A DNA stretch of 64,000 nucleotides from the NCBI RefSeq assembly GCF_004564135.1, contig NZ_CP038255.1:3273501-3337500 (forward strand). Reading direction: 5' to 3'. The notes under the pieces are model-generated. The model was not told the origin of the DNA. It saw only the letters and a program-made list of their open reading frames with translations, and made no database searches. The position numbers and the translations under genes are program-made. Below, one piece after another: positions 1 through 64,000 of this stretch (position 1 is its first letter; each line of letters begins with the position of its first letter). This stretch comes from Terasakiella sp. SH-1 (GTDB lineage Bacteria > Pseudomonadota > Alphaproteobacteria > Rhodospirillales > Terasakiellaceae).

Positions 1-473
1 ACAATTTTGTTAAAAGAGATCGGTGCGTTATCAAGCTTGATACGCTTGTTGCGATCGCCTTCAACAAATTCTTCAACCTTCATGAACAGGTCGGTCCAGA
101 CGGTTTGGAAACAGGCAAAGCCACACCAGACCCGCCCGGCAATGGCCGAAGCCGCAAACAGACCAACAGCGGCCAAAATCAACAGGCCCGTCAGGTAATA
201 AACTTCCTGCGGCCAAATTTCGATCCAGAAGATGTACGCACGGCGCCCCGGTAAATCAAACAGGACGGCCTGATCGGGTACACCCGGCCCACGGTCCCAG
301 CGAACCCAGGCAAAACAGTGATACAACGCCAGAAAAAACCACAACAGACGCGTTTTCCACAAACGAAAAGGGCCTTTGAAAATGCGGGGATGAACTTTGA
401 TACGTTCTGCGTAAAGGGGGCCATCACCATTTTCATTTGGCTTGATGACACCGACTGCTTCAGTTTTCGCCAT
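1..473 (-). CDS. ccoG: CcoG/FixG-like cbb3 oxidase accessory protein (5' part only)
   Basis: N-terminal 157 residues of a membrane-bound iron-sulfur protein of the FixG/RdxA/CcoG family, which acts in copper handling for cbb3-type cytochrome oxidase assembly. The gene runs off the left edge. The start ATG at 473 opens a hydrophilic stretch, then a membrane segment around residues 38-56, a second around 90-110, and a CGFACFQTVW motif that matches the family's CGYxCPQTVW signature but with Phe in place of Pro. It lies downstream of ccoP on the same strand but after a terminator, and has its own FNR-like box, so it is probably a separate transcription unit. Family assignment rests on this motif and the neighbouring oxidase genes. 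Confidence 0.9.
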   Translation of the reverse strand, partial: MAKTEAVGVIKPNENGDGPLYAERIKVHPRIFKGPFRLWKTRLLWFFLALYHCFAWVRWDRGPGVPDQAVLFDLPGRRAYIFWIEIWPQEVYYLTGLLILAAVGLFAASAIAGRVWCGFACFQTVWTDLFMKVEEFVEGDRNKRIKLDNAPISFNKI

Positions 474-540
474 GGCTCTTACTCGATCTCAGGGTCAAAA
501 AAGGTTGTGGTTTTGTATACTTCTTCCCACCGATTAGCAA

Positions 541-554
541 TTGATAACCGTCAA
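541..554 (-). promoter_or_regulatory. FNR/Anr-type box upstream of ccoG
   Basis: The 14 bp TTGATAACCGTCAA fit the FNR consensus TTGAT-N4-ATCAA with one mismatch; on the minus strand they read TTGAC-N4-ATCAA. The centre is about 74 nt upstream of the ccoG start. An identical half-site arrangement lies upstream of ccoN, which fits coordinated low-oxygen control. Binding is inferred, not shown. Confidence 0.65.
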
Positions 555-702
555 TTTCACGAAATAAAGCCACCTGACTCAACTTCCTGAAAGCCATTCT
601 GATCTCATTGCGAACCTATTGGTTTATCGGGCAAAGAAGAATATCAAGATATGCTAACGTAAATCTTTTGTAACTGCGATTTCGCAATTTTACAAACAGG
701 TC

Positions 703-741
703 AAAAAAAACGGCTGTCGGAACATTCCAACAGCCGTTTTT
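703..741 (-). terminator. Rho-independent terminator after ccoP
   Basis: An 11-bp stem (AAAACGGCTGT pairing with ACAGCCGTTTT) is followed on the minus strand by a run of eight T. It lies 26 nt past the ccoP stop and separates the ccoNOQP unit from ccoG. Confidence 0.85.
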
Positions 742-766
742 AATCGGATCAATCAAACGATTGTTC

Positions 767-1621
767 TTACTGACCGCCACCCAAAGAGTGAACGTAGATA
801 GAAACCTGTTTGATTTCTGTATCTGACAGACGACCAACCCAAGCTGGCATTACACCATGCTGTGGTTTATTGATCTGTGCCAGAACGCCTTCACGACCAG
901 CTTTGAAGAGCCAGATGCCGTCGTTCAAACGAGGCGCACCCAGGTCCATCATGCCAGCGCCGTCTTCAGCGTGACAAGAAGCACAGTTCTCTTCATACAA
1001 AGTCTGACCAGCGTCAGAACCACCCTGACCGCCAAGCTTCATTACGTAATCCGCAATTTGCTCAGCATCAGCAGCAGTGATTGTTTCGTCAGCAACCAGT
1101 GCCGGCATGTCAGAAACGCGTTCTTCATCATGACCGGAACGAATGCCGTATTGTACAGTTGTCTGGATCTCTTCCAGCGTACCGCCCCACAGCCAATCAT
1201 CATCAGCCAGAACCGGGAAGTTTTTCGCACCAGAACCCGCAGAACCGTGACATGGCTGACAGTTGTCGGCGAAAATCACGCGACCACCTGCCATAGCGTA
1301 GTTCAACAGTTCAGAGTCTTTAGCAACTTCACCGATCTCTTTCCCTTCAAACTTGGTTGTCCAAGCTTCGCGGGATTTCGCAACAGCTGCCATTTCTTCA
1401 GCATGTGCGAGACGGTTTGTTGTACCGAATGCACCTTTGGCGTAATCGGTCAGTGTCGGCCAGGACGGGTAAACTACCCAGTAGCCGACTGCCCAAATGA
1501 TACAAGCATAAAAAGTCAGCAGCCACCACTTTGGAAGCGGTGTATCCAGCTCTTTAATGCCGTCCCATTCATGGCCTGTGGTATTTGTGCCCGTTACTGG
1601 GTCCTTTTCCACGTTTGCCAT
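767..1621 (-). CDS. ccoP: cbb3-type cytochrome c oxidase subunit III (diheme)
   Basis: The 284-residue CcoP subunit passes electrons from periplasmic cytochrome c to CcoO/CcoN in the inner-membrane cbb3 oxidase. One membrane segment (about residues 33-52) is followed by two periplasmic cytochrome c domains with heme motifs CQPCH (121-125) and CASCH (213-217), plus downstream Met-Pro ligand candidates. I chose ATG 1621 because AAGGAGATTAAG precedes it; an in-frame ATG 18 nt upstream overlaps the end of ccoQ and has no ribosome site. It is the last gene of ccoN-O-Q-P and is followed by a strong terminator. Confidence 0.97.
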   Translation of the reverse strand: MANVEKDPVTGTNTTGHEWDGIKELDTPLPKWWLLTFYACIIWAVGYWVVYPSWPTLTDYAKGAFGTTNRLAHAEEMAAVAKSREAWTTKFEGKEIGEVAKDSELLNYAMAGGRVIFADNCQPCHGSAGSGAKNFPVLADDDWLWGGTLEEIQTTVQYGIRSGHDEERVSDMPALVADETITAADAEQIADYVMKLGGQGGSDAGQTLYEENCASCHAEDGAGMMDLGAPRLNDGIWLFKAGREGVLAQINKPQHGVMPAWVGRLSDTEIKQVSIYVHSLGGGQ

Positions 1622-1631
1622 CTTAATCTCC

Positions 1632-1784
1632 TTAATCATCGTCCTGTAAGGGGATCTGAGAAGCTTCGTCGAACTTCTTCTGATTCTTCGGCCGAAGCGC
1701 GAAGAAAATGATCCCCACGAACAGGAACATCAGCCACACGACCCATAACTGTCGTGCGAGTGAGACTATGTCGTCCAAGCTCAC
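1632..1784 (-). CDS. ccoQ: cbb3-type oxidase subunit CcoQ (small, GTG start)
   Basis: A 50-residue single-span membrane protein between ccoO and ccoP, the usual place for CcoQ. It starts with GTG at 1784, nine bases after the ccoO stop. The translation begins VSLDDIVSLARQLWVVW, continues with a hydrophobic span (about residues 12-30), then ALRPKNQKKFDEA and an acidic tail ending QDDD. The 'FALRPKNQKKFDEA' stretch after the membrane span is typical of CcoQ/FixQ. CcoQ stabilises the assembled complex. The gene is easily missed because of its length and start codon. Confidence 0.9.
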   Translation of the reverse strand: MSLDDIVSLARQLWVVWLMFLFVGIIFFALRPKNQKKFDEASQIPLQDDD

Positions 1785-1793
1785 GCTTGCACC

Positions 1794-2525
1794 CTATCGA
1801 GCCATTTCGCCTTCAGGCTTGTACGTCGTGAAATCCACGAGTGTACCAAGCATCTGAAGATAGGCGACAATTGCATCCAGCTCAGTGATTTTAGACGGAT
1901 CACCGTCGAAATCACCCAGAACGGCTTTCGGATAACGAGCTTGCAGCTCTTCCGTATCGCCTTCACCTTCGTCACCCATTGCCTGAGTGATGAAGTCTTC
2001 TGCAGCTTTCGCGATTTGCTCATCGGTATACGGATCACCCGCAGCACGCAGTGCTTTCAGGTGTGCCCCGGCATCACGGAACGTCAGTTCTTTTTCAGCC
2101 AGGAAACCGTACATCGGCATAACAGACTCAGGCACAACGTCTTGCGGACGAATTAAGTGCGCAACATGCCATGCGTTAGAGTATTTGCCACCGACACGTG
2201 CCAGGTCAGGACCTGTACGCTTAGAGCCCCATTGGAACGGGTGGTCGTACATGGATTCTGCAGCCAGGCTGTAGTGACCGTAACGCTCAACCTCGTCACG
2301 GAACGGACGAATTTGTTGAGAGTGACAAGTATAGCAACCTTCACGGATGTAGATATTACGACCGGCCAACTCCAAAGGAGAGTAAGGACGGATACCGTCT
2401 ACTTTCTCGATTGTTGAATCGATAGTGTAGAGCGGTACGATTTGAACCAGACCACCAACAGAAATGGTGATCACGATAGCGATCGCCAAGAGGATCGTAT
2501 TCTTCTCGAAAATTTCGTGTTTCAT
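1794..2525 (-). CDS. ccoO: cbb3-type cytochrome c oxidase subunit II (monoheme)
   Basis: The 243-residue CcoO subunit is a membrane-anchored monoheme cytochrome c of the cbb3 terminal oxidase. An N-terminal membrane anchor (about residues 10-30) is followed by the heme motif CYTCH at 64-68 in the family's GCYTCHSQ context, and by a C-terminal helical region with candidate Met ligands (VMPMYGF). Length matches the family. It sits 11 nt after ccoN and 9 nt before ccoQ, so the four subunits form one operon. Confidence 0.98.
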
Positions 2526-2536
2526 AACGGATCCTC

Positions 2537-4009
2537 TTACTCAGCTGCCGCGCCTTGGGGTGCAGCGAAGTCTTCTTCTGTACGAACGTTGCCACTGATT
2601 GTCTGGATAAAGTTCCAAACCATGATCAGAGCACCAAGTACAAAGAGAACACCACCACATGCACGGATGACATAGTACGGATGCATCGCTTCAACAGACT
2701 CGATGAAGGAGTACTGCAGGAAGCCAAGATCGTCGTATGCACGCCACATCAGACCTTGCATGATACCGGAGATCCACATCGCAGTGATGTAGAGAACGAT
2801 ACCGATCGTTGCAATCCAGAAGTGGTAAGTTACCAGACGCAGAGAGTACAGACGCTCACGGTTCCACAGTTTCGGTACCAGATAGTACAACGCACCGAAG
2901 GAAACGAAAGCAACCCAACCCAACGCACCAGAGTGTACGTGACCGACAGTCCAGTCAGTGTAGTGAGACAGACCGTTAACCGCCTTGATAGACATTGCCG
3001 GACCTTCGAAAGTAGACATACCGTAGAAGGCAACAGCTGCGATCAAGAAACGCAGTACAGGGTCAGTACGCAGTTTGTCCCAAGCACCAGACAATGTCAT
3101 CAGACCGTTGATCATACCACCCCAGGACGGCATCCACAGCATAATGGAGAATGTCATACCCAGCGTTTGAGTCCAATCCGGCAGTGACGTGTAGTGCAAG
3201 TGGTGCGGACCAGCCCAGATATACAAGAATACCAGCGCCCAGAAGTGGATAATCGACAGACGGTAAGAATATACCGGACGATTAGCCTGCTTCGGGATGA
3301 AGTAGTACATCAGACCCAAGAAACCCGCAGTCAGGAAGAAACCTACTGCGTTGTGACCGTACCACCACTGAGTCATCGCATCTTGAACACCGGAAGCCCA
3401 GATGTAGGACTTAACGAAGCTCTCACCACCGAAGAGAATAACCGGCAGTGTGATGTTGTTACCCAGGTGCAGAACTGCAACTGTAATAATAAATGCAAAG
3501 TAGAACCAGTTTGCCACATAAATGTGGGAAACACGGCGGGTCATCAATGTGCCTGTGAAGGCAACCAGATACGCAACCCATACTACTGTAAGAAGAAGGT
3601 CAGCATACCATTCTGGTTCTGCGTACTCTTTGCCCTGGGTAACACCCAAAACATAGCCCAGAGCCGCAATCACGATGAATGCTTGATAACCCCAAAAAAT
3701 GAAATCTGCCAGCAATTTGCCGCCAAAAAGCGGCGCGCGGCAGGTGCGCTGCACAACGTAAAAAGACGTTGCAAACATAATAGAACCACCGAAGGCAAAG
3801 ATTACTGCCGACGTATGGACCGGACGTACACGACCGAAAGTCGTCCATTCCAGACCGAGGTTCAGCGCCGGAAACGCTAATTGAAAAGCGATGAAAGTCC
3901 CGACGATAAAGCCGATTACACCCCAGAAAGTGGCTGCGAGTACAAACTTACGTACGACGTCCTCGTTATAGGCCACTTCGGATGCACTAGCTGTGGTCGC
4001 TTGGTTCAT
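2537..4009 (-). CDS. ccoN: cbb3-type cytochrome c oxidase catalytic subunit I
   Basis: The 490-residue heme-copper catalytic subunit reduces O2 to water with high affinity. About twelve membrane segments are evident. Likely ligands are H65 for low-spin heme, H219 (YGHN) and the H269-H270 pair for CuB, and the GHVHS motif at 356-360 for the hemes. I chose ATG 4009, preceded by AGGAGT at good spacing, over an upstream in-frame ATG at 4075 that adds 22 non-homologous residues. It is the first gene of ccoNOQP; an FNR-like box lies about 195 nt upstream. Confidence 0.98.
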
Positions 4010-4586
4010 GCCGAACTCCTGTTCTTCCCGAAAATCGAACGCATCAAAGCCATAAGCCAAAGATGCTTGAAACACCCCCCAGTGTTTCGACCTTTGTGCA
4101 AATGACCTCTTTGCATTCCGCTTCCAAACCCCATGCTTTCAACAAAAAAACACAAGTTGGAAGGCTTTGAAATATAGCGGCGAATATATGGAGCGCTTTG
4201 ATATAAGTCAAATACAGTTTCCAAGTAACCACCAGTTTAAATTGATTTTAAACTAGGCAGTAATGTAAAAGTTAAATACTCATATTCCCCAACATTATTA
4301 TGTTGATCCATTTCAGAGTCACAAAATCATACTTTAGTTTTGATTCAAAAACTTTAGACCATTATATTTTTTTCAAGAACAAAAGGTATCACCACTTATT
4401 ACTTTAGCTTTACTTTATTCTATTTAAAATAATAATATTTTTATGGGTTTTCGCTTTACATACACAGTTATTATTGAACATAAAATCAACACTATAGCTG
4501 ATCATAAGCCTATTTCTCTTGTTTTTATCTTTGTTTCAGCCCATTCTTAAAAGAGCTTTAACACCATTACTTGTCTGATCCACACA
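4010..4586. other. AT-rich divergent intergenic region, ccoN / ggt
   Basis: This 577-bp gap between divergent genes is much more AT-rich than the flanks. Apart from one FNR-like box at 4198-4211 I see no convincing gene, repeat or RNA. It must hold the promoters of both the oxidase operon and ggt. Confidence 0.6.
4198..4211 (-). promoter_or_regulatory. FNR/Anr-type box upstream of ccoN
   Basis: TTGATATAAGTCAA fits the FNR consensus with one mismatch (minus strand: TTGAC-N4-ATCAA). It has the same half-sites as the box before ccoG. Its centre is about 195 nt from the ccoN start, so a long 5' leader or a distal role is implied. Confidence 0.65.
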
Positions 4587-6353
4587 ATGTCTTTATTGCG
4601 CCTGCCTCGCCCCACTTATTCTCTTATCTTATCAATCGTTTGCCTGTTTCTGCTTAGCGCCTGTGGTTCTGCCCCACAAACAGACCCTTCTGCCAGCCCG
4701 GAAAGTGCGTCCGGGCGCATGGTTAAACCCCTTGTAAAGTCCCAAAAAGCCATGATTGCCGTGGCTAATCCACTGGCGGCTCAAGCAGGGTATAAAATCC
4801 TTCGTGCCGGGGGAACTGCAATAGATGCCGCAATTACAGCGCAAATGGTGTTAAACCTAACAGAACCTCAATCCTCAGGAATCGGTGGGGGTGGCTTTTT
4901 GTTGGTATATGATCCCCAAACAAAAAACATCATCACCTTTGATGGACGTGAAAGCGCTCCTAAAAAAGTCACACCGAATCTGTTTATCAGGCCCGATGGT
5001 AAAAAAATGGGCTTTTTTGAAGCTGCTGTTGGCGGACGCGCTGTGGGAATCCCCGGTTTGTTACACATGCTGGATCAGGCCCATCGTGAATATGGCCGTC
5101 TGGACTGGTCCCTTTTATTTGATGATGCCATTCAACTTGCAGACCAAGGATTCCCGATTTCCCCACGCCTTCACCATCTTTTATCCCAAGACCGTTTCCT
5201 GAAACAGGACCCGACAGCCAAAGCCTATTTTTATGACAAAAAGGGCCATCCCCACCCGGTTGGTCATTCTTTAAAGAATCCAGATTTTCTCAACACACTG
5301 CGTCAAATCCAGATGGGGGGAGCGGCCTCTTTCTATCTGGGGCAAATTGCCGATCAAATTGTCGATAAAGTCCAAAATCATCCCACAAACCCCGGCTTGC
5401 TCAGCCATGATGACATGATGGAATATCGCGCCATTAAACGCGACCCTGTCTGCCTTAATCATGCCCTATATAAAGTGTGTGGCATGGCCCCACCAAGTTC
5501 CGGGGGGATAAGCGTCCTGCAAATTTTGGGGCTGATGGCTCAATATGACCAAAATAACGACCCAAAGCCAACCATTGAGCGCGACCACCTGTTTTTAGAA
5601 GCCTCAAAACTCGCGTTTGCTGATCGCAATCATTTTATTGCAGACCCGGATTTCATCACGGTCCCCACAGAAAAACTGCTCGCCCCCAACTATCTCATCG
5701 GCCGGCAAACCTTGATTTTAGATAACCAAGCCCTGAAAACACCCGTTGAACCCGGTGGCCCACGCCTCTATAGCGCAAACGGTGATGAACATGGCCTGTC
5801 CACCACCCATCTCAGTGTTGTAGATCAGGATGGTATGGTGGTTTCCATGACCACCAGCATTGAAAATGCCTTTGGGTCACGTCAGATGGTTGGCGGCTTC
5901 TTGCTCAATAACCAACTGACCGACTTTTCATTTCTGGCACAAAAAAATGGGCTTAAGGTTGCCAATCGCGTCGAACCCGGTAAACGCCCGCGCAGTTCCA
6001 TGGCTCCAACCATTGTATTGGACCAAAAACAAAACAGCCCTGTTCTCGCCATTGGCTCACCGGGTGGGTCACGCATCATTGGCTATGTCGCCCAAAGCCT
6101 GATCTCAATTCTTGATCATAAAATGCCACTGGATCAGGCCCTTTCCCAAGGCCATATCAGCAACCGTAATGGTAGCACAGAACTGGAAAAAGACACTGAG
6201 GCCACAGAGCTTGCCGATAAACTACGCGCCCTTGGTCATGAGATCAAATTCAAAGATATGACCAGCGGCCTACATGCCATCCAAATTCTCCCAAACGGTA
6301 GCCTCATTGGTGCCGCTGATCCGCGCCGCGAAGGAGTTGTGATGGGGTATTAG
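4587..6353 (+). CDS. ggt: gamma-glutamyltransferase, lipoprotein form
   Basis: A 588-residue gamma-glutamyltranspeptidase that hydrolyses or transfers the gamma-glutamyl group of glutathione; the family self-cleaves into two chains. The N-terminus is a lipoprotein signal with lipobox LLSAC (Cys26), so the enzyme is probably membrane-anchored rather than free in the periplasm. The autoprocessing and catalytic Thr is T406 in STTHLSVVD. Substrate-loop features such as GGGGF (about 100-104) and GSPGGSR near the C-terminus are present. Length is normal. The start ATG has no clear ribosome site. A hairpin terminator follows. It is transcribed away from ccoN and appears monocistronic. Confidence 0.96.
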   Translation: MSLLRLPRPTYSLILSIVCLFLLSACGSAPQTDPSASPESASGRMVKPLVKSQKAMIAVANPLAAQAGYKILRAGGTAIDAAITAQMVLNLTEPQSSGIGGGGFLLVYDPQTKNIITFDGRESAPKKVTPNLFIRPDGKKMGFFEAAVGGRAVGIPGLLHMLDQAHREYGRLDWSLLFDDAIQLADQGFPISPRLHHLLSQDRFLKQDPTAKAYFYDKKGHPHPVGHSLKNPDFLNTLRQIQMGGAASFYLGQIADQIVDKVQNHPTNPGLLSHDDMMEYRAIKRDPVCLNHALYKVCGMAPPSSGGISVLQILGLMAQYDQNNDPKPTIERDHLFLEASKLAFADRNHFIADPDFITVPTEKLLAPNYLIGRQTLILDNQALKTPVEPGGPRLYSANGDEHGLSTTHLSVVDQDGMVVSMTTSIENAFGSRQMVGGFLLNNQLTDFSFLAQKNGLKVANRVEPGKRPRSSMAPTIVLDQKQNSPVLAIGSPGGSRIIGYVAQSLISILDHKMPLDQALSQGHISNRNGSTELEKDTEATELADKLRALGHEIKFKDMTSGLHAIQILPNGSLIGAADPRREGVVMGY

Positions 6354-6366
6354 GGCGTAAACTCAT

Positions 6367-6417
6367 AAAAAGGCCCCCAAATCAGACACCTACGTCCAAC
6401 TTGGGGGCCTTTTTGTG
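6367..6417 (+). terminator. Terminator after ggt
   Basis: Stem AAAGGCCCCCAA pairs with TTGGGGGCCTTT (loop about 18 nt), followed by a T run. The 3' arm is duplicated just downstream (see the 21-bp tandem repeat). Confidence 0.85.
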
Positions 6418-6442
6418 CCCATTGGGGGCCTTTTTGTGCCCA
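6401..6442 (+). repeat. 21-bp tandem duplication of a terminator arm
   Basis: The 21-bp unit beginning TTGGGGGCCTTTTT occurs twice without a gap (6401-6421 and 6422-6442). Both copies can pair with the single 5' arm at about 6369-6380, giving two alternative hairpins. This looks like a slippage or duplication event in the ggt terminator. Confidence 0.9.
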
Positions 6443-6499
6443 TATGCACCCTCATACCCTTCTTATACCCAGACTCATATGAGGGTCATTTCTTCAATT

Positions 6500-7153
6500 T
6501 CAAGCTTTTGTCAGCTTAATAATTTCATCAACACACGCCTGCGCCCCATCCGCAATCTGGGCGATATTGGCATCCAGCATATAACAAGGTGTAGTCACGA
6601 CTTTGGCCGCTGCATCCACCGTAATCTCCCCATGACTGGTCGTGGTATGGGTGCAACCCAGCGTTTCAATCGCCCCAGCTGTCCCTTCATCCTGACCGAT
6701 GGTTACATTGATATCCCCAAACACCTTAGCCAACACGGCCGGGGAAATACACAATGCCCCAATCGGTTTGGCCGCATCCCGTGTCGATTTCAGTGCAGCT
6801 TCCACATCCCCATTGACCTGACAATCCGGGCCATCAAAGGCAAAACTGGACAAATTTTTAGCCGCCCCAAAGCCGCCGGGCAAGATCAGCGCATCGAAAT
6901 CAGACGCTTGATAGTCCGCCAAAGGTTTAATATCCCCACGGGCAATCCGTGAAGATTCCACCAAAACATTGCGGGTTTCATCCATTTCATCGCCCGTCAT
7001 ATGGTTAATGACATGATGCTGGTCCACATCTGGTGCAAAACATTGATAGCTTGCGCCTGCGCGTTGGATTGCCAACAACGTCAAAACAGATTCATGGATT
7101 TCCGCCCCGTCAAAGACACCGCAACCGGACAGAACAACCGCAATTTTCGTCAT
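6500..7153 (-). CDS. elbB: ElbB-like DJ-1/PfpI superfamily protein
   Basis: A 217-residue member of the ElbB group of the DJ-1/PfpI superfamily, historically linked to isoprenoid biosynthesis and related to glyoxalase III-type proteins. The N-terminus VVLSGCGVFDGAEIHE, the ALILPGGFGAAKNL loop (about 88-100) and the nucleophile-elbow motif GALCISPAV with Cys near residue 133 fit the family. GGGAG-type ribosome site AGGGAGATTTTAAA precedes ATG 7153. It appears monocistronic; a REP-like repeat separates it from the upstream region. Its physiological role is not evident from context. Confidence 0.92.
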   Translation of the reverse strand: MTKIAVVLSGCGVFDGAEIHESVLTLLAIQRAGASYQCFAPDVDQHHVINHMTGDEMDETRNVLVESSRIARGDIKPLADYQASDFDALILPGGFGAAKNLSSFAFDGPDCQVNGDVEAALKSTRDAAKPIGALCISPAVLAKVFGDINVTIGQDEGTAGAIETLGCTHTTTSHGEITVDAAAKVVTTPCYMLDANIAQIADGAQACVDEIIKLTKA

Positions 7154-7210
7154 TTTAAAATCTCCCTGATAGATATTTTACAAGGAGTATAATCAGAAAG
7201 AAGACGCGCT

Positions 7211-7278
7211 GTCATTCCCAACTTAACCGGGAATTTCCCAGCCCTTGGAAAAAGATCCCCGCATTCAGCGAGGATGAC
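7211..7278. repeat. REP-like palindromic repeat, copy 1
   Basis: An intergenic element bounded by GTCATTCCC and GGATGAC, with two internal palindromes. Here it is inverted relative to most copies: the GGGAAT half comes first. It lies between the elbB start and the stop of the penicillin-binding protein gene. Confidence 0.8.
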
Positions 7279-7290
7279 AATCTCGTTTTG

Positions 7291-9219
7291 TTAATTGCCA
7301 AAGAGTTTCTCAAAGAACCCCTGAACTTCCTGCACCGCCTTGGGAGCCCTATCACCGGGTAATGGTTTGGGCGGCAAGTTATGGTGTGCAGATTTCATCA
7401 CATCCCCCCACAATTGGGCCGGCAAACCCGCCCCTGTGACCTTTTTCATAGGCTTTTCATTGTCATTGCCCATCCAAACCCCAAGGACAAGATCAGCGCT
7501 ATAGCCCACAAACCAGGCATCACGAAACGCTTGAGATGTTCCGCTTTTCCCCCCAAGGCTGCGGTTAAAGTTGGCCTTTTGCCCTGTGCCTGTCATCATG
7601 ACCTGTTTCATCATTTTATTGATCTCAGCCACATGTTTGGGGGCAACGATTTGTCCAGCCCCCCCGCCTGTGCGTTGATAAAGGACCCGCCCGTTCAAGT
7701 CCTTGATGGTTTCAATGCCAAAGGGAAAAACGCCAAAGCCACCATTGGCAAAGGGACCATAAGCCGCCGTCAGTTCCAGTAAATTCACTTCACTGGACCC
7801 CAATGCGATGGAGGGGTGAGCTTTTAAATCCGATGTAATGCCCAAACGGTGCGCGGTTTCAACAGCCCGGCGCGGACCAACTTTCTGCACAATCTTGGCA
7901 GAAATGGTATTGACCGATTCGGCCATGGCCTGCGCCAACGTAATCTCGCCCAAATATTTGCCAGAATAATTGCGCGGTTTCCACGTTCCAATGGCAAAAG
8001 GCTCATCTGTCATTCGGCTATGCGCTGTCAGCCCTCTTTCCACCCCGGCCAAAAAAACAAAAGGTTTAAAGCTGGAACCAGGCTGACGACGGGCCTGAGT
8101 TGCCCGGTTAAACTGACTACGGGCATAATTGCGCCCGCCCACCATGGCACGCACCGCCCCATCAGGGGCCAAGGCTACAAGGGCTGCTTGTTCCACCTGT
8201 TTTTTCTTGCCATTTTTTGTCAGAATTTGGCGCAGCTTCCGTTCGGCCAATTGCTGCAAGCCCATATCCAGCGTGGTCATAACCGTCATATCCTGATTAA
8301 TCGGCCCCACATAATCACGCACCTGTTCCATAATCCAATCGGCAAAATAGCGCCCGGCCTTATGGGGTTTAGCTGATTTAATCACCCGGTTTTTATGACG
8401 TTTGGCCTGACTGGCCTGTGCCTTGGTCAAATAGCCCGCATTCACCATATTCATTAACACAACAGCCGTGCGTTCTTCGGCCAGTTTCGGGTTTGCACGG
8501 GGGTTATAACGGCTTGGTGCCTTTAAAAGACCGGCAATTAAAGCTGATTCATATAAAGAGAGATGACGCGCTGATTTTGAGAAATATTTCCGTGCAGCAG
8601 CCTCCACCCCATAAGTCCCGGCCCCGAAATAAACCCGGTTGAGATAAAGGGTAAAAATCTGATCTTTGGTAAATTTCTTTTCCAGCCAAAGCGCCAGCAT
8701 CAATTCCTGTACCTTACGCTTGATCGAACGTTCCGGAGATAAAAACAGGTTTTTCGCCACTTGTTGGGTCAAGGTGGACCCCCCCTGTTTTACCCGACCT
8801 GACATCACATTTGTCACCATGGCCCGAGCCAAACCAATAAAATCCACCCCGAAATGACTATAAAAACGGCGATCTTCCGTTGCCATTACAGCCTGAGGCA
8901 AATAATCCGGTAAATCATGAATTTGCACCGCCTCGCCATATAAGTTTCCACTGGTCGCAATAACTTTCCCATCCGCAGAAAGCAGGGTCAGACCGGGGCG
9001 ACGGTCAACCGATGTAGCTTTATCCACATCCGGCAAATCATAGGCATAAAAGGCCAGTATGAATCCCAGCCCCACACAGCCCCAGACCGCCAAAGTCGAC
9101 AGCCACATCATCACCCGTTTAAAACGGATGGGCTCTTTGGTCTTCGCAGAAGCTTTTGCCGATGTTTTTGCAGGCTTCTTTGCCTTTTTTTTAGCAGGTG
9201 TTTTCTTTTTCTGGCTCAT
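7291..9219 (-). CDS. Class A penicillin-binding protein (PBP1A family)
   Basis: A 642-residue bifunctional peptidoglycan synthase. A Lys/Ala-rich cytoplasmic tail (1-30) and one membrane anchor (about 37-58) precede the GT51 glycosyltransferase domain with catalytic Glu115 (ATEDRRFY) and GGSTLTQQ (147-154). The transpeptidase domain has the SxxK nucleophile at S382-K385, SVN at 435-437, and KSG at 558-560 instead of the usual KTG. It builds and cross-links glycan strands at the inner membrane. A penicillin-binding-protein activator (LpoA-like) is encoded elsewhere in this window at 59681. The start has only a weak ribosome site. Confidence 0.96.
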   Translation of the reverse strand: MSQKKKTPAKKKAKKPAKTSAKASAKTKEPIRFKRVMMWLSTLAVWGCVGLGFILAFYAYDLPDVDKATSVDRRPGLTLLSADGKVIATSGNLYGEAVQIHDLPDYLPQAVMATEDRRFYSHFGVDFIGLARAMVTNVMSGRVKQGGSTLTQQVAKNLFLSPERSIKRKVQELMLALWLEKKFTKDQIFTLYLNRVYFGAGTYGVEAAARKYFSKSARHLSLYESALIAGLLKAPSRYNPRANPKLAEERTAVVLMNMVNAGYLTKAQASQAKRHKNRVIKSAKPHKAGRYFADWIMEQVRDYVGPINQDMTVMTTLDMGLQQLAERKLRQILTKNGKKKQVEQAALVALAPDGAVRAMVGGRNYARSQFNRATQARRQPGSSFKPFVFLAGVERGLTAHSRMTDEPFAIGTWKPRNYSGKYLGEITLAQAMAESVNTISAKIVQKVGPRRAVETAHRLGITSDLKAHPSIALGSSEVNLLELTAAYGPFANGGFGVFPFGIETIKDLNGRVLYQRTGGGAGQIVAPKHVAEINKMMKQVMMTGTGQKANFNRSLGGKSGTSQAFRDAWFVGYSADLVLGVWMGNDNEKPMKKVTGAGLPAQLWGDVMKSAHHNLPPKPLPGDRAPKAVQEVQGFFEKLFGN

Positions 9220-9369
9220 GACTGTCTATATGGCGTCAAGAGCGTTAGAAATCTGTTAACTTGCAGACCATATTAACCATTTTTTATTTCTCTTGTGCCA
9301 TGTTTTCAGGGCATAATATCGAAAGATAAATGATTGCAAGACCTTCCACCCTGTTAAAGCAAGAACCCA

Positions 9370-10524
9370 ATGGCTGACGACGACCAACTCCAAACCAAAA
9401 AACCCCTGATCGAGCCTCTCTCGATTCAACTGCCGCCAATGGTCAATGTGGATAAAACCATCAAGGCGCAGATTATTCAGGGTACCAAAGACGCCATTAC
9501 CCTTTTGCAGGAAAATGAACTGCTGGATACAGAGCTGACATTTGATGCGATCCTCAGCGATCCACAAAAGCTCAAGCATCTTTTTACCGTCTTTCGCGAT
9601 AACATCGACCTGTTTGCAGAAACCGTTGTTGATAAAGCAGGCGATCCGATTGTGGATGAAACCACCGAAACCGCCTGTGGTGTCACTTTGCAACAAGTTC
9701 AAAAACTGTTGGTGTCCACCACAGCACGGCGTATTTTTGTAGCCAATGATGGTAAGGTTGTCGTTAAAAAGCAGAAGAAAAAAGTCAAAACCATGATGTT
9801 TTTCACCAAAGAAGTCACGGTGAAAAAGAAAGTCAAAACAAAACCCGGTGCCGATAAATTTGACGTCATGAAACGGATTCTCGGTTTTGACTGGCAATTG
9901 GATATGCTTGAATTTTACCGCGATGAACTGCCCGATGCCCATATGCTGGTATTGGGTGATGACGTATTGGTCATCCGTGATGTTGCAAGCGGGCGTGAAG
10001 TTGTCGAAGTCCATCACGAAGATTTCAAAAAAGTCAAAGAAGCCGTCGGTGTATATTTCAGGAACGTTGTGGCCCACGGGGCAGCGGCCATCCCTGGCAT
10101 TCTTTATTGGCGCAAGGATCTGGTCGGCACCTTTATTAAAGTGATGGGTGAAAAAGCCTGGGATTTCTTTAAACGGGAAAAATCCTTCTTTGATCATTGT
10201 ACCGAACTGGATAACCCGCGCATTGGTATTTACGGCGATGTACTGACCTATATCGCCCATGAAAACCTGACGGAAATGAACCGCCTGAATCTTGATCGCC
10301 TGGATGGCACCATCAACGCTTTTAAAGAGACGTTTGGTGATAAGTTACCGGAAATTCTCTCAGAACCTAAATTCGCCACAGATATTCTGCGCCCCACCGT
10401 TGATAGTTTCATTCACCTTGAGGCCAAGGATAATGAACAATTCAACATCGGCTGTCGCAGTGCCGTCAGCTCCCTGAAAACAGAAGTTCTCTCCTTTATT
10501 AAAGAAGTACAGAACACAGCGTAG
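9370..10524 (+). CDS. Hypothetical protein, 384 residues
   Basis: I do not recognise this protein. It is a soluble-looking protein of 384 residues with no signal peptide or membrane span. Residues about 130-160 are strikingly basic (KKQKKKVKTM and VKKKVKTK around an FFTKE segment), flanked by acidic and hydrophobic helices. The remainder is rich in charged residues and aromatic helices (for example GFDWQLDMLEFY near 177-188). Codon use resembles its neighbours, so it is probably a real long-resident gene. It is divergent from the penicillin-binding protein gene and convergent with a histidine kinase gene. Confidence 0.85.
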   Translation: MADDDQLQTKKPLIEPLSIQLPPMVNVDKTIKAQIIQGTKDAITLLQENELLDTELTFDAILSDPQKLKHLFTVFRDNIDLFAETVVDKAGDPIVDETTETACGVTLQQVQKLLVSTTARRIFVANDGKVVVKKQKKKVKTMMFFTKEVTVKKKVKTKPGADKFDVMKRILGFDWQLDMLEFYRDELPDAHMLVLGDDVLVIRDVASGREVVEVHHEDFKKVKEAVGVYFRNVVAHGAAAIPGILYWRKDLVGTFIKVMGEKAWDFFKREKSFFDHCTELDNPRIGIYGDVLTYIAHENLTEMNRLNLDRLDGTINAFKETFGDKLPEILSEPKFATDILRPTVDSFIHLEAKDNEQFNIGCRSAVSSLKTEVLSFIKEVQNTA

Positions 10525-10567
10525 TGCTCCCCTCGCACAACGGCGAAGGGGCTTTCGTGATCAAAAA

Positions 10568-10592
10568 GATTCCCAATCAAGTTGGGAATGAC
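10568..10592. repeat. REP-like repeat, right half only (copy 2)
   Basis: A solo half-element: GATTCCCAATC, then AAGTTGGGAATGAC, a near-perfect palindrome. It lies between two convergent genes. The partner half (GTCATCC...GGGGATC) is absent. Confidence 0.75.
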
Positions 10593-10600
10593 GATGTGTT

Positions 10601-11983
10601 TCAATCGCTTGGCAACATTAATCGAAAACACGTCCCGCTTTCCCCAGTCTGAACCAGCATAAGGTCCCCACCATGGATGCGCATGATATCACGTGCAATC
10701 ACCAGTCCCAGGCCGGTGCCCCCGCGCCGTGCTGAACCATCAAAAGGTTTAAACAGATTATCACGCGCTTTGTCAGGCAGGCCGGGGCCATTATCGCTGA
10801 CATCAATACAGCAAAAACCATCTGCGTCCTGCCCGGATGTATATTCCAGTCGGCTTGCCCCCATTTGCAAAGCATTGCGCGATAAATTCACCAGAACCCG
10901 GCGCAACTGGGTTAAATCACCTTCGGCTTCGGCCATAGCCCCCACATGATTGACAATCTCGCTGTTTTCATCACACAAATCCTGAATGTGACTGGTCACT
11001 TCCTCAATCAAATCACTGACGTAAAACAGCTCCATCTCCAAACGCGGGCTGGAATTGGACACATAGTCCATGGTCTGGGAACAAAGATCAATGGCCTGAT
11101 CCACGGTTTGGGACAGTTGCGGGGCCATCTTCACTACCTTTGCATCACTGCTGCTGGCCAGTTGATCTGACATTAACATGGCTTTTGACAAGCTATTGCG
11201 CAGATCATGGTTGATCTTGGCTGCGGCCGTCCCAATAGAAGCCAGACGATCTTTTTGTTTTAAGAGTTTGCGCAACTCCCCTTGCAAGGATTGCAGTTCC
11301 TGTTCCGCCCGGCCCAATTCATCGCGTCGCCCAGATGGAATAATGCTTAAAGCTTCCTCTTCCGGGTTTTTGCGAAATTCAGCCATATTACGTGCTAATC
11401 GCCGCACCGGGCGCACCAGCAAACGATGCAGGCTGACATAAACCAACACTCCGGTCATCAAGGAAATCATCAAAGACAGGTTTAGGATGCGACGCGAATA
11501 ATCCGCCATTTCCATACGCATGGGCGCCTCATCAATAATCACCTCGATTCGTACCGTTTCATCACGCGGACTGGGACCGATGACGCGCAATACCCGGTTT
11601 TCTTTTTGAAACAACGTATCAAAGGCCCCCGTGATCATAGGAACCCAGTCTTCATAGCTCAAATCAATGCTCAGGTTGGTTTGAGGCGGCATATCCTTGG
11701 ACAGAACCAACATGCGCTTCTCGCCTTCAATCAATACCACCCCATAAGCTTCCGCATGTTTGAGCAAACGATTTTCCAGTTCCTCATCCACCATCTGGTC
11801 CGGTGCAGCTTCCAGAGCCAAAGCCGCCAGATGGGCAGTTTCCATATGTTCTTTCAGGTAAACTTTGCGATAGCGCGCAATGGAGGGCACATAAATAAAC
11901 GCCTCAGCCAACAAAATAAAAATAGCTGTTAAGATCAGCAAACGCGCTGACAGGCTGACACCGATGGGATGCTTGTTTTCCAT
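10601..11983 (-). CDS. Membrane sensor histidine kinase
   Basis: A 460-residue sensor kinase. Membrane segments at about 12-34 and 167-187 enclose a periplasmic sensor of about 130 residues. A HAMP-like linker (about 188-240) leads to a coiled-coil and a dimerisation/phosphoacceptor helix with H259 in KINHDLRNSL. The ATPase domain has N-box (LVNLSRNALQ), DNGPGLP, and GGTGLGL. It follows the oxidoreductase gene by 9 nt on the same strand and is probably co-transcribed. No response regulator is adjacent, so the output partner is unknown. It ends convergent with the 384-residue hypothetical gene. Confidence 0.94.
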   Translation of the reverse strand: MENKHPIGVSLSARLLILTAIFILLAEAFIYVPSIARYRKVYLKEHMETAHLAALALEAAPDQMVDEELENRLLKHAEAYGVVLIEGEKRMLVLSKDMPPQTNLSIDLSYEDWVPMITGAFDTLFQKENRVLRVIGPSPRDETVRIEVIIDEAPMRMEMADYSRRILNLSLMISLMTGVLVYVSLHRLLVRPVRRLARNMAEFRKNPEEEALSIIPSGRRDELGRAEQELQSLQGELRKLLKQKDRLASIGTAAAKINHDLRNSLSKAMLMSDQLASSSDAKVVKMAPQLSQTVDQAIDLCSQTMDYVSNSSPRLEMELFYVSDLIEEVTSHIQDLCDENSEIVNHVGAMAEAEGDLTQLRRVLVNLSRNALQMGASRLEYTSGQDADGFCCIDVSDNGPGLPDKARDNLFKPFDGSARRGGTGLGLVIARDIMRIHGGDLMLVQTGESGTCFRLMLPSD

Positions 11984-11992
11984 CCCAAAAGC

Positions 11993-13405
11993 TTAACTGA
12001 AACGCAAAAGGAAACGAACGATCTTCTTGGTTTTCTCACTAAATAAAGACGGGGTGTAAAAAGACCCGGCAGCACGTTTGGACACCTCACTTAAGGTCGG
12101 ATAAGGCGCAATGATGGAGGCCATGGCCCCGATCTTCATTTTTTGAGACAGAGCCAACACCCAAACCTGAATCAATTCCCCCGCACTCGGCCCAACAATA
12201 GAAGCCCCAAGGATCAGCCCTTTCTTAGTGGTAACCACCTTAATCTGACCTGTGGTTTTACGTTCAGCACGCGCCCGGTCATTTTCACTAAAAGGCCAGC
12301 GCAAGATGCGAATATCACCATGTTTTGTACGCGCAGCTTCTTCATCCATCCCCACATGGGCCAACTCCGGGTTGGTATATGTCACCCAGGGCAAGGCCGA
12401 ATAATCCGCCTTGGCCGGAAGCCAAAACAAAGCATTACGAATCACAATCCCGGCATCATACCCCGCCTTATGGGTAAACTGAAATCCACCCGCCACATCC
12501 CCAATGGCAAAGATTTTTTTATTGCTGGTACGCAAACGGGCATCTACTTGAATGCCCTTGTCACTATAACTCACATTAGCGGCTTCCAAATTCAAGCCAT
12601 CCACATTGACCTGACGCCCGGTTGCGACCAATAAATGGCTTCCATGAAATTCATCATCTTCTGTGATGAGTGTGATGCCACCATCGGTTTTCACCACTTT
12701 TTGAACAGCCACCCCTTCTTTTAAAGTAATACCCTCTTCGACAAAACGGCTGCGAATGATATCAACCAATTCAGGATCATCTTTGGGCATGATAGAGGAA
12801 CGATCCAGCACGGTTACATCACAGCCCAATTGACGATGGGCTTGGGCCATCTCCATCCCGATCGGCCCCCCACCGAGAATCAATAAATGATCCGGTTTTT
12901 CTTGCAGGTCAAACAGGGTTTCGTTGGTGAAATAATCTACATCACTCAATCCACCCAAATCAGGAATGCGTGCGCGTGATCCGGTGGAAATGACAAAACG
13001 TTTGGCCTGAATGCGCTGATCACCAGCTTCAATTTCCTGTGGCCCTGTAAAACGTGCAGCCGCCTGGATAACTGTCACACCCAAGCCTTCAAACCGTTCC
13101 ACCGAATCATGAGGTTCAATCCCGCCAATGACCTCATGCACATGATCATGCACGGCCTTGTGGTCGATGGATTTAATCTCTGTCTGAATGCCGAATTTTG
13201 CGGCCTCTCGCACATGCTGGGCAGCATGGCCTGCAGCCAACAGGGCTTTGGATGGGACACAACCATAATTCAGGCAATCCCCGCCCATTTTACCTTTTTC
13301 CACCAGAACGACTTTCGCCCCCATTTGTGAGGCACCGGCTGCAACCGATAACCCGCCTGATCCCCCCCCGATCACACAAATATCGCAGCTGATTACATCG
13401 CTCAT
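11993..13405 (-). CDS. FAD-dependent pyridine nucleotide-disulfide oxidoreductase
   Basis: A 470-residue flavoprotein related to dihydrolipoyl dehydrogenase and mercuric reductase. The N-terminal FAD-binding motif VIGGGSGGLS (11-20) is followed by the redox-active pair C44/C49 in GGDCLNYGCVPSK, an NAD(P)H-binding motif LILGGGPIGME, and a C-terminal interface with YPTLSE. It lacks the HPT-E signature that marks true lipoamide dehydrogenases, and no 2-oxo acid dehydrogenase genes are nearby, so its substrate is open. ATG 13405 overlaps the stop of the VTT gene in an ATGA, which indicates translational coupling and decides the start over an upstream ATG at 13426. Confidence 0.93.
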   Translation of the reverse strand: MSDVISCDICVIGGGSGGLSVAAGASQMGAKVVLVEKGKMGGDCLNYGCVPSKALLAAGHAAQHVREAAKFGIQTEIKSIDHKAVHDHVHEVIGGIEPHDSVERFEGLGVTVIQAAARFTGPQEIEAGDQRIQAKRFVISTGSRARIPDLGGLSDVDYFTNETLFDLQEKPDHLLILGGGPIGMEMAQAHRQLGCDVTVLDRSSIMPKDDPELVDIIRSRFVEEGITLKEGVAVQKVVKTDGGITLITEDDEFHGSHLLVATGRQVNVDGLNLEAANVSYSDKGIQVDARLRTSNKKIFAIGDVAGGFQFTHKAGYDAGIVIRNALFWLPAKADYSALPWVTYTNPELAHVGMDEEAARTKHGDIRILRWPFSENDRARAERKTTGQIKVVTTKKGLILGASIVGPSAGELIQVWVLALSQKMKIGAMASIIAPYPTLSEVSKRAAGSFYTPSLFSEKTKKIVRFLLRFS

Positions 13406-14145
13406 GCTTTCCCCCGATTTTTCCATTTTTTATAAAAGACAGGCACCATCGCCAAAACAGCCAAGCCGACCATAGGTGTTAAAATTTCCGGGCTAAAGAT
13501 AACCCCGACATCCGGTGTTTCCCCTTTTGCAAACAAGGCCCCCAGACCACTGCCGACCGAGGCATAGACAAACGCACCGGGAATAATGCCAAAAAACGTC
13601 CCGATGGTGTAAATGCGCAACCGTACACCCAACAAGGCAGGCACCAGATTAACCAGCCAGAACGGAAACAACGGGACAAGACGCAACACCAGCATGTAGC
13701 TCAGCGCATCATCCTGAAACCCCTTTTCCATCCGCTTCAGGGTTTTACCGACACGGGCATGGAAAAAATCATAAAGGGCATAACGCGCCAGCAGGAAAAT
13801 CCCCACGGCCCCAGCAGTCGCCCCAACCACAATATAAGCCGTGGCCTCAACTGTTCCGAATAAAAACCCACCCGTCAGGGACAGCCAAACCGCACCGGGC
13901 AAGGAAAACATCACCGCCACATGATAGGCCAGAATAAAGGCAAGGATCGCCAACCCATAATTTTGCTGGGTCCAATCCAAAATTGCCTGTCGGTTATCGC
14001 GCAAGGTTTCAAAAGACAGATAATCCAGCCCGCCAAATAAAACAAAAGCCACAGCTCCTGCCCCAATAATGAGAAGGGGGAGCAGATGGGCTTTCTTTTT
14101 ATTTTCTTTCGGGGTCGTCTGTGTCATGTCACCTGTTGCCATCAT
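13402..14145 (-). CDS. VTT-domain (TVP38/TMEM64, DedA-like) membrane protein
   Basis: A 247-residue multi-pass inner-membrane protein of the TVP38/TMEM64 family. After a short polar tail there are about six hydrophobic segments. The VTT signature region includes PGAVWLSLTGGFLFG (about 100-114) and LRLVPLFPFWLVNL (about 160-173). The family is proposed to act in lipid or ion transport. It is often paired with mercuric-reductase-like oxidoreductases, and here it overlaps one by 4 nt. Tandem ATGs at 14145 and 14142 make the exact start uncertain by one residue. The structured TA element lies upstream. Confidence 0.9.
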   Translation of the reverse strand: MMATGDMTQTTPKENKKKAHLLPLLIIGAGAVAFVLFGGLDYLSFETLRDNRQAILDWTQQNYGLAILAFILAYHVAVMFSLPGAVWLSLTGGFLFGTVEATAYIVVGATAGAVGIFLLARYALYDFFHARVGKTLKRMEKGFQDDALSYMLVLRLVPLFPFWLVNLVPALLGVRLRIYTIGTFFGIIPGAFVYASVGSGLGALFAKGETPDVGVIFSPEILTPMVGLAVLAMVPVFYKKWKNRGKA

Positions 14146-14252
14146 CGCGCTTGTCCTACTTCACTATCATTTGTCCCCTATTCTACCGCCCTTTGCAAGC
14201 TTCGCCAGTCACGCTTGCGTGATCAGAATGTGATCCATCATGAAATACGCCC

Positions 14253-14518
14253 TACAGCTCTTTTCTCTAAACCTGACTCGCTTTCACGTTTATCTCATAC
14301 AATGTGGGTAGAAACCTTGCATGTGGCGGTGTTATTCACCGCAAATGGAAGGTGCCGCCCTCCACATTGTTTGAGATAAACGCCTCTGGTGGGCCTTATC
14401 TGTGCTTGTGTCGCGTCAATTTGCTTAACCGATGCCCCGCATCGCTTTGCACAATTTTCCTAACTCAAGCACAGATAAGGCTCCATGAAACGGGTCAGAT
14501 TTAGAGAAAAGAGCTGTA
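14253..14518 (+). mobile_element. Three-way-junction TA element, family 1 copy A
   Basis: A 266-bp non-coding element starting TACAGCTCTTTTC and ending with the inverse, CAGATTTAGAGAAAAGAGC...TA. The terminal inverted repeat is 28 bp with two mismatches. Inside are two long arms: arm A, 14288-14307 pairing with 14362-14381, tipped by GCGGTG-TTATT-CACCGC (14326-14342); and arm B, 14393-14408 pairing perfectly with 14466-14481, tipped by CGATGC-CCC-GCATCG. The outer stem plus two arms form a three-way junction. It is 94% identical, without indels, to 52534-52799. It lies between divergent genes, 33 bp before addB. A 66-codon open frame inside is not conserved in the third relative and is probably incidental. 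Confidence 0.85.
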
Positions 14519-14551
14519 GACCGCTCATTCCTTTCCCATTAAAAACAATTC

Positions 14552-17500
14552 ATGAATGAGCGTATGCCCCATGTTTTGACCATTTCCCCCAACGTATCCT
14601 TTGCCGATGCGTTGGCCCATGGTGTTATGGAAAAATTTGGTGAACGCCCGGAAACCCTGTCTCAAGTCACCCTCTTGCTTCCCACACGGCGGGCATGTCG
14701 CACCGTGCGCGATGCCTTTTTGCGTTTATCAGAAGGCAAACCCCTGCTGTTGCCGCGCATGCAACCCCTTGGCGATTTGGATGAAGATGAACTGGCCCTC
14801 ACAGGCTGGAAAGATATCGGCGGACTGAACGCAGTCAAACCTGCCATTGCCCCGCTTCGTCGCCAGATGTTGCTCACCCGTTTGATCCTGTCCTTTGAAG
14901 GGGGCAAGACCTCCCCGGATCAAGCAGCCCAATTGGCCGCAGAACTCGCCAGCCTGCTGGATCAGGTTCATACCGAAGGATTGGCTTTTCATGATCTCAA
15001 ATCACTGGTACCGGAAGATTACGCCAGCCACTGGAACATCACGCTCGATTTCCTGAAAATCCTGACCGATAACTGGCCTGTCATTTTAGAGGCCGAAGGT
15101 GTACTGGACCCGGCAGAACGTCGCAATCGCCTGCTCGATGCCCAGCGCCGAGTATGGGAAGACACCCCGCCCCAAGGCCCTATCATTGCCGCAGGTTCCA
15201 CTGCCTCTATCCCTGCTGTGGCAAAACTTTTAGCCTGCATTGCCCGCCTGCCCCAAGGGATGGTCGTACTGCCCGGTCTTGATCGTTATATGAGCGATGA
15301 TGACTGGCAAAACCTTGATCCCAACCATCCGCAATATGGGCTGAAACAATTACTCACCCGCCTGCGTATGGGGCCTGAAGAAGTCACTGAATGGGACATC
15401 ACGGGCCTGCATGGTTCCCACCCTTTGCGCGCAAAACTGCTATCCGAAGCCATGTTGCCTGCCGCCAGTACCGATAAATGGCGCACCATGGATGTCCCCC
15501 CAAATGGGATTCTCGATGGGGTGGAACGCATTGACTGCCCGACACCGTTCGAAGAAGCAGGTGCCATTGCCTTAATCCTGCGCCGCGAACTCACGATTGC
15601 AGGCAACACCGCTGCCCTTGTCACACCGGATCGAAATCTGGCACGCCGTGTCGCATCGGAACTGCGCCGCTGGAATATTGAAATTGATGATTCTGCCGGG
15701 ACCCCGCTACATTACAGCGCACCGGGCACTTACCTGCGCCTGCTCGCCCAATGTGTCGCTGAAGAATTTGCCCCGGTGCCCTTCCTCGCACTCGCCAAAC
15801 ATCCCTTAAGCTGTACCGGCATGGAGTCTGGCATTTTCCGTCGCCTGATCCGTCAGTTGGAAATCCAAACCCTGCGTGGACCACGCCCTGGTCCCGGCCT
15901 TGAAGGCATGCGCGTTGCCCTTGAACGGGTAGAAGCCCATTGGCGCAAACCCACCAATCGCTTAAGCGCCCCACAAAAAAAACTGCTGGATAGTCTGACA
16001 GGTCTGCTCAACAATCTTGAACAGGCACTTAGCCCTTTCATTAAGGTGATGAAACGGAAAAAAACAGACTTCATCAAACTGGTGGAAAGCCATATTAAAG
16101 TAGCCGAATGTCTGGCAGATAGTAAGGAAGCAAGCGGGGTTGAACGGCTTTGGTCTGGGGAAGCCGGCGAAGCTTGTGCTGATTTCATTTCTGAATTGAT
16201 GGATGCCGCCAATGGTTTTGGCGAGATGGAACCTGCGAGCTATCCTGCCTTGCTCGATGCACTCATGCAAGGTCGTGCCGTTCGCCCCCGATTTGGTGCC
16301 CATCCCCGCTTGGCAATCCTCGGCCTGTTTGAAGCCCGCCTCCATAAGGCCGACTTGATCGTGATGGCGGGCCTGAACGAAGGCACATGGCCGCCAGATA
16401 CCACCGCCAGCCCATGGATGAGCCGCCCCATGATGCGCGATTTCGGCCTGCCGCAACCGGAATTTCATATCGGCCAAACCGCCCATGACTTTACCCAAAG
16501 CTTTTGTGCTGAACGGGTCATCATCACTCGATCCGAACGAGTTGATGGCACACCGACCGTGCGCTCACGTTGGTTACGCCGACTGGAAAATCGCCTGTCC
16601 GGCACCAATCTGGCACGTGATTTTACAGGCTATAATAACTGGCTGTCCATGCAGGCCGCCCTTGATTATGTGGCAAAAATTCAGGCCGTTGCCCCGCCTG
16701 CACCACGCCCGCCCCTGTCAGCACGCCCGCGTCACATGTATGTCACCCGCGTTGAAACATGGATGCGCGACCCTTATGCGATCTATGCCCGTAACATACT
16801 GAATCTAAAAGCACTTGATGCCATTGATGCAGACCCTGGTGCAGCAGATTATGGTAATATCATACACGAAATATTAGAAAAATTTATCATTAACTTTCCA
16901 AAAGAGCTGCCTGACCAAGCCGCAAGCTTGTTGCGCGAGATGGGGCGCGAGGTCTTTGGCTCTGAACTAGATAACCCCGGCATTTGGGCCTTTTGGTGGC
17001 CACGATTTGAGCGCATCTGTGATTGGTTCATTGAGCAGGAAGAAAGCCGGCGCGCCCTTGTTGCCAAAAGCTTCTGCGAGATCGAAGGTTCCCTAACCTT
17101 TGAAACATTGGGCGGGCCGTTCACCATTGCAGCCAAGGCCGACCGTATGGACCTTTATAAAGATGGCGAACTGGCAATCATTGATTATAAAACAGGTGTG
17201 CCCCCAAGCCAACGCGAAGTCGAAGCCGGCTTTGCCCCGCAACTGCCGCTCGAAGCCGCCATTGCCATGGCTGGCGGATTTGCAGAATTCGGCCCGCGCG
17301 ATATCAAGGAACTGGAATTTTGGCGTTTGCGCGGGGCCAACCCGGCAGGCGAGATTAAACCCGTCACCAACAATCCGGCCCAAACCGCTGCCGATGCCTT
17401 AAAAGGGCTGCAAGGTCTCGTATCAGCTTATGACCGGATCGAAGCCGCCTATGGGTCACGCCCCAACCCGGAAAATGCGCCGAAATATTCTGATTACGAA

Positions 17501-17554
17501 CATCTCGCCCGGGTGAAAGAATGGTCCGTCGCAGGTGGGGAAGGTGAAGAATGA
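14552..17554 (+). CDS. addB: AddB subunit of the AddAB double-strand break repair helicase-nuclease
   Basis: A 1000-residue AddB, partner of AddA in the alphaproteobacterial counterpart of RecBCD, which resects DNA ends for recombination. The N-terminus (VLTISPNVSFADAL, then LLLPTRRACRTVRDAF at about 45-60) matches AddB. The C-terminal RecB-like nuclease domain carries AIIDYKTGVPPS at about 880 with the catalytic Asp and Lys. The family's inactivated helicase core lies between. An alternative ATG lies four codons downstream. A REP-like repeat of 73 bp separates it from addA, and the structured TA element lies just upstream, so its promoter may lie in or beyond that element. Confidence 0.96.
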   Translation: MNERMPHVLTISPNVSFADALAHGVMEKFGERPETLSQVTLLLPTRRACRTVRDAFLRLSEGKPLLLPRMQPLGDLDEDELALTGWKDIGGLNAVKPAIAPLRRQMLLTRLILSFEGGKTSPDQAAQLAAELASLLDQVHTEGLAFHDLKSLVPEDYASHWNITLDFLKILTDNWPVILEAEGVLDPAERRNRLLDAQRRVWEDTPPQGPIIAAGSTASIPAVAKLLACIARLPQGMVVLPGLDRYMSDDDWQNLDPNHPQYGLKQLLTRLRMGPEEVTEWDITGLHGSHPLRAKLLSEAMLPAASTDKWRTMDVPPNGILDGVERIDCPTPFEEAGAIALILRRELTIAGNTAALVTPDRNLARRVASELRRWNIEIDDSAGTPLHYSAPGTYLRLLAQCVAEEFAPVPFLALAKHPLSCTGMESGIFRRLIRQLEIQTLRGPRPGPGLEGMRVALERVEAHWRKPTNRLSAPQKKLLDSLTGLLNNLEQALSPFIKVMKRKKTDFIKLVESHIKVAECLADSKEASGVERLWSGEAGEACADFISELMDAANGFGEMEPASYPALLDALMQGRAVRPRFGAHPRLAILGLFEARLHKADLIVMAGLNEGTWPPDTTASPWMSRPMMRDFGLPQPEFHIGQTAHDFTQSFCAERVIITRSERVDGTPTVRSRWLRRLENRLSGTNLARDFTGYNNWLSMQAALDYVAKIQAVAPPAPRPPLSARPRHMYVTRVETWMRDPYAIYARNILNLKALDAIDADPGAADYGNIIHEILEKFIINFPKELPDQAASLLREMGREVFGSELDNPGIWAFWWPRFERICDWFIEQEESRRALVAKSFCEIEGSLTFETLGGPFTIAAKADRMDLYKDGELAIIDYKTGVPPSQREVEAGFAPQLPLEAAIAMAGGFAEFGPRDIKELEFWRLRGANPAGEIKPVTNNPAQTAADALKGLQGLVSAYDRIEAAYGSRPNPENAPKYSDYEHLARVKEWSVAGGEGEE

Positions 17555-17570
17555 TGCCTGTTCTCTTTAC

Positions 17571-17643
17571 GTCATTCCCGCGAAAGCGGGAATCCAGCAC
17601 TTCCTTTGCATCCATCTGGATTCCCAATCAAGTTGGGAATGAC
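17571..17643. repeat. REP-like palindromic repeat, copy 3
   Basis: Complete element between addB and addA: GTCATTCCCGCGAAAGCGGGAAT palindromes (in two parts), spacer, then GATTCCCAATC / AAGTTGGGAATGAC. It fills the gap between two genes that would otherwise be tightly linked, so it would be transcribed within the operon mRNA. Confidence 0.85.
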
Positions 17644-17660
17644 GGTATTGAGGAACGCCT

Positions 17661-20600
17661 ATGACCCAGTTCATTGACCCTAATATCGTCCAGCGTCAAG
17701 CCTCAGACCCCAAAGCATCCGTCTGGGTAGCCGCCAATGCAGGGACGGGCAAAACCAAGGTTCTGACTGATCGGGTGCTGTCGCTTATGGTGACGGGCAC
17801 AAAACCGCATCATATCCTTTGCCTCACCTTCACCAAGGCCGCTGCGGCTGAAATGGCGAACCGGATTGCCGATCAGTTGGGCAAATGGTCGATCATGTCT
17901 GATGAGGACCTCAAGGCGACCTTGCATGACTTATTGACCCGCCCAGCCAATGAAGAAGAGTTCACACTGGCACGGCAATTGTTTGCCCATGTGCTCGATA
18001 CCCCCGGTGGCCTGCAAATCCAGACCATTCACGCCTTTTGTCAATCCCTGTTGCGCCGCTTCCCGCTGGAAGCCGGACTGGCCCCGCATTTTCAGGTCAT
18101 GGATGAACGAAATGCGGCAGAATTGCTCAAAAAAGCCCAAGACGAAATCCTCATGGATGCGCGTTTGGGCCGCACACCAGAACTTTACGAGGCTTTGCGC
18201 GCCGTCACCCAACATATTCATGAAACCGCCTTTCCTGAATTAATGGGGGCTTTGGCTTCTGATCGTGGTCGCCTGCGCCGGGTGTTAGAGATCCATGGCG
18301 GTGTGCGCAAACTGGTCGCCCGACTGGCCGAACTGATGGACCTGACGCCGACTGATACACCCGAGCGCATTGTGGAACGAGCCTGCGAACAAGACAGCTT
18401 TGATGCCTTGGGCCTGCGCATCGCCATGGATGCCTTACTGGCCGGGTCCAAAACCGATCAGGCACGCGGGGACCTGTTGGCTGCATGGCTTGGCGCGACA
18501 CAGGCTGAACGCCCAGCCCTGTTTAACGAATATAAGAATGCGTTTCTCACAGGTAGTGGTGAAATTCGCAAAACTCTGATTACCAAAACAGCCGCCGCCC
18601 AAAGCCCCGGTGCCATTGATGTCTTAAGCGTTGAGGCGGAGCGCATGTTGCGCATGACCACGAAAATCCGTGCCGCTGTGACCTTGCAAACCACCAACGG
18701 CCTGTTGCGCATCGGCAAATGCCTACTGGATTCTTACGAAAAATATAAACAAGGCAGCGCCACCCTTGATTATGACGATTTGATTTTGAAAACTCGCGAC
18801 CTGCTCACCCGCGAGACCGTACCTTGGGTGCTTTATAAACTGGATGGCGGGATTGAACATGTCTTGGTCGATGAGGCTCAAGACACCAACCCGGATCAAT
18901 GGCGCGTGATCGAAGCCCTGACCCAGGAATTTTTCGCAGGTGTGGGTACTCATGAGGACGAAAACCCCCGCACCATCTTTGCCGTGGGCGATGTCAAACA
19001 ATCCATCTACAGCTTCCAAGGGGCTGACCCGGCAGAATTTGAACGCATGAAACATCATTTCGCCGCCCATGTGCCTCAATCCCTGCATGACTGGCGCGAA
19101 GTCCCCATGACCATGTCGTTTCGCTCCACCCGCGCAGTCTTGCAATGTGTTGATGCGGTCTTTTCGGACCCCACCATTGCCCAAGGGGTCGAGATTGATG
19201 ACGTTATCCACCATGATGCCTGGCGGGCAAAAGACGGCGGGCTGGTGGAACTCTGGCCCCCGGTTGTACCCAGCGCTGCGGCCCCTGCCACCCCATGGAA
19301 GCCCCCGGTCGAACGCATTCAGGCCGATAGTCCGCGTGCGCGTCTGGCCCAAATGATTGCCCGGCGCATCCAGCATATGGTACTGAGCCAGGAAAAGCTG
19401 GAAGCCAAAGGCCGCCCCATTGAGCCCGGTGACATAATGGTGCTGGTGCGCCGTCGCAGTGGTTTTGTCGAAGAATTGGTGCGCTCCCTTAAAGAGCTGA
19501 ATATCGCAGTTGCCGGGGTTGACCGGATGGTCTTGAGCGAGCAAATCGCGGTTATGGATTTGGTGGCCTTGGGCCGATTCTTGCTACAACCCGAAGATGA
19601 CCTGCAACTGGCTTGTGTGCTCAAAGGCCCCTTGATCGGTTTTAGTGACGAAGACCTGTTTGATCTCGCCCATAAACGCAAAGGTAGCCTGTGGTCCATC
19701 CTGCGCGATAAAGCCAACAGCGACCTACATTATCTAACCGCCTGTAATTTCCTCAAAGACCTGATGGCACGCACCGATTATGTGCGCCCGTTTGAGCTGT
19801 TCACCTATGTGCTCTCAGCCCTTGAGGGGCGCAAAAAATTGATCTCACGCTTGGGCGTGGAGGCTGATGATCCCATCAATGAATTTCTTGATCTCGCCCT
19901 TCAATATGAACGCAGTCACGCCCCTTCGCTGGAAGGATTTTTAGCGTGGCTTGATACCGGGGAAACCGAGGTCAAACGGGATTTGGAACAAGCCAGCCAA
20001 AATGCTGTGCGGGTGATGACTGTTCATGGGGCCAAAGGTCTTCAGGCCCCCATCGTCTTTATGCCTGATACCTTGCAAGCCCCCTCAAAAGGGGCCAAAC
20101 TCTTCTGGCCCCATGATCCAGAAACCAGCGAAGAACTGTTTATCTGGCCGCCAAAATCTGAATTTATGGAAGACCTGTCAAAGGCGGAAAAAGACAGATT
20201 GGCACAAAAACAGGACGAAGAATACCGCCGCCTTCTTTATGTGGCGCTCACACGAGCCGAAGATCGCCTTTATGTCTGTGGCTGGGAAACCAAACGTACA
20301 GCGCCCGCGCACTGCTGGTATAATCTGATTAAAAATGGATTGGCCCGTGTGGGGGAAGAAGTCGATGATATTTTCATCAATCAATCGGAAGAAGTCAGCG
20401 AAACAACCGTCTTGCGCTTGAAATGTGCCCAAGAAGAGGAAGCAACCGTTGAAGCCAGCCCGGAAAAACTGGACGTTGTGGTCCCCACCCTGCCTGACTG
20501 GGCCAAATCCATGCCCGGACGAGAACCCAGTCCCCCGCGCCCCCTGGCCCCGTCTTGCCCAGCTGAACCAGAACCGGCCACCCGATCACCACTGGGCAGC

Positions 20601-21092
20601 GATCATGGGTATCGTTTCAAACGCGGAAACATCATCCATGCCTTGTTACAAACCCTGCCGGAACTGCCCATGAGTGAGCGTGAAGAGGCGGCACGCAGCT
20701 ACCTTTCAAGCCCCGCCCATGACTTAAGCGAAACCCAGCAAGAAGAAATCACTGCTGAAACACTGCGGGTGCTTCATGATGAAGAATTTGCAGCCGTCTT
20801 TGCACCGGGCTCTCAGGCCGAGGTTCCCATCGTAGGCGAAGTCAATGGCCGGGTCATTTCCGCCCAAGTCGACCGTTTGTTGGTCAAATCAGACGAAATT
20901 GTCATTATCGACTATAAAACCAACCGCCCACCACCACGCACGGTGAAAAAAGTCCCGACCCTCTATATCAACCAAATGAAAGCCTATCGTCAGGCTTTGG
21001 AACTGATCTACCCGGACAAACCTGTGCGCTGTGTGCTGTTGTGGACAGACACCCCCAAACTGATGGAAATCCCGCCAACAATGTTGGAATAA
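17661..21092 (+). CDS. addA: AddA helicase-nuclease subunit
   Basis: A 1143-residue UvrD/Rep superfamily 1 helicase fused to a RecB-type nuclease. Walker A AANAGTGKT is near residues 24-32. Helicase motif II is VDEAQDTNP near 410, motif III-like GDVKQSIYSFQGA lies about 40 residues later, and VMTVHGAKGLQ and LYVALTRA mark motifs V-VI. The C-terminal nuclease motif IVIIDYKTNRP lies near 1085. With AddB it unwinds and degrades broken ends. The order addB-addA-trxA is common in alphaproteobacteria. Confidence 0.97.
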   Translation: MTQFIDPNIVQRQASDPKASVWVAANAGTGKTKVLTDRVLSLMVTGTKPHHILCLTFTKAAAAEMANRIADQLGKWSIMSDEDLKATLHDLLTRPANEEEFTLARQLFAHVLDTPGGLQIQTIHAFCQSLLRRFPLEAGLAPHFQVMDERNAAELLKKAQDEILMDARLGRTPELYEALRAVTQHIHETAFPELMGALASDRGRLRRVLEIHGGVRKLVARLAELMDLTPTDTPERIVERACEQDSFDALGLRIAMDALLAGSKTDQARGDLLAAWLGATQAERPALFNEYKNAFLTGSGEIRKTLITKTAAAQSPGAIDVLSVEAERMLRMTTKIRAAVTLQTTNGLLRIGKCLLDSYEKYKQGSATLDYDDLILKTRDLLTRETVPWVLYKLDGGIEHVLVDEAQDTNPDQWRVIEALTQEFFAGVGTHEDENPRTIFAVGDVKQSIYSFQGADPAEFERMKHHFAAHVPQSLHDWREVPMTMSFRSTRAVLQCVDAVFSDPTIAQGVEIDDVIHHDAWRAKDGGLVELWPPVVPSAAAPATPWKPPVERIQADSPRARLAQMIARRIQHMVLSQEKLEAKGRPIEPGDIMVLVRRRSGFVEELVRSLKELNIAVAGVDRMVLSEQIAVMDLVALGRFLLQPEDDLQLACVLKGPLIGFSDEDLFDLAHKRKGSLWSILRDKANSDLHYLTACNFLKDLMARTDYVRPFELFTYVLSALEGRKKLISRLGVEADDPINEFLDLALQYERSHAPSLEGFLAWLDTGETEVKRDLEQASQNAVRVMTVHGAKGLQAPIVFMPDTLQAPSKGAKLFWPHDPETSEELFIWPPKSEFMEDLSKAEKDRLAQKQDEEYRRLLYVALTRAEDRLYVCGWETKRTAPAHCWYNLIKNGLARVGEEVDDIFINQSEEVSETTVLRLKCAQEEEATVEASPEKLDVVVPTLPDWAKSMPGREPSPPRPLAPSCPAEPEPATRSPLGSDHGYRFKRGNIIHALLQTLPELPMSEREEAARSYLSSPAHDLSETQQEEITAETLRVLHDEEFAAVFAPGSQAEVPIVGEVNGRVISAQVDRLLVKSDEIVIIDYKTNRPPPRTVKKVPTLYINQMKAYRQALELIYPDKPVRCVLLWTDTPKLMEIPPTMLE

Positions 21093-21186
21093 TTTTTTTA
21101 TTGTAGGTGCACATCTTGACGCACGTCCCCCATGACCTTAAATTCAACGGACGTAATTTTTCGCCTTCTCCAAACAGGATAAGACA

Positions 21187-21504
21187 ATGACTAAAAAGAT
21201 CACTGACGATAGCTTTGATGCTGACGTTGTAAATTCCGATACTCCCGTTCTGGTAGACTTCTGGGCAGAATGGTGTGGTCCGTGTAAACAGATTGCTCCG
21301 GCTCTGGACGAACTGTCTGAAGAGTACAGCGGTAAAATGACTATCGCCAAACTGAACATTGATGAAAACCCAGGCACACCATCCAAATTTGGCGTGCGTG
21401 GCATTCCAACGCTGTTGTTGTTTAAAAACGGCGAAGTTCTGGCAAAGAAAGTTGGTGCCCTGCCGAAAGCCAAACTGCAAGAATGGATTGAAGAATCCCT
21501 GTAA
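21187..21504 (+). CDS. trxA: Thioredoxin
   Basis: A 105-residue canonical thioredoxin, the cytosolic dithiol reductant for ribonucleotide reductase and other targets. The active site WCGPCK has Cys30 and Cys33, preceded by VDFWAEW. The cis-Pro loop [12 protein letters not shown] follows. AGGATAAGACA provides a good ribosome site. It is 94 nt after addA and probably has its own promoter. The terminator after it is shared with the convergent ABC permease gene. Confidence 0.98.
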
Positions 21505-21529
21505 GATTAGGCTTGCTCCAATCATAAAA

Positions 21530-21564
21530 AAAACCGCTGAGCCAGAAGTTCAGCGGTTTTTTTG
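21530..21564. terminator. Bidirectional terminator, trxA / ABC permease
   Basis: Stem AAACCGCTGA pairs with TCAGCGGTTT over a 9-nt loop, with A and T runs on both sides. It lies between convergent stops at 21504 and 21577, so it can serve both strands. Confidence 0.9.
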
Positions 21565-21576
21565 TTTCTACAGCTC

Positions 21577-22368
21577 TTAAGCTTTCAATTTATAGCCTGT
21601 CTTGAACATGCGATAGCTCAACACCCAAAGGACCGTATTCACCCCGGCCATGACCAGCATTCCCGTAACAATATCACTATCGGCCTGACCGATAAAACCT
21701 GCACGAAAACCATCAATCATATAGAAAAACGGGTTGATACTTGCCAAAAACTTGCCAACTTCCGGCAAACGTTCAATGGAATAAAAAGTCCCCGACAAGA
21801 AAGACAAAGGGGTCACAATAAAATTGGTTACAGCTGCCATATGATCAAATTTCTCAGACCAGATGCCCCCGACCACACCAAACAGCGACAGCATCAAGGC
21901 CCCCATAAAGGCGTGATACAGCACAAGGCCGATATTATCCACCCCCATCGGCACAAAGAAACTCATCACTGTAACGATCACCAGACCAATCAGAAGCCCG
22001 CGTGTTGTGCCCCCCATGGCAAAAGCAAATGTCAGTTCATGGGCATTAAGTGGTGGCATCAAGGTATCCACAATATTACCCTGCACCTTTGAGATCACCA
22101 ATGAGCTGGAGGTATTGGCAAAGGCATTTTGCGTAATCGCCATCATCACCAGCCCCGGTGCGAGAAATTCCAGAAACGGCACAGAACCGATCTGTTCCAC
22201 CGCCCGGCCCAAAGCGAGGGAAAATACAGCAAAAAACAACAAGGTTGTTACCAGCGGGGCCACCAAGGTCTGGGTATAGACTTTCAAGAAACGACGTACT
22301 TCACGGGAATAAAGGGTCCACAGGCCCAACCAATTGCCCGCATGGGGATTGACTTCAATCGGAGTCAT
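21577..22368 (-). CDS. ABC-2 type transporter permease
   Basis: A 263-residue integral membrane permease of the ABC-2 family (NodJ/YadH-like), with about six membrane segments. The amphipathic start RFLKVYTQTLVAPLVTTLLFFAVF (shown in parts) and the LAPGLVMMAITQNAFAN region are typical of exporters of polysaccharides, drugs or lipids. No ATP-binding partner gene is adjacent; the ATPase must lie outside this stretch, and the FtsE gene at 48748 belongs to another system. I chose ATG 22368 (MTPIEV) over one at 22425, which would add 19 residues without homologous character. It converges with trxA. Confidence 0.9.
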   Translation of the reverse strand: MTPIEVNPHAGNWLGLWTLYSREVRRFLKVYTQTLVAPLVTTLLFFAVFSLALGRAVEQIGSVPFLEFLAPGLVMMAITQNAFANTSSSLVISKVQGNIVDTLMPPLNAHELTFAFAMGGTTRGLLIGLVIVTVMSFFVPMGVDNIGLVLYHAFMGALMLSLFGVVGGIWSEKFDHMAAVTNFIVTPLSFLSGTFYSIERLPEVGKFLASINPFFYMIDGFRAGFIGQADSDIVTGMLVMAGVNTVLWVLSYRMFKTGYKLKA

Positions 22369-22440
22369 AAGAGATTCTCTTTTTTGAATTTCAAGGTTAT
22401 GTTCCTTGTAACAGGCAAAGCCCATTTGGTTAAGTGAGAT

Positions 22441-23007
22441 ATGTCACAAGATAAAAAAATTCCAAAACCCGTCACAGCACAGTCCCTGCGCAATGCTGCG
22501 CTGAGATATCTCGATCGTTTTGCCACATCACGTGAAAACCTGCGTCAGGTTCTGATGCGCCGGGTGCAGAAATCCCATTACCATCACAACACGTCTCTTG
22601 AAGAAGCCTCTCAATGGATTGAAGACCTGCTGGACAAATTGCAAGACGCCAAATTTGTCGATGACCTGCGCTATGCAGAAGGGCGTGCAGGCGCATTACA
22701 TCGCAAAGGCACCTCACAACGCGTTATCCGTATGAAGTTGAAAGAAAAAGGCATCCGTGAGGAGGATATCAATCAGGCCCTTGATGCATTGCGCGAAGAA
22801 ACCGACAGCCCCAATCTGGAACGCGACGCGGCCATCGCCCTGGCAAAGCGACGACGCCTTGGGCCGTGGCGATTGCCGGAAAAGCGCAAGGCCATGCGTG
22901 ACAAGGATCTGGCAGCTCTTGCCCGTGCCGGTTTTTCCTATGACCTTGCCCAAGATATTATCAATGCCAGCACCGTAGAAGAACTGGAAAAATTCACAAA
23001 CAACTAA
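22441..23007 (+). CDS. recX: RecX family regulatory protein
   Basis: A 188-residue RecX-family protein, which binds RecA filaments and limits recombination. It is basic and fully alpha-helical, with the family's three-helix repeats: an N-terminal ALRYLDRFATSRENL, a central DDLRYAEGRAGALHRKG (about 77-93), and RVIRMKLKEKGI. The family signature 'KG.S...I...L..KGI' is present. It is not next to recA here. It is divergent from the ABC permease gene. The ending includes a hydrophobic helix typical of family members. Confidence 0.88.
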   Translation: MSQDKKIPKPVTAQSLRNAALRYLDRFATSRENLRQVLMRRVQKSHYHHNTSLEEASQWIEDLLDKLQDAKFVDDLRYAEGRAGALHRKGTSQRVIRMKLKEKGIREEDINQALDALREETDSPNLERDAAIALAKRRRLGPWRLPEKRKAMRDKDLAALARAGFSYDLAQDIINASTVEELEKFTNN

Positions 23008-23027
23008 AACACTTATATAGCCATTAC

Positions 23028-23072
23028 GCCTGACACAGTTTACTCTATTTAAAAAGAGATACTGTGTCAGGC
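23028..23072 (+). promoter_or_regulatory. Perfect 12-bp inverted repeat covering the ribosome site of the TIGR02302 gene
   Basis: GCCTGACACAGT (23028-23039) pairs perfectly with ACTGTGTCAGGC (23061-23072), and CTCT/AGAG can extend pairing inside the loop. There is no T run, so it is not a simple terminator of recX. The only Shine-Dalgarno candidate for ATG 23078 (AGG at 23069-23071) lies in the 3' arm, so the hairpin could mask translation initiation, or the palindrome could be a protein operator. Confidence 0.5.
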
Positions 23073-23077
23073 AACAC

Positions 23078-25495
23078 ATGAGTGAAACAACACAACGCAC
23101 AGAATTTGAACCCAAAATGCTCCGGCGGCTTCAACGCCTGATCACATGGACGCGTTATGTCTTGTTATGGGAACAGCTTTGGCCCCGGCTTTGGCCGTTC
23201 TTAATTATTTCCAGTCTCAGTATTCTTCTGGTTTTATTTGACCTGCTGCCCAAATTAAATGCCACGCTTCACCTTTTGGTCTTAGGGGTGCTTTTTTCAC
23301 TATGGGCCGGCTGTCTCTATCTGGCCTTTCGCAATCTGAAACACCCGACCTCCAAGCAAGCATTGCTGCGCCTTGAACAAGACAGTGGGTTTACAAACCA
23401 GCCCCTGATGACCCTAATGGATCGCCCCAGCGCAGCCAGCACTTCCAAAGTGTCCCAGACCCTGTGGGTCTATCATCAAGACCGCATGGCCGCTGCAATG
23501 GAAAATATCCAAAGGCCCTGGCCACGCTCTTATCTGGAACACCGTGATCCCTATTCCCTGCGGGCCGGACTTGTTTTATTGCTGCTTTTGGGGGGAATTG
23601 AAGCCCGTTTTGACTGGAATGAACGACTGGCCCGCGCCTTTGACCCGGCATTTGGCTTATCGGGTCCGGGCCATTGGACCATACAAGCCTGGATCACCCC
23701 GCCTGCCCATACCGGTGCCAATTCCACCTATCTAAACGCCAAGGCAGACACAGAAGAGACCACAACAGGTCCGGTAGTCTCCATCATTCAAAACAGCGAT
23801 ATTTTAATCCGTCTGGAAGGTTGGTCTTCCCACGAAGGAGTTTCTCTTCAATTTGGCCCGTTTGAAGACCAGTTCACCCCTCTGGGCAAAGGAGCGTTTT
23901 CACTGGAAAACCGTCTGGAACAAGGTGAAGAGCTTATTGTACGCCATGATGACAAGATTCTATATCGCTGGCCTGTTCATCTTCAAGGGGACCTGCCCCC
24001 AAAAATCACCGTCTCAGGAAAACCGCGCACAGGTTTTCGCGGGCACCTGCAACTAAGGTTTGAAGCCACAGATGATTTCGGCTTGAAAGAAGCCCGCCTT
24101 GAAATCCAGAACCCTGCGGATTCCACATCCCCTAATATTACCATCAAAAACCTTCTTCAAGGCATGGAGAGTAAAGGACAATTTAGCCATAACCTGGCCG
24201 CACACCCCTGGGCAGGACAAGCTGTTATCATGACCCCAATGGTGCAGGATAATCTGGGACAAGTGGCGCAGGGTCACGCCCTTGAAACTATCCTGCCTGA
24301 GCGCAAATTCACCCATCCGGTTGCGATTCGCCTGATTGATATTCGCAAGGAACTCTACACGCCCACAGCCCATGAACGGGCCTTTAGCAATTTACGCCTG
24401 ATGCGTCTGCTGGATACACCACAGGATTTTAACGGATCACTTGCCATCTACTTTGCCTTGAAAGTTGCAGCCGACCGTCTTAACGCCCCTGACGGTCATC
24501 AAGAAGTTGCAACCGTTCAATCCATTTTATGGGAAAGCGCCATACATTTAGAAGAAGGATCAGGGGGAAGCGCACGTAATCAGCTTGAGTTTATGTCCCG
24601 GCAAATGAGTGAAATGCTGCGTTCTTCAAACGACAAAGCCGCCATGGAAGCCCTGTTTGAACAAATGCGTAAAAGCCTTGATCATTACCTGCAACAAATG
24701 ATGAAATCTGGCAATGCCATACAAGGGTTTGAAGAGGCATTGGGACAAGAACAGGTCAATATGGTCGGACGTGACCAATTACAGGATATGCTCAACAAAG
24801 CCCGTGAATTGATGCGCCAAGGTAACATTAAAGCCGCCCAGGCAGTGATGGATCAATTCCAGTCCATCTTGTCCCGTTTGGCCATGCAGCAAAAGATTGA
24901 TCCCAAACAGGCGGCAAAGGCCCGTCATATTCTGGAAAAACTGCGTGAAATCAAAACCGGGCAGCAGAACCTGCTTGATCAAACCTTTCAACGCAGCCGC
25001 AATGAAGACAGTCCCTCTCTCAAATCAACCAAGCAGGCCATTATCGAAGCAGCAGAACAAAAACGTTTGTTGAAGATGCTACGTGAAGAAATGAACAAAC
25101 TGCGCGAAATGAAGGTTAAAGCTCCCAAACCACTTGGTCAGGCAGCAAAAGATATGGGGCACTCTTATACGGCATTGGAAAAGGGGCAGGACGAAGCGTC
25201 TATTCAGGCACAAATGCGGGTGCTGGAACAGTTGGAAGACGGCCTGAAAAACAGTGCTCAATCCTTGGCCCGGAAAATGGGCATACAACCCATGCCGCAA
25301 ACCTTACCCGGCCATGACCCCTTAGGCCGTGGGCGCAGTGGACCCATTCAGACACAAGGCACAAATGTCGTCCCTACAGAACGCGAAATGCATCAATCAA
25401 GGGAGATTTTGCAGGAATTATACCGTCGGGCCGGACAAAAAAGTCGACCTGAACAGGAATTACAATATATTGATCGCCTGTTAGACCGTTTTTAA
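23078..25495 (+). CDS. TIGR02302/DUF4175 family protein
   Basis: An 805-residue protein of the alphaproteobacterial TIGR02302 (DUF4175) family, function unknown. Two or three membrane segments lie in the N-terminal 90 residues and one near 165-175. A large periplasmic-type region with beta-rich character follows (about 190-420). The C-terminal half is a long helical and probably coiled-coil region rich in Gln, Met, Lys and Glu (about 480-800), with a Gly/Gln-rich linker near 750. A hairpin overlaps its ribosome site. It is followed at 17 nt by the aminopeptidase gene, so the two may be co-transcribed. Confidence 0.85.
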   Translation: MSETTQRTEFEPKMLRRLQRLITWTRYVLLWEQLWPRLWPFLIISSLSILLVLFDLLPKLNATLHLLVLGVLFSLWAGCLYLAFRNLKHPTSKQALLRLEQDSGFTNQPLMTLMDRPSAASTSKVSQTLWVYHQDRMAAAMENIQRPWPRSYLEHRDPYSLRAGLVLLLLLGGIEARFDWNERLARAFDPAFGLSGPGHWTIQAWITPPAHTGANSTYLNAKADTEETTTGPVVSIIQNSDILIRLEGWSSHEGVSLQFGPFEDQFTPLGKGAFSLENRLEQGEELIVRHDDKILYRWPVHLQGDLPPKITVSGKPRTGFRGHLQLRFEATDDFGLKEARLEIQNPADSTSPNITIKNLLQGMESKGQFSHNLAAHPWAGQAVIMTPMVQDNLGQVAQGHALETILPERKFTHPVAIRLIDIRKELYTPTAHERAFSNLRLMRLLDTPQDFNGSLAIYFALKVAADRLNAPDGHQEVATVQSILWESAIHLEEGSGGSARNQLEFMSRQMSEMLRSSNDKAAMEALFEQMRKSLDHYLQQMMKSGNAIQGFEEALGQEQVNMVGRDQLQDMLNKARELMRQGNIKAAQAVMDQFQSILSRLAMQQKIDPKQAAKARHILEKLREIKTGQQNLLDQTFQRSRNEDSPSLKSTKQAIIEAAEQKRLLKMLREEMNKLREMKVKAPKPLGQAAKDMGHSYTALEKGQDEASIQAQMRVLEQLEDGLKNSAQSLARKMGIQPMPQTLPGHDPLGRGRSGPIQTQGTNVVPTEREMHQSREILQELYRRAGQKSRPEQELQYIDRLLDRF

Positions 25496-25511
25496 ATAAA
25501 AGAGACTTTCA

Positions 25512-27284
25512 ATGAAGGACCGTTCTGCCCGTTTATCCGCTTTACGCCGCGAAATGGCTATCTTTGGCATGGATGGCTTTATCATCCCGCGCAGCGATGA
25601 ACATCAGGGAGAATACGTTGCCCCCTGTTCTGAACGGCTCGCCTGGCTCACAGGTTTTAGCGGTTCGGCCGGATTTGCCATTGTCTTAACAGAAAAAGCC
25701 GCCATTTTCGTTGATGGACGCTATACCCTTCAGGTGACAAAAGAAGTCGATGGACAGAATTTTGACTATCGCCATGTGACAGATGAACCTGCCTCAGACT
25801 GGTTGGAAAACCAGTTGGGCGAAGGTATGACATTGTCCTATGACCCGTGGCTACATACTGGGCCAAGCCTGCATCGTTTAAAAGCAGCCTGCGAAAAAGC
25901 TGGGGCAAAACTGGTGGCAGCCCCACATAATTTTATTGATGCCATTTGGGCGGACCGCCCGTCCCCTCCCTTAAACCCGGTCTATCCCCACCCCCTGTCA
26001 TATGCTGGGCTCTGCCACGGTGAAAAACTTTCGCAACTGGCCGATCAATTGCGCTCTAAAGGGCAGGATGCGGTGGTGTTAAGCCTGCCTGATTCCATCG
26101 CCTGGTTATTTAATATTCGGGGCGGCGATATCCCCTGCACCCCCGTTCCCCTTTGTTTTGCCCTGATCCATGCTGATGGCAGCGCCATCCTGTTTTTAGA
26201 TCATCGTAAAGCCGACGAAACCTTGCGCAATCATTTGGGCGAACGCATTAAAATTTACGACCCCGATGATCTGGGGACAGAACTGGACCAGTTAAAAGGA
26301 CTAAAAGTACGTCTTGATGGGGCAACAGCGCCGAAATGGCTCCATGATCGTCTGAAAAAAGCCAAGGCCGAAGTCATCCTGGGCGATGATCCCACCATTT
26401 TACCCAAAGCCTGTAAGAATGCTTGCGAAGTCAAAGGGATGCAAAATGCCCATCGTCGTGATGGGGCCGTGATGGTGCGTTTTTTATACTGGTTGTCCCA
26501 GCAACCCTATGGTGACACCCTTACTGAAATGGCCGTATCAGACAAGATTGATGGTTTGCGTAGCGAAGATGACCTGTTTCATGACCTGAGTTTCCCGACC
26601 ATTTCCGGGGCCGGAGAAAATGGGGCGATTGTGCATTATCGTGTCAGTCCGCAAAGTTCTATCCCTTTACCTGCAAATGGACTTTATCTGGTCGATAGCG
26701 GGGCGCAATATCGTGACGGCACCACCGACATCACCCGCACAATTGTGCGCGGAAAAGCAACCCCTGAAATGAAAGATCGCTTTACCCGTGTGCTGAAAGG
26801 TCATATTGCGCTTTCTTCAACGCGCTTCCCCAAAGGGACCACGGGGTCACAGCTGGATGTACTGGCGCGTCATGCCCTGTGGCAGGGGGGGCTGGATTAT
26901 GACCATGGTACAGGCCATGGGGTGGGCAGTTTCCTCAATGTTCATGAGGGGCCGCAACGCATTTCAAAAGCCTATAGCAAAACAGCCTTGCAACCCGGCA
27001 TGGTGATTTCAAACGAGCCGGGATATTACAAGGCGGGGGAATATGGCATCCGTTTAGAAAATCTCATTTGTGTGCACGAGTCTGAAAAAGGCGAGCGCGA
27101 GATGTTTGAATTTCACCCCTTGACCCTGTGTCCGTTTGATCGCAATGGTATTGAAGTCACCCTACTCAATGAGCAAGAACTCGACTGGCTGAACACCTAT
27201 CACCAGCAGGTATGTGACGAGCTGACACCTTTGCTGGAAAAGGACGAAGCAGCATGGTTAGCTGAGATGACACAACCTTTATAA
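25512..27284 (+). CDS. pepP: Aminopeptidase P family (Xaa-Pro aminopeptidase)
   Basis: A 590-residue M24 metallopeptidase of the long, three-domain aminopeptidase P type, removing N-terminal residues before proline. Two N-terminal creatinase-like domains (about 1-310) precede the pita-bread catalytic domain. Metal ligands are visible as DSGAQYRDGTTD (two Asp), GTGHGVG (His), and the Glu residues in SNEPGYYK and IRLENL. Length matches the eukaryote-like APP1 class found in proteobacteria. It is cytosolic and lies 17 nt after the TIGR02302 gene. Confidence 0.94.
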   Translation: MKDRSARLSALRREMAIFGMDGFIIPRSDEHQGEYVAPCSERLAWLTGFSGSAGFAIVLTEKAAIFVDGRYTLQVTKEVDGQNFDYRHVTDEPASDWLENQLGEGMTLSYDPWLHTGPSLHRLKAACEKAGAKLVAAPHNFIDAIWADRPSPPLNPVYPHPLSYAGLCHGEKLSQLADQLRSKGQDAVVLSLPDSIAWLFNIRGGDIPCTPVPLCFALIHADGSAILFLDHRKADETLRNHLGERIKIYDPDDLGTELDQLKGLKVRLDGATAPKWLHDRLKKAKAEVILGDDPTILPKACKNACEVKGMQNAHRRDGAVMVRFLYWLSQQPYGDTLTEMAVSDKIDGLRSEDDLFHDLSFPTISGAGENGAIVHYRVSPQSSIPLPANGLYLVDSGAQYRDGTTDITRTIVRGKATPEMKDRFTRVLKGHIALSSTRFPKGTTGSQLDVLARHALWQGGLDYDHGTGHGVGSFLNVHEGPQRISKAYSKTALQPGMVISNEPGYYKAGEYGIRLENLICVHESEKGEREMFEFHPLTLCPFDRNGIEVTLLNEQELDWLNTYHQQVCDELTPLLEKDEAAWLAEMTQPL

Positions 27285-27311
27285 AACTAGAATCAAGCCG
27301 AGCATGACGTA

Positions 27312-27971
27312 TTATTGTGTAATCGTTTGAACCAGATTCTGTGCCTGACAATATTTGGCCAGCAGGCTTGCGGTTTCATCCAGATAAGCCTGTAATCCCT
27401 CACCTTCACCAAAATAGATCAAAACCATAATGATCTGGTGATTGCCTGGCGTGATCATGGTGCGTTCGCTGTCACTGGTTGGACAACCAAAGGGGCCGAG
27501 TTCATCACAAAAAACCGGAAGCCCTTCCAAATTCAGATCCCCCCGGCCAATGCCTTTATAGCTTTCGCCTTCACCGGCACGGCGAAAACTCACATCGCCT
27601 TGAATTTTTTCACTGATATACGTGCCGATAGAAATACCGGATTTAATAGAAATCAGGTTGTTCACATCGACCACGTTATTCACATGATAGATCCCTTTAC
27701 CCGATAAAATACGACGCGTCAGGGCTTCTGCTGCCGGACGATAGCGGGCCGGGTCTTTACCCAAAGCTTTATAGGCTTTGCGCGTTGCCATAATTTGCGG
27801 GTCAGTTGACGCAGGCTGGCCGTTAAAATCTGCAATTCGACACTCTGCAGTTTCTTCCAGCTGTTGCAACAGCTCAGCTGAGGCATCTTCAATCACCACA
27901 TCAGCCTGAATGATCCCCAGACGAACCTTAAGATCACGGTTGGCAAAATCACAAGACAGGGAAATATTCAT
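27312..27971 (-). CDS. B3/B4 tRNA-binding-domain protein
   Basis: A 219-residue stand-alone B3/4 domain, the fold that edits mischarged tRNA in the PheRS beta subunit. The core HVNNVVDVNNLISIKSG (about 115-131) and the later GRGDLNLEGLPVF and PFGCPTSDSERTMIT motifs are diagnostic for stand-alone B3/4 proteins, whose cellular role is uncertain. The start ATG directly abuts the end of a 268-bp structured element, which supplies the only ribosome site (AAGAGG about 11 nt upstream). It probably used to overlap the DMT transporter gene upstream. Confidence 0.88.
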   Translation of the reverse strand: MNISLSCDFANRDLKVRLGIIQADVVIEDASAELLQQLEETAECRIADFNGQPASTDPQIMATRKAYKALGKDPARYRPAAEALTRRILSGKGIYHVNNVVDVNNLISIKSGISIGTYISEKIQGDVSFRRAGEGESYKGIGRGDLNLEGLPVFCDELGPFGCPTSDSERTMITPGNHQIIMVLIYFGEGEGLQAYLDETASLLAKYCQAQNLVQTITQ

Positions 27972-28239
27972 TAGGGTCAGGACCTCTTAATTTATTGCGT
28001 TTGGTTTGTAAAAAATGTCGCAAGGCAAGGAAATGACTTGCAGGAAGAGTATTCTCTTTCAAAAGTTATTGACGTGGCCTTTGCGTCATTTTCTACAAAT
28101 CCCGAAGGGACGGGCTAAAAATAAAGGTGGCTCGCGTTATAAAACTCTTGCAGTGAATAGCACTGCGACGAATTTAATGCCTAATCCACCTTTATTTTTA
28201 GCTCCGCCAAACTCAGTAAATTAAGAGGTCCTGACCCTA
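27972..28239 (-). mobile_element. Three-way-junction TA element, family 2
   Basis: A 268-bp non-coding element (TA at both ends included) with a perfect 23-bp terminal inverted repeat starting TAGGGTCAGGACCTCTTAA; a GTTTGG/CCAAAC pair lengthens the outer stem. Two arms lie inside: 28005-28026 with 28077-28099, and a perfect 17-bp arm 28114-28130 with 28186-28202, tipped by GCAGTG-AATAG-CACTGC (28150-28166). Read on the minus strand it matches family 1: CTCT at offset 12, arm closing GTGG/CCAC, tip hairpin at offset 73 with TATTCAC, and CGTCAAT at offset about 165. It sits exactly between the DMT stop codon and the B3/4 start codon. Strand given is the orientation that aligns with family 1. 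Confidence 0.82.
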
Positions 28240-29169
28240 GGCCGCTTTCGGTTTAGTAAACACTTTTTGCAGCTTATCGACCAGCCAAGCACTTTTCAAG
28301 CTGGCAACAGCAACAATAGTCACAAGGGCACCAACAATCTGCATAGGGTTGAGAGTTTCCCCCAAAATCGCCCAGGCAGCCAAAACCGTTATAATCGGAC
28401 CGGACAAGGTAATCAGACTGGCCTGGGTTGCCCCGCAGCGCTTAATTCCTTCAAATAACATGAAAAATGGCAAAACCGTACAGGCCGTGGCAATAATCAC
28501 CCCCCATAAGATACCATCTGTTGGAAACGAAACCCCTTCTGCCCCTGCCGTCAAAGGGATCACCAATAACATAATGCCCAATGTGACAGTTCCCGAAGCC
28601 GCTGTAAAACGCACAGAGCCCAAGGATTTCATAATCTCCTGACTGGAAATCAAATAAACGGCATAGGTAAAGGCAGACCCCAGCGCCCAACTGGCCCCCG
28701 CCCAGTCAAACCCTTGTAACGATGCCAGACCATCAGGCAACATCACCATAGCGATCCCGAAATAAGTGGCAAAAAACACGCACCATTGATGCAGGCTTGG
28801 CGGTTTTCTCATCAACACTGCGTTGATTAACATCACCATCATGGGAAAGGTAAACAGGATCAGGCGCGATACGCTGACCCCCACTTTTGCAACAGCGGTA
28901 AAATCACAATAGGTGGCAAAGAAAAACATCAATCCGGCAAAGCTACAAGCTTTCCATTGCGCCCTCGTCAATGGGGCGGATTTGCGTGCCAAGAAATAAA
29001 CCCCAACCCAAAATAAGGGGGCCGCAATACCAAAACGCATCAACAAAACCGCATCAACAGACATACCGGCCAGATAGGCAAATTTGGCAAACACCCCTTT
29101 AAAGGCAAGAGCGATGGTTGCCAGTGTGACAAAAACAATCGCGCTCATATCTGTCTGTTGGTTGGGCAT
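28237..29169 (-). CDS. DMT-superfamily (EamA) transporter
   Basis: A 310-residue inner-membrane transporter with ten hydrophobic segments arranged as two EamA repeats (about 10-140 and 155-290). Substrate is unknown; the family exports or imports amino acids and other metabolites. GGAAAAAAAGCC precedes ATG 29169. The stop codon TAG uses the TA of the structured element that follows. It is divergent from a LysR-type regulator gene, the usual arrangement for a regulator and its target. Confidence 0.92.
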   Translation of the reverse strand: MPNQQTDMSAIVFVTLATIALAFKGVFAKFAYLAGMSVDAVLLMRFGIAAPLFWVGVYFLARKSAPLTRAQWKACSFAGLMFFFATYCDFTAVAKVGVSVSRLILFTFPMMVMLINAVLMRKPPSLHQWCVFFATYFGIAMVMLPDGLASLQGFDWAGASWALGSAFTYAVYLISSQEIMKSLGSVRFTAASGTVTLGIMLLVIPLTAGAEGVSFPTDGILWGVIIATACTVLPFFMLFEGIKRCGATQASLITLSGPIITVLAAWAILGETLNPMQIVGALVTIVAVASLKSAWLVDKLQKVFTKPKAA

Positions 29170-29246
29170 GGCTTTTTTTCCGTTTGATTGATGACTATGG
29201 TGATATCTCAGTCCGTGACATAAGCCAATTTCAATATTATTCTAAA

Positions 29247-29269
29247 AGATATTACTTTTTGTTATATCT
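29247..29269. promoter_or_regulatory. LysR-type operator candidate
   Basis: AGATATTAC and GTTATATCT form a 23-bp palindrome around five T. It contains ATA-N-TAT symmetry of the LysR T-N11-A type. It lies 8 bp before the LysR gene start and 78 bp before the divergent transporter start, as expected for autoregulation plus activation. Confidence 0.55.
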
Positions 29270-29277
29270 GGTACAAA

Positions 29278-30162
29278 ATGGACCTTAAACAACTGCGCAG
29301 TTTTTTACATGTGGCTGAAACAGGCTCGCTATCCAAAGCGGCCAAACGGCTTAATGTGACCCAACCGGCATTAAGCCGCCAAATCCGCTTGCTTGAAGAA
29401 GATGCGGGTGCCCCGTTGTTTATTCGCACAGGACGTGGTGTGCTTTTAAGTGAGGCCGGACAGATGTTGCAAGCCCGCGCCCGTGTGTTAAATGAAGAGA
29501 TGGAACGGCTTAAAATGGACCTGACGGCTTTTGCCGGAACCGTACGCGGACAGGTTCGCCTTGGCCTGCCGCCCAGCGTTGGCTTGGTACTCGCAGGTCC
29601 GGTGATTGAAAAATTTCGCCAACAATACCCCCATGTTCATTTGAAAGTCACCCAGTTGCTCAGTGGTGCCTTGCAAGATGCCTTGTTGGAAGGACGCATG
29701 GATTTAGGGGTCCTGTTTGAAGGTAATGTCAGCCCACACCTTCATAGTGAGCCCCTGTGGGCCGAACAGCTTTATTTCATCACCACGCCCGCCAAACCCT
29801 GGACCCAGCGCACAGAAATCTCTTTATCAGAATGTCTGGACCAACCTTTTATTCTGCCGGGAACCAAACATGGTTTGCGCGATTTACTGGATAAAGAAGC
29901 AGCCAAACTGGATCGCACCTTGAATGTGGTGGTCGAGGCCGAATCCCTTGCAATCCAGACAGAACTGGTCTGTCGGGGCTTAGGTTCAACCATCCTGTCC
30001 TATGAAGCCTCTAAATCCCACGTAGAAGCTGGACGCTTGATTGCCTTACCGTTACGTGAGCCACGTGTAGAACGGGTCTCTACTTTGGTCTGGTCAAAAG
30101 ATTATCCCCTGACCCGCGCCGCGCAAGCAATGGCTGAGGTCATTAAAGATCAGGTGAAGTAA
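29278..30162 (+). CDS. LysR-type transcriptional regulator
   Basis: A 294-residue LysR-family regulator. The N-terminal winged helix-turn-helix (1-60) has the signature SLSKAAKRLNVTQPALSRQIRLLEE (shown in family terms); the effector-binding domain covers about 88-290, with GVLFEGN and GLGSTILS segments. The DNA-binding region and TVRGQVRLGLPPSV linker resemble the Nac/Cbl-type group, but the effector cannot be read from the sequence. It probably regulates the divergent DMT transporter through the palindrome upstream. Its last 20 bp overlap the convergent nudC gene. Confidence 0.93.
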   Translation: MDLKQLRSFLHVAETGSLSKAAKRLNVTQPALSRQIRLLEEDAGAPLFIRTGRGVLLSEAGQMLQARARVLNEEMERLKMDLTAFAGTVRGQVRLGLPPSVGLVLAGPVIEKFRQQYPHVHLKVTQLLSGALQDALLEGRMDLGVLFEGNVSPHLHSEPLWAEQLYFITTPAKPWTQRTEISLSECLDQPFILPGTKHGLRDLLDKEAAKLDRTLNVVVEAESLAIQTELVCRGLGSTILSYEASKSHVEAGRLIALPLREPRVERVSTLVWSKDYPLTRAAQAMAEVIKDQVK

Positions 30163-31075
30163 AACGAATCCAGGCTTCAATCATATTGCGTGCAATGCTA
30201 TCGCGACTGGGCAGGAATTTGCCCTGATCACTAAAATTCAGCAGGTCATCGCGGGTAAACCATTGGGCATCGCTGAGTTCTTCATCCTGAATGGAAATAT
30301 CGTAATTTTCACATTTGGCATAAAAACCAATCATCAGCGACGTTGGAAAGGGCCAGGGCTGCGATCCCGCATAAGTGACGTCACTGACCTTGATACTGGT
30401 TTCTTCCAAAACTTCACGGCGCACAGCCTGTTCCAAAGTTTCACCGGGCTCAACGAATCCAGCCAGTGTGGAATACATGCCGTCCTTAAGGTGATGATTA
30501 TGGGCAAGCAGGCAATTTTCCCCGTCATGAACCAGCATAATCACCGCTGGGTCTGTACGCGGAAAATGTTCCAGATTGCATTCAGGATTGGTACAGCGAC
30601 GAAGATGGCCGCCCTGAGCCATGATGGTTGGATGGGCACAACTGCCACAAAAACGGTGGCGTTGATGCCAAAACATCAAGGCTCGGCCATAAGCAAATTG
30701 CGACGCCTGTTCTTTTTGCAAAATCGGGCCTGCACGGCGTAAATCCTCAAAAAACAAATCATCATCAAGATTTTGCAGGATGAGCATTTCAGTCTTTTGT
30801 GACAGATCAATCACAAATAAATGGTTGTCCCCATCCCCGCCAAGATAGGCCCAAGGGTTTTCTTCTAGAAAAGGAGCAGCTTCTTCATATGACAGCATAT
30901 GGGGTAAATTCTGTGTTTCTGTCTTTTTAAATAAATTTTTACTTTGATGCAGAAGAATAAAACATGAAGAAGGCTGTTTGATTTGCTTGGCCAACCATTG
31001 GTCATCGCTACGCAGGTGAGCATGGCGATTCAGATTAGGGGTTGCATAGAAGAGATCGTCTGATGCAATAAACAT
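30143..31075 (-). CDS. nudC: NAD(+) diphosphatase / NAD-RNA decapping hydrolase
   Basis: A 310-residue NudC. It has the zinc ribbon CGSC...CTNPEC (about residues 142-162), the Nudix box GFVEPGETLEQAVRREVLEE (20 residues) and the NudC-specific SQPWPFPTS motif just after it. The enzyme cleaves NADH and removes NAD caps from RNA. The N-terminal domain is less conserved, as usual. The gene converges with and overlaps the LysR gene by 20 bp, so the ends of both messages are antisense to each other. Confidence 0.95.
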   Translation of the reverse strand: MFIASDDLFYATPNLNRHAHLRSDDQWLAKQIKQPSSCFILLHQSKNLFKKTETQNLPHMLSYEEAAPFLEENPWAYLGGDGDNHLFVIDLSQKTEMLILQNLDDDLFFEDLRRAGPILQKEQASQFAYGRALMFWHQRHRFCGSCAHPTIMAQGGHLRRCTNPECNLEHFPRTDPAVIMLVHDGENCLLAHNHHLKDGMYSTLAGFVEPGETLEQAVRREVLEETSIKVSDVTYAGSQPWPFPTSLMIGFYAKCENYDISIQDEELSDAQWFTRDDLLNFSDQGKFLPSRDSIARNMIEAWIRFTSPDL

Positions 31076-31194
31076 TGTGTATGTTACCTTTTCTGCAAGA
31101 AATCATTGCCGTTTCCAAGAGGCAACGATAAAGTAGCCACCAAAGTTAACCTACGGCCCGATGAAGGTCTGTACAAGGGATTAAGGTAAGTAAA

Positions 31195-31734
31195 ATGAAA
31201 GTTCGTTATGGATTGGCAATTTTGGCTGCACTCGGCTTAACTGCCTGTGCTGAACGTGACATCTCTTACGAAAAATCCTTTATTACCGACTTTGGCAGCT
31301 ATCAGCCGACACAATATGTGAATACAGACGCGCTCGATAAAACTGCGTGGAATGAAACCCGTCAGATTACCCTGACTGTGCGTCAAAACGAATTTTCCCC
31401 CATGGTTGTCCGCCTGAAAAAGGATGTTCCCTATACCATCCGTGTGGTGAATCAGGATAAAAACACGGTTTCTTTTGACGCCAGTGACCTGTTTGAAAAT
31501 TCTGCTGTAGCAGAATTAAGCGAAGCTGCGAGCTATCCGGCACGCAGCAAACCATTATTGAAATCTTTCGTGGTGCCCTCTAACGGCGAACGTATGGTGA
31601 AATTGGTTCCCGTTCTGGAAGGACGTTATGAATTTGAAGATAACGCGCCGGGACTTTTCCTGCTTGATCTGGTCTTTTCCCCCTGGAGTCGGGGTGCGAC
31701 CAAAGGCACAAGCGGTGTCTTTATTGTCGAATAA
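31195..31734 (+). CDS. Putative lipoprotein, cupredoxin-like
   Basis: A 179-residue lipoprotein. A signal peptide with lipobox LTAC (Cys18) is followed by a beta-rich domain: ITLTVRQNEFSPMVVRLKKD and the later VPYTIRVVNQD pattern resembles a cupredoxin-type fold. I do not see a clear Cys-His-Met copper site, so metal binding is not supported. A strong ribosome site (AAGGTAAGTAAA) precedes ATG 31195. Location is likely the periplasmic face of a membrane. It converges on a small hypothetical gene whose stop lies 5 bp away, and its terminator lies within that gene. Confidence 0.8.
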   Translation: MKVRYGLAILAALGLTACAERDISYEKSFITDFGSYQPTQYVNTDALDKTAWNETRQITLTVRQNEFSPMVVRLKKDVPYTIRVVNQDKNTVSFDASDLFENSAVAELSEAASYPARSKPLLKSFVVPSNGERMVKLVPVLEGRYEFEDNAPGLFLLDLVFSPWSRGATKGTSGVFIVE

Positions 31735-31738
31735 GCCG

Positions 31739-32071
31739 TTATCCACCCAGTGATTTCTTCACTTTCTGCCAAAGCCCCTGCTTTTTTGCCGGGGCTTTTT
31801 TCTTTTTCTTGGGCACAGGACCACCTGTGGGGCGAATTTTACGCCCTGATGACTTCACCACATTGGGGTTGGTGTAGGAAAACAACACCTTAAACCCACC
31901 CCCGCTGACATCGTAATAGACAATCTTTTCAATGGTAGGGATGATCTTGCAGCGTTGTTTGGCATCCTCTTCGGCAGCGGCCTTACAGTCAATGTCATTG
32001 GACATGACCATCTGGCCTTCTTCAATTTTCTGGCCGGGTTTGCAGATATAGATTTCAACAGCGTCCGTCAT
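31739..32071 (-). CDS. Small basic hypothetical protein
   Basis: A 110-residue protein of unknown function. The start ATG at 32071 (MTDAVEIYICKPGQ) has GGACGAGAAA upstream; the open frame extends to 32185, but that part would be antisense to the SRP RNA gene and is unlikely to be coding. The N-terminal 65 residues contain three Cys (ICKP, IDCKA, QRCKI) and acidic stretches; the C-terminus is very lysine-rich (PKKKKKAPAKK, then VKKSLGG). No membrane span is seen. A convergent gene's terminator is encoded within its 3' end. Confidence 0.7.
   Translation of the reverse strand: MTDAVEIYICKPGQKIEEGQMVMSNDIDCKAAAEEDAKQRCKIIPTIEKIVYYDVSGGGFKVLFSYTNPNVVKSSGRKIRPTGGPVPKKKKKAPAKKQGLWQKVKKSLGG
31771..31806 (+). 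terminator. Terminator of the lipoprotein gene inside the opposing gene
   Basis: AAAGCCCC pairs with GGGGCTTTT over a loop of about 12 nt, followed by a T run on the plus strand. It lies within the 3' coding part of the convergent small basic gene, where it encodes part of the Lys/Gly tail. Confidence 0.75.
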
Positions 32072-32153
32072 TTTCTCGTCCAATCTTACTTTCGTCTTAT
32101 TATTTTTGCGTTTTTTCTTGAAGTCAACGCCTTCACAGGGTAAAAGCCGCCCT

Positions 32154-32250
32154 TGAGAGGTTGGTATGGACGGACTCCTCGCCAACCCGGTCAGGTCCGG
32201 AAGGAAGCAGCCGTAACGAGTTCTTTGTTCGGGTCGTATTCAACCTCTCA
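32154..32250 (+). ncRNA. ffs: Signal recognition particle RNA (4.5S, small type)
   Basis: About 97 nt with the near-invariant SRP core: GGTCAGGTCCGGAAGGAAGC (the Ffh-binding hairpin with its GGAA tetraloop) and the preceding GGACGGACTCC. The ends TGAGAGGTTG and CAACCTCTCA pair to close the long hairpin. The RNA joins Ffh in co-translational membrane targeting. A Rho-independent terminator follows directly. The exact ends are inferred from pairing. Confidence 0.96.
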
Positions 32251-32253
32251 CCT

Positions 32254-32287
32254 AAAAGCCCTTGTGTGGAAACACCAAGGGCTTTTT
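32254..32287 (+). terminator. Rho-independent terminator of ffs
   Basis: AAAAGCCCTTG pairs with CAAGGGCTTTTT, with a GGAAAC-type loop and a short T run, directly after the SRP RNA. Confidence 0.9.
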
Positions 32288-32296
32288 GCTTATCTC

Positions 32297-32361
32297 GTCG
32301 TCCTCACGAATGCGGGGATCTTTTTCCTGATTGATAAAGATTCCCAATCAAGTTGGGAATG
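32297..32361. repeat. REP-like palindromic repeat, copy 4
   Basis: GTCGTCCTCACGAATGCGGG, GATC, a spacer, then GATTCCCAATC and AAGTTGGGAATG. It lies between the ffs terminator and the convergent uppP gene. The last bases (GGT rather than GAC) have drifted. Confidence 0.8.
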
Positions 32362-32370
32362 GTATTATTG

Positions 32371-33171
32371 TTATAAATAATAAGCGTAATACAGCAGGAA
32401 CCCGCCAAGGCCAAGGCGGTAAATAAAGAAGGGGGTGAAAGACGCCCGCTTAAGCCAGGCCATCATAACCGCAATGGCAATAAAGGCTGAGACAAAAGCC
32501 AGTCCCGCAGCCGTCATTGCATCATTGGTCAGCTGCATATTGCCGCTTTCATAAAGCTCCAGCCCCTTAAGCGTACCAGCGCCCAAAATGGCAGGGATGG
32601 ACAACAACATGGAAAAACGCGCCGCATCCAAACGTTCATAGCCCAAAAAACGCGCTGCCGTCATGGTGATGCCGGAACGTGATGTGCCGGGGATCAGGGC
32701 AAGACATTGTGCCAGGCCAATCAAAATTGCATCCACAATCCCGGTATGTTCCACCCGGCGAATGGTCAGGCCCATTTTATCGGCCATATACAACAGAAAG
32801 CCGAATCCCAACGTTGTCCAGCCGATCACTTCAACGGTACGAAATTCCGGCCCAATATATTTATTCAGGAAATACCCCGCCGCAATAACCGGGATCGTGC
32901 CAATAACCACCATGGCCGACAAACGCGCACCGGGGTCTTTCTTGCCTTTGGTAAAACGCAACAAGCCACGGATCATATACCAGATGTCGCGCCAAAAATA
33001 GATCAGCACAGCTCCAAGGGTTCCAACATGGACGGCAACATCCATCAAAAGCCCCTGATCTTCCCAACCACCAAAAATCGGCACCAGGACAAGATGCCCA
33101 GATGAACTGATCGGCAAAAATTCTGTTATGCCCTGAACAAGTGCCAGAACCAGGATATGGAGTTCAGTCAC
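32371..33171 (-). CDS. uppP: Undecaprenyl-diphosphate phosphatase
   Basis: A 266-residue UppP/BacA, an inner-membrane phosphatase that recycles undecaprenyl pyrophosphate for peptidoglycan and lipopolysaccharide assembly. Eight or so membrane segments are seen. The signature motifs are GITEFLPISSSGHL (about 15-28) and PGTSRSG (about 162-168). ATG 33171 opens MTELHILVLALVQG, as in homologues. It lies divergent from gltD, with a palindrome at 33256 in the region before it. Confidence 0.96.
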   Translation of the reverse strand: MTELHILVLALVQGITEFLPISSSGHLVLVPIFGGWEDQGLLMDVAVHVGTLGAVLIYFWRDIWYMIRGLLRFTKGKKDPGARLSAMVVIGTIPVIAAGYFLNKYIGPEFRTVEVIGWTTLGFGFLLYMADKMGLTIRRVEHTGIVDAILIGLAQCLALIPGTSRSGITMTAARFLGYERLDAARFSMLLSIPAILGAGTLKGLELYESGNMQLTNDAMTAAGLAFVSAFIAIAVMMAWLKRASFTPFFIYRLGLGGFLLYYAYYL

Positions 33172-33255
33172 GTTATTTCCCCGTTAGAGAGATTTTCTTA
33201 TTAAATTTCTGATTTATATAGCACGTTCGGATTCGAGGCCCAAAACCAAAATATA

Positions 33256-33270
33256 GTACCATTTTGGTAC
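33256..33270. promoter_or_regulatory. Short palindrome upstream of uppP
   Basis: GTACCA-TTT-TGGTAC, a perfect 6-bp inverted repeat, 85 bp before the uppP start in the divergent uppP/gltD gap. It could be an operator; nothing else supports this. Confidence 0.35.
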
Positions 33271-33334
33271 GAATTTCAGAAAAAACAGATTTTCAGGTCC
33301 CGCGCTAACGGCCTTTAAACAAGGTAATTTTCGT

Positions 33335-33363
33335 CACATAGGACAGCTTAACTGACCTATGTG
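33335..33363. promoter_or_regulatory. Long palindrome in the gltD upstream region
   Basis: CACATAGG-A-CAG (33335-33346) mirrors CTG-A-CCTATGTG (33352-33363) around CTTAA, with one mismatched base per arm. It is about 150 bp before gltD, and an AC..TTTTT tract follows. It may be an operator for gltDB or a leader hairpin. The rest of the 340-bp gap between uppP and gltD shows no gene. Confidence 0.5.
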
Positions 33364-33511
33364 TACATTTTTCCTTGAAATCTGCGCAAAAATCGCGCAT
33401 ATCAACCATCCGGCTTTGCCCCTGCGGTTCAGCGGGCATGTGCTTGCGCGTAAGGTTATAGCGCAAACCGAGGAAAACACACTCTATTATAAAGAGGAAT
33501 TGGAGAGAGAT

Positions 33512-34951
33512 ATGGCTGAAAAAATGATGCAGTTCGTCAAAGTCGGGCAGGATTATCCCGAAAAACGTTCTGCTGAAGACCGCAAAAAAGATTTCAATGA
33601 AATTTATGCGCGCTTCTCCATTGAAAAAGCCCAAGAACAAGCCTCACGCTGTGAACAATGTGGCATCCCGTACTGCTCTGTTGCCTGTCCGGTAAACAAC
33701 AACATTCCTGACTGGCTGCGCCTTGTGGCTGCGGGCCGTCTGGAAGATGCTTATCATGTCTCTCAGGAAACCAACACTCTTCCTGAAATCTGTGGCCGTA
33801 TCTGCCCGCAAGACCGTCTGTGTGAAGGTCTGTGTGTTCTGGAACAGTCCGACCACAATGCCGTGACCATCGGTTCTATTGAAAAATTCATTACAGACAA
33901 CGCATGGGAGCAAGGCTGGGTGAAGCCGGCTCAGCCCCTTAAAGAATTGGGTCAAAGCGTTGGCATCATCGGGGCAGGCCCCGCTGGTATGGCTGCAGCA
34001 GACCGTTTGCGTCGCAAAGGCTACGAAGTTCATGTTTATGACCGTTATGACCGTGTTGGTGGCCTGCTGACTTATGGTATTCCGGGCTTCAAACTGGAAA
34101 AAGACGTTGTTGAACGCCGTGCAAAACTTCTCGAAGAAGGTGGCGTAACGTTCCACATGAACTTCGAAGTGGGCCGTGATGCGAAACTGGCTGAACTGCG
34201 TGACAAACATGATGCGGTTATGATCTGCGTGGGTGTTTATGCAGGTCGTAAACTGGATGCACCAGGTTCTGATCTGGAAAATATCTTCCCGGCTATGTAT
34301 TTCCTGACAGCCTCAAACAAGAAAAGCTTCGGTGATGCGGTTGAGGAATTCGACAATGGTACATTGAATGCAGAAGGCAAAAACATTGTAGTCATCGGTG
34401 GGGGTGACACGGCTATGGACTGTGTGCGCACATCCATCCGCCAGGGTGCCAAGTCTGTGACATGTATGTATCGTCGTGACCGTGCTAATATGCCGGGTTC
34501 CCAGCGCGAAGTCGAAAACGCTGAAAATGAAGGCGTGGATTTCCAATGGCTGTCTGCCCCGAAATCTTTCAAAGGTTTGGGCAAGGTTCAAAAAGTTGAA
34601 GCTGTTTCCATGCATTTGGGCGTGGCGGACGGTTCTGGTCGTCAAAGCGTCAAAGAAATCGAAGGGTCCGAATTTGATATTGACGCCGACATCGTGATTG
34701 AAGCTCTTGGCTTTGAACCAGAAAATATCCCCACATTGTTTGGCGAACCGGAACTGGCTGTGAGCCGCTGGGGCACGCTGGAAGTTGATAGCGACACATG
34801 GATGACAAGTCTAGACGGCGTTTTTGCCTCTGGTGATATCGAGCGCGGTGCGTCACTGGTTGTCAGCTGTATTAAAGATGCCCGTGATGCATCCGATGCC
34901 ATCCACCAATATCTTCGCGCGAAAACACGCGCCGGCGCTGCGGCCGAATAA
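33512..34951 (+). CDS. gltD: Glutamate synthase (NADPH) small subunit
   Basis: The 479-residue beta subunit of glutamate synthase, which takes electrons from NADPH through FAD and iron-sulfur clusters to the large subunit. The N-terminal cysteine region is visible (CEQCGIPYCSVACP near 48-61; CGRICPQDRLCEGLC near 94-108). The FAD motif GIIGAGPAGMAAA (about 152-164) and the NADPH motif VVIGGGDTAMD follow. I chose ATG 33512 because GGAGAGAGAT precedes it; an upstream ATG at 33359 would add 51 unrelated residues. It lies 17 nt before gltB, forming an operon. Confidence 0.97.
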   Translation: MAEKMMQFVKVGQDYPEKRSAEDRKKDFNEIYARFSIEKAQEQASRCEQCGIPYCSVACPVNNNIPDWLRLVAAGRLEDAYHVSQETNTLPEICGRICPQDRLCEGLCVLEQSDHNAVTIGSIEKFITDNAWEQGWVKPAQPLKELGQSVGIIGAGPAGMAAADRLRRKGYEVHVYDRYDRVGGLLTYGIPGFKLEKDVVERRAKLLEEGGVTFHMNFEVGRDAKLAELRDKHDAVMICVGVYAGRKLDAPGSDLENIFPAMYFLTASNKKSFGDAVEEFDNGTLNAEGKNIVVIGGGDTAMDCVRTSIRQGAKSVTCMYRRDRANMPGSQREVENAENEGVDFQWLSAPKSFKGLGKVQKVEAVSMHLGVADGSGRQSVKEIEGSEFDIDADIVIEALGFEPENIPTLFGEPELAVSRWGTLEVDSDTWMTSLDGVFASGDIERGASLVVSCIKDARDASDAIHQYLRAKTRAGAAAE

Positions 34952-34968
34952 GGAGCATGAGTAGAAAA

Positions 34969-37900
34969 ATGACTAATAAGTACGTATCCGATTATAAACA
35001 AGCCGCCCAGTTCCTTGCTGAAAATGGCATGTATGACCCGGCTTTTGAAACAGCCAACTGTGGTGTCGGTCTGGTGGCCTCTTTAGATGGCAAACCCAAC
35101 CGTGAAGTGCTGCGCCATGCCTTTCAGGCAACACGTGCCTTGGATCACCGTGGTGCGGTTGATGCCGATGGTAAAACGGGTGACGGCGCGGGTATTCACG
35201 TTCAAATCCCGCAAGAATTTTTCAAACGCCACATCCGCCGCACAGGTCATGAGCCGGAAGAAAGCTCTTTGGCGGTTGGTCAGGTCTTCCTGCCGAAAAC
35301 AGATTTTGGGGCGCAAGAGCGTTGCCGCTGTATCGTTGAAGCCGAAGTTCTGAAATTTGGCTACCGTATCTATGGCTGGCGTCAGGTTCCGGTAAACATT
35401 GATGTCATCGGTGAAAAAGCCAACGCGACACGCCCGGAAATCGAACAGATCATGATTGCCAACACATTGGGCAAATCTGACGATGATTTCGAAAACGACC
35501 TTTATGTTATTCGTCGCCGTATTGAAAACCAGTGTCTGGCCGAAAACCTGACAGAATTTTACTTCTGTTCCCTGTCTTGTCGCAGCGTGATCTACAAAGG
35601 TATGTTCATGGCCGGTGAGATCACTGAATTTTACCCGGACCTGAATGACGAACTGTTTGTTTCAAACTTTGCGATTTATCACCAGCGTTACTCCACAAAC
35701 ACATTCCCGCAATGGCGTTTGGCCCAGCCGTTCCGTATGCTGGCACATAATGGTGAGATCAACACGGTTACAGGTAACATCAACTGGACGAAAGCCCATG
35801 AAACATGCATGGCGTCTCCGGTCTTTGGTGGTCATATCGAAGATATCAAACCGTTGATCCCGAACGGCGCGTCTGACTCTGCTGCACTGGATGCGGTATG
35901 GGAAGTTCTGGTGCGCGCAGGTCGTCCGGCCCCGGCTGTTAAGGCCCTGATGGTACCGGAATCAATCGGTCAAAACGCGTTGATGCCGAAAGAACATGAA
36001 GACCTGTTCTCTTATTGTAATTCCGTTATGGAACCATGGGATGGCCCTGCTGCGATCTGTGGTACAGACGGTAAATGGATTGTTGCTGGTCTGGACCGTA
36101 ACGGTCTGCGTCCGCTGCGCTACACCATCACAGGTGACGGCGTGCTGCTGGTTGGTTCTGAAACAGGTATGTCAGAAGTTGACGAATCCAAAGTGGTTGA
36201 AAAAGGTCACGTTCGCCCGGGCGGCATGATCGGTGTTGACCTGTCTGAAGGTAAATTCTACCACGATAAAGAACTGAAAGACTGGACTGCGGGTCGTCAG
36301 CCTTATGGTAAATGGGTTGAGAAAATCGTTAAAGTGAACGATATCCTCAAAGCCGGTTCGCCGAAACCGGTTAACCCGTCTGCTGAAGACCTGCTGCAAC
36401 AACAACAGCTGTTCGGTTTCACACAGGAAGATATGGAACTGATCCTGCGCCCGATGGTGGAAACAGGTCAGGAAGCCACAGGCTCCATGGGTGATGATAC
36501 ACCGCAGGCTGTTTTGTCTGATCAATATCGTGGTCTGCACCACTTCTTCCGTCAGGCGTTCTCTCAGGTGACAAACCCGCCGATCGATTCATTGCGTGAA
36601 ACACGTGTAATGAGCCTGCGTACACGTTTGTCCAATCTGGGCAACGTTCTGGATGAAGGTCCGGATCAGTGCGAAGTGGTTCAGCTGGAAACACCGTTCC
36701 TGAATTCCACAGAATTCCACGCGTTGAAGAAATATCTCGGCAGTGATGCAATCGAACTGGATTGTACATTCACGCCGGAAAAAGAATCTCTACGCGAATC
36801 TATCGAACGTATCCGTCACGAAGCTGAAATGGCTGTTCGTGGTGGCAAGAAACACATCATTTTGACAGACGAACATGTGTCTGGCGATAAGGCTCCAATC
36901 CCGATGATCCTGGCCGCAGGTGGTGTTCACAGCTACCTGGTTCGCCAGCAACTGCGTACATTTACATCCCTGAACGTTCGTTCTGCCGAAGCCCTTGATG
37001 TTCAGTATTTTGCTGTTCTGGTTGGTGTTGGTGCAACAACCGTCAACGCTTATATGACAGAAGAAGCCATTGCGGCAAACCATGCCAAAGGCATTTATGG
37101 TGACATCACGTTTGAAGCGGCTGTTGAAAACTACAAGAAAGCGATCAACAAGGGCCTGCTGAAAACCATGTCCAAGATGGGTATCGGTGTGATCAGCTCT
37201 TATCGTGGGGGCTACACATTTGAATCTGTGGGTCTGTCACGTTCTGTTGTGGCGGAATTCTTCCCGGGTATGATCTCTCGTATTTCCGGTATTGGTCTTA
37301 AAGGTCTGGAAGAAAAGATCCTTGAGATGCACGACAAAGCCTTTAGTGAAACAAACCCGCTGGCACAAGGTGGTTTCTATCGCTACCGTGCAAATGGTGA
37401 ACGTCACGCCCACGATCCGCTGTTGATCCACAAGCTGCAAGAAGCTGTGGCGACAGAAAGCTATTCCAAATATCGTGAATATGCCGATGGCGTAAACAAT
37501 CGTAAGCCGATGATGCTGCGTGACCTGTTGGACTTCCAGTCTGATCGTGACAGCATTTCCATCGACAGTGTTGAATCCATCACTGAAATCCGTCGTCGCC
37601 TGTGTGCGCCTGCGATTTCTGTGGGTGCTTTGTCAAAAGAAGCACATGAAACACTCGCGATTGCCATGAACCGTATTGGGGCGAAATCCAACTCCGGTGA
37701 GGGTGGTGAAGATCGCGAACGTTTCACACCGCGCAAAAATGGTGATAATGCCAACTCTGCAGTGAAGCAGGTGGCTTCTGGTCGTTTCGGTGTGACAGCT
37801 GAATATCTCAATAATTGTCAGGAACTGGAAATCAAGGTTGCCCAAGGGGCAAAACCGGGTGAAGGTGGTCAGCTGCCGGGCTTCAAGGTAACTCTTGAAA

Positions 37901-39486
37901 TTGCCAAGCTGCGTCACTCCACACCGGGTGTAACGCTGATTTCACCACCGCCGCACCACGATATTTATTCTATCGAAGATTTGGCACAGCTCATTTATGA
38001 CCTGAAACAAATCAACCCGGATGCACGCGTTTGTGTGAAACTGGTGGCACGTAGCGGCGTGGGTACCATTGCTGCGGGTGTGGCAAAAGCTGGTGCAGAT
38101 ACTATCCATATTTCCGGTTATGACGGTGGTACGGGTGCGTCCCCGCAGTCTTCCATCAAATATGCTGGTCTGCCATGGGAAATGGGCCTGTCAGAAGTCA
38201 ATCAGGTTCTGACACTCAACAAATTGCGTCACCGTGTGAAGCTGCGTACAGACGGCGGTTTCCGCACAGGTCGCGACGTTGTGATTGCAGCCATGCTGGG
38301 TGCTGAGGAATTCGGCATCGGGACAACATCCCTGATCGCGATGGGCTGTATCATGGTTCGCCAATGTCACTCCAACACATGTCCGGTGGGTGTGTGTACA
38401 CAGGATGAGGACCTGCGTAAGAAATTTACAGGATCTGCGGCCAAGGTGGTCAACCTGTTTACCTTCATCGCAGAAGAAGTGACAGAAATTCTGGCCTCCC
38501 TCGGTTATGAGAAACTGGAAGATGTCATTGGTCGTTGTGACCTGTTGACACAGGTTGGCCGTGGTCGTGAAAACCTTGATGACCTTGACCTCAACCCGCT
38601 ACTGGCACAGGCTGATACGGGTGATACACCGCGCTTCTGCACATTGGAAGAACGTAACCCTGTTCCAGATACACTGGATGCACAAATCATCAAGGATGCA
38701 GGCAATGCCCTGCACGGTGGTGAGAAAATGCAGCTGTTCTACACAGTGAAAAACACACACCGTTCTGTTGGGACCTCCACAAGCTCTATCATCACCCGTA
38801 AATACGGGATGACTGGTCTTGAGCCGGATCACCTCACAGTTCGCATGCGTGGGTCTGCGGGTAACTCACTGGGTGCCTTCATCGTTCAAGGTCTGAAGCT
38901 GGAAATCTTTGGTGATGCCAACGACTATGTGGGTAAAGGTCTTTCTGGCGGTACCATCGTGGTGCGCCCGATGGTCTCTTCCCCGCTGAAATCCAATGAA
39001 AACACCATTGTGGGGAATACATGTCTCTATGGGGCGACGGCTGGTAAGCTGTTTGCATCTGGTCAGGGTGGCGAGCGTTTTGCGGTTCGTAACTCTGGTG
39101 CGGTTGCTGTTGTGGAAGGCATCGGGTCCAACGGTTGTGAATATATGACGGGCGGGACCGTGGTTGTTCTGGGTGATGTCGGTGCCAACTTCGGTGCAGG
39201 TTTCACAGGCGGCATGGCCTTCATCTATGATGCAGACGGCACATTCGAACACCGCGTAAACGGTGACAATGTGATCTGGCAACGTATCGAAGTTGATCAT
39301 TATGAAGATATGCTTAAAGGTCTGATCCAGGAGCACGTTAAAGAAACACATTCTCAGTTTGCAGAACAACTCCTGCAAGATTGGGAAATGGAAAAAGGGA
39401 AAATCTGGCAAGTTGTGCCAAAAGAGATGCTTGATAAGCTTCCGGTTCCAGTAACCAAAGAAGCAGCCGCCCAAAAAACGGCTTAA
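34969..39486 (+). CDS. gltB: Glutamate synthase (NADPH) large subunit
   Basis: The 1505-residue alpha subunit converts 2-oxoglutarate and glutamine to two glutamates. An N-terminal class II amidotransferase domain has its nucleophile Cys31 in NCGVG after a removable propeptide. The central domain and FMN-binding synthase domain follow (about 820-1190), with the 3Fe-4S cysteines in CIMVRQCHSNTCPVGVC (about 1128-1144). A C-terminal GXGXG beta-helix domain ends the protein. An in-frame ATG 12 nt upstream (34957) sits only one base after AAGGAG; neither spacing is ideal. Arg codons are mostly CGT and Thr codons often ACA, which suggests high expression. Confidence 0.97.
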   Translation: MTNKYVSDYKQAAQFLAENGMYDPAFETANCGVGLVASLDGKPNREVLRHAFQATRALDHRGAVDADGKTGDGAGIHVQIPQEFFKRHIRRTGHEPEESSLAVGQVFLPKTDFGAQERCRCIVEAEVLKFGYRIYGWRQVPVNIDVIGEKANATRPEIEQIMIANTLGKSDDDFENDLYVIRRRIENQCLAENLTEFYFCSLSCRSVIYKGMFMAGEITEFYPDLNDELFVSNFAIYHQRYSTNTFPQWRLAQPFRMLAHNGEINTVTGNINWTKAHETCMASPVFGGHIEDIKPLIPNGASDSAALDAVWEVLVRAGRPAPAVKALMVPESIGQNALMPKEHEDLFSYCNSVMEPWDGPAAICGTDGKWIVAGLDRNGLRPLRYTITGDGVLLVGSETGMSEVDESKVVEKGHVRPGGMIGVDLSEGKFYHDKELKDWTAGRQPYGKWVEKIVKVNDILKAGSPKPVNPSAEDLLQQQQLFGFTQEDMELILRPMVETGQEATGSMGDDTPQAVLSDQYRGLHHFFRQAFSQVTNPPIDSLRETRVMSLRTRLSNLGNVLDEGPDQCEVVQLETPFLNSTEFHALKKYLGSDAIELDCTFTPEKESLRESIERIRHEAEMAVRGGKKHIILTDEHVSGDKAPIPMILAAGGVHSYLVRQQLRTFTSLNVRSAEALDVQYFAVLVGVGATTVNAYMTEEAIAANHAKGIYGDITFEAAVENYKKAINKGLLKTMSKMGIGVISSYRGGYTFESVGLSRSVVAEFFPGMISRISGIGLKGLEEKILEMHDKAFSETNPLAQGGFYRYRANGERHAHDPLLIHKLQEAVATESYSKYREYADGVNNRKPMMLRDLLDFQSDRDSISIDSVESITEIRRRLCAPAISVGALSKEAHETLAIAMNRIGAKSNSGEGGEDRERFTPRKNGDNANSAVKQVASGRFGVTAEYLNNCQELEIKVAQGAKPGEGGQLPGFKVTLEIAKLRHSTPGVTLISPPPHHDIYSIEDLAQLIYDLKQINPDARVCVKLVARSGVGTIAAGVAKAGADTIHISGYDGGTGASPQSSIKYAGLPWEMGLSEVNQVLTLNKLRHRVKLRTDGGFRTGRDVVIAAMLGAEEFGIGTTSLIAMGCIMVRQCHSNTCPVGVCTQDEDLRKKFTGSAAKVVNLFTFIAEEVTEILASLGYEKLEDVIGRCDLLTQVGRGRENLDDLDLNPLLAQADTGDTPRFCTLEERNPVPDTLDAQIIKDAGNALHGGEKMQLFYTVKNTHRSVGTSTSSIITRKYGMTGLEPDHLTVRMRGSAGNSLGAFIVQGLKLEIFGDANDYVGKGLSGGTIVVRPMVSSPLKSNENTIVGNTCLYGATAGKLFASGQGGERFAVRNSGAVAVVEGIGSNGCEYMTGGTVVVLGDVGANFGAGFTGGMAFIYDADGTFEHRVNGDNVIWQRIEVDHYEDMLKGLIQEHVKETHSQFAEQLLQDWEMEKGKIWQVVPKEMLDKLPVPVTKEAAAQKTA

Positions 39487-39564
39487 AAGTACATTTCTTT
39501 TAAGAAACTGGCCTGAAAGGTCAACTGAAGCACCAGGTTACACCAATCTCTCGTGACTTGATTG

Positions 39565-39614
39565 CAAGGGTCCGGTTCGCTGGACCCGCCTTGAGTGCCG
39601 CTTCATCGGCATTC
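39565..39614 (+). ncRNA. Structured 3' region of gltB or small RNA candidate
   Basis: Two adjacent hairpins, CAAGG..GTCC/GGAC..CCTTG (39565-39593) and GAGTGCCG/CGGCATTC (39593-39614), come before the terminator at 39633. Together they make a compact structured tail of about 100 nt. It may be only the 3' untranslated region of gltB, or a processed small RNA. The rest of the 357-bp gap between gltB and fzlA holds the terminator and a REP-like repeat. Confidence 0.35.
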
Positions 39615-39632
39615 ATCCCTAACCAAGACTTA

Positions 39633-39665
39633 GAGGCGAAGCTATTTTTGGCTTCGCCTTTTTTT
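39633..39665 (+). terminator. Terminator of the gltDB operon
   Basis: GAGGCGAAGC pairs with GCTTCGCCT over a short T-rich loop, followed by seven T. It lies 147 nt after the gltB stop. Confidence 0.9.
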
Positions 39666-39724
39666 GTCTTTTAAAAGTTGAGAAAACAGGCTATTTGACT
39701 TCTAGAGCAATAGGCTTTGTTCTC

Positions 39725-39788
39725 GTCACCCTCGCGTAGGCGGGGATCTCTTTGATCACGCAAATTCCCGATCAAAGTTGGGAATGAC
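39725..39788. repeat. REP-like palindromic repeat, copy 5
   Basis: GTCACCCTCGCGTAGGCGGG, GATC, spacer, then ATTCCCGATC and AAAGTTGGGAATGAC. Complete element between the gltB terminator and fzlA. Confidence 0.85.
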
Positions 39789-39843
39789 AGCCTGAGCATG
39801 AATGGTACTCTGCTCTGTTATATCCACGCATTTAATGAGTGTT

Positions 39844-40512
39844 ATGAGACGTCTTTATCATCTTCCCTTTGATCCACAATCGCGCAAGGTTCGCCTTCTT
39901 TTAGCCGAAAAGAAGCTAGACTTTTCCTGCGTGATTGAACCTGTCTGGGAACGGCGTGAAACATTTCTCGCCTTAAACCCTGCAGGTGAAGTGCCTGTTC
40001 TGGTGGAACCGGAAGGTCGCCCGATCTGGGATGATGCCGCTATTTGCGAATATCTTGAAGAAGTCTACCCAACACCCACTTTACTGGGCATGCAAGCCGA
40101 CCAGCGTGCCGAGGTCCGCCGCCTTGTCGCCTGGTTTGATAAGAAATTCGCCAATGAGGTCACTAAAAACCTGGTTGGTGAAAAACTGCATAAACGTTTT
40201 GTCACAGGGTCAACCCCCAATTCATCCGCCATTCGTGCCGGTAAACAGAATGTACATTACCATCTGGACTATATCGGGTATCTGACTGAACAGCGCAACT
40301 GGCTGGCAGGGGATGATTTATCCTTGGCTGACATTACCGCAGCGGCCCATATTTCCTGTGTGGATTATCTCGGTGATATTCCGTGGAAAGATCACGAAGG
40401 GGCCTATGACTGGTATGTGCGCTTTAAATCCCGCCCAGCCATGCGTGAGATCTTAAAAGATACGGTGACAGGCTTCCCCGCCTCACCACATTATTCTGAT
40501 TTGGATTTTTAG
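39844..40512 (+). CDS. fzlA: FzlA-like glutathione S-transferase fold protein
   Basis: A 222-residue GST-fold protein. The N-terminal thioredoxin-like domain starts MRRLYHLPFDPQSRKVRLLLAEKKL (read in two parts), followed by WERRETFLALNPAGEVPVL; the C-terminal helical domain has LSLADITAAAHISCVDYLGD. This pattern matches alphaproteobacterial FzlA, the FtsZ-binding GST-like protein that controls constriction in Caulobacter, rather than catalytic GSTs. The start is not certain: ATGs at 39802, 39835 and 39844 are in frame; I chose 39844 because homologues begin MRRLYH. The ribosome site is weak. It is preceded by a REP-like repeat. Confidence 0.7.
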   Translation: MRRLYHLPFDPQSRKVRLLLAEKKLDFSCVIEPVWERRETFLALNPAGEVPVLVEPEGRPIWDDAAICEYLEEVYPTPTLLGMQADQRAEVRRLVAWFDKKFANEVTKNLVGEKLHKRFVTGSTPNSSAIRAGKQNVHYHLDYIGYLTEQRNWLAGDDLSLADITAAAHISCVDYLGDIPWKDHEGAYDWYVRFKSRPAMREILKDTVTGFPASPHYSDLDF

Positions 40513-40623
40513 TAATCTCTGACATTTCTTTACAATTGTTATGATGTTTGGTTAGCGAACATTCTGTATAACAGTTTCATCTGAAAAGACACTTGCACTC
40601 CCTAGAGGTGTGAGGAAAACTAT

Positions 40624-40650
40624 ATGCGACTGCGCTTAACGTCCCCCTGA
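40624..40650 (+). CDS. Possible leader peptide MRLRLTSP
   Basis: An eight-codon open frame (M-R-L-R-L-T-S-P, stop TGA) with a strong ribosome site GAGGA seven bases upstream of its ATG. Its first 7 bases are the 5' arm of the terminator hairpin at 40624-40668, so translating it would open the hairpin. This is the geometry of attenuation leaders. There are no runs of one amino acid beyond two Arg and two Leu. Confidence 0.4.
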   Translation: MRLRLTSP

Positions 40651-40675
40651 CTTTGCGTGTGGTCGCATTTTTTTT
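40624..40675 (+). terminator. Intrinsic terminator / attenuator upstream of the crotonase gene
   Basis: ATGCGAC (40624-40630) pairs with GTCGCAT (40662-40668), followed by eight T. It lies only 19 bp before the crotonase start codon and more than 110 nt after the fzlA stop. It can be read as an attenuator in the crotonase leader or as the late terminator of fzlA. Confidence 0.7.
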
Positions 40676-40693
40676 GAGCGAAAGGAATTGGCT

Positions 40694-41497
40694 GTGTCCG
40701 ACTTACCAAAATTGATTGATGCTGAACTCACTGTTGAAAACCGAATTGCGACCCTGACGTTTAAACGCCATGACGTGCGCAATGCCCTCACCGGGACCAA
40801 CCTGATTGACGATATCATCAATACGATTGACTGGGTGAACAAGGCGGCAGACAAGGTCAACGTCCTGATCATGACAGGCGAGGGCTCGGCGTTTTCCGCA
40901 GGCGGCAATGTCAAGGATATGAAAGAGCGTGCCGGTGATTTTGCCGGCGATGTAGAAGAATGCCAGACCCGTTATCGCCAAGGCATCCAGCGTATCCCGC
41001 TGGCGATGAACAAATGCGAAGTCCCCATCATTGCTGCGGTGAACGGCCCCGCCATTGGTGCAGGCTTTGATCTGGCAAATATGGCCGATATTCGCATTGC
41101 TTCAAGTAAAGCCAAATTTGGGGAAACCTTTGTCAATCTCGGCATTATCCCCGGTGATGGCGGTGCCTATTTCCTGCAACGCCTTATTGGGTATCAAAAG
41201 GCTGCGGAACTGACTTTCACAGGACGGGTCATTGATGCGGCAGAAGCCAAAGAAATCGGCGTGGTGCTTGATGTGGTGGAACCAGACCAACTTCTGGCTC
41301 GTGCAGGTGAACTGGCGGGAGAAATGGCGAAAAAACCACCCCAAGCCCTACGCTTTACCAAGCGCCTGATGAAAATGGGCCAACGCATGGAACTCCCCGA
41401 TTTCCTTGATCTCTGCGCCTGTTTCCAGGGCATATGCCATAATTCCGATGAACATATGGAAGCCGTGGAGAAAATGTTGGAACTGATGAAAAAATAA
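40694..41497 (+). CDS. Enoyl-CoA hydratase / crotonase family protein (GTG start)
   Basis: A 267-residue crotonase-fold acyl-CoA enzyme. Oxyanion-hole segments are AFSAGGNVKDM (about 64-74) and NGPAIGAGFDLANMADIRIAS (about 114-134, read as two parts), and the catalytic-type Glu is present in KFGETFVNLGIIPGDGGAYFLQR. The acyl-CoA substrate is not predictable. AAAGGA seven bases upstream favours GTG 40694 over TTG 40688. A hairpin-T terminator and a possible leader peptide sit directly before it, so expression may be controlled by attenuation. Confidence 0.9.
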   Translation: MSDLPKLIDAELTVENRIATLTFKRHDVRNALTGTNLIDDIINTIDWVNKAADKVNVLIMTGEGSAFSAGGNVKDMKERAGDFAGDVEECQTRYRQGIQRIPLAMNKCEVPIIAAVNGPAIGAGFDLANMADIRIASSKAKFGETFVNLGIIPGDGGAYFLQRLIGYQKAAELTFTGRVIDAAEAKEIGVVLDVVEPDQLLARAGELAGEMAKKPPQALRFTKRLMKMGQRMELPDFLDLCACFQGICHNSDEHMEAVEKMLELMKK

Positions 41498-41536
41498 AAA
41501 CCGCTCAGGTCCTTTCATAGCCCTTTCAAACAGATT

Positions 41537-41598
41537 GTCGTCCTCGCGAATGCGGGGACCTCTTTCCCCAAGAGATTCCCAATCAAGTTGGGAATGAC
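41537..41598. repeat. REP-like palindromic repeat, copy 6
   Basis: GTCGTCCTCGCGAATGCGGG, GACC, short spacer, then GATTCCCAATC and AAGTTGGGAATGAC. Complete element between the crotonase gene and comM. Confidence 0.88.
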
Positions 41599-41622
41599 AT
41601 AATTTGATTGAAGGATAAAGCT

Positions 41623-43155
41623 ATGACAGCACGCATTACCACTGTCACATTTCAAGGCATCGACGTTATTGAAGTCGAAGTACAGGTTTCCATCACCACG
41701 GGCCTACCCGCCCTCAATATTGTTGGTTTGGCAGATAAGGCCGTGTCTGAGGCACGGGAACGGGTACGCTCTGCTTTAACCGCTTTGGGGCTGTCTTTGC
41801 CGCCCAAGCGTATTACAGTCAATTTGTCTCCTGCGGACCTGTCTAAAGAAGGCTCCCATTTTGATTTGCCTATTGCCTTGGGTCTTTTGGCCGCGATGGG
41901 CGTCATCTCAGAAGAAGAACTTCACCCTTTTATCGTACTGGGTGAACTGGCTTTGGATGGGCGGATCTCTCCGGTGACAGGGGTGTTGCCCGCAGCCATT
42001 CACGCCCAGATCAGCGGGCGCAATATCCTGTGCCCCAAGCCACAAGGCGGGGAAGCGGTCTGGGCAGGTGACTTGGATGTCTTGGCTCCTCATAATCTTT
42101 TGGAGCTGGTCAATCATTTTAAGGGGCGTCAGCTGCTCAGTCGCCCACAAGCGGTTCGAGCACAAGAAAAGGCCCCCAAAGATCAACTGGATTTACGTGA
42201 TATCCGGGGACAAGAAAGTGCCAAACGCGCCTTGGAGATTGCCGCAGCCGGCAACCATAATCTCTTGCTGTGTGGCCCACCGGGGGCAGGAAAGTCCATG
42301 TTGGCACGACGTTTGCCCGGTATTCTCCCACCGCTGGATGCGCATGAGGCCCTGGAAGTGTCCATGATCCATTCCATTGCCGGTACACTTCCAGAAGGCG
42401 GATTGATGGTGGAACGCCCTTTTCGCGATCCCCATCACAGTGCCTCCATGCCGGCGTTAATCGGGGGTGGGCATCGCGTGCGCCCCGGTGAGGTCTCGCT
42501 GGCCCATTTGGGCGTGTTGTTTTTAGATGAATTGCCCGAATATAACCGCACAGCCTTAGAAGCCCTGCGTCAACCATTGGAAACGGGGCGGGCTGAAATT
42601 GCACGGGCCAATGCCCATGTGAGCTATCCGGCACGTGTGCAGTTGATTGCAGCGATGAACCCATGTCGGTGTGGGCATTTAGATGATGCGGCTCTGGCCT
42701 GTTCACGTGCACCAAAATGCGCAGAAAGCTACCGTGACAAAATTTCAGGCCCCCTTTTGGACCGAATCGACCTTCACCTTGATGTCCCCCCAGTCAGTCC
42801 GGCAGACTTGCATCTGCCCCCTTCTGCTGAGGGCAGTACAGAAGTGCGTGCCCGTGTCCTGCAAGCACGTCTGATTCAAAAAGAACGCTATGCCGATTAT
42901 GGGGTGCGCACCAATGCCGAAGCTGATGGCGAGCTGTTGCTCAAAATCAGTGAACCGGATCAGGCGGGTAAAAACTTGCTGCTCGAAGCCACCAATAAGC
43001 TGAAACTATCAGCACGAGGCTATCATCGGGTCTTGCGCGTGGCCCGGACCTTGGCTGACCTACAAGGCCAAACACGGGTTAAAGCAGACCATATCGCAGA
43101 AAGCCTGTCCTATCGTCCCAACATGGCACGAAAAAAACAGGCTTTTGCAATATAA
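41623..43155 (+). CDS. comM: YifB/ComM family Mg-chelatase-like AAA+ ATPase
   Basis: A 510-residue ComM-type AAA+ ATPase, a branch-migration helicase that helps integrate foreign DNA in transformation. An N-terminal Lon-protease-like fold (ChlI; about 18-140, including KRITVNLSPADLSKEGSHFDLPIAL in parts) precedes the AAA+ domain with Walker A GPPGAGKSML (about 222-231), Walker B VLFLDELPE, and the C-terminal RGYHRVLRVARTLADL lid. AAGGATAAAGCT before ATG 41623 decides the start over an upstream in-frame one. Confidence 0.95.
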   Translation: MTARITTVTFQGIDVIEVEVQVSITTGLPALNIVGLADKAVSEARERVRSALTALGLSLPPKRITVNLSPADLSKEGSHFDLPIALGLLAAMGVISEEELHPFIVLGELALDGRISPVTGVLPAAIHAQISGRNILCPKPQGGEAVWAGDLDVLAPHNLLELVNHFKGRQLLSRPQAVRAQEKAPKDQLDLRDIRGQESAKRALEIAAAGNHNLLLCGPPGAGKSMLARRLPGILPPLDAHEALEVSMIHSIAGTLPEGGLMVERPFRDPHHSASMPALIGGGHRVRPGEVSLAHLGVLFLDELPEYNRTALEALRQPLETGRAEIARANAHVSYPARVQLIAAMNPCRCGHLDDAALACSRAPKCAESYRDKISGPLLDRIDLHLDVPPVSPADLHLPPSAEGSTEVRARVLQARLIQKERYADYGVRTNAEADGELLLKISEPDQAGKNLLLEATNKLKLSARGYHRVLRVARTLADLQGQTRVKADHIAESLSYRPNMARKKQAFAI

Positions 43156-43158
43156 TAT

Positions 43159-43190
43159 GTCACCCTCACCACAAGCGGGGATCTTTTAGG
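43159..43190. repeat. REP-like repeat, left half only (copy 7)
   Basis: GTCACCCTC, ACCACAAGC, GGGGATCTTTTAGG: the left half of the element alone, between convergent comM and the DEAD-box helicase gene. Confidence 0.7.
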
Positions 43191-43205
43191 GCCAGGACGT
43201 TCCTT

Positions 43206-44540
43206 TTAAGCCGCACGTCTACCGGCGAGGTTTGGCTTTTTTGTTTTTTTGGCCTTAGTCTTTTTAAAGGTACCATTGGCTTTTTTGCGGAAGCCACCCT
43301 CAGGCTTCTTCTTATTGCCGCCACCAAAACGGCGTTTCTGGCCATTGCCACCCCCGCCAAAGCGACGACGCTTTTGTTCACCGCCCGCTTTAAACGGTAA
43401 CGGATCAGCATGATAGGGGTGATCGTCATGGATATCGACGCGCTGTTTAATCGTGCGTTCAATCTGTTTGAGAAGATCACTTTCCCCATCCGTACAGAAT
43501 GAGAGAGCGATCCCGCTTTGGCCCGCACGACCTGTACGACCGATACGGTGAACATAAGCATCACCTTCCAGCGGCATGTCATAGTTGATCACGTGTGAGA
43601 TATCAGCCACATCAATACCACGCGCGGCCACATCTGTGGCGACCAACAGTTCGATATTACCACTACGGAAAGCCCGCAAAACACGCTGGCGTGCAGATTG
43701 TTGGCGATCACCATGAATGGTGTCCGTTTTATGACCACGATCGCGCAGGCTTTCACACAAACGATCGGCCATAGCTTTCGTGCGGGTAAAGATCAGTACC
43801 TTTTTCAGGGTCGGGTCATCCAACAGGTGGGCGAGCAGCTTTGGCTTGTCTTTTTGTTTCAGATGCAAAACACGGTGGTCAATGGTTTCAGCCACGGTGT
43901 TTTCACGCGCCACTTCCACATGTTTGGGCTGAACAAGCAGACCTTTGGACAGGTTGCGGATTTGTTTGCTCATGGTCGCAGAGAACATCACGGTTTGTTT
44001 TTCTTCCGGCATGTTTTCAGCAACTTTATTCACGTCATGAATAAAGCCCATATCCAGCATACGGTCCGCTTCGTCCAGAATGAAGGTATGGACATTGTCT
44101 GTTTTGATGGAGCCACGTTCCATATGATCCATCAAACGCCCCGGTGTCGCAACAACGATATGCACACCGCGTTGGAGCTGCTGCAACTGCTGCTTATAAG
44201 GGGAGCCGCCATAAATAACGGTGTGGAAAACTTTTTGGCCTTTGGTGAAAGAACGAATGCTAACGCCAATTTGTTGAGCCAACTCACGGGTCGGGGCCAA
44301 GATAATGCAGCGCGGTTTGGCCGCAACGGTCTTTTCATTTTCTTCTAACAAGCGATGCACCAGCGGGAGAACGAAGGCTGCGGTTTTACCGCCCCCTGTT
44401 TGGGCAACACCCATCAGGTCAAAACCGTTCATCAAATGGGGAATAGCCTGATTTTGAATGTCAGTCGGGGTGTCAAAGCCTTGTTTCTGGATGGCGTTCA
44501 GCAACGGCTGCGCCAGACCCAGCATATCAAATGTGGTCAC
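43206..44540 (-). CDS. rhlE: DEAD-box RNA helicase, RhlE-like
   Basis: A 444-residue ATP-dependent RNA helicase. Q motif (PTDIQNQAIP near 20), motif I AQTGGGKTA (about 46-54), motif II DEADRMLDMGF, motif III SATMS, and motif VI HRIGRTGRAG are in order. The C-terminal 65 residues form a basic Gly/Lys/Arg tail (RRRFGGGGNGQKRRFGGG and KKTKAKKTKK), common in cold- or ribosome-related RhlE proteins. ATG 44540 opens MTTFDMLGL. RhlE versus other DEAD paralogues is a judgement from overall pattern. Transcribed alone. Confidence 0.93.
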   Translation of the reverse strand: MTTFDMLGLAQPLLNAIQKQGFDTPTDIQNQAIPHLMNGFDLMGVAQTGGGKTAAFVLPLVHRLLEENEKTVAAKPRCIILAPTRELAQQIGVSIRSFTKGQKVFHTVIYGGSPYKQQLQQLQRGVHIVVATPGRLMDHMERGSIKTDNVHTFILDEADRMLDMGFIHDVNKVAENMPEEKQTVMFSATMSKQIRNLSKGLLVQPKHVEVARENTVAETIDHRVLHLKQKDKPKLLAHLLDDPTLKKVLIFTRTKAMADRLCESLRDRGHKTDTIHGDRQQSARQRVLRAFRSGNIELLVATDVAARGIDVADISHVINYDMPLEGDAYVHRIGRTGRAGQSGIALSFCTDGESDLLKQIERTIKQRVDIHDDHPYHADPLPFKAGGEQKRRRFGGGGNGQKRRFGGGNKKKPEGGFRKKANGTFKKTKAKKTKKPNLAGRRAA

Positions 44541-44722
44541 GGACGTGTTCCTATATCATCTGCGTTTAGATCATCGAAATGCAAGTGATGATCTGTAAAA
44601 CTTCCGCACATGATGCCCAAATCGGGGCAAGGAAACGCGACCAAGAGACTTAACGATTAAGCCGAAGGGCACGTGCATTTATCGCACGCACGGAAAAATC
44701 TAAAAGCCCATCAGCCTTACTT

Positions 44723-44783
44723 GTCATCCTCGCGAAAGCGGGGATCTTTTGATCATAAAGATTCCCGATCTAAATCGAAAGAC
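44723..44783. repeat. REP-like palindromic repeat, copy 8 (degenerate right half)
   Basis: GTCATCCTCGCGAAAGCGGG, GATC, spacer, ATTCCCGATC, then TAAATCGAAAGAC: the right palindrome has decayed. It lies in the 330-bp gap between the helicase gene and the phasin terminator; I see nothing else in that gap. Confidence 0.8.
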
Positions 44784-44872
44784 GCTATATGTGAGATGCG
44801 CTCTAGGGCTGCTTATCTACTTTTTGGGCGGATTTGTCAAGAAAAGCTTTCGCAACTGCGAAAAGAGATAGG

Positions 44873-44913
44873 CAAAAAAAAGAGGCTGCGCTCAATGAAG
44901 AGCTGCAGCCTCT
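44873..44913 (-). terminator. Terminator of the phasin gene
   Basis: On the minus strand AGAGGCTGC...GCAGCCTCT forms a stem with a GAGC/GCTC inner extension and is followed by eight T. Confidence 0.88.
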
Positions 44914-44938
44914 AGAAAAAACCTTACAGGGGGAAGGT

Positions 44939-45460
44939 TTATTTTTTCAGCTTCAGAACTTGTTCTTTAACTTCGTCCAGAGACTCTGTGAAACGAGTGT
45001 GGATAGTTTCAAAAGCTTCAGTGTTGGATTTGCCAGCCATTTCAGCCAGTTCACGCATGTTGGACAGAGCTTTCTCAACAGCGTCTTTTACCAGATCAGT
45101 CTGTTGAGCAACTTTGTCTTGCGGCTCACCAGCAGTAGCCAGATCTTTAAAAGTAGACTGCATTTCTTCCATTGCTTGGCTCAGGATTTCAGCTTGACGC
45201 TTGAATACAGCCTGCATGCCTTCCAGAGCAACTTTGTTTGCTTGAGCCAAAGCTTCAACGTTTTTCTTTTGGCTTTCCAGAATGATGTTGCCATCAACGC
45301 CTGGGATTTTGTACTCAGAAAATGCTTTCTGGAAATCGCCCATGAATTTCTGCGGGTCGAATTCACCCATCAGTTTAGTCGGGTCAAAATCACCGAACAT
45401 TTTTGTTGCATCGAAAGAAAACGGGTTAGCAGAAGATGTGGATTTTTTAGCGTTAGCCAT
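44939..45460 (-). CDS. Phasin family protein
   Basis: A 173-residue phasin (Phasin_2 type), which coats polyhydroxyalkanoate granules. It is almost wholly alpha-helical with amphipathic segments; a Phe-Asp/Pro-rich N-terminus (NPFSFDATKMFGDFDPTKL) with short repeats FGDFDPTK / MGEFDPQK is followed by a long coiled-coil region (about 55-170) rich in Gln, Lys, Glu and Ala. GGAG nine bases before ATG 45460 supports this start over an in-frame one at 45505. No PHA synthase gene is in the window. A strong terminator follows, fitting high expression. Confidence 0.88.
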   Translation of the reverse strand: MANAKKSTSSANPFSFDATKMFGDFDPTKLMGEFDPQKFMGDFQKAFSEYKIPGVDGNIILESQKKNVEALAQANKVALEGMQAVFKRQAEILSQAMEEMQSTFKDLATAGEPQDKVAQQTDLVKDAVEKALSNMRELAEMAGKSNTEAFETIHTRFTESLDEVKEQVLKLKK

Positions 45461-45682
45461 AATAGTGAACTCCAAATAAAAGTAATAAGGTTTGCTGCAC
45501 TGCAAAATTTCTGAGGGGAATATGGTCTAAACACGTAAAAGTGTCAACTGGTTTTTTGTGCGGCGCACAAAATTTCACCTATCCCCCTATCCAAAAGGCA
45601 TAGAGAACAGCACTATCCCTTTGGTTTATTTGATAGTTTCAGAAAAAGAAAAATTTTATGACAATTCGCCTCAGGTAAGGGA

Positions 45683-46489
45683 TTACCCTGCCAGTTCCTT
45701 GGAACGTTGCGTCGCAGCAAGAACAGCGTCACACATTGGTGCAGCGATTCCATCTTCTCCCATCAAGACATTCAGGGCTGCTTCGGTTGTGCCCCCCGGC
45801 GATGTCACATTAATACGCAACTGTTCTGCCTCAGAAGAACTTTGACGCATCAACTCACCTGCCCCGGCTACTGTTGCACGTGCCAATTGGGTCGCCAGCT
45901 CTTCAGACAAGCCCGCTTTCACCCCGGCTTGGGTCAAACATTCGGTCATATAAAAGACATAGGCCGGACCGGACCCTGATACAGCTGTTACCGGGTCCAT
46001 CAACGCTTCCTCTTCAATCCAGGCAACTTCACCGATGGCTTCCAACAGGTCGCTACATTGTTCTTTGGCTCTGTCACTGACATTGCCATTGGCATAGGCA
46101 ACGCTGATGCCCCGACGTACAGCAGCAGGCGTATTGGGCATCACACGAATAATCGCAGCCTCAGCCCCAAAGAAACCTTCAAAATAAGAAACCGTTTTGC
46201 CCGCAGCAATGGAAACAAAGGTCGAAGCCGCGCTAAATCGTTTACAGGCTGTGGCAGCCCCATCCATGCCCTGAGGCTTCACGGCCAGAATCACAATATC
46301 AGCGGGAAAGCCCTCTTCAATATCAGTAATATCATCGACAACACGCACATCATGGGTATCGCGCAGGGACTGGGCATGTTCTGCACTTTGTTCAACAATG
46401 CGAATACTATCTTTCGGCACCCCCTGATCCAACCAGCCCTCAAGCATGGCACCGCCCATTTTACCGCATCCAATCAATACCAGTCCCAT
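45683..46489 (-). CDS. proC: Pyrroline-5-carboxylate reductase
   Basis: A 268-residue ProC, which makes proline from pyrroline-5-carboxylate with NAD(P)H. The N-terminal Rossmann motif LIGCGKMGGAML (about 4-15), AVKPQGMD and the C-terminal signature (SPGGTTEAALNVL, about 229-241) are clear. AGGAGA at eight bases lies inside the end of plsC; the gap is 4 bp, so it is the last gene of the ftsE-ftsX-ydcF-like-plsC-proC run. Confidence 0.97.
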   Translation of the reverse strand: MGLVLIGCGKMGGAMLEGWLDQGVPKDSIRIVEQSAEHAQSLRDTHDVRVVDDITDIEEGFPADIVILAVKPQGMDGAATACKRFSAASTFVSIAAGKTVSYFEGFFGAEAAIIRVMPNTPAAVRRGISVAYANGNVSDRAKEQCSDLLEAIGEVAWIEEEALMDPVTAVSGSGPAYVFYMTECLTQAGVKAGLSEELATQLARATVAGAGELMRQSSSEAEQLRINVTSPGGTTEAALNVLMGEDGIAAPMCDAVLAATQRSKELAG

Positions 46490-46493
46490 AAGC

Positions 46494-47219
46494 TTAGTCT
46501 CCTACTTTTTGGCCTTCGGCTTCCAGTTCCGAGGTTTTTGTTTCGATGGTTTCTTCCAGTTTGGCCATAAATTCGCGCCGCTTCAAGCCTGGATCAATCG
46601 GTGGCATGATTTCCATGATGATTTTACCCGGTTTTTTCAGGAAACTACGACGCCCCCAATAAAGACCGGAATTCAGCGCAACTGGAACAACAGGCAGTTT
46701 CATCTGGGTATAAATCGCAGCCACACCAGGGTGATAGGTTCCCGGCGTTCCCGGCGTAGAACGGGTCCCTTCGGGAAAGATGACGACATTGCGACCGTTA
46801 TCAAGTGCTGCTCTAACATCAGCCACCATTTGCTTTAACGCACTGGCCCCAGCCTTGCGATCCACCGCAATATGGCCGCTGCGTTTCACATACCAGCCAT
46901 AAAACGGGATATTAAGCAGCTCTTTCTTCAAAATATAAGCTGTTGAAATACGCAATAAAACAAACACTGCCGTATCCCAGGCAGACTGATGTTTACAGGC
47001 AATCACCGCCCCACTTTCCGGCAGATTTTCCAATCCGCGTATTTCATAATCAATCCCGGTGATATGACGCATACCCCACATGACATATCGGGTCCAGAAC
47101 TGGGAACCTTTGCGCATTTCCTGTGAGGAAAAGAGCATCAAAATCAACAGAATTAACGCAATAACGGCCGTGCCGCCAAAAAGATAAATGTTAAAAAGAA
47201 GAGAGCGGATAAATGTCAT
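46494..47219 (-). CDS. plsC: 1-acyl-sn-glycerol-3-phosphate acyltransferase
   Basis: A 241-residue membrane-associated acyltransferase that makes phosphatidic acid. An N-terminal membrane segment (about 8-28) is followed by the HX4D motif in CKHQSAWDTA (about 75-84), the EGTR motif in FPEGTRSTPG (about 147-156) and VPVALNSG. ATG 47219 overlaps the stop of the upstream ydcF-like gene in ATGA, so translation is coupled. Confidence 0.95.
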   Translation of the reverse strand: MTFIRSLLFNIYLFGGTAVIALILLILMLFSSQEMRKGSQFWTRYVMWGMRHITGIDYEIRGLENLPESGAVIACKHQSAWDTAVFVLLRISTAYILKKELLNIPFYGWYVKRSGHIAVDRKAGASALKQMVADVRAALDNGRNVVIFPEGTRSTPGTPGTYHPGVAAIYTQMKLPVVPVALNSGLYWGRRSFLKKPGKIIMEIMPPIDPGLKRREFMAKLEETIETKTSELEAEGQKVGD

Positions 47220-47848
47220 TTCAAAATCTCAATATCGGTCAGACGCGCCAGTTCCTGTCGTAACCAGACCAGCAGATACTTGTTATATTCACCAATAAGC
47301 AACCCTGCCGTACCCGGCCAGCGCCACCATTGGTCCACTTTTACATGTTCAGGAAAAACCGGATGGGCGATAATTTTCGTTTCCGGCAAAGAATAGGAAA
47401 ATTCCAGCAGGCTTCGCGGCATATGATAATTCGCCGTCACCAGCCTAAGGGACGTAAAGCCTGTTTTTGTCACCCACTGCAATGTTTCCTTGGCATTGCC
47501 ACGGGTATTATCGGCTTCATGCCCAATGTCGATACAACATTCCAGCTCGGCCGGGGCACGTTTGGATAAAGACAATAATTCTTCCAATTCCACCCCCCGA
47601 TAAACACCGGAAATCAGCAGTTTTTCAGCCCTTTTGTCCGAAAGCAGACTCAAGCCCGTGTTCAACCGATGGGTGCCCCCGGTTAACACCACAATGCCAT
47701 CGGTCTGCGTAAATCCATCGGCTACATGACGCGGCACCAGATTGGTAAAGGCAATAAAGCCCCCTGCCCAAACCAGACCTGCAACAAGTACAAGCAAGGA
47801 AAAAGGACCTAAAAGGCGACGTTTCTTTTGTTGTGCAAACCCCACCAT
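47216..47848 (-). CDS. YdcF/DUF218 family membrane protein
   Basis: A 210-residue DUF218 (YdcF-like, SanA/ElyC-type) protein. One N-terminal membrane segment (about 14-34) precedes the domain, with DGIVVLTGGTHRLNTGL (about 49-65), LISGVYRG and the signature DNTRGNAKETLQW (about 113-125), then LVTANYHMPRSLLEF. The family is linked to envelope polysaccharide and peptidoglycan homeostasis. It lies 9 bp after ftsX and overlaps plsC by 4 bp. Confidence 0.9.
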   Translation of the reverse strand: MVGFAQQKKRRLLGPFSLLVLVAGLVWAGGFIAFTNLVPRHVADGFTQTDGIVVLTGGTHRLNTGLSLLSDKRAEKLLISGVYRGVELEELLSLSKRAPAELECCIDIGHEADNTRGNAKETLQWVTKTGFTSLRLVTANYHMPRSLLEFSYSLPETKIIAHPVFPEHVKVDQWWRWPGTAGLLIGEYNKYLLVWLRQELARLTDIEILK

Positions 47849-47857
47849 CTTAAAACG

Positions 47858-48751
47858 TCACACCATTTGCTTTAAGGTGCGCAACACCGCAGAACGTGCC
47901 GTCAGATACCCCATAAACGCGGCCATCACCGGCAAGGAGCACACCACAATCCACTGAATAAGCGTGATATCAATTTGCGGCAGCAAGGCACTTTCAACCT
48001 GACGATAAAGATAGGCAAACCCGCCAAAGGTCGGCCCGGCCACTGCCAGCCCCAACAAGCCGCCCTTAAAGGCCAGATGCATGGAATGTTCGGCAAACTG
48101 GCGGGCAATATAACTGTCTTGTGCACCAATGAGATGAAGAACTTCAATCACCTCGTGATGAATCGCCAATCCCGTGCGAGTGACAAAAAAGATGGTCCCC
48201 ACAGTGGCAAAACAGATCAGCCCCAAAACAATATAGGCCCCCCAGGTCAAGGTTTGGCTCATCCGAATAAGACGGTCCAGCCAGATGCGGTGATCATCCA
48301 GTGTTGCCCCTGGTGCCACCTTGTTAAGCTGATTAATCAACTCCTGCGCATCCAGTGGCTTTGAAGAGCGCAAGGCCACATCAATTAAATGTGGCAAAGG
48401 CATATCCGCCAACGTTGCCCCGCTACCCAGCCAGGGTTCCAGCAATTCCAACACATGGTCTTTGGCAATCGGTTCTGCCATCACCACAGCCGGGTGGCCG
48501 CGCAAAATTTTCAGTGCTTCGGCAATCTGGGTCTGGTCTTGCTTGACACTGCGTGCCGGTGGGATTTGCACCGTCAGTGTATCACTGACACCACGTTCCC
48601 AGCGGTTGCTGACCGATTGCATAATCGAGGTCGCCACAACAGACAAAGCCGCAAGATACACCATAAACCCCACCAGCCACGGCAAAAAACGTGTACCGGG
48701 GTCTTTATCAAGGGGCAGGTCCTTATGGTGGTTTAAGGAAAGGAAATTCAT
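47858..48751 (-). CDS. ftsX: Cell division ABC transporter permease-like FtsX
   Basis: A 297-residue FtsX with four membrane segments: one near 24-46, then three at about 170-190, 220-245 and 262-285. The large extracytoplasmic loop (about 50-165) is characteristic. With FtsE it controls peptidoglycan hydrolases at the division site. ATG 48751 overlaps the ftsE stop by 4 bp (ATGA). The protein is divergent in sequence, as FtsX usually is, so the call depends partly on the ftsE neighbour. Confidence 0.94.
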   Translation of the reverse strand: MNFLSLNHHKDLPLDKDPGTRFLPWLVGFMVYLAALSVVATSIMQSVSNRWERGVSDTLTVQIPPARSVKQDQTQIAEALKILRGHPAVVMAEPIAKDHVLELLEPWLGSGATLADMPLPHLIDVALRSSKPLDAQELINQLNKVAPGATLDDHRIWLDRLIRMSQTLTWGAYIVLGLICFATVGTIFFVTRTGLAIHHEVIEVLHLIGAQDSYIARQFAEHSMHLAFKGGLLGLAVAGPTFGGFAYLYRQVESALLPQIDITLIQWIVVCSLPVMAAFMGYLTARSAVLRTLKQMV

Positions 48752-49476
48752 GAAATCTTTCCTTCCATACGGATACCACCAGCCCCACGCGCCGGGCGCA
48801 ACGGCCCCATCTGTTCAACCCGCCCACCATCAATACAAATGCGTGGATGACCAAACTGGCGCACCAGACCTTCGTTGTGGGTTGCCATCACAATAGTCGT
48901 GCCCAACTTGTTAAGTTCTTCCATCAAATGGAGCAAACGCACAGCAAGTTTATCATCCACATTCCCGGTGGGTTCATCGGCCAACAACAGGCGCGGGCGT
49001 TTGATGATGGCACGCGCCAAGGCCACACGTTGCTGTTGACCACCCGATAGAGTATTGGGCTTGGCCTCCATATGATTTTTCAGACCAACCCAGGCGAGCA
49101 ATTCTGTGACATGTTTTTTAATATCGCTTTCATGAACACCAGCCACCCGCATAGGCAAAGCAACATTATCAAAGGTGGACATATGGTCCAGCAGGCGAAA
49201 TTCCTGAAAGACAACACCGACCTGACGGCGCAGGGCTGGCAGTTTTTCACGTTGGATGGTGGCAATATCATTCCCAAAAAGCGAAATCAAACCACGGGTT
49301 GGACGATGGGCCAGATACATCATCTTCAACAACGAGGATTTACCGGCACCACTGGGACCTGTCAGAAAATGAAACGCGCCTTCTTCCAGTGTCAAAGACA
49401 CATCGCGCAGGACCTCGGGTCCCACGCCGTAGCGTAAACCAACATTTTCCAATTTTACGATAACCAAGCCAGCCAT
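48748..49476 (-). CDS. ftsE: Cell division ATP-binding protein FtsE
   Basis: A 242-residue ABC ATPase. Walker A GPSGAGKSS (about 39-47), signature LSGGQQQRVALARA (about 141-154), Walker B LLLADEPTGNVDD and the switch His in ATHNEGLV are present. The C-terminal extension after residue 220 is short and glycine-rich. It drives FtsX. It starts the minus-strand run ftsE-ftsX-ydcF-like-plsC-proC, divergent from the zinc-ribbon gene; a 12-bp palindrome TTTGAATTCAAA lies 12 bp upstream. Confidence 0.96.
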   Translation of the reverse strand: MAGLVIVKLENVGLRYGVGPEVLRDVSLTLEEGAFHFLTGPSGAGKSSLLKMMYLAHRPTRGLISLFGNDIATIQREKLPALRRQVGVVFQEFRLLDHMSTFDNVALPMRVAGVHESDIKKHVTELLAWVGLKNHMEAKPNTLSGGQQQRVALARAIIKRPRLLLADEPTGNVDDKLAVRLLHLMEELNKLGTTIVMATHNEGLVRQFGHPRICIDGGRVEQMGPLRPARGAGGIRMEGKIS

Positions 49477-49654
49477 CCTTTGATTTTGAATTCAAATGCC
49501 TTTTTACGCATTCTTTGTCGATTCGTTAAGACCTTATTCACACATATTATATTAAAGTGGATACTAACGAGATTTTTAGGTGTTGGGTAGTCTTGCCTCG
49601 TGTATAAGAAACGCCTATAAAGAATAAGGACTTAAGGTATTTGTTGGTGGCCTC

Positions 49655-50662
49655 ATGATTGTAAGTTGTCCAAGCTGTTCGGCGCATTATTCCGTCCCTC
49701 TCGCCGCATTAGGTGAAGAAGGGCGTACACTTCGTTGTGCAAAATGCGGCCATTCATGGGAACAACTCCCTTATGAAGATACGGTGCTGGAGCTGAACGA
49801 ACATGAAGAAACAGAGGCGCCGCCACCACCGCCGCCAGCCCCTAAACCCGTTGTCATCCCTGAACCCGAGCCGGAACCTGAGCCCGAGCCTATTTTTGAG
49901 CCGGAGCCAGAACCCGAGCCGGAACCGGAACCCATTTTTGATCCCGAACCGGAGCCCGAGCCGGAGCCCGAGCCACTGGCGGCCAGTGATCGTTTTGATG
50001 AAGAAGACATGCCTTCTGATGAAGAGCTGAATAACTTCTTCTCAGATACAGATGACATTCAACCTATGGAATCCATGGCAGAATCCATGTACACCAAGGA
50101 TGATATTCTGGACGATATGGATGACCCGGAACCAATTCCGGAAGTCTTCACCGCCCCGGTACGCCAAAAAGAGAAAAAGAAAAAAGGCGGTTTCTTCCGC
50201 TTCCTGCTGTGGCTGATTATTATCTGCTGTACCCTCATTGCCGGTCTCCATTTCGGGCGCCCTTATGTGATGCAATATGTCCCGCAGGCTGATCCTGTTT
50301 ACAAGATTTACGACCAGTATTTTGGTATGGCTCAGGAAATGATGGGTATGAAGCCGAAACTGTCTGACCTGATGGAAATCCGTGATGTCCATTCTTCGCG
50401 TCGCAAAGAAGGCGAAGATGATATTCTGATCATCGCAGGTGATGTAGGCAATATTTCCGAAGCCACCCAGATGATCCCGCAAATCCGTGTCTCTCTTTAC
50501 GATGCAACGGATCAGGAAGTTCAGTTTGTGGTCGTCAATACACAGGATAAGGAAGTGGCTGCGGGCGGAACAACACCGTTTGAAGCCTTGATTAAAAATC
50601 CGGTTTCATCGGCACGTCGCCTTGAAGTCACGTTCATGGAAGCCAAACCTGAAGCGAAATAA
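49655..50662 (+). CDS. Zinc-ribbon membrane protein with Glu-Pro repeats
   Basis: A 335-residue protein with an MJ0042-type zinc ribbon at the N-terminus (CPSC at 5-8, CAKC at 30-33, then GHSW). A low-complexity region of Glu-Pro dipeptides follows (about 68-110), then an acidic helical part, a basic KEKKKKG stretch, one membrane segment (about 182-200) and a C-terminal beta-rich domain of DUF3426 type (about 250-330). The protein probably spans the inner membrane with the zinc ribbon inside. Function is unknown. In alphaproteobacteria such genes often sit beside ftsE, as here. Confidence 0.88.
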
Positions 50663-50693
50663 TAGCCGCTTCAGGAAACGGTCCGAAAAGACG

Positions 50694-50918
50694 TTACACT
50701 AAAATATTAAGGTAATAACCGCGCGGAACATCATCGCGCAAAGGCTCACCAGAAGCCAGTAAGCGGCGCAACCGTTCCAGTGCACCACGAATATCGGGTC
50801 CGTCACGACGGCCAACCTTGGCGATACGAACCCGTTCCTCACGGTCTGCACCGTAAGAGCCACGATCCCCGACGACGGGCTGGGTCGTTGACCCGGATAT
50901 GCGAATATTTGACGACAT
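50694..50918 (-). CDS. Small conserved-looking hypothetical protein
   Basis: A 74-residue protein with a polar, Ser/Gly/Arg-rich N-terminus and a C-terminal helix RGALERLRRLLASGEPLR followed by DDVPRGYYLNILV. I do not recognise a named family. The DVPRGYYLNILV ending looks constrained, but I cannot confirm homologues. The start is uncertain: ATG 50918 or an in-frame ATG at 50945; neither has a good ribosome site. It converges with the zinc-ribbon gene. Confidence 0.55.
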   Translation of the reverse strand: MSSNIRISGSTTQPVVGDRGSYGADREERVRIAKVGRRDGPDIRGALERLRRLLASGEPLRDDVPRGYYLNILV

Positions 50919-51028
50919 GCCAAAGATTTTAGGCCATGCCTGCACAAAGATAAAGTTTTTTCATTGACCCGACTACAGGTTCATAGTTTAGACATCCTGC
51001 TCCCTGTAGCGAAAAGGAGCATAAATCC

Positions 51029-51421
51029 ATGGAAAAAGACTATATCGAGAACTTCGCCAAACGAGCCATCTCTCCGGAAGACTTCGATCATAAAGGCCAC
51101 CTTTATATGGCCTGGGTTCATTTAAAATGGTTTCCTTTCCAAGACGCAAACCAGAAAATCTGTACCGGCATCCACGATCTGGCGACCCAATTTGGTGCCC
51201 CTGAGAAATATCACCGTACCTTGAGCGAAGCCTTTGTCCGTATTGTACAGTCCCGCCTGAATGAAGAGACGAAGACGTGTTTTGAATGCTTCGTCAAAGA
51301 AAACAGGGATTTAATAGAAGATTCAAAATCCGTTCTTGCCCAATATTATTCCCACAGCCGACTCTATAGCGCTGAAGCCAAATCAAGCTGGGTCCAACCA
51401 GATCTACAGGACATCACATGA
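51029..51421 (+). CDS. Hypothetical protein coupled to a MerR regulator
   Basis: A 130-residue soluble protein. Conserved-looking motifs are DFDHKGHLYMAWVHL (about 18-32) and PEKYHRTLSEAFVRIV (about 60-75), with paired His residues that could bind a ligand or metal; the function is not known to me. AAAAGGAGCATAAATCC is a strong ribosome site before ATG 51029. Its stop overlaps the start of the MerR gene by 4 bp, so the two products are made together and are probably functionally linked. Confidence 0.78.
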   Translation: MEKDYIENFAKRAISPEDFDHKGHLYMAWVHLKWFPFQDANQKICTGIHDLATQFGAPEKYHRTLSEAFVRIVQSRLNEETKTCFECFVKENRDLIEDSKSVLAQYYSHSRLYSAEAKSSWVQPDLQDIT

Positions 51422-51951
51422 AAACAATTTCACAATTTGCCCGCCAATTTGGATTATCGCGCTCTACGTTGCTGTATTATGAGCGCATTGACCTGTTAAA
51501 ACCCGCAAGCCTAAACGCCAAAGGCTATCGTCTCTATGGTGACGAACAAATCCGACAGATGGAAAAGATCAGTCTTTATCGACAAGCGGGCCTTTCTCTG
51601 GAGGCCATTCAAAGCCTCTTGAAAGACGACCAGCAAAGTCAGTTACGTGACTGCATTGAAACCCAACTTGCCACCCTTAACAAACAAATTGCCGCACTTT
51701 ATGCCCAACAAAAAGTCCTGCTTGGTCTTTTAGATGCTAAAAAACGCCAAGAATTAAGGACATGTCATGTCAATGTTGCCCAATGGGTCGCCATGCTGGA
51801 AGAAATTGGTATCGACGCTAACGGACAGGATCAATGGCATCAGGTGTTTGAACGCGATGCACCCCAAGCCCACGAACAATTCCTCTATTCTCTAGGGCTG
51901 GATGAAACCGAAGTCCAATCCATCCGCAAACAAGCCAAAAAAAACGATTAA
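51418..51951 (+). CDS. MerR-family transcriptional regulator
   Basis: A 177-residue MerR-type regulator. The N-terminal winged HTH (1-70) has FARQFGLSRSTLLYYERIDLL in family pattern and GYRLYGDEQIRQMEKI. A dimerisation coiled coil (about 75-115) and a short C-terminal domain follow. One Cys in the coiled coil (DCIE) and one later (RTCHVN) are not arranged like metal-sensing MerR proteins. The usual MerR target promoter with a long spacer was not identified. Confidence 0.9.
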   Translation: MKTISQFARQFGLSRSTLLYYERIDLLKPASLNAKGYRLYGDEQIRQMEKISLYRQAGLSLEAIQSLLKDDQQSQLRDCIETQLATLNKQIAALYAQQKVLLGLLDAKKRQELRTCHVNVAQWVAMLEEIGIDANGQDQWHQVFERDAPQAHEQFLYSLGLDETEVQSIRKQAKKND

Positions 51952-51953
51952 GG

Positions 51954-52499
51954 TCAGCTCATCTTGTAGAAATCGGATGTTTTGGTGATCGCAGGGACCA
52001 CATCATGACCACGGACCTCATCAAAACGTTCCAATGTCCATTTCACAGAGGGAAAAGCCAGTTCTTCCCACGGAATATCCTCCCAATGAAACAGGTTAAC
52101 TTCAAGGCTTTCACTACCTGCCTGAAAATCAGCGGAACGCATCTGGGCGCGATGCATAATCATCACATGGCCGACACTGGGGACTTCATAGACACCAATG
52201 ATATCTTTGATATCAACATGTACCCCAGCCTCTTCATAAGCCTCACGGGCCGCAGCCTGAGCAACGGTTTCATTGAGTTCCATAAACCCCGCCGGGAACG
52301 TCCACTTCCCAATGGAAGGGGCAATCGCGCGGCGACACAGCAGAAACTGATCTTCCCACGTACAGACCGCCCCCACGACAATCTTGGGGTTCTGATAGTC
52401 AATAAAGCCACAATCAGGGCAGACAAGCCGTTCGCGGTCATCGCCTTCGGGAACTTTTTTGACAGTTGGGCCGTTAAATCTTTGATCAGACATGGACAC
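51954..52499 (-). CDS. NUDIX hydrolase with zinc-ribbon-like N-terminus
   Basis: A 181-residue Nudix hydrolase. A short N-terminal zinc-ribbon-like segment (LVCPDCGFIDYQNP) with only one CxxC is followed by the Nudix box GFMELNETVAQAAAREAYEE (20 residues). It probably cleaves a nucleoside diphosphate derivative. The start is uncertain: GTG 52499 has AGGG six bases upstream; ATG 52493 is two codons later. It is convergent with the MerR gene (2-bp gap). The second structured TA element begins 35 bp before its start. Confidence 0.9.
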   Translation of the reverse strand: MSMSDQRFNGPTVKKVPEGDDRERLVCPDCGFIDYQNPKIVVGAVCTWEDQFLLCRRAIAPSIGKWTFPAGFMELNETVAQAAAREAYEEAGVHVDIKDIIGVYEVPSVGHVMIMHRAQMRSADFQAGSESLEVNLFHWEDIPWEELAFPSVKWTLERFDEVRGHDVVPAITKTSDFYKMS

Positions 52500-52533
52500 A
52501 GTTTGCCCTGTCACGCTCAAATAGGCAAGACTG

Positions 52534-52799
52534 TACAGCCCTTTTCTCTAAATCTGACCCGCTTTCACGTTTATCTCAAATAATGTGGGTAGAAACCTTG
52601 CATACAGCGGTGTTATTCACCGCAAATGGAAGGTGCCGCCCTCCACATTATTTGAGATAAACGCCTCTGGTGGACCTTATCTGTACTTGTGTCGCGTCAA
52701 TTTGCTTAATCGATGCCCCGCATCGCTTTGCACAATTTTCCTAACTCAAGAAAAGATAAGGCTCCATGAAACGGGTCAGATTTAGAGAAAAGGGCTGTA
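52534..52799 (+). mobile_element. Three-way-junction TA element, family 1 copy B
   Basis: The same length (266 bp) as copy A at 14253-14518, with 15 substitutions and no indels. The 28-bp terminal inverted repeat is perfect here. Arm A is 52569-52588 with 52643-52662 (perfect), tip hairpin 52607-52623; arm B is 52674-52689 with 52747-52762, with two mispairs. Relative to copy A two substitutions are paired: offset 6 T to C with its partner A to G, and an arm A C-G to T-A change. The ends are TA. It lies between divergent NUDIX and flavin reductase genes, 110 bp before the latter. Confidence 0.86.
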
Positions 52800-52909
52800 A
52801 GCAAACTCTCGCTTTTTTATAAGCGATAAGTCCTTGCAAATACATATGAAGTTAGACAACACTACGTTTGAAGTTACCCCCATGATTTTGACCAAGAGAA
52901 ATTTTTTTT

Positions 52910-53530
52910 ATGTTTTTTAAAACTGATGAATCCCATCCCCTGCCCCATCATCCTTTCAAAGCCTGCATCGTCCCGCGCCCTATCGGGTGGGTCAGTACGG
53001 TCAGCGCAGAGGGAATCGGCAACGTCGCGCCCTTTAGCTTTTTTAATGGTGTGGCACAAAACCCACCTCAGCTAATGGTCGCAGTCAATGGTAAGACCCC
53101 TCATGCGGATACCAAGGATACGTTGCAAAATATTGAAAATACAAAAGAATTTGTCATTAATATTGCTAATTATGACTTGCGCAACGAAATGTTTCGCACC
53201 GCTGCCCCAGAACACCCTAACACTGATGAAGCCGATGTTGCTGATTTAGAGATGACCCCCTCCACCTTAATAAAACCAAAACGGATTAAAAACTCACCCA
53301 TCCATCTGGAATGTGTTTTAACCCAGTTTGTGCCTCTTTTATGTGACTCAGAGTCAGAACGAAACACGGCTATCTTCGGAAAAGTCGTTGGCATTCATAT
53401 TGATGACGACTGTTTGGTCGATGGCAAGGTTGATATTCGCAAGGTAAACCCCATCTCCAGACTGGGATATAAGGATTATGCCACGGTTGGTGACTTGTTC
53501 CAAATGAACGCAAAGTGGCGCAAAAGCTAA
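52910..53530 (+). CDS. Flavin reductase family (DIM6/NTAB) protein
   Basis: A 206-residue FMN-binding split-barrel protein. The N-terminal RPIGWVSTVSAEGIGNVAPFSFFNGV (family pattern, about 23-48) is the FMN-binding signature, and the C-terminus carries NPISRLGYKDYATVG. The family reduces flavins or acts as an oxygenase partner. No partner oxygenase is adjacent. The leader contains the second TA element, and a T run lies immediately before the start, so the ribosome site is weak. Confidence 0.9.
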   Translation: MFFKTDESHPLPHHPFKACIVPRPIGWVSTVSAEGIGNVAPFSFFNGVAQNPPQLMVAVNGKTPHADTKDTLQNIENTKEFVINIANYDLRNEMFRTAAPEHPNTDEADVADLEMTPSTLIKPKRIKNSPIHLECVLTQFVPLLCDSESERNTAIFGKVVGIHIDDDCLVDGKVDIRKVNPISRLGYKDYATVGDLFQMNAKWRKS

Positions 53531-53606
53531 AGTTCTTACTTGTTTTTCACGTTCATTTCGGCCAGTTTAATCAAAACAACGATTGCAGTAACAAAAGGTT
53601 AACCCC

Positions 53607-53975
53607 ATGTCCTACGATTCAAACAACATTTTCGCCAGAATTTTACGTGGTGAGATTCCGTGCGATAAAGTCTTTGAAAATGAACATGCACTGGCCTTTA
53701 AAGACATCGCCCCGCAAGCCCCTGTTCACCTGCTGGTCATTCCAAAAGGGGCTTATGTGGATTTTGATGATTTCACCCTCAATGCCACAGAAGCCGAGAT
53801 TGCCGGTTATATCCGTACCATTGGTGTGGTGGCACGTGAAGCCGGGGTGAAAGAAAGCGGTTATCGCATTCTCTCCAACCTTGGTGAAGAAGGTGGTCAG
53901 GAAGTCCCCCACCTTCATGTCCATATTTTCGGTGGCAAGCCTTTGGGCCGAATGATCAAACCGATCGATAAATAA
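53607..53975 (+). CDS. HIT-family protein (HinT-like)
   Basis: A 122-residue histidine triad nucleotide-binding protein, likely a purine nucleoside phosphoramidase. The N-terminal IFARILRGEIPCDKVFE is typical, and the HxHxHxx motif is PHLHVHIFGGKPLG at about 101-114. Length is normal for HinT. It probably has its own promoter. Two overlapping hairpins follow. Confidence 0.93.
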   Translation: MSYDSNNIFARILRGEIPCDKVFENEHALAFKDIAPQAPVHLLVIPKGAYVDFDDFTLNATEAEIAGYIRTIGVVAREAGVKESGYRILSNLGEEGGQEVPHLHVHIFGGKPLGRMIKPIDK

Positions 53976-54013
53976 GACTCTCTTTCTTTAATCAGGGAGT
54001 CTTCCCCTGATTA
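53974..54013 (+). promoter_or_regulatory. Two mutually exclusive hairpins between HIT and DMT genes
   Basis: AAGACTCTC can pair with GGGAGTCTT (53974-54003), and TAATCAGGG can pair with CCCTGATTA (53989-54013). Both use the same GGG, so only one can form. There is no T tract. It may be a switch, a weak terminator or chance. Confidence 0.35.
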
Positions 54014-54059
54014 TAAAGACCCATTGGGGGAAGGTCCGTTTTGTGAAAAGCAAAAAGCC

Positions 54060-54932
54060 ATGACCCCAATTTCCCGTGCCTTATTGATAATGGCCTTTGG
54101 TATCGCCTTCATGAGTTTCATGGATGCCATTATCAAGCATCTCAGCGACGAACTGAGCGCCGCGCAAATTTTATTCTTTCGCTCCTTTTTCGGCCTGTTA
54201 CCCTTATTGGTCCTGTTCTTCAGAAAAGGATCGCCCACGTCCATTCGTACCAAACGCCCCTTACTGCATGTATTGCGTGCCGCCTTGGGGGCCTTGATGT
54301 TTGTGTCCTTCACCATTGGCCTGCGTGAAATGTCACTGGCCAATGCCTTGGCCATTTGTTTTGCCGCGCCCTTTTTCATGGTTGGCTTCTCTCTCCTTCT
54401 CTTAAAAGAACCTATTGGTCCCCATCGGATCTTTGCCATGCTGGCCGGGTTTGGCGGTGTCTTGATTGTCCTGCAACCCGACACGGGTATTTTTGATGGC
54501 GGGGCGGGCTATATGCTGATTGTGGCCCTGTCCTATGCCCTGACACAAACATTGGCGCGCAAATATAAAGACAGTGAAAGCACCTTCTGCCTCACCTTTT
54601 GGGGGACAAGCGGGATGACCTTATGCGGGGCTGTCATGATGGTATTTTTCTGGCAAGAACTCACCCTCATGGCCTTGGTCTGGTGTGTTGCCATGGGGGT
54701 TTTCGGCACCTCAGCCCATTATCTCATGACCGAAGCCGCGCGCACCGCCTCACCTGTCGTGGTCAGCCCCATGGAATATACCGCCCTGATCTGGGCAGCC
54801 GTATTTGACTGGGTTGTCTGGCAAAGCGCACCTGAACATGCCACAATGATCGGCAGTCTGGTGATTGTCGCCAGTGGCATCTATATTGTCTGGCGTGAAC
54901 GTCTTCCCCATAAAGAAGTGGTATCCTTATGA
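54060..54932 (+). CDS. DMT-superfamily (EamA) transporter
   Basis: A 290-residue inner-membrane transporter with ten hydrophobic segments in two EamA repeats. It resembles the S-adenosylmethionine/riboflavin-type EamA group in pattern (ALLIMAFGIAFMSFMDAI at the start; RSFFGLLPLLVLFFRK). Substrate is unknown. ATG 54060 gives the canonical start; a TTG 36 nt upstream would add residues without homologous pattern. Its stop overlaps the start of the GNAT gene (ATGA), so the two are translationally coupled. Confidence 0.9.
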   Translation: MTPISRALLIMAFGIAFMSFMDAIIKHLSDELSAAQILFFRSFFGLLPLLVLFFRKGSPTSIRTKRPLLHVLRAALGALMFVSFTIGLREMSLANALAICFAAPFFMVGFSLLLLKEPIGPHRIFAMLAGFGGVLIVLQPDTGIFDGGAGYMLIVALSYALTQTLARKYKDSESTFCLTFWGTSGMTLCGAVMMVFFWQELTLMALVWCVAMGVFGTSAHYLMTEAARTASPVVVSPMEYTALIWAAVFDWVVWQSAPEHATMIGSLVIVASGIYIVWRERLPHKEVVSL

Positions 54933-55369
54933 TTATTCGTCCCATTGAAATTAATGATTATGGCCGCTGGTTTGACCTGTGGCAGGCTTATCTGTCTTTT
55001 TATGACGTGCAACTGGATGATGATGTCAGCGAAGGGGTATGGGAACGGCTGATGAATGAAGATGACAAAGACCTGTGGGGCCTTGTCGCCGAACAAGATG
55101 GTCAAGTCATCGGCTTTACCCACTATTTTTTCCATGGCACCACCTGGCATCCCACCAGCTATTGCTATCTGGAAGACTTGTTTGTGGATGAAAACGCCCG
55201 TGCCAATGGGGCCGGGCGGGCCTTAATCAATGGGGTGAAAGACGCAGCCCAAGATGAAGGGGCTGCAAAACTTTATTGGCATACCAATAAAAACAATGAA
55301 CGCGCACAAGCGCTCTATAATAAAGTCGCCAATCTCTGTGACTTTATTCGCTACGACATTCCTTTATAG
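54929..55369 (+). CDS. GNAT-family N-acetyltransferase
   Basis: A 146-residue acetyltransferase. The acetyl-CoA loop is ENARANGAGRALI (about 90-102), preceded by YLEDLFVDE and followed by AKLYWHTNKNNERAQALYNKV, which is typical of amine-type GNAT enzymes. The substrate is not predictable. Start overlaps the DMT stop by 4 bp. A REP-like repeat fills the gap to convergent pheA. Confidence 0.93.
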   Translation: MIIRPIEINDYGRWFDLWQAYLSFYDVQLDDDVSEGVWERLMNEDDKDLWGLVAEQDGQVIGFTHYFFHGTTWHPTSYCYLEDLFVDENARANGAGRALINGVKDAAQDEGAAKLYWHTNKNNERAQALYNKVANLCDFIRYDIPL

Positions 55370-55370
55370 C

Positions 55371-55446
55371 GTCATCCCCGACGTTGATCGGGGATCCAGA
55401 GAAGTACCAAAATCCGTGCTGGATTCTCAATCAAGTTGAGAATGAC
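55371..55446. repeat. REP-like palindromic repeat, copy 9
   Basis: GTCATCCCCGACGTTGATCGGGGAT in two arms, a 28-nt spacer, then GATTCTCAATC and AAGTTGAGAATGAC. The right palindrome carries paired changes relative to others (TCTCAA/TTGAGA instead of TCCCAA/TTGGGA), which keeps the hairpin. Confidence 0.85.
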
Positions 55447-55452
55447 AGTCGC

Positions 55453-56334
55453 TTACTCGTCTTCCAGCTTTTGCTGCAAACGATAAGGGTGTGGCGGATA
55501 CACCCCCAAAATGCGCATGTTGGAGGTAAAGAAATCCAGCTCTTCCAAAGCAAGGCGTAAATCGCGGTTTTCCGGGTGCCCTTCACAATCGGCATAAAAC
55601 TGTGCCGCAATGAACGTACCGTCCACAATATAGCTTTCCAGCTTGGTAATATTGATCCCGTTGGTGGCAAATCCCCCCAATGCCTTAAAGAGGGAGGCCG
55701 GAACGTTACGCACACGGAAAATGAATGATGTCACTGCCTTGCCTGCTTTCGGGTGCGGGACAACGGCTTCTTTGGACATCACCACAAAACGGGTGGTGTT
55801 ATGTTCCGCATCTTCAATATCAGCGGCCAGCGATGCCAGCCCATAAATTTCACCTGCCAGTTCAGAGGCAATCACCGCCTTGGTCGTATCGCCGGATTTG
55901 GCAATATCCTTGGCAGATCCGGCCGTATCCACTGCAACCACAGGCGTGATAGCATGTTCCTTTAAAAAATCACGACATTGGTTCAACGCATGCACATGGC
56001 TGTAAACTTCCGTCACATCTTCCAACTTGGTGCCCGGCAGCGCCAACAAATGGTGATTAATGCGTTGATAATGTTCCCCAATGATATGAAGACCCGATTC
56101 CGGTAAAAGATGGTGAATATCAGCCACACGACCTGCCACTGAATTTTCAATGGGGATCATCGCCAAAGCCGCCTTACCGTCACGCACCGCTGCAAAGGCA
56201 TCTTCAAACGTGCGACACGGCAATGTGTTCATTTCCGGGCGCGACATGCGGCAGGCCAGATCGGAATAGGCACCAAGTTCACCTTGGAAAGCAATGAGTT
56301 TGGCGGGGTCAACCGGACGGGACAATTCTGACAT
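55453..56334 (-). CDS. pheA: Prephenate dehydratase
   Basis: A 293-residue monofunctional prephenate dehydratase for phenylalanine synthesis. The dehydratase domain (about 12-190) has FQGELGAYSD, ALAMIPIENSVAGRVAD and the NTTRFVVMSKE catalytic Thr-Arg-Phe motif; the C-terminal ACT domain (about 205-285), which binds Phe, includes GGFATNGINITKLES. There is no chorismate mutase part. It follows kdsB by 22 nt on the same strand. Confidence 0.97.
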   Translation of the reverse strand: MSELSRPVDPAKLIAFQGELGAYSDLACRMSRPEMNTLPCRTFEDAFAAVRDGKAALAMIPIENSVAGRVADIHHLLPESGLHIIGEHYQRINHHLLALPGTKLEDVTEVYSHVHALNQCRDFLKEHAITPVVAVDTAGSAKDIAKSGDTTKAVIASELAGEIYGLASLAADIEDAEHNTTRFVVMSKEAVVPHPKAGKAVTSFIFRVRNVPASLFKALGGFATNGINITKLESYIVDGTFIAAQFYADCEGHPENRDLRLALEELDFFTSNMRILGVYPPHPYRLQQKLEDE

Positions 56335-56356
56335 TCTTCACTCTTATCTTTTCTTT

Positions 56357-57100
56357 TTATGGTTTCAGCGCAGCACGTGCACGTTCCAGATCAGCCGGAG
56401 TATCCACCCCTAACGGCACCGTGTCAACGAGGGCAACGTCAATACGCATGCCATTTTCAAGAGCACGTAGCTGTTCCAGCTTTTCACGTTTTTCCAATAC
56501 GCTGGGGGCCAAGCTGACAAAACGTTTTAAAGCCTCGCGCCGAAAAGCATAAAGACCGATATGATGATAAAGCGGCCCCTCCCCATAAGGGGCCGTTGCA
56601 CGGGTAAAATACAGGCCATGACCCACGTTGGCCCCTTCTTCAAAGCCCACAACCGCTTTCACCACATTGGGGTTTGTGCGTTCAGACTCTTCTGATATTT
56701 CAACAGCCAGTGTTGAAATATCCACCACTTCTTTACCCAAGGGTGCAAAAACCGTGCGCACTACATGGGGATCCAACGTCGGCAAATCGCCCTGAACATT
56801 GACCACCGCATCATAAGCCCCTTTGGGGTCAAAATTTTCAATGGCTTCAAACACCCGATCAGACCCGGACGGATGATCCGGCTTGGTCAAAATTGCATGG
56901 CCCCCTGCACTGGTGATCGCATCGGCAATTTCTTTTTCTGCACAGGCCACCACAACCGGACCGATCTCCGCTTCCATGGCACGGCGCCACACATGGACAA
57001 TCATTGGCTCCCCATGGATATCGGCCAACGGTTTACCAGGCAGACGTTCTGAGGCCATACGGGCCGGGATCACAACAACGGGATTTTTAGGCAAAGACAT
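56357..57100 (-). CDS. kdsB: 3-deoxy-manno-octulosonate cytidylyltransferase
   Basis: A 247-residue CMP-Kdo synthetase that activates Kdo for lipopolysaccharide core. The N-terminal [18 protein letters not shown] (about 12-29) is the nucleotide-binding motif; [13 protein letters not shown] (normally VQGDEPxI) and [14 protein letters not shown] are diagnostic. The Leu in place of the usual Glu in QGDLP is notable. It is in an operon with pheA, and divergent from hemW. Confidence 0.95.
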
Positions 57101-57220
57101 GGGCTTAATCTCAATTGATAAATTCTGTTGAAATCAGTTTTAGACCATTTCCCCCATAAGTCAAAGCGTTCGCCCATATTTAAAACTTCCTCCCAAGACA
57201 CAGGAAAGATATAAGAAGGC

Positions 57221-58357
57221 ATGTCTCATGCTTCTGCTTTTGGCCTTTATATTCACTGGCCCTTTTGTGTCTCAAAATGTCCCTACTGCGATTTTAACTC
57301 GCATGTGGCTTCCCACATTGACCAAACCCAATGGCAAAACGCTTATCTTTGCGAGCTTCAGCGTGTTTACGAAGAAAGCTCGGACCGTCAACTTAGCAGT
57401 ATTTTCTTTGGCGGTGGCACACCTTCCTTGATGCCAGCACAAACGGTTGAGACAATTTTACAAACCGCACAAAACCTGTGGGGCTTTCGCGATGGTATGG
57501 AAATCACACTGGAAGCCAATCCAACAACGGTCGAAACCGATACTTTCCCCAATTTTAAAGCCGCAGGTATCAACCGCCTGTCCATCGGCATCCAGTCCTT
57601 GCGCCCCGAAGTCCTCACATTCTTGGGCCGTGCCCATAGCCGGGAAGACGGTTTGCATGCTCTAAAACTGGCCCAACAGACCTTTGAACGCTATAGCTTT
57701 GATCTGATTTATGCGCGACCTGATCAAACATTGGATGACTGGAAAGATGAACTGACCCAAGCCCTCTCTCTAAGTGGAGGGCATCTTTCGCTCTATCAAC
57801 TGACTATTGAACCGGGCACCGCCTTTTATAAAAACAAGGTCCCTGCCATTGATGAAGAACGCGGCGCTGATCTTTATGACCTGACACAAGAGATTATGGA
57901 AAATGCCGGGCTTCCGGCTTATGAAATTTCCAATCACGCATACCCTGGTCAAGAAAGCCGCCACAATCTGATTTACTGGCAAGGCGATGATTATATCGGG
58001 ATCGGCCCCGGTGCGCACAGTCGCCTAAAAAACCAGGCCATCCATCAAATCTATAAGCCAGACTTATGGCTAGAAGCCGTCACCCAGAAAAAATCCGGTG
58101 AACAAAAGCGCAAACGGATCAGCACGGATGACAGGGCGATCGAACTCATTATGATGGGCCTTCGATTGAACCAAGGTATTGATAAGTCAAAATTTTGTAG
58201 CATAATTGGTGAAGATATCCACAGCTCAATTGATGAAGGTGGACTTAATATGCTAATGGATCATAAGCTTATTGAATGGAAGGAAAGTCACCTTCGCGCC
58301 ACTGAAGAGGGACGTAAATGCCTCAACGGTGTCATTGAGAAATTAATTAAGCTTTAG
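57221..58357 (+). CDS. hemW: HemW-type radical SAM heme chaperone
   Basis: A 378-residue radical SAM protein, formerly annotated as a coproporphyrinogen III oxidase-like enzyme. It starts with the 4Fe-4S motif CVSKCPYC (Cys16, 20, 23). The GGGTPS motif and YARPDQTLDDW follow, and the C-terminal HemN-type region is present. The lack of an extra N-terminal cysteine extension favours HemW over HemN. It overlaps the convergent CNB-REC gene by 11 bp. Confidence 0.93.
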   Translation: MSHASAFGLYIHWPFCVSKCPYCDFNSHVASHIDQTQWQNAYLCELQRVYEESSDRQLSSIFFGGGTPSLMPAQTVETILQTAQNLWGFRDGMEITLEANPTTVETDTFPNFKAAGINRLSIGIQSLRPEVLTFLGRAHSREDGLHALKLAQQTFERYSFDLIYARPDQTLDDWKDELTQALSLSGGHLSLYQLTIEPGTAFYKNKVPAIDEERGADLYDLTQEIMENAGLPAYEISNHAYPGQESRHNLIYWQGDDYIGIGPGAHSRLKNQAIHQIYKPDLWLEAVTQKKSGEQKRKRISTDDRAIELIMMGLRLNQGIDKSKFCSIIGEDIHSSIDEGGLNMLMDHKLIEWKESHLRATEEGRKCLNGVIEKLIKL

Positions 58358-59666
58358 GACCCAACTCATCCGTAAGCTGCCCCACCACACTGGTAAAGTC
58401 ATCCCATTGCGGGCCAGACATATCAGCCGTACCCGCCTGAAAATCATCAATCATGGACAAGATAACCTGACAGATCGACACATGACTCTCATTGCCTTTC
58501 TTCTCCAGTTTTGCCCCAAGCTCCCGTGTTATCTCAATCATCTTATCTAAAAAGAACGCCGGATTTTGATGTTCGTTGCGCAATGAAGAAACTTTCTTAC
58601 ATAACCAACCGACTTGCACCACATATCGTTCAATTTTCAGCATTTCAATACGGGCCATCGCCTCTTGATGGGCCAAAAGATAGTCTTTTTCATTTTGTTT
58701 GGGCAGTGCCTTGAAAGCCAACGGGTTTGGCACATCGACCAAAGGAATTTCCTCACTGCCTTGACGAATGCTACTGCGACGGTCCGGTCCCACATAATCC
58801 AGCGTCACAACAAAAGGTTTGCGTTTACGAATGCGGCGTTCCACCCGGTCCATAATATTGCCCAACGCAACCGGCTTCACCAACACATCATCCAGACCGG
58901 CTTCTGATAGAACCTCCAGAACCGACGGTTCCGGCTGGTCGATAATGGCAAAAATCATACAAAACGGGCTGACCGTTCCTTTGCCCTGGCGAATATCACG
59001 GATAACTTGGGCAACATTGGATGTGCCCAGATTATTATCCACAATAATCAAATCCAGCTCATTGCCCTGGATACGATTGCGAAAATCAATGAAATTTCCG
59101 GCCTCTTCAATCTCGCGAAAGCCCTGCATATGTAGGCCCCCCTTAATGCTTTGGCGAGATTGCGAATTGGCATCGGCCAATAAAAAACGAATACTGCTGA
59201 AATTCAGCTTATCACGATAATCTTCCTTAAACAGAACAGATGTATGGGCGACTTTATTGGTCTCAATCTGTCCCTTTTTGGCGGCTTTCGTTAGAAAAGA
59301 CGGTTCCGTCATATCTGCGATCATCTGATTTTGTTCACGCAGTCGTGCAATCAAGGTTCGCACCAGATTTTTGGTAAAAATATCTAATGCTTCTTGTTTT
59401 TGATTAAAGGTTGGCGGATCAACCACAATAACCGACACATCTTCCAAGGCGCGTACGCTGGCAGAACGGGGGAGAAAATCCACCATCGACATTTCACCGA
59501 AGATTTCCCCTGCCTTCAAGACCTGTAGAAGAATCTCCCCACCATCAGTGCGTTGTTTTATAACCTCAACAGAACCTTGCTTCAAAATATAGGCATATGT
59601 CGGCGGGTCCCCTTCCTTGAGAATATAATCGCCTTTTTTAAATTCTTTATTTCTATATTCCGCCAT
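58347..59666 (-). CDS. Cyclic nucleotide-binding / receiver-like signalling protein
   Basis: A 439-residue protein with three parts. Residues about 5-115 form a cyclic nucleotide-binding beta-roll (KKGDYILKEGDPPTYAYILK; the PBC is GEIFGEMSMVDFLPRSASVRA). Residues about 165-285 form a receiver-like domain with IIVDNN as the phosphoacceptor region and VKPV as the conserved Lys. The C-terminal 150 residues form a helical domain of unknown type preceded by YVGPDRRSS. There is no DNA-binding or GGDEF domain. It lies 14 nt after the LpoA-like gene, so it may couple a second messenger to cell wall control. Family name unknown to me. Confidence 0.85.
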   Translation of the reverse strand: MAEYRNKEFKKGDYILKEGDPPTYAYILKQGSVEVIKQRTDGGEILLQVLKAGEIFGEMSMVDFLPRSASVRALEDVSVIVVDPPTFNQKQEALDIFTKNLVRTLIARLREQNQMIADMTEPSFLTKAAKKGQIETNKVAHTSVLFKEDYRDKLNFSSIRFLLADANSQSRQSIKGGLHMQGFREIEEAGNFIDFRNRIQGNELDLIIVDNNLGTSNVAQVIRDIRQGKGTVSPFCMIFAIIDQPEPSVLEVLSEAGLDDVLVKPVALGNIMDRVERRIRKRKPFVVTLDYVGPDRRSSIRQGSEEIPLVDVPNPLAFKALPKQNEKDYLLAHQEAMARIEMLKIERYVVQVGWLCKKVSSLRNEHQNPAFFLDKMIEITRELGAKLEKKGNESHVSICQVILSMIDDFQAGTADMSGPQWDDFTSVVGQLTDELGPKA

Positions 59667-59680
59667 TATTATAAGTATTC

Positions 59681-61093
59681 CTAATTTGTAACTGGCGCAA
59701 AACTTTTCGGTGCCGGGGAAATTTCTCTAAAGCTTTTCTTCTGAACCTGCATAATCGCCAGCCCCCGTTCAGCCAGCCCCCAACTATGCAAACGGAAAAT
59801 ACCGTTACGCCCCAGATAACCTGCCGGATCTGTCAGGGTCGCCCGACTGTAATCGGCTTCCCCCTTATCATTAGCCAGCACCGCACTTAAGGCCACGGCA
59901 TCATAAGCCAAGGTCGCCAAACGATGCGGGGCTGAACTGTAAACGGATTGATATTGGCGCACAAAATCACCCCGGTTCTTCGCACTTGGGGCGGCAAACC
60001 ACCCCCCTAACAAAGCAGGTTCCGCACGAACCCATTTGGCTTCCCACAGACTGGTGCCTAACATACGCACTTTTTTCGGGTCTACATCATAATAGGGCAA
60101 ATTCGCTGCGATAGATTGCAGGGTCTTACCACCAGCAGCCACCAGCAAGGCATCAAAATCCACATCACCCACTGTTTGCAGCAGCTCCAAACGCTCCAGC
60201 GCTTTTTGTGATAGTGCGTCTTCCTTGCCTTCCAGCTCTTTCTTTTGTTCCAGTAAGTCCTGACGGCGAATATCATAATCCGCCATTTCCCGGATCATCG
60301 CTGGCAGGTCATCACTGCCTAAAAACTGTACGATTTTTGACAGTTCCACCCCGTTGGACTGAACAGCGGCTTCAAAAGCAGTGCGAATACGGATGCCATA
60401 TTCATCCGCAGGGGCCAGCAAGGCAAAGCGGGTTGAGCCTTGCAGCACGGCAAAATTGATAATGCGCTCAACCTCTTCTTCCGGGCGCACCCCCATCACA
60501 AAAACATTCTGACTGGCTGCGGTGGAATCATTGGTGAAGGCCAGCGCATTCACATTGGCGGCTTGCAGATAAGGCGCAATGGCTTGGGCTGATTTTGACA
60601 AAAGCGGCCCCACAATGATCGAAACCCCATCGGAAATCGCATATTGCGCAGCCTGAACCGCCCCTTCCGGTGTACTTTGCGTATCATACGGCAACAGCTC
60701 ATAATTCGGTCCGGCAAAATCAAACAGGGCAAGCTGGGCTGCATTCATAATTTCTTGACCCACCTTGGCCGCACGCCCAGATAAAGGCACCAACAAACCA
60801 ACACGGGCAGCACGCACGCCGCCGCGCACATCATATTGGGTCATCCATTCCTGAGACTTGGCTTGCGCATCGGCTTGCTGCACGGTTGGCTGGCTTGGGT
60901 CCCAGGGCTGAATCTCTTTTCCTTGTCGTGGGGCCGCTGTTGGGTCATAACTACCCGGTGCAGGGCCACGGGCCTGAGGTGTCGTTCCCGGAACTTCCCA
61001 CCATTTGGGTATTTCAACGGTTTGACAAGCGCTTAATACCAAAGTGATGGCGAGCAGCAATGGCAAAAGATAAACACGCGGATTTAGAAACAT
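59681..61093 (-). CDS. LpoA-like penicillin-binding protein activator lipoprotein
   Basis: A 470-residue lipoprotein. The signal peptide ends with lipobox LSAC (Cys23). The rest is a type I periplasmic-binding fold (about 95-440), with GLLVPLSGRAAKVGQEIMNAA near 99-119 in family terms and a later GWFAAP. In E. coli LpoA activates PBP1A; PBP1A-family protein is encoded at 7291. Its first 34 bp overlap the divergent rsmI gene, as lpoA and rsmI are divergent neighbours in E. coli as well. GGGGA is near the start. The CNB-REC gene follows. Confidence 0.9.
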   Translation of the reverse strand: MFLNPRVYLLPLLLAITLVLSACQTVEIPKWWEVPGTTPQARGPAPGSYDPTAAPRQGKEIQPWDPSQPTVQQADAQAKSQEWMTQYDVRGGVRAARVGLLVPLSGRAAKVGQEIMNAAQLALFDFAGPNYELLPYDTQSTPEGAVQAAQYAISDGVSIIVGPLLSKSAQAIAPYLQAANVNALAFTNDSTAASQNVFVMGVRPEEEVERIINFAVLQGSTRFALLAPADEYGIRIRTAFEAAVQSNGVELSKIVQFLGSDDLPAMIREMADYDIRRQDLLEQKKELEGKEDALSQKALERLELLQTVGDVDFDALLVAAGGKTLQSIAANLPYYDVDPKKVRMLGTSLWEAKWVRAEPALLGGWFAAPSAKNRGDFVRQYQSVYSSAPHRLATLAYDAVALSAVLANDKGEADYSRATLTDPAGYLGRNGIFRLHSWGLAERGLAIMQVQKKSFREISPAPKSFAPVTN

Positions 61094-61995
61094 CGGGTCC
61101 CCAAGACAACCAAGAAAACAATCAATTTGCGCAAGAGAGTACCCTTAGCACGCAACAGAGTAAAGGGACTGCTGGACTCTATATTGTCGCAACCCCGATC
61201 GGCAATGCCCAAGACATTACCCTGCGCGCCCTTGAGCTGTTAAAAACAGCCGATACCATCTTGTGCGAAGACACCCGTGTGACAGGCAAACTCTTGATGA
61301 TTCATGGCATTTCCAAAAAGAAATGCATCGCCTATCACGAACATAACGCTGAAAAGATGCGCCCCAAGGTCCTTGAAAAACTGCAAGGCGGGGAAACCGT
61401 GGTACTGGTCAGCGATGCTGGCACGCCTTTGATTAACGATCCCGGCTATAAACTGGTGCGCGATTGTGCCGAACTGGGCCTGCCTTATACCAGTGCACCG
61501 GGGGCCAGTTCTGTCATCACGGCCATGGTCCTATCCGGCCTGCCCAGTGATCGCTTTCTCTATCTTGGTTTCTTACCCAATAAAACAGCGGCCCGTAAAA
61601 AAGCACTGGAAGAAATTAAAGCCGTGCGTGCCACCCTGATTACACTGGAATCGCCACGCCGCGTGGGCGCATGTCTGGCCGATATGGCTGAGGTTTTAGG
61701 CAATCGTGAAGCTGCGGTCACACGTGAACTCACCAAACGATTTGAAGAAGTTCGCCGTGCGCCCTTAACGGAACTGGCAGAATCGTATAAAGATGCAGAA
61801 GTGCGTGGTGAAGTCGTTCTGGTCATCGGCCCACCAGATGACAGCGCCAGTGAAACCAGCGCAGAAGATTTGGACGCCTTGTTAGAAAACGCCCTTTCTC
61901 GACTTTCTGTTCGCGATGCAGTTGCCGAAGTGGTCGATGCCACCGGGCTTAAAAAACGCATGGTCTATAATCGGGCCTTGGAACTGTCGAAATAG
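61060..61995 (+). CDS. rsmI: 16S rRNA (cytidine(1402)-2'-O)-methyltransferase
   Basis: A 311-residue RsmI, which methylates C1402 in the 16S rRNA decoding centre. The tetrapyrrole-methylase fold has YIVATPIGNAQDITLRALE (about 41-59), SDAGTPLINDPG, and TSAPGASSVITAMVLSGLPSDRF in family pattern. A 36-residue polar N-terminal extension precedes the core; no alternative in-frame start codon is seen, so ATG 61060 is the only choice. This makes the gene overlap head to head with the LpoA-like gene. Confidence 0.95.
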   Translation: MAKDKHADLETSGPQDNQENNQFAQESTLSTQQSKGTAGLYIVATPIGNAQDITLRALELLKTADTILCEDTRVTGKLLMIHGISKKKCIAYHEHNAEKMRPKVLEKLQGGETVVLVSDAGTPLINDPGYKLVRDCAELGLPYTSAPGASSVITAMVLSGLPSDRFLYLGFLPNKTAARKKALEEIKAVRATLITLESPRRVGACLADMAEVLGNREAAVTRELTKRFEEVRRAPLTELAESYKDAEVRGEVVLVIGPPDDSASETSAEDLDALLENALSRLSVRDAVAEVVDATGLKKRMVYNRALELSK

Positions 61996-62001
61996 CGTTG
62001 T

Positions 62002-62250
62002 CTAAGCAAAGAATTTAATTGCTGCCAAAAAACCGCCAAGCGCAAAAATCATAACCCCTGTACGAATGGTAATGCGTTGTTCCATCTGCTGCATCGACAT
62101 TTCAAGCTGTTTCAGGTCGTGTTTGGTGGTTAAGTTTTCATCAATCAGACGCGTTTATTCGTTGGCAATTACCTCGGCCTGTGCCTCCGGCATACCCGCT
62201 GTCACCAGTTTTTTCACAAATGCGTGTGTATCAAAAATCAAAACACCCAT
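62002..62250 (-). pseudogene. Broken DUF1640-like coiled-coil protein gene
   Basis: Minus-strand reading from ATG 62250 (preceded by AAAGGATTAAAGG) gives MGVLIFDTHAFVKKLVTAGMP and continues to residue 31, then an in-frame TAA at 62155-62157, then TRLIDENLTTKHDLKQLEM... to a C-terminal membrane segment TGVMIFALGGFLAAIKFF and TAG at 62002-62004. This matches the DUF1640 pattern: N-terminal FDTHxFVK, central coiled coil with TKxDL, C-terminal membrane anchor. One substitution (TAA from CAA or GAA) breaks an otherwise intact 82-codon frame. Confidence 0.75.
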
Positions 62251-62323
62251 CCTTTAATCCTTTCATAAATATGGGTGAAAGGACGTGACGGATTTTCCCC
62301 CTGCCCCATTCATAGCTTTGTGT

Positions 62324-62689
62324 ATGAAAGATCAAAAACGCAAAGCCTTTTCCTATGGGCAATGGGGGGAAACCCTTGCTTGTCTCTATTTACGGGTCAA
62401 AGGCTATCACATTCTCAAACGCAATCTACGCCATCCCCTTGGGGAGATTGATATTCTTGCCAAACGTAGAAATCAGCTGTGTTTTATTGAAGTAAAGTCC
62501 CGAAAAAACCGCAGTGATGCCTTAAGTGCGTTAAGCCTCCACCAACAAAAACGTCAGATCAATGCGGCAAAGGCTTTTCTTTCTGGAAACCCGCGCTATT
62601 CTACATGTGATATCCGATTCGATTTGATTGCCATTGCCCCCTGGCACTGGCCTGAGCATATTGAAAACGCATGGTGTGAAGGCAAATGA
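62324..62689 (+). CDS. YraN family (UPF0102) protein
   Basis: A 121-residue YraN-like protein with a PD-(D/E)XK nuclease-like fold: GQWGETLACLYLRVKGYHIL (about 13-32), GEIDIL as the Asp motif and CFIEVKSRK as the ExK motif. Its cellular role is uncertain. The start is not settled: GTG 62285 in frame adds 13 residues; I chose ATG 62324, which gives the usual length, but its ribosome site is weak. The stop overlaps the next start (ATGA). It follows rsmI across the DUF1640 pseudogene. Confidence 0.9.
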   Translation: MKDQKRKAFSYGQWGETLACLYLRVKGYHILKRNLRHPLGEIDILAKRRNQLCFIEVKSRKNRSDALSALSLHQQKRQINAAKAFLSGNPRYSTCDIRFDLIAIAPWHWPEHIENAWCEGK

Positions 62690-63318
62690 GACGTCGTTTA
62701 ACTGGACTGGTTCTTGGTGGTTTTTTACTAACATCCTGTACCCCCGTGGGCATGTTGACCTCTCTGGGTACCACTGCGGGCACCTACGCCATGGAAGAAC
62801 GCGGCCTGCAAGGGGTCACTGATGACCTGACCTTAAAAGCAGACATTATCACCAAATGGGCCAATGAAGACCTGTCTTACACCACAAACCTTACCGTCAT
62901 TGTCTATAATGCCAAAGCCCTGATCATTGGGGCGGTAGAAACAGAAGAACAACGTGCAAAAGCCGTTGCAAAAACATGGGAAGTCACCGGAATTCAGGAC
63001 GTTTTTAACGAAATTATCCTACAAGCCGAATCAGATTTGCAAAATTTTGCCTATGACACCTGGATTGATACCAGCTTGCTGGCTTCTGTGACCTTTGATG
63101 CCCAGATCATGGACATCAACTATCGCTTTGAAACCGAAGGCGGCACAGTTTATCTGATTGGTCTGGCCCAAAGCCCGGCAGAACTCAACCGTTTTATTGC
63201 CCACGCCAAATCCATTTCTTATGTGCGCAAGGTGGTCTCCCATGTGGAAATCAAACCCCGTAAATCCATGTTTAAACAAAACCCCAACAAATTAAGTCTT
63301 AAGCATGAACCTGCCTGA
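62686..63318 (+). CDS. BON-domain lipoprotein (DolP-like)
   Basis: A 210-residue lipoprotein with two BON-type domains. The signal ends in LTSC (Cys18). BON 1 (about 48-115) has DDLTLKADIITKW and GAVETEEQRAKAVAKTWEVTGI in parts; BON 2 (about 125-195) has YRFETEGGTVYLIGLAQSPAEL. In E. coli the counterpart yraP/dolP sits in the same yraL-M-N-O-P cluster and supports outer membrane integrity. It overlaps yraN by 4 bp and the following gene by 14 bp. Confidence 0.9.
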   Translation: MRRRLTGLVLGGFLLTSCTPVGMLTSLGTTAGTYAMEERGLQGVTDDLTLKADIITKWANEDLSYTTNLTVIVYNAKALIIGAVETEEQRAKAVAKTWEVTGIQDVFNEIILQAESDLQNFAYDTWIDTSLLASVTFDAQIMDINYRFETEGGTVYLIGLAQSPAELNRFIAHAKSISYVRKVVSHVEIKPRKSMFKQNPNKLSLKHEPA

Positions 63319-64000
63319 GCGTCTGATACGGGACCTAAGTGAACTTGCCCATCAAGATGATCACAGCTTTGACGCCCTCAAGGCTGCTTTTCTGGTTTCC
63401 AAAATCCTCAAACCTTCTGCCCGTCTTGAAAGTTACGATAACCAAATCAGTGACATCATCGCCCAGCTGGACAAACGATTTCGCCAGCTTTGTAATTATC
63501 AATCTGTTCTGGAAGCCAAAGTCTCCAGCCTGCAATTAATTTTAAGTCAGGACATGGGGTTTCATGGCGATGAAGATGCCTTTGATGATCTTGATCATTT
63601 AAACCTGTTTAGCGTGCTCGATCATAAATGTGGTACTGCGCTGTCTCTCAGCCTGCTCTATCTACATTGTGCCCAAGCCTGCGGCTGGTCTATTCATGCC
63701 TTGAATTTTCCCGGCTACAGTCTGATTTGTCTGGATGAAAGTAATAAACGCACCATTTTGGACCCGTTTCATGGCTGCGTTGAGATTGATACCTATACCT
63801 TGCGCCAAATGATCAAAGTCATCGGCGGGGCCGAAGCCGAACTGCAACCGGAACTCTATCAAAACCTTAGCCCCAAAACTTTGAGCATGCGCTATATTGC
63901 TTCAATCAAAGCGCATTTCTTGAGATGCCAACAAATTGATAAAGCTCTCGATATCTTGCAAGCCTCCCTTTGTCTTGAGCCCGAATCTGCCGCCTTCTGG
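63305..64000 (+). CDS. SirB1-like transglutaminase-fold protein (3' end missing)
   Basis: The first 232 codons of a SirB1-family protein; no stop before the window end. The diagnostic stretch is LFSVLDHKCGTALSLSLLYLHCAQACGW (read in two parts), with HALNFPGYSLI and ILDPFHGC later, and it leads into a tetratricopeptide-like region at the end (DKALDILQASLCLEPESAA). ATG 63305 overlaps the BON gene by 14 bp. The usual RGIPISLSLLY of the family reads CGTALSLSLLY here. Function is unknown; many alphaproteobacterial copies sit near envelope genes. Confidence 0.85.
   Translation, partial: MNLPERLIRDLSELAHQDDHSFDALKAAFLVSKILKPSARLESYDNQISDIIAQLDKRFRQLCNYQSVLEAKVSSLQLILSQDMGFHGDEDAFDDLDHLNLFSVLDHKCGTALSLSLLYLHCAQACGWSIHALNFPGYSLICLDESNKRTILDPFHGCVEIDTYTLRQMIKVIGGAEAELQPELYQNLSPKTLSMRYIASIKAHFLRCQQIDKALDILQASLCLEPESAAFW

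Follow-up and report, generated by a model that had tools for sequence, protein, structure and literature searches.

A superfamily of short TA-ended elements with two inverted structured arms in Alphaproteobacteria

The element at positions 27972 to 28239 of the window, by which we mean the whole 64,000-nucleotide stretch of Terasakiella sp. SH-1 DNA that was analyzed, belongs to a superfamily of non-coding elements that share one layout: a terminal inverted repeat of approximately 33 bp encloses two arms, which carry one and the same structured motif (motif M) inverted with respect to each other, and a small hairpin lies at the center. Elements of this kind, about 267 bp long, are very likely mobile, inserting at TA dinucleotides with TA left at both ends. 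The explanation that best accounts for all of the observations is that they are TA-inserting, non-autonomous elements recognized in trans via folded, strand-specific hairpins; we favor it by a modest margin, the recognition step being inferred.

The element at 27972 to 28239 and its families

The features of the window are listed below with their matches to two covariance models: R1, built from nine arms of this genome, and R2, a held-out model built from 19 arms of genomes outside this genus, the origins of which were confirmed.

27972..28239, minus strand: family A element, 268 bp including both TA ends; the genome has six full-length copies, 93-100% identity
28207..28239, minus strand: left terminal inverted repeat of the family A element, about 33 nt, starting with TA; from local complementary alignment, pairs with 27972-28004
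27972..28004, minus strand: right terminal inverted repeat of the family A element, about 33 nt, ending with TA; from local complementary alignment
28121..28195, minus strand: arm 1 of the family A element (motif M, sense on the minus strand); R2 43.8 bits, E 1.5e-12; R1 match 28123-28193
28015..28089, plus strand: arm 2 of the family A element (motif M inverted, sense on the plus strand); R2 31.4 bits, E 7e-9; R1 match 28017-28086
28100..28110, no strand: small central hairpin between the arms of the family A element, TCCC-TTC-GGGA on the minus strand; from folding
14253..14518, plus strand: family B element copy 1 (family 1 of the original prediction), 266 bp
14300..14369, plus strand: arm 1 (M) of family B copy 1; R1 match, genome 3287800-3287869
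14400..14474, minus strand: arm 2 (M, inverted) of family B copy 1; R2 64.2 bits, E 1.9e-16
52534..52799, plus strand: family B element copy 2, 266 bp, 94% identical to copy 1
52581..52650, plus strand: arm 1 (M) of family B copy 2; R1 match, genome 3326081-3326150
52681..52755, minus strand: arm 2 (M, inverted) of family B copy 2; R2 53.1 bits, E 4e-13
28237..29169, minus strand: upstream ORF, 310 aa, the stop codon of which (TAG) is the first three bases of the element
27312..27971, minus strand: downstream ORF, 219 aa, with its ATG immediately after the last base of the element

The family A element folds as a single structure composed of an outer stem formed by the terminal repeats, a long arm, the small hairpin, and a second long arm. 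Its fold energy is -79 kcal/mol (DNA parameters), compared to -26.1 +/- 3.4 for 200 dinucleotide shuffles (z -15.6), and thus far exceeds chance. Without the element, the stop and start codons of the two same-strand ORFs on either side would overlap; the upstream ORF is one that we take to be transporter-like (by eye only, without a family search). The AAGAGG in the terminal repeat is a possible ribosome site before the downstream ATG, and another copy (L002) likewise adjoins an ATG and carries the same AAGAGG variant.

The original prediction, made from the sequence alone, compared this element with family B and listed landmarks held in common, which were confirmed: the lengths of 268 and 266 bp; CTCT at offset 12 in both; GTGG at offsets 50 and 51 and CCAC at 109 and 109 (family A element and family B, respectively); the tip hairpin arms at offsets 73 and 84 in both; CGTCAAT at 165 and 161; TGCA at 197 and 195; and TTTCC at 206 and 203. 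A correction applies to CTCT, which is not a family feature, as the six-copy consensus of family A has CTAT there. The prediction also missed that the two arms are one motif in inverted orientation. Its central claim, that the superfamily conserves its loops, lets its helices vary freely, and includes more than one end type, was supported and proved to be understated: where at least two end types had been proposed, at least five families occur in this genome, with about 20 end types overall (by eye).

The source genome consists of one contig of 3.83 Mb. In addition to family A, it contains five copies of family B (94-100% identity), and the same searches of this genome brought in three further families with other ends, C, D, and E. 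The long matches of family C cover only the interior of family A, at 67-69%, and family E has loop sequences in common with family B and different helices and ends. Of 11 family C loci, three (L146-L148) did not fit the pattern and were excluded from the family consensus comparison. In total, 34 of 42 loci were delineated; those omitted were L137, L133, L175, and L184, which have weak or incomplete repeats, L192, and L169, L172, and L176, which are repeats of L138, L170, and L118. The 34 delineated elements include 22 representatives below 0.72 pairwise similarity. Element length is nearly constant, with a mean of 267 bp (SD, 3; range, 263-276) in 31 delineated elements, a statistic that leaves out one one-armed element and two with an extra central hairpin.

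Throughout the superfamily, the terminal inverted repeat is about 33 nt long, has TA at both ends, and closes a junction with the two arms, so that the MITE criterion of TA ends plus terminal inverted repeats is met. Some ends in relatives are AA, CA, or TG rather than TA. Element ends were set partly by hand, with TA favored whether they were set by hand or by script, and several elements lack one or two end bases. Across the 44 ends of the 22 representatives, the terminal TA is among the best conserved columns, partly owing to how the ends were set. A18 is present in 38 of these ends, C27 in 31, T29 in 30, T30 in 34, and T31 in 28, and most other columns of the terminal repeat fall below 0.7 bits.

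Two minor observations concern pieces of these elements. In a Rhodobiaceae MAG, two loci (L174 and L177) have an extra central palindrome of about 60 bp containing GGATGTTTCCG, which may be cargo or mark an insertion point between the arms. The sequence GGGTCAGGACC, allowing at most one mismatch, occurs 130 times in the source genome versus 33 times for the reversed control, and several of the stretches inspected hold only a 15- to 20-bp piece of the family A end, without the remaining element.

Covariation, detection, and distribution of motif M

Nine arms of families A to E can be aligned, with the two arms of each element in opposite orientation. Motif M is about 75 nt long. It comprises an internal loop, with YAGG(A/C) on the 5′ side and RACGC on the opposite side, together with a tip stem, another internal loop, and a hairpin. 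RNAalifold predicted 22 pairs from the nine arms of this genome, 20 of them with both-sided changes; in the 19 arms from other genera, both-sided changes were found at 24 of 26 pairs.

Covariation extends to a non-Watson-Crick pair in the internal loop. A set of 122 unique aligned arms, obtained from 143 matches in 84 loci, includes 121 ungapped arms in which this pair is A.G (65), C.A (52), or A.A (4) and never C.G. Among cluster representatives (37 ungapped of 38), it is A.G in 25 and C.A in 12, with none mixed (Fisher p 5e-10). The adjoining pair is G.A in 108 of the 121. A.G and C.A can be isosteric in sheared geometry. Palindrome correction does not produce non-Watson-Crick pairs that change in step.

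Wobble pairs provide a possible indication of the strand on which the motif acts. When 63 arm clusters were folded without G-U, single mismatches in the M sense numbered 54 G.T versus 19 A.C (p 5e-5), and folding the complement of those clusters swapped the excess (23 versus 53); the outer stems of 34 elements, used as a control, gave 13 G.T versus 20 A.C. Within families, the counts were 45 G.T versus 28 A.C in the arms read in the M sense (p 0.06) and 13 versus 20 in the outer stems. The model-fitted arm alignment contains 195 G.T versus 34 A.C, with no excess in the hairpin pairs (3 versus 3). The excess is thin elsewhere, at 3 versus 0 in six arms undetected by the model and 5 versus 2 in eight arms of the source genome. 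Over whole elements, counted on one strand in eight families (53 rows), the distinct events at paired sites were 44 G.T, 45 A.C, 47 other, and 43 compensatory; this count omits regions of fewer than 280 bases and those whose outer repeat scored below 24, and it uses only clusters with at least three unique rows. Most simply, the excess would mean that M functions as a folded single strand and does so in its own sense on both strands of the element. The detecting model favors G-U, however, and the excess could be partly a bias of that model.

The original prediction would have been refuted by a covariance search that recovered only its three loci at chance levels. This refutation failed: R1 detected 66 arms in the source genome at E <= 1, of which 54 form 27 pairs, all 27 in the order plus then minus and about 105 bp apart, and 12 are single (our count). 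The search was also positive outside this genome, with M detected in 26 of 60 relatives (source genome included) and in 31 of 385 genomes sampled evenly across the class. Both of these searches used stricter filters, and only 13 candidates were scored per genome in the 385-genome search. Three genomes are common to both samples, and the carriers total 54 distinct genomes. The motif is patchily distributed within the genus, G001 having 22 matches, G005 having 2, and G002-G004 having none; other carriers have 91 (G038), 37 (G019), 26 (G059), and 14 (G050) arm matches. In a pattern scan of genome contigs that yielded 25 stretches, R1 found M in 18 at E <= 0.01 (29 matches). One of the 18 (L185) is labeled uncultured Clostridiales; its R1 match lies away from the pattern, and the label may be wrong. 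Among the named carriers are Thalassospira lucentensis, Mesorhizobium xinjiangense, Nitratireductor soli, Labrenzia sp. OB1, and Roseibium aggregatum, together with several Rhodospirillales and Rhodobiaceae MAGs.

The held-out model R2, run with filters off over positions 27900-28310, found both arms of the element at 27972 to 28239, with the opposite strands reaching only 3.9 and 1.6 bits; this detection is strand specific and more than chance. With default filters over the whole window, R2 found only the arms designated X in the two family B copies and missed the 27972-28239 element up to E 10; family A is therefore a divergent branch. R2 likewise finds the family C and A-like elements of other genomes, with both arms detected in all eight sources tested.

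Mobile replicons were searched as well. The element DNA of 27972-28239 had no match among plasmids, the Mesorhizobium element matched two plasmid records, and L173 matched one. With L173 as the query, no match was found among phages. The terminal repeats of two families gave only weak plasmid matches (best E 0.9), and IMG/VR yielded one contig with a weak match of 19.3 bits. On plasmid p1536_1 of Nitratireductor thuwali, a 174-bp derivative (L305) has ABC-transporter genes on both sides and has itself been annotated as the gene of a hypothetical protein.

Mobility and the search for a mover

An empty site corresponding to the family A element is present in G001, a genome of the same genus, in which the flanks of 27972-28239 are 27 bases apart versus 293 here. 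The aligned site reads TTCAT-CA-GG in G001 and TTCAT-TA[element]TA-GG in the source genome, a net gain of 266 bp. A target duplication or empty site is a further MITE criterion and is met, the G001 site having CA at the position of TA in the source genome. Mobility is also supported by copies in the source genome that are as much as 99% identical. Elements nested in one another were identified at three loci. At L003, a family A element interrupts a family B element at TTCTC-TA-A; at L024, a family C copy sits within an A-like end; and at L334, in G038, an M arm of a host element contains a member of another family at a former TA, with TA on one side and TG on the other. Among 23 full copies examined in the source genome, 17 are intergenic and 6 are inside an ORF by a naive longest-ORF call, including the copy at 52534. 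Five one-armed forms were inspected. L252, L263, and L121 have different deletion junctions, and L007 and L008 share a junction at a microhomology and differ elsewhere. The possibility that one-armed forms are a separate mobile lineage was rejected, there being no clearly multiplied form among the five.

Two transposase families were compared with the distribution of M across the 60 genomes, and neither tracks it. The IS630-type DDE_3 domain (PF13358) was matched in 12/26 carriers versus 13/34 non-carriers (p 0.60), with no match in carriers G038 and G059, and Y1_Tnp (PF01797) was matched in 11/26 carriers versus 9/34 non-carriers (p 0.27), with no match in carriers G038, G059, G019, G001, and G050. 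At 92% completeness, the G038 genome might lack an individual gene, and only these two families were covered. An IS630-type or Y1 transposase as an obligatory partner was rejected, given the lack of association; a past or other TA transposase is not excluded. Searches with terminal repeats in the source genome and G038 pointed to no transposase-bearing copy, the flanks not having been exhaustively read for genes and only the stretch 2830425-2831937 having been read for ORFs around unexplained ends. A candidate autonomous copy in the source genome, with two family C ends about 1.4 kb apart, was rejected on inspection. That locus (L333, G000:C1:2830425-2831937) consists of two 63-bp, internally deleted family C elements that have the same microhomology junction and lie in inverted orientation around a single 456-aa ORF, which we take to be not transposase-like (by eye, without a family search). 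In a separate observation, inverted repeats of GGGGTCAGAGTAA lie on both sides of a Y1 transposase match at L304 (G029), an arrangement similar to the TIRYT type described in PMC3733652. These repeats resemble TAGGGTCAGG, the end of family A; no link is shown.

The mechanism that we propose is inferred. A transposase supplied in trans would recognize the M hairpin at each element end, with one hairpin on each DNA strand, when it is folded as a single strand, either through cruciform extrusion or on an exposed single strand, and would cut at the TA ends, which lie a nearly constant distance away. Under selection for mobility, internal-loop bases, spacing, and pairing capacity would be fixed, and helix letters and outer ends would be free to drift into families. 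Whether a trans-acting transposase does recognize the structure is a matter on which the evidence is close to evenly balanced, and this reading is weakened by the empty site with its TA duplication, which is also expected from a plain sequence-reading transposase. A bolder reading is that the elements represent a distinct class of DNA transposition, in which an unknown TA-inserting enzyme would identify its substrate by an inverted pair of folded hairpins and not by the end sequence; we offer it tentatively and lean slightly against it. The same reservation extends to its details, namely, that the hairpins would carry a tandem non-canonical pair (G.A beside A.G or C.A) and that ends and helices would diversify as the shape stays.

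The original prediction did not decide between a structured RNA and a protein-read DNA fold. DNA-level mobility via a strand-specific hairpin is somewhat favored by the empty site, the TA duplication, and the inverted arms, and RNA is not excluded. If the mover reads the fold, the elements would exhibit a new recognition mode for a TA-duplicating transposon and provide a handle on the unknown enzyme. If the fold acts in RNA, the two samples together would contain 54 distinct genomes with a mobile structured RNA. In either case, the DNA-versus-RNA question can now be tested with the covariance models.

Alternative explanations and known systems

The alternative that survives best, although we consider it unlikely, is that these are ordinary MITEs, in which a TA-inserting, Tc1/mariner-like transposase of the IS630 type reads the terminal repeats only and palindrome correction, through template switching during replication, gives rise to the arms as a by-product. 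The TA duplication and the terminal repeats are consistent with this view, as are the weakly conserved positions in the terminal repeat and the many compensatory events in the outer stem (25/75 versus 18/128 in the arms), which quasi-palindrome correction can produce. However, template switching yields Watson-Crick complements and leaves loops free, whereas here the loops are conserved and a non-Watson-Crick pair covaries. In addition, DDE_3 does not track the elements, the carrier with 91 arm matches (G038, 92% complete) lacks a DDE_3 match, and no one-armed form among the five inspected is clearly multiplied.

It is also unlikely that the elements are kept for a structured RNA in host transcripts, acting in mRNA stability, processing, or antitermination, as has been proposed for ERIC, NEMIS, and REP. 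This view is favored by the excess of G.T over A.C in the M sense, by the covarying arm pairs, and by the position of 27972-28239 between the stop codon and the start codon of two same-strand ORFs. Against it, only one arm per transcript would be in the M sense, yet both arms are conserved inverted, and presence within the genus is patchy (22 matches in G001, 0 in G002-G004). Wobble events are even over whole elements (G.T 44 versus A.C 45), and an RNA-only reading is not supported by these counts. No element of the window matched Rfam, nor did those at 20 other loci; at the gathering score, Rfam returned only SRP RNA and RNase P, elsewhere in the sequences, and at E <= 10, it added three chance-level matches.

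An enlarged REP/REPIN system, in which M would be a derived CGTC-tagged REP arranged in head-to-head dimers and moved by a RAYT/TIRYT (Y1, HUH) transposase, is very unlikely. The complement of M does have CGTC or CGTT beside a hairpin, facing the center as in head-to-head CGTC dimers, which predominate in Alphaproteobacteria without a known transposase (PMC3733652). Nevertheless, the last tag base varies among 121 sequences (65 with C, 56 with T), there are two stems with internal loops and not one 8- to 9-bp stem, the elements have a TA duplication and 33-bp terminal repeats, and five carriers with 14-91 arm matches have no Y1_Tnp match. Chance resemblance of the three loci is ruled out by the covariation, the genome-wide and cross-genome matches, and the held-out model.

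Returning to our preferred reading of TA-inserting, non-autonomous elements, the closest known kinds are MITEs and REP dimers, with an exact fit to neither. We class the superfamily with the MITEs, as TA-duplicating, non-autonomous, structured elements without an identified parent, since it shows those MITE features that were open to testing. Bacterial MITEs such as RUP, NEMIS/Correia, and EFAR duplicate TA. Such elements are 70-300 bp long with 15- to 30-bp terminal inverted repeats and robust structures (PMC3733652), and the superfamily is similarly short, non-coding, bounded by terminal inverted repeats, and robustly folded. RUP, NEMIS/Correia, and EFAR are defined by their end sequence, whereas the ends and helices of the superfamily vary between families; unlike those MITEs, it has the same internal-loop letters, number of arms, and overall length throughout a class, and the searches revealed no cognate IS. 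The general grouping of bacterial MITEs by ends and insertion sequence would split this class-wide superfamily into unrelated families, which structure unites.

The CGTC-tagged REP head-to-head dimers (Di Nocera et al. 2013, PMC3733652) resemble the superfamily in having inverted tagged hairpins, in occurring mostly in Alphaproteobacteria, and in having no dedicated transposase known, and in some species, REP dimers sit within longer palindromes (PMC3733652). REPs are 20-40 bp long with one 8- to 9-bp stem and a CCA tail, whereas M is about 75 nt long, has two internal loops, and lies within a 267-bp element; a CGTC tag beside a single 8- to 9-bp stem with a CCA tail, the criterion for CGTC-tagged REPs, is thus not met by M. 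The Coxiella elements QMITE1 and QMITE2 (PMC5896051) are also structured MITEs, and QMITE2 contains a REP and has short relatives in alphaproteobacteria (PMC5896051). Rather than TA, their direct repeats measure 2-3 nt, with variable sequence, and 7-11 nt (PMC5896051), and the sections of that paper bearing on them describe no superfamily with changing ends. The rhizobial RIME and ABC palindromes (Osteras 1995, via PMC2573895) are similarly intergenic palindromic repeats, those being of Rhizobiales. No description of the superfamily was found in the open-access literature searched; most subscription papers were outside this scope, and absence from print is not shown.

Integron attC sites are recognized as a folded single strand and have conserved unpaired features and free stems, a likeness to M. 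The loop sides of M, YAGG and RACGC, do not form the attC boxes, which are RYYYAAC and GTTRRRY (compared by eye), and the superfamily has a TA duplication in place of attC recombination. By analogy, then, the superfamily resembles elements that are recognized as folded single strands (REP, attC) but fails their membership tests. Elsewhere in the window, at 32338-32396 and 41573-41631, are short palindromes of the AGATTCCCAATCAAGTTGGGAATGA type, a direct repeat, that resemble the CGTC/TGTC-tagged REPs of PMC3733652.
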